DNA of 5,954 nt, taken from Thermoleophilaceae bacterium (lineage in GTDB: Bacteria; Actinomycetota; Thermoleophilia; Solirubrobacterales; Thermoleophilaceae). The number at the start of each line of letters is the position of its first letter. The first letter of the stretch is position 1. The notes under the pieces are model-generated. The model searched no databases. It was given only the letters and a program-made list of their open reading frames with translations, and was not told the DNA's origin. This document shows, piece after piece, positions 1-5,954 of the stretch. A program made the translations under genes and the position numbers. The stretch covers positions 1 through 5,954 of the forward strand of contig JACCUO010000050.1 in the NCBI GenBank assembly GCA_013811765.1, read 5' to 3'.

Positions 1-1
1 G

Positions 2-1381
2 CCCTCCGCAGCCTTCCCCGCCCTCCGGCCGGCTCAAGCGCCGGCGGCACCGGAGCGCTCGCAGCGGCGGAACGCATCGCGCCGGCCCGCCCAAGCCGGA
101 TTTTCGCCCTCGGGCTCTCGTGCCGGCGGGTCGCGGCCTGAGGCTAGAAGGCGCACTCGCGGCTTGCGAACGGCGTCGGTGAGAACCCCGCCCGAGCGCC
201 CCGCCCGGGAATCCGCGCCGAGAGCGGGCGAGGGGACCTCCCGGGGCGACGAGGACTCAGCAGTCACCCGTACCGTCAGGGACATCGTCGAGGTTGTGCC
301 CGGCGCGCTCAAGGCCGCACTCGCGGCGCTGCTGCTGCTGCTCGCCGTGCTGTCGGGCGGCTACGTCATCACGGCGCTCCGCGCACGCCGGCTCGCCCAT
401 CAGCGCGCCGACCTCCTTCAGGACGTCGGCCTCCTGCAGACGGCACTTCTCCCGACGGTGCCGGCCACGGTGGGCGCGCTTCGCACCTCGGTGGCCTACC
501 AGCCCTCAGAGGGCCCTGGTGCGGGCGGCGACTTCTACGATGCCCTCGTCCTGCCGGGCGGCCGGGCAGGGTTCATCCTCGGCGATGTGTGCGGTCATGG
601 GCGACAGGCTCTCGCGCGCACCGCCTTCATGCGCTACACCCTTCGCGCCTACCTGGAGGCAGGGCTCGAACCCTGCCTGGCGCTGCAGCTCGCAGGGCCC
701 GTGATCGACGAGCATCTGGGCGGCAACTTCGCAACCGTGGTCCTCGCGGTGCACGACGTGCGCGGCGGCCGCCTGATCTATGCGTGTGCGGGTCACCCCG
801 CACCGATAGTGGTCGGCCCTACCCGCCCCGAGCCCGTGCTCTCGGCCTCCTCACCGCCGATCGGTCTCGGCCTGCGTACCGGCTTGCGCCAGACCACGGT
901 GCCGTTGCCACCGGGCTCGGTCGCCTGCCTCTACACCGACGGGCTCGCGGAAGCGCGGACGGCGAACGGGATCCTGGGAAGGCCCCGCCTGGCGGACATC
1001 CTCGAGGAGCTCGGGCGGAACGCCACGGCAGCCGCGCTGATCGATCGCGTGTCCGCCGAGGCGCGCCTGGTCACCGACGACATGGCCACCATGGTGCTGA
1101 GCCCGATGGCCGGAGTGACCGCCGGCGGCTTCCGGGAGGAGCGCCTCGAGCTTGACGAGCACGAAGCTCGTGACGGCCTCGGGGACAGGTTCCTTCAGGC
1201 GTGTGGAGTCGAGGAGGGCGACCGTGACCGCGCCCTCCCGGAGACGCGGGCCCTGGCCGTCGAGCACGGCGCCGCTGTCCTGCACGTGGTGTTCGGTGCG
1301 CGAGGGACGATGGTGGATGTGCTTCCTCGGAACGTCGAAAGCTTCGCGGGGGCCTCACTACGAAATCGAGCATTGGCGTGA
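2..1381 (+). CDS. Membrane-anchored SpoIIE/RsbU-type PP2C phosphatase, first of a tandem pair (5' partial)
   Basis: Serine/threonine phosphatase of the SpoIIE/RsbU family (PP2C fold). By family knowledge such enzymes dephosphorylate STAS-domain anti-anti-sigma proteins in partner-switching cascades. A membrane helix lies at about nt 302-379 (ALKAALAALLLLLAVLSGG), followed by a basic linker and the LLQDVGLLQTALLP helix. Phosphatase motifs follow: GAGGDFYD (metal-binding Asp at nt 530), GDVCGHG (nt 581-601), AGHPAP (nt 788-805), LYTDGL (nt 929-946) and DDM (nt 1076-1084). About 85 residues of C-terminal extension follow the catalytic domain. A TTG at 164 could be called as the start, but the same frame has no stop back to base 2, and the translated stretch is Ala/Arg/Pro/Ser-rich like the N-terminal region of the paralogue downstream. 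The real start is therefore probably outside the window. The usual Ser of GDVSGHG is Cys here. The downstream paralogue starts 77 nt after the stop. No kinase or STAS partner is visible. Confidence 0.93.
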   Translation, partial: PSAAFPALRPAQAPAAPERSQRRNASRRPAQAGFSPSGSRAGGSRPEARRRTRGLRTASVRTPPERPARESAPRAGEGTSRGDEDSAVTRTVRDIVEVVPGALKAALAALLLLLAVLSGGYVITALRARRLAHQRADLLQDVGLLQTALLPTVPATVGALRTSVAYQPSEGPGAGGDFYDALVLPGGRAGFILGDVCGHGRQALARTAFMRYTLRAYLEAGLEPCLALQLAGPVIDEHLGGNFATVVLAVHDVRGGRLIYACAGHPAPIVVGPTRPEPVLSASSPPIGLGLRTGLRQTTVPLPPGSVACLYTDGLAEARTANGILGRPRLADILEELGRNATAAALIDRVSAEARLVTDDMATMVLSPMAGVTAGGFREERLELDEHEARDGLGDRFLQACGVEEGDRDRALPETRALAVEHGAAVLHVVFGARGTMVDVLPRNVESFAGASLRNRALA

Positions 1382-1402
1382 AATAGGGAACGGGTCTATC
1401 CT
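1373..1402 (+). promoter_or_regulatory. Possible promoter for the second phosphatase gene
   Basis: TTGGCG at 1373-1378 and TATCCT at 1397-1402 are 18 bp apart and resemble -35 and -10 boxes. The -35 overlaps the last codons and stop of the upstream phosphatase gene. Transcription would start near 1409 and give a leader of about 50 nt. The two paralogues could equally be cotranscribed from an upstream promoter, so this is a weak call made by eye. Confidence 0.3.
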
Positions 1403-1442
1403 GGGCTTGTACGGGTGCACGGCCGAAGAGGTGCAGGATTCC

Positions 1443-1451
1443 GAGGAGAGG
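1443..1451 (+). promoter_or_regulatory. Shine-Dalgarno site supporting the TTG start at 1459
   Basis: The purine-rich GAGGAGAGG ends 7 nt before the TTG at 1459. This start gives an immediate signal-peptide-like sequence (MRVALSAGFALLLAAM). A GTG at 1465, with GGAG at 1454-1457 upstream, is a credible alternative that would shorten the protein by two residues only. Confidence 0.55.
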
Positions 1452-1458
1452 TCGGAGC

Positions 1459-3228
1459 TTGAGGGTGGCGTTGAGCGCGGGCTTTGCCCTGCTGCTCGCC
1501 GCCATGTTGCCTGCGGCAGGACTCAGCGCCCAGCCGTTTGCCCCTGGCGGGGGGGGATCGCCCCCCGGAGCGAGCGAATCGGCCCCCGGAGCGAAGGAGC
1601 CGGCGCGCGGCCGGCCGGATGCCGGTCGCGGCGTGAGCAAACAGGCTCGCGGCAAGAGCGCCCGCGGCAAGGGGGAACAGGCCCGTGGTAGGAGGGAACA
1701 GGCCCGAAAGGTAGTCGCCCGCCAGTCGCGGCTGGGGGTCCCGCGGAGGGCACAGCACGACACGCCCGCGGCGCCGCGACCTGCCGAGGTGGCCCGACGG
1801 CAGGCCCCTGCTCCCGGCGCCCAGCCCGTCACCGCTGCGGTCGAGGGGCTGAGCGCGGGCCAGACGAGCGCCCCCCTGACGACTCGCGGCTCTGCACCTG
1901 CGAGCTCCCCCCGGAACACCGGTCCTGGTGCGGGGACAAGGCCCGCGCGGAGATCTCGCCAGTCGGCGGGCGAGCGAGCCTCAGCCCGAGCCCGGTCGGT
2001 GGCGGGCCGCGCCGAGCGGCGCCAAGCGGGAACGCGTGCCTCCCGCAGGCGGGCGTCGGCCGCGCCTACCGCACCGGAGCGGCGCGGGCCGCCGGGAGTA
2101 GTACGCCGGGTGCGCGACATCGTCGAGGTGGTACCCGGGCCGCTGAAGGTCGCCCTCGCAGGCCTCATCCTGCTCTCGGCACTGCTGCTCGGCGGCTACC
2201 TGATGTCCGCGCTGCGCTCGCGCCGGCTGGCGCGACAACGTCACGAACTGCTTCAGGATGTGGGCCTGCTTCAGGCTGCGCTGCTTCCGCCGGTGCCCGC
2301 TTCAATCGGGAGCGTGGCCGTATCGGTGGCCTACCGTCCCTCCGACGGGCCGGGCGCCGGAGGTGACTTCTATGACGCCGTCGCGCTGCCCGGTGGGCGC
2401 GCCGGCTTCGTGCTCGGCGACGTCTCGGGCCACGGTCGCGAGGCGCTCTCGCACACCGCCTTCATGCGCCACACCCTGCGCGCCTACCTCGAGGCGGGAC
2501 TTGAACCGCGGGTTGCCCTCCAGGTGGCTGACCGCGTGGCAGGGGCGCACCTCGGGGGTGACTTCGCGACGGCGATTATCGCTGTGCACGATCCCAAGCA
2601 AGGCACCCTCACCTACGCCGCGGCGGGGCACCCCGCCCCGATCGTGCTGGGGGAGTCCGGCCACGATCCGGTGATCGCCACTTCGTCTCCGCCTATCGGC
2701 TGGAACCTCCCCACCGGACTGCGCCAGACCACGATCCCGCTGGCGGCCGGCTCGCGCGCGTTCCTCTATACCGACGGCCTGGAGGAAGCGCCCACCGGCC
2801 ACGGCGAACTCCTGGGGCGCGACCGGCTCACCGAGATCGCGGCCGACTGCGGCCCAGACGCCAGCGCCGCCGAGATCCTGGATCGTGTGGTATCCGAGGC
2901 CAGCGAAGCGCGCGACGACATGGCCGCCTGCCTCATCATCCCGGCCGCCGAAGTGACCAGCCACGCCGTTCGCTCCGAGCAGTTGGAGCTCTTCGGGGCG
3001 GACACCGATGCGGATCTGCTTACCGGCTTCCTCGCGGGTTGCGGGGTCCCCGCACTCGAGGCCGCGCGCGCCCGTGCTCAGGCGGCGACGCAGGTCCGCC
3101 TCCGCGGTGGGGCCCTGGTCACCGTGCACCTCGGCGACGACGAAACGCGGGTCGAGGTGCTCCCACGCGACATCGAGAGCATCGAGGCGGCCTCGCGCCG
3201 GCCAACGCTCGCGGCCCTCGACGGGTAG
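1459..3228 (+). CDS. SpoIIE/RsbU-type PP2C phosphatase with signal peptide and basic low-complexity exoplasmic region, second of a tandem pair
   Basis: Complete 589-residue protein. Residues 1-25 look like a signal peptide or first membrane helix ending in LSAQ. Residues about 26-213 are low complexity, rich in Arg, Ala, Pro, Gly and Ser, without Cys and probably disordered. Residues about 229-250 form a membrane helix (LKVALAGLILLSALLLGG) followed by a basic RSRRLARQR linker and the LLQDVGLLQAALLP helix that leads into SpoIIE domains. Catalytic motifs are intact: GAGGDFYD (Asp303, Asp306), GDVSGHG (Asp321), AGHPAP (389-394), LYTDGLEEA (Asp439) and DDM (486-488). By topology the phosphatase should be cytoplasmic and residues 26-228 outside the membrane. 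Residues about 499-589 form an extension shared with the upstream paralogue (EQLEL, FLAGCGV, VEVLPRDIES). The helix-plus-catalytic part is strongly similar to the upstream gene, which indicates tandem duplication. The likely role is dephosphorylation of an anti-anti-sigma factor in response to an envelope signal; the partner is unknown and not in the window. Confidence 0.95.
   Translation: MRVALSAGFALLLAAMLPAAGLSAQPFAPGGGGSPPGASESAPGAKEPARGRPDAGRGVSKQARGKSARGKGEQARGRREQARKVVARQSRLGVPRRAQHDTPAAPRPAEVARRQAPAPGAQPVTAAVEGLSAGQTSAPLTTRGSAPASSPRNTGPGAGTRPARRSRQSAGERASARARSVAGRAERRQAGTRASRRRASAAPTAPERRGPPGVVRRVRDIVEVVPGPLKVALAGLILLSALLLGGYLMSALRSRRLARQRHELLQDVGLLQAALLPPVPASIGSVAVSVAYRPSDGPGAGGDFYDAVALPGGRAGFVLGDVSGHGREALSHTAFMRHTLRAYLEAGLEPRVALQVADRVAGAHLGGDFATAIIAVHDPKQGTLTYAAAGHPAPIVLGESGHDPVIATSSPPIGWNLPTGLRQTTIPLAAGSRAFLYTDGLEEAPTGHGELLGRDRLTEIAADCGPDASAAEILDRVVSEASEARDDMAACLIIPAAEVTSHAVRSEQLELFGADTDADLLTGFLAGCGVPALEAARARAQAATQVRLRGGALVTVHLGDDETRVEVLPRDIESIEAASRRPTLAALDG
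1549..1566 (+). repeat. G8 tract followed by C6 with a 4-nt gap, inside the phosphatase coding region
   Basis: A run of eight G (1549-1556), then ATCG, then six C (1561-1566), forms a potential 6-bp all-GC hairpin in the low-complexity coding region (around residues 31-36). Such tracts are prone to slippage and to sequencing error. The reading frame is nevertheless intact through it. Confidence 0.6.
1673..1706 (+). repeat. Two 13-bp direct repeats with a 21-bp period in the low-complexity region
   Basis: GGGAACAGGCCCG occurs at 1673-1685 and again at 1694-1706. The 21-bp period equals seven codons and encodes EQAR twice within EQARGRREQAR. This suggests that part of the Arg-rich exoplasmic segment grew by short tandem duplication. 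Confidence 0.75.
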
Positions 3229-3251
3229 ACGCACCCTGCCCCATCGATAGA

Positions 3252-3270
3252 GGCTCTCGCAAAGAGAGCC
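3252..3270 (+). other. Small hairpin ahead of the main terminator
   Basis: GGCTCTC (3252-3258) and GAGAGCC (3264-3270) form a perfect 7-bp stem with a 5-nt GCAAA loop. It lies 23 nt after the phosphatase stop and 7 nt before the terminator stem. It may assist termination or protect the mRNA 3' end. It has no U-tract of its own on this strand. Confidence 0.5.
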
Positions 3271-3277
3271 CGGAAAC

Positions 3278-3307
3278 AGAAACCGCCCGCTTTCGCGGGC
3301 GGTTTCT
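3278..3307 (+). terminator. Strong rho-independent terminator after the phosphatase pair, possibly bidirectional
   Basis: GAAACCGCCCGC (3279-3290) and GCGGGCGGTTTC (3295-3306) are perfect complements around a TTTC loop, and A3278-T3307 adds a thirteenth pair. The A-rich 5' foot and the TTTCTT 3' side are typical. On the minus strand the same stem is followed by TTTCTGTTTCC, so it could also stop transcripts arriving from the ppx side. Confidence 0.85.
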
Positions 3308-3308
3308 T

Positions 3309-3477
3309 AACGGCCCCATCAGGACGGGCAGGGGTACGTGCCTTGAAAGGGCCTGGTGGTCCGGACGGCGGGAGGCGCCGACTGAACGGCTACGCCCGAA
3401 CCTATGTCGTGGGCTTAAGAGGGCCGGCGGGTTGGCCGCACGGCTTCTCCGCACCCAACGTCTTCTACTATAGCTAA
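3309..3477 (-). ncRNA. Unassigned intergenic stretch; possible structured small RNA on the minus strand
   Basis: There is no credible coding region between the phosphatase terminator and the 3' end of ppx. On the minus strand a TATAGT (3472 to 3467) resembles a -10 box, with only a weak TGGCCC 17 bp upstream as -35. A transcript from about 3460 could end at the hairpin at 3278-3307, giving roughly 180 nt. Possible internal pairings include GTTGG with CCAAC, GCCC with GGGC, and GGCG with CGCC. It does not show recognisable tRNA, SRP RNA, RNase P or tmRNA motifs. It may simply be the trailing region between convergent genes, so the ncRNA call is speculative. Confidence 0.2.
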
Positions 3478-3478
3478 C

Positions 3479-3530
3479 CCGAGGGGGGAGGGCCATCAGA
3501 TATCTGTCTAACCCGTCTCTCCCCCCTCGG
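3479..3530. repeat. 12-bp perfect inverted repeat enclosing the ppx stop codon
   Basis: CCGAGGGGGGAG (3479-3490) and CTCCCCCCTCGG (3519-3530) are exact reverse complements 28 nt apart. The loop holds the perfect palindrome CAGATATCTG (3497-3506) and the ppx stop (3508-3510). One arm lies inside the ppx coding end and encodes AEGGE. The octamer CTAACCCG is repeated at 3474-3481 and 3508-3515. Neither strand has a proper U-tract after the stem, so this is not a textbook terminator, although it may act as an mRNA 3' stem-loop. Confidence 0.75.
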
Positions 3531-4467
3531 CTCCATCCTTTCCGAGTGCCTCGAGCGCGGCCCCGTGGAGGAGGTCGGCCTCGCTCGTCTCGACGGAGCC
3601 GAGGCCGAAAGCATGCATCGACTCGATCAGGATCACGGCTCCCGCCACGATCGTCGGCGCCCTGTCGGGGTGCAGGCCGGGTATCTCCCGACGCTCCTCC
3701 AGGGGCGCGGCGGCCAGCGTGGTGAGCATCCTCTGGCAGGCGCCGAGCTCCAGCCGGTAGCCGTGCACACGGCCGGGATCGTAGGGGTCGAGCGCCTGGT
3801 CGATAGCGGCAAGCGAGGTGGCGGTTCCGGCCACGGCGATCCCGGCATTCACCTCTTCCCGAACCTCCGCCGGGGCTCCCGCAGCCACGATCTGCCGCGC
3901 GGCGCCGGCCAACGCCTCCAGATCCTCATCGGACGGCGGATCGCTGCTGATGCAGCGCTCGGTGTGCCTGACCGAGCCGAGGCGGGTGGACACGTGGAAG
4001 CCAGGTGGATGTCCGGGGCGTCCGACCACGTACTCCGTGCTGCCGCCACCGATGTCGATCACAAGGGTGGCACCGGCGTCCTGTCTGGCCGAGGTCGCGC
4101 CGAGGAAGGTGAGGCGCGCCTCCTCATCTCCGCTGATCGTGCGGACATCGAACCCCGCCTCCTCGCGCACCCGGGGCTCGAGCTCTTGGCCGTTTCGCGC
4201 GTCACGCACCGCGCTGGTGGCCACGGCGATCGCCCGGACCGCACCGAGCTCGTCCGCGAGCCTGCGGTAGGCATGGAGCGTGTTGAGGACCCTCGCCATG
4301 GCGTCGTCCGCGAGCATGCCCGTGGCGTCCACGCCATCGCCGAGTCGGGTGACCTCGGTGCGGCGGTGAACCTCCGTGAGCAGGCCCGCCGGCCCGAGCT
4401 CCGCCACCAATAGCCGAGTCGAGTTCGTCCCGAGGTCGGCGACCGCGATTCGCTGCCCAGGTTCCAT
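3508..4467 (-). CDS. ppx: Exopolyphosphatase, Ppx/GppA family (short two-domain form)
   Basis: Protein of 319 residues in the ASKHA (actin-like) fold. By family knowledge it releases phosphate from the ends of inorganic polyphosphate and/or removes the 5' phosphate from pppGpp, in the cytoplasm. Motifs in order: phosphate-1 loop VADLGTNSTRLLVAE (residues 9-23), SGDEEARLTF with the expected catalytic Glu at about 115 (112-121), phosphate-2 loop VIDIGGGSTEYVVG (136-149), the GTATSLAAI motif (214-222) and the late GLHPDRAPTIVAGAVIL segment (264-280). The length fits the short actinobacterial Ppx form, which lacks the C-terminal HD-like domains of E. coli Ppx/GppA. The ATG at 4467 starts seven residues before the first motif strand, and no better in-frame start lies just upstream. 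No clear Shine-Dalgarno is present, and a TAGCGT -10-like box 10 nt upstream suggests a very short leader. It is divergent from the selenoprotein gene, 26 nt away. Which substrate it prefers cannot be told from sequence. Confidence 0.95.
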   Translation of the reverse strand: MEPGQRIAVADLGTNSTRLLVAELGPAGLLTEVHRRTEVTRLGDGVDATGMLADDAMARVLNTLHAYRRLADELGAVRAIAVATSAVRDARNGQELEPRVREEAGFDVRTISGDEEARLTFLGATSARQDAGATLVIDIGGGSTEYVVGRPGHPPGFHVSTRLGSVRHTERCISSDPPSDEDLEALAGAARQIVAAGAPAEVREEVNAGIAVAGTATSLAAIDQALDPYDPGRVHGYRLELGACQRMLTTLAAAPLEERREIPGLHPDRAPTIVAGAVILIESMHAFGLGSVETSEADLLHGAALEALGKDGAEGGETG

Positions 4468-4477
4468 ACGACGCGCA

Positions 4478-4487
4478 ACGCTACCCT
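4478..4487. promoter_or_regulatory. Overlapping divergent -10-like boxes between ppx and the selenoprotein gene
   Basis: Only 26 nt separate the two start codons. On the plus strand TACCCT (4482-4487) fits TANNNT and ends 6 nt before the ATG at 4494, which is the spacing of a leaderless transcript. On the minus strand TAGCGT (4483 to 4478) lies 10 nt before the ppx ATG. The boxes share two base pairs, so the two polymerases could not bind together. No convincing -35 hexamers are seen. Confidence 0.4.
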
Positions 4488-4493
4488 CGAAGG

Positions 4494-5081
4494 ATGTTCG
4501 GCATTGCAGCAGGGCGACAGCAGGTCAACCCACCCGCTGACGCGCGGGTCCTCGAGGACATCGTCGTGCGCGACTGGCACGGCCGCGACGTGAGGCTCGG
4601 AGGCATTTGGGCGGAGAACCCCGCCCTGCTCGTCTTCCTTCGCCACTACGGCTGAGCGTTCTGCCGAGACCACGCGGTTCAGTTGAACCGCGACCGTGAT
4701 GCGTTTACCGAGGCCGGCGCCCCCCTGGCCGTGATAGGCCAGGGCACGCCGGCGAACGCTGCCTGGTTTCGAGAGGAATTCGGGCTCGAGATCGACATCC
4801 TCGTGGACACCGACCGCCTGGCCTACAAGGCGGCCGGAACCAAGGTGGCCACCGTCGGCGAGCTCGTCGGGCCGAAGCTCGTGGCGCGCGGCCTGCGCCG
4901 CACCAGGAGGTCCGGCGTGCGCCAGGGCAAGATTGTCGGACACCCGGCGCAGCTGGGTGGGCTCATGCTCGTCACGCCGGGAGGCGGAGTCCCGTGGGTA
5001 CACCTCTCAGACGACGCCGGCGACTACCCGCCCAACCAAGAGGTGATCGAGGCAGTTCGAGCGGCTCTCGCCCCGGGGTGA
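4494..5081 (+). CDS. Probable selenoprotein: AhpC/TSA_2 (Prx-like) thioredoxin-fold protein with UxxC active site, in-frame TGA at codon 54
   Basis: Read through one TGA (4653-4655), this frame encodes 195 residues with continuous homology-like features on both sides. The thioredoxin-fold strand ALLVFLRHYG (44-53) is followed by U54-A55-F56-C57, then RDHAVQLNRDRDAF, the GQGTPANAAWF helix start (82-92), DILVDTDRLAYKAAG (101-115), QGKIVGHPAQLGGLMLV (144-160) and HLSDDAGDYPP (170-180). This order matches AhpC-TSA_2 (PRXL2-like) proteins, whose redox motif reads FLRHFGCxFC. The TGA replaces exactly the first, attacking cysteine. Such proteins are thiol-disulfide or peroxide oxidoreductases in the cytoplasm, and the related SelL family is known to contain selenocysteine. 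A hairpin suited to SelB binding lies 17 nt after the TGA. The ATG at 4494 has no separate Shine-Dalgarno and is probably leaderless. The alternatives are a sequencing error (TGC to TGA) or a pseudogene, but there is no other lesion. Ordinary gene calling would report only the part after 4683, without the active site. Confidence 0.87.
4673..4692 (+). promoter_or_regulatory. Putative bacterial SECIS hairpin for selenocysteine insertion
   Basis: CGCGGTTC (4673-4680) pairs perfectly with GAACCGCG (4685-4692) around an AGTT loop. The stem begins 17 nt after the TGA and the apical loop begins 25 nt after it. As I recall the general criteria for bacterial SECIS elements, they need a short stem, a small apical loop with a G in its first two positions, and a loop about 16-37 nt from the UGA. 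This hairpin meets all of them. It lies inside the coding sequence (HAVQLNRD). It uses the only TTG among the 18 leucine codons of this gene (Leu64), where the rest are CTN, which suggests the base pairing is under selection. Confidence 0.78.
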
Positions 5082-5085
5082 GCCC

Positions 5086-5097
5086 GCGGGTACCCGC
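5086..5097. repeat. 12-bp perfect palindrome abutting the tRNA promoter
   Basis: GCGGGTACCCGC is a perfect palindrome 4 nt after the selenoprotein stop, and it touches the -35 box of the tRNA promoter at 5098. It could be an operator or chance in GC-rich DNA. As RNA it would give at best a short stem and no U-tract. Confidence 0.5.
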
Positions 5098-5125
5098 TTG
5101 ACGATCGCTTCTCGGTTGCTACATT
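5098..5125 (+). promoter_or_regulatory. Promoter of the initiator tRNA gene
   Basis: TTGACG (5098-5103) and TACATT (5120-5125) with a 16-bp spacer are good matches to a housekeeping sigma promoter. The predicted start near 5132 leaves a leader of about 5 nt before the mature tRNA. The AT-rich -10 stands out in the GC-rich surroundings. Confidence 0.75.
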
Positions 5126-5137
5126 TGATGGTCGCGA

Positions 5138-5211
<74 letters not shown>

Positions 5212-5220
5212 TACGAAGAA

Positions 5221-5244
5221 GCCCCGCAAAAGCGGGGTTTTTTT
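5221..5244 (+). terminator. Rho-independent terminator of the tRNA gene
   Basis: CCCCGC (5222-5227), an AAAA loop and GCGGGG (5232-5237) are followed by seven T (5238-5244). The preceding GAAGAAG can extend pairing into the T-run. It starts 10 nt after the tRNA. Confidence 0.95.
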
Positions 5245-5275
5245 GTTTCTGGAGCCGCGTGTAGCGCTCCGCGGG

Positions 5276-5308
5276 GGGCCCAATAGGGGCCCAAATCTTT
5301 TCAAGATT
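5276..5308. other. Two small adjacent hairpins between the tRNA terminator and the convergent nucleotidyltransferase-like gene
   Basis: GGGCCC (5276-5281) and GGGCCC (5287-5292) can pair across AATAG. AATCTT (5294-5299) and AAGATT (5303-5308) can pair across TTC. They may serve the 3' end of the minus-strand gene, but no U-tract follows on either strand. The rest of 5245-5356 shows nothing recognisable. Confidence 0.35.
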
Positions 5309-5356
5309 GCAGAAGCGCCGCTGAGGTTGCGTGGCGCGCGGCCGGCAGATCGGCCA

Positions 5357-5954
5357 TCACGCTTGGTCCTCGGCGGCCAGACGGAGACCGCCCGCAGCGC
5401 GCAGGATGTCGTCGACGTAGCCCTGCGCATCGGCGGCCGCTTCGTCCAGTTCTCCCGGCGCGGCGGGCTCGGCGATCGCGAAGCCGGCGGCTCGGGTGGG
5501 GCCGAGTCCGTCAGGTCCGTCGAAGTCGCGGACCAGGAGGCGCAGCGCACGCTGGACGATCGATGCGTGGCGTTCGGCGTGGGTGGCGAGACGCTCGGCG
5601 ATGGCGCGCCCGCGCCTGGGTGTGTGGCGGATGACGTAGACGAGGTCGTAGGCGTCCTTGGGCTCGCCGCGGTCGGCGAATGCCAGAGCCTTGAGCACGA
5701 CGAAGGCCGCCGGGCCGCAGACCGGTGCGGTGCGGCGGACGCGCTCGCCGTTGAGGCTGTGCCCGTCGAGCTCGACGAGCGTGCGCTCGTCGAAGGCCAG
5801 CTCGAGGCCGGGCGTCACGATCGCCCCGAAGTCGGACTCGAGCTTCTGGACGCGCATGGCCGCGGCCTGCTCGGGCGCGGGCGGCATGAGGAAGTCGACG
5901 ATGACTTTCAGCTCACCGAGGCGCCAGCGCTGGACGGTCTCGTTGCCGCTGTCG
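5357..5954 (-). CDS. Nucleotidyltransferase-like protein (AbiEii-like), C-terminal part, 5' partial
   Basis: The frame is open from the right window edge to the TGA at 5357-5359, with 198 residues visible. A Met at 5887 could be called as a start, but the 22 codons before it are open and read plausibly (RWRLGELKVIVDFL), so the gene most likely begins outside the window. VIVDFLMPP resembles the second acidic strand of a nucleotidyltransferase fold. VLKALAFADRGEPKDAYDL (nt about 5642-5695) matches the K-x-x-A...R-x-x-PKDxxDL signature of the AbiEii-type family, many of which are toxins or NTP-transferases of toxin-antitoxin pairs. The catalytic GS-x-D motif expected earlier lies off the edge, so activity cannot be judged. 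The C-terminal Ala/Asp/Glu-rich tail (AAPGELDEAAADAQGYVDDI) looks helical. It is convergent with the tRNA gene. No antitoxin partner is visible downstream. Confidence 0.7.
   Translation of the reverse strand, partial: DSGNETVQRWRLGELKVIVDFLMPPAPEQAAAMRVQKLESDFGAIVTPGLELAFDERTLVELDGHSLNGERVRRTAPVCGPAAFVVLKALAFADRGEPKDAYDLVYVIRHTPRRGRAIAERLATHAERHASIVQRALRLLVRDFDGPDGLGPTRAAGFAIAEPAAPGELDEAAADAQGYVDDILRAAGGLRLAAEDQA

Follow-up and report, generated by a model that had tools for sequence, protein, structure and literature searches.

The Prx-like gene and its neighbours

The window, the whole stretch of 5,954 nucleotides that was analysed, is contig C167 of a Thermoleophilaceae assembly (a bin of 1.53 Mb in 332 contigs, 68.6% complete). 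Two tandem paralogues of SpoIIE-type phosphatases (PF07228; 2-1381 and 1459-3228, plus strand), which have N-terminal parts rich in Arg and Pro as well as a hydrophobic stretch, occupy its first half, and a partial match to an AbiEii-like nucleotidyltransferase (22.1 bits against a Pfam cut-off of 22.5) lies at 5357-5953 on the minus strand. The locus between them contains the following features:

3508-4467, minus strand: ppx/gppA-family gene, divergent neighbour (ORF calling and domain match)
4494-5081, plus strand: predicted Prx-like (AhpC-TSA_2/SelL-related) selenoprotein gene, 195 codons through an internal UGA (domain matches, homologues)
4653-4655, plus strand: in-frame UGA codon, predicted to encode selenocysteine 54 at the first position of UxxC (TGA or TGC codon in close loci)
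4662-4664, plus strand: TGC, Cys57, predicted resolving thiol of UxxC (Cys codon conserved)
4673-4692, plus strand: predicted bacterial SECIS, 8-bp stem (4673-4680 with 4685-4692) and AGUU loop (4681-4684)
4683-4685, plus strand: UUG Leu codon beginning in the SECIS loop, start of a 132-aa fragment (ORF calling, homologue starts)
5138-5211, plus strand: tRNA-Met (CAU), downstream (found also behind relatives' genes)

The frame of the Prx-like gene runs from the ATG at 4494 to the terminal TGA at 5079-5081, and its sole internal TGA is codon 54, in the context FLRHYG-U-AFC. An earlier sequence-only reading had proposed this single frame, and its coordinates were reproduced exactly. The reading had also predicted that annotation would split the gene, and indeed ordinary ORF calling gave two pieces, one of 53 aa (4494-4655) and one of 132 aa (from the TTG at 4683 to 5081). 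Likewise, the ppx neighbour that it had named is real. No promoter-like site was found upstream of the Prx-like gene; one precedes the tRNA-Met (5098-5125).

Codon 54 and the hairpin behind it

We examined codon 54 in 26 close homologous loci, defined as the rows with E below 1e-45 in a search of 299 related genomes, 66 of which held a match to the Prx-like protein. The codon was TGA in 19 loci and TGC in 7, and nothing else; the 19 TGA loci come from 18 genomes, and the position of the codon was verified by alignment. The TGA thus falls at the first cysteine of the family's CxxC, as had been proposed, and the suggested database search with alignment at residue 54 returned homologues with TGA or Cys at this codon. 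The codon for Cys57 was Cys in all 28 aligned loci (18 TGA and 10 Cys). A wider sample of the class contained a match in 85 of 399 genomes, and many of the weaker matches also had one TGA, whose position was read only for those loci that were fetched. A relative at 80% identity, L015 of a Thermoleophilaceae bin, was left out of all counts; its place and length correspond to L017 of the sister genome G002.

The hairpin CGCGGUUC-AGUU-GAACCGCG begins 17 nt behind the UGA. The bacterial SECIS model described in section 5 of PMC13188914 has an apical loop of 3-9 nt, an upper stem of 4-16 bp, a G at loop base 1 or 2, 16-37 nt between UGA and loop, and a minimum free energy of at most -7.5 kcal/mol. 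The window hairpin lies within all of these constraints, with a loop of 4 nt, a stem of 8 bp, G as the second loop base, a distance of 25 nt and -14.0 kcal/mol for the 26-nt hairpin. Compared with shuffled sequences, the hairpin alone gave a z of -4.39, and the 45-nt segment around the UGA was only slightly better than its shuffles (z -1.23). In G002 the stem has one mismatch, and the 45-nt segment folds another way. An Rfam search of 4400-5300 gave no match to a SECIS family.

The stem covaries. In an alignment of 18 of the 19 close TGA loci (L071 being left out), 96.5% of stem cells were paired, with double changes at two pairs. The alignment was then taken to 23 TGA loci by adding L071 and 4 of 10 inspected distant TGA loci, namely those with the hairpin in register. 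Here 97.3% of cells were paired and six of the eight pairs showed changes on both sides, with a covariation score of 0.449 versus a shuffled mean of 0.171; slid versions of the stem were 19-51% paired. For four of the 23 loci in this strongest test, the hairpin was already known when they were included. The distant paralogues L056, L058, L069 and L070 (28-37% identical) share the geometry and the loop and have a largely different stem. At the same stem positions, pairing in Cys loci was 57.5% (n=10), or 69.6% in the 7 close ones.

The loop also leaves a mark on codon use. Its Leu codon is UUG in 17 of the 18 TGA genes and UCG (Ser) in the remaining one, and elsewhere in the same reading frames UUG makes up 4 of 276 other Leu codons (1.4%; the count spans 50 codons ahead of the UGA and 129 behind it, and so extends past the end of the cut L017 gene). 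UUG occupied the loop position in 1 of 10 Cys loci.

A covariance model built from the 18 TGA loci was tried as a test for Sec and rejected. It also finds the Cys loci L018 (49.7 bits), L067 (45.0 bits) and L028 (35.2 bits), and L018 outscores three of the four distant TGA paralogues. Since sequence contributes to its score along with pairing, the model is unusable for this purpose.

Side observations were made in the more distant genes. Genome G016 holds three TGA-containing Prx-like genes (L020, L069, L070), each with an AGUU-loop hairpin. Six of the ten inspected distant TGA loci (L044, L045 and L060-L063) are without an AGUU hairpin in register; these Prx-like genes have an in-frame TGA at the same alignment place (e.g. 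FLRHLA-U-LPCREHL) and other hairpins, in L062 a 7-bp stem in register with a different loop. They may represent further selenoprotein subfamilies in the class.

The hairpin also marks the proteins held in catalogues. A search returned 386 protein homologues; among the best 120 of these 386, 98 start after residue 54, 21 have Cys54 and one has Arg54. The start of the 98 is residue 64 in 65 proteins, 62 in 19, 55 in 5 and further on in 9, so that 84 of the best 120 of 386 start within the hairpin. Both residue 62 and residue 64, the loop UUG, are encoded within the hairpin, so the usual catalogue start is a piece of the predicted recoding signal. The DNA of the truncated catalogue proteins presumably carries the TGA, which for the window's own fragment was seen directly. 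The gene is thereby a clean example of a subfamily held in catalogues mostly without its active site.

Could the TGA be a real stop, and the Prx-like gene broken or split in two? The two pieces obtained by ORF calling would fit such a reading, as would the sister copy in G002, which is without the last 30 codons, and the own assembly, in which selA and selB were not found. However, the stop stands at one codon in 18 genomes, and the remaining 7 close loci carry TGC at this place without exception, never TAA or TAG. Furthermore, in the comparison with G002, 33 of the 53 changed codons behind the TGA (codons 54-165) are silent and 20 replacing; before it (codons 1-53), 13 are silent and 12 replacing. 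Together with the covariation of the hairpin, the TGA/TGC-only pattern and these codon changes reject a split, in agreement with the earlier claim of one gene rather than two, and we consider a real stop very improbable.

Signs of decay, named earlier as a refuting outcome, were seen only in G002, which lacks the last 30 residues; in the matched region, 17 of the 18 TGA genomes have no internal stop but the UGA. In the other 17 genomes, further stops first appear in frame 136-138 codons behind the UGA and are likely the gene ends. The second stop in L025, L026, L037 and L038 is likely terminal because of this position, and the genes of L024 and L071 end at contig ends. At the sister locus L015 (3495-3545, equal to L017 of G002), the gene match ends at codon 165 and runs straight into an apparent 3' half of tRNA-Met; ARAGORN found no tRNA in L015. 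The junction may mark a deletion or a past integration, or be an error of assembly.

Selenocysteine decoding machinery

The own genome encodes a tRNA-Sec (68.2 bits, anticodon UCA) and selD (389.8 bits). The tRNA call rests on Infernal and ARAGORN, and the minimum-energy fold of the strand is not a textbook cloverleaf; selD can also serve other selenium uses. In the 68.6% complete assembly, selA was not found, and selB gave only weak elongation-factor-like matches. The sequence-only reading had held that the host must decode Sec and had named the sel genes as the check, which was thus borne out for tRNA-Sec and selD and left selA and selB missing from an incomplete assembly.

The sister genome G002 has both selA and selB, at about L064 8342-10710. 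The tRNA-Sec regions of the two genomes are syntenic, with 78-80% DNA identity and 98% over 108 bp of the tRNA stretch. The match of our contig C161 to L064 covers 18981 down to 15363, and the contig ends 75 bases further on, about 4.6 kb short of the sister selB. For L064 6690-14544, the own assembly gave no match longer than 40 bases. A 477-base piece of L064 (14544-15020) matches inside another own contig, C237, and gene order near the break may therefore differ. The missing selA and selB are likely an assembly gap. As a side observation, two congeneric genomes have the tRNA-Sec gene in opposite orientations within syntenic flanks (L066 7501-7608 versus L065 6305-6412; 98% identical).

Most relatives with the UGA gene have the machinery. 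Among the 18 UGA genomes, tRNA-Sec (E <= 1e-10) was found in 15, selA in 15, selB over its cut-off in 14, and at least one of the three in 17. The frequency of selA in these genomes (15/18) compares with 108 of 281 in the others (Fisher p 2.6e-4, not corrected for kinship). In G231 (75% complete), which carries the UGA gene, selA was not found, selB gave nothing above its cut-off and no tRNA-Sec match reached E <= 1e-10; the last also holds for the UGA genomes G024 and G212. Six genomes have only a Cys homologue (E below 1e-28). In four of them (G006, G020, G026 and G134) selA is without a match, and neither selB (over cut-off) nor tRNA-Sec (E <= 1e-10) was found. The other two (G017 and G025) keep tRNA-Sec, selA and selB; machinery and UGA therefore do not track perfectly. 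Only tRNA-Sec matches at E <= 1e-10 were counted because the model is permissive with genomes as GC-rich as these: 222 of 299 passed its cut-off, and of 14 control genomes all gave some match and 5 passed it. Were Rfam's own cut-off applied, G024 with its UGA gene (52.1 bits) and G026 with a Cys gene and no selA (50.6 bits) would be positive. Five genomes of the genus gave FdhA-type matches, each below the family cut-off. None of these contained an internal stop, and thus no second selenoprotein comes from them.

A different route of reading the UGA, by near-cognate insertion of Trp or Cys or by a recoded UGA and not as Sec, would agree with selA and selB not being seen in the own genome. This is also most unlikely, given that tRNA-Sec (UCA) and selD are present, that TGA is also the terminal stop of the window gene and of many relatives, that the hairpin fits the bacterial SECIS model, and that selA accompanies the UGA gene across genomes. 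A sequencing or assembly error turning TGC into TGA in a metagenome bin, to which the Cys54 of the closest full-length catalogue proteins (75-78% identical; best 120 of 386) might point, has a negligible chance and is in practice excluded, since independent genomes from the genus, the family and the order share this TGA, and 18 genomes carry it together with a covarying hairpin.

Taken together, these results strongly support the selenoprotein reading of the window gene. Judged from sequence, 4494-5081 is almost certainly one gene in which the UGA at 4653-4655 is read as Sec, likely directed by the hairpin at 4673-4692, and it likely encodes a UxxC peroxiredoxin-like thiol oxidoreductase.

Protein family, proposed reaction and history of the locus

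In the read-through protein, AhpC-TSA_2 (PF13911) scored 55.2 bits (cut-off 27) over residues 63-171, which lie behind the TGA, and AhpC-TSA scored 33.2 bits (cut-off 26) over residues 22-117, a range that includes codon 54. The protein also just passed the NCBIfam model for SelL-related redox proteins (NF040769; 124.1 versus a cut-off of 120); of two Cys homologues, P0006 passes this model (135.6) and P0002 fails (115). SelL has a UxxU motif with a diselenide, whereas residues 54-57 here are U-A-F-C, and the protein is thus not SelL proper. The canonical peroxidatic motif of peroxiredoxins is PxxxT/SxxC; here R50 and U54 stand in place of P and T/S, and the protein was therefore named a Prx-like thiol oxidoreductase. 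The best solved relative by sequence was prostamide/prostaglandin F synthase (PDB 9us9; E 1.8e-9 for the single sequence, 4.2e-16 for the profile), which we take to be a member of the PRXL2 family. Its CxxC aligns with the UxxC of the window protein, with Cys instead of Sec, and the bacterial protein need not share the synthase's substrate. Bcp-type peroxiredoxins and ResA were the next solved relatives by profile.

If the prediction is correct, SelB with Sec-tRNA-Sec would bind the AGUU-loop hairpin and insert Sec54. Sec54 would then act as the nucleophile on a peroxide or a disulfide and form a selenenylsulfide with Cys57. A thioredoxin-type system may reduce this bond.

Several related selenoproteins have been listed. 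Table 1 of PMC13188914 includes UxxC/UxxU Prx-like thiol:disulfide oxidoreductases (PF00578), which, going by their description there, resemble the window protein in the Prx-like domain and in a UxxC with Sec first, although the latter scores higher for AhpC-TSA_2 than for AhpC-TSA. The UxxS AhpC/TSA_2 selenoprotein (pfam13911/cd02970) in the tables of PMC9312934 and PMC13188914 is, by description only, of the same Pfam family, with Sec first; the window protein has UxxC instead. UxxC redoxins (PF08534) appear in the tables of the same two papers, PMC2398784 gives several Prx-like UxxC groups, and PMC11291895 gives Prx-like selenoproteins in Asgard archaea. The AhpC selenoprotein of Blastococcus saxobsidens, as given in PMC5330540, is like the window protein an actinobacterial AhpC-type protein with a predicted bacterial SECIS, but Sec is encoded there by UAG with a CUA tRNA-Sec and here by UGA with UCA.

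UxxC Prx-like selenoproteins are thus already known, and the window gene newly adds a predicted one in Thermoleophilia. The earlier description of such proteins as little described in this lineage does not apply to the UxxC type as such; its lineage part goes by literature searches. The terms Actinobacteri, Actinomycetota and Thermoleophil are absent from the main text of PMC13188914. A search for Thermoleophilia selenoproteins, which covered titles and abstract openings and left most subscription journals outside its scope, gave nothing evidently on this family among the matches listed. A correct reading would place a likely selenium-dependent redox enzyme in a class without a selenoprotein paper among those matches.

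The neighbours of the gene recur in relatives. In the close set, ppx adjoins the gene in at least 10 of 26 loci and tRNA-Met lies behind it in at least 8 of 26, and every one of these loci comes from the family to which the window belongs. The counts are lower bounds because the fetched flanks were at most about 1.5 kb, some shorter. The Cys versions L018, L027, L028 and L030 all have ppx beside them, and L018, L028 and L030 also have tRNA-Met. Since these neighbours are common to Sec and Cys versions, both forms occupy one locus, and Sec gain or loss at the ppx-prx locus can be tested in close relatives. No plasmid record contained a relative of the Prx-like gene.

Genus g3 (G006, G020 and G026) has the Cys form beside ppx, with no selA match and no selB over cut-off. 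A tree made by a quick method from 68 rows (30 loci, 20 of 21 Cys54 proteins and 18 of 98 truncated proteins) contains at least six Sec/Cys changes, or seven if truncated proteins count as Sec; 23 of its 64 forks are open. The g3 Cys sequences are placed among those from a different family of the order, which makes transfer possible. We see an even chance that the window gene belongs to a wide, mostly mis-annotated set of Thermoleophilia Prx-like selenoproteins. Such a set would share one SECIS code (an 8-bp stem with AGUU at a fixed offset behind the UGA, the stem sequence being exchanged between paralogues), with repeated Sec/Cys swaps, at one syntenic locus with loss of the decoding machinery.

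In a separate observation, the Cys paralogue at L067 931-990 (minus strand) keeps the 8-bp stem, with the loop GCCU instead of AGUU. This stem is likely a relic of Sec use.
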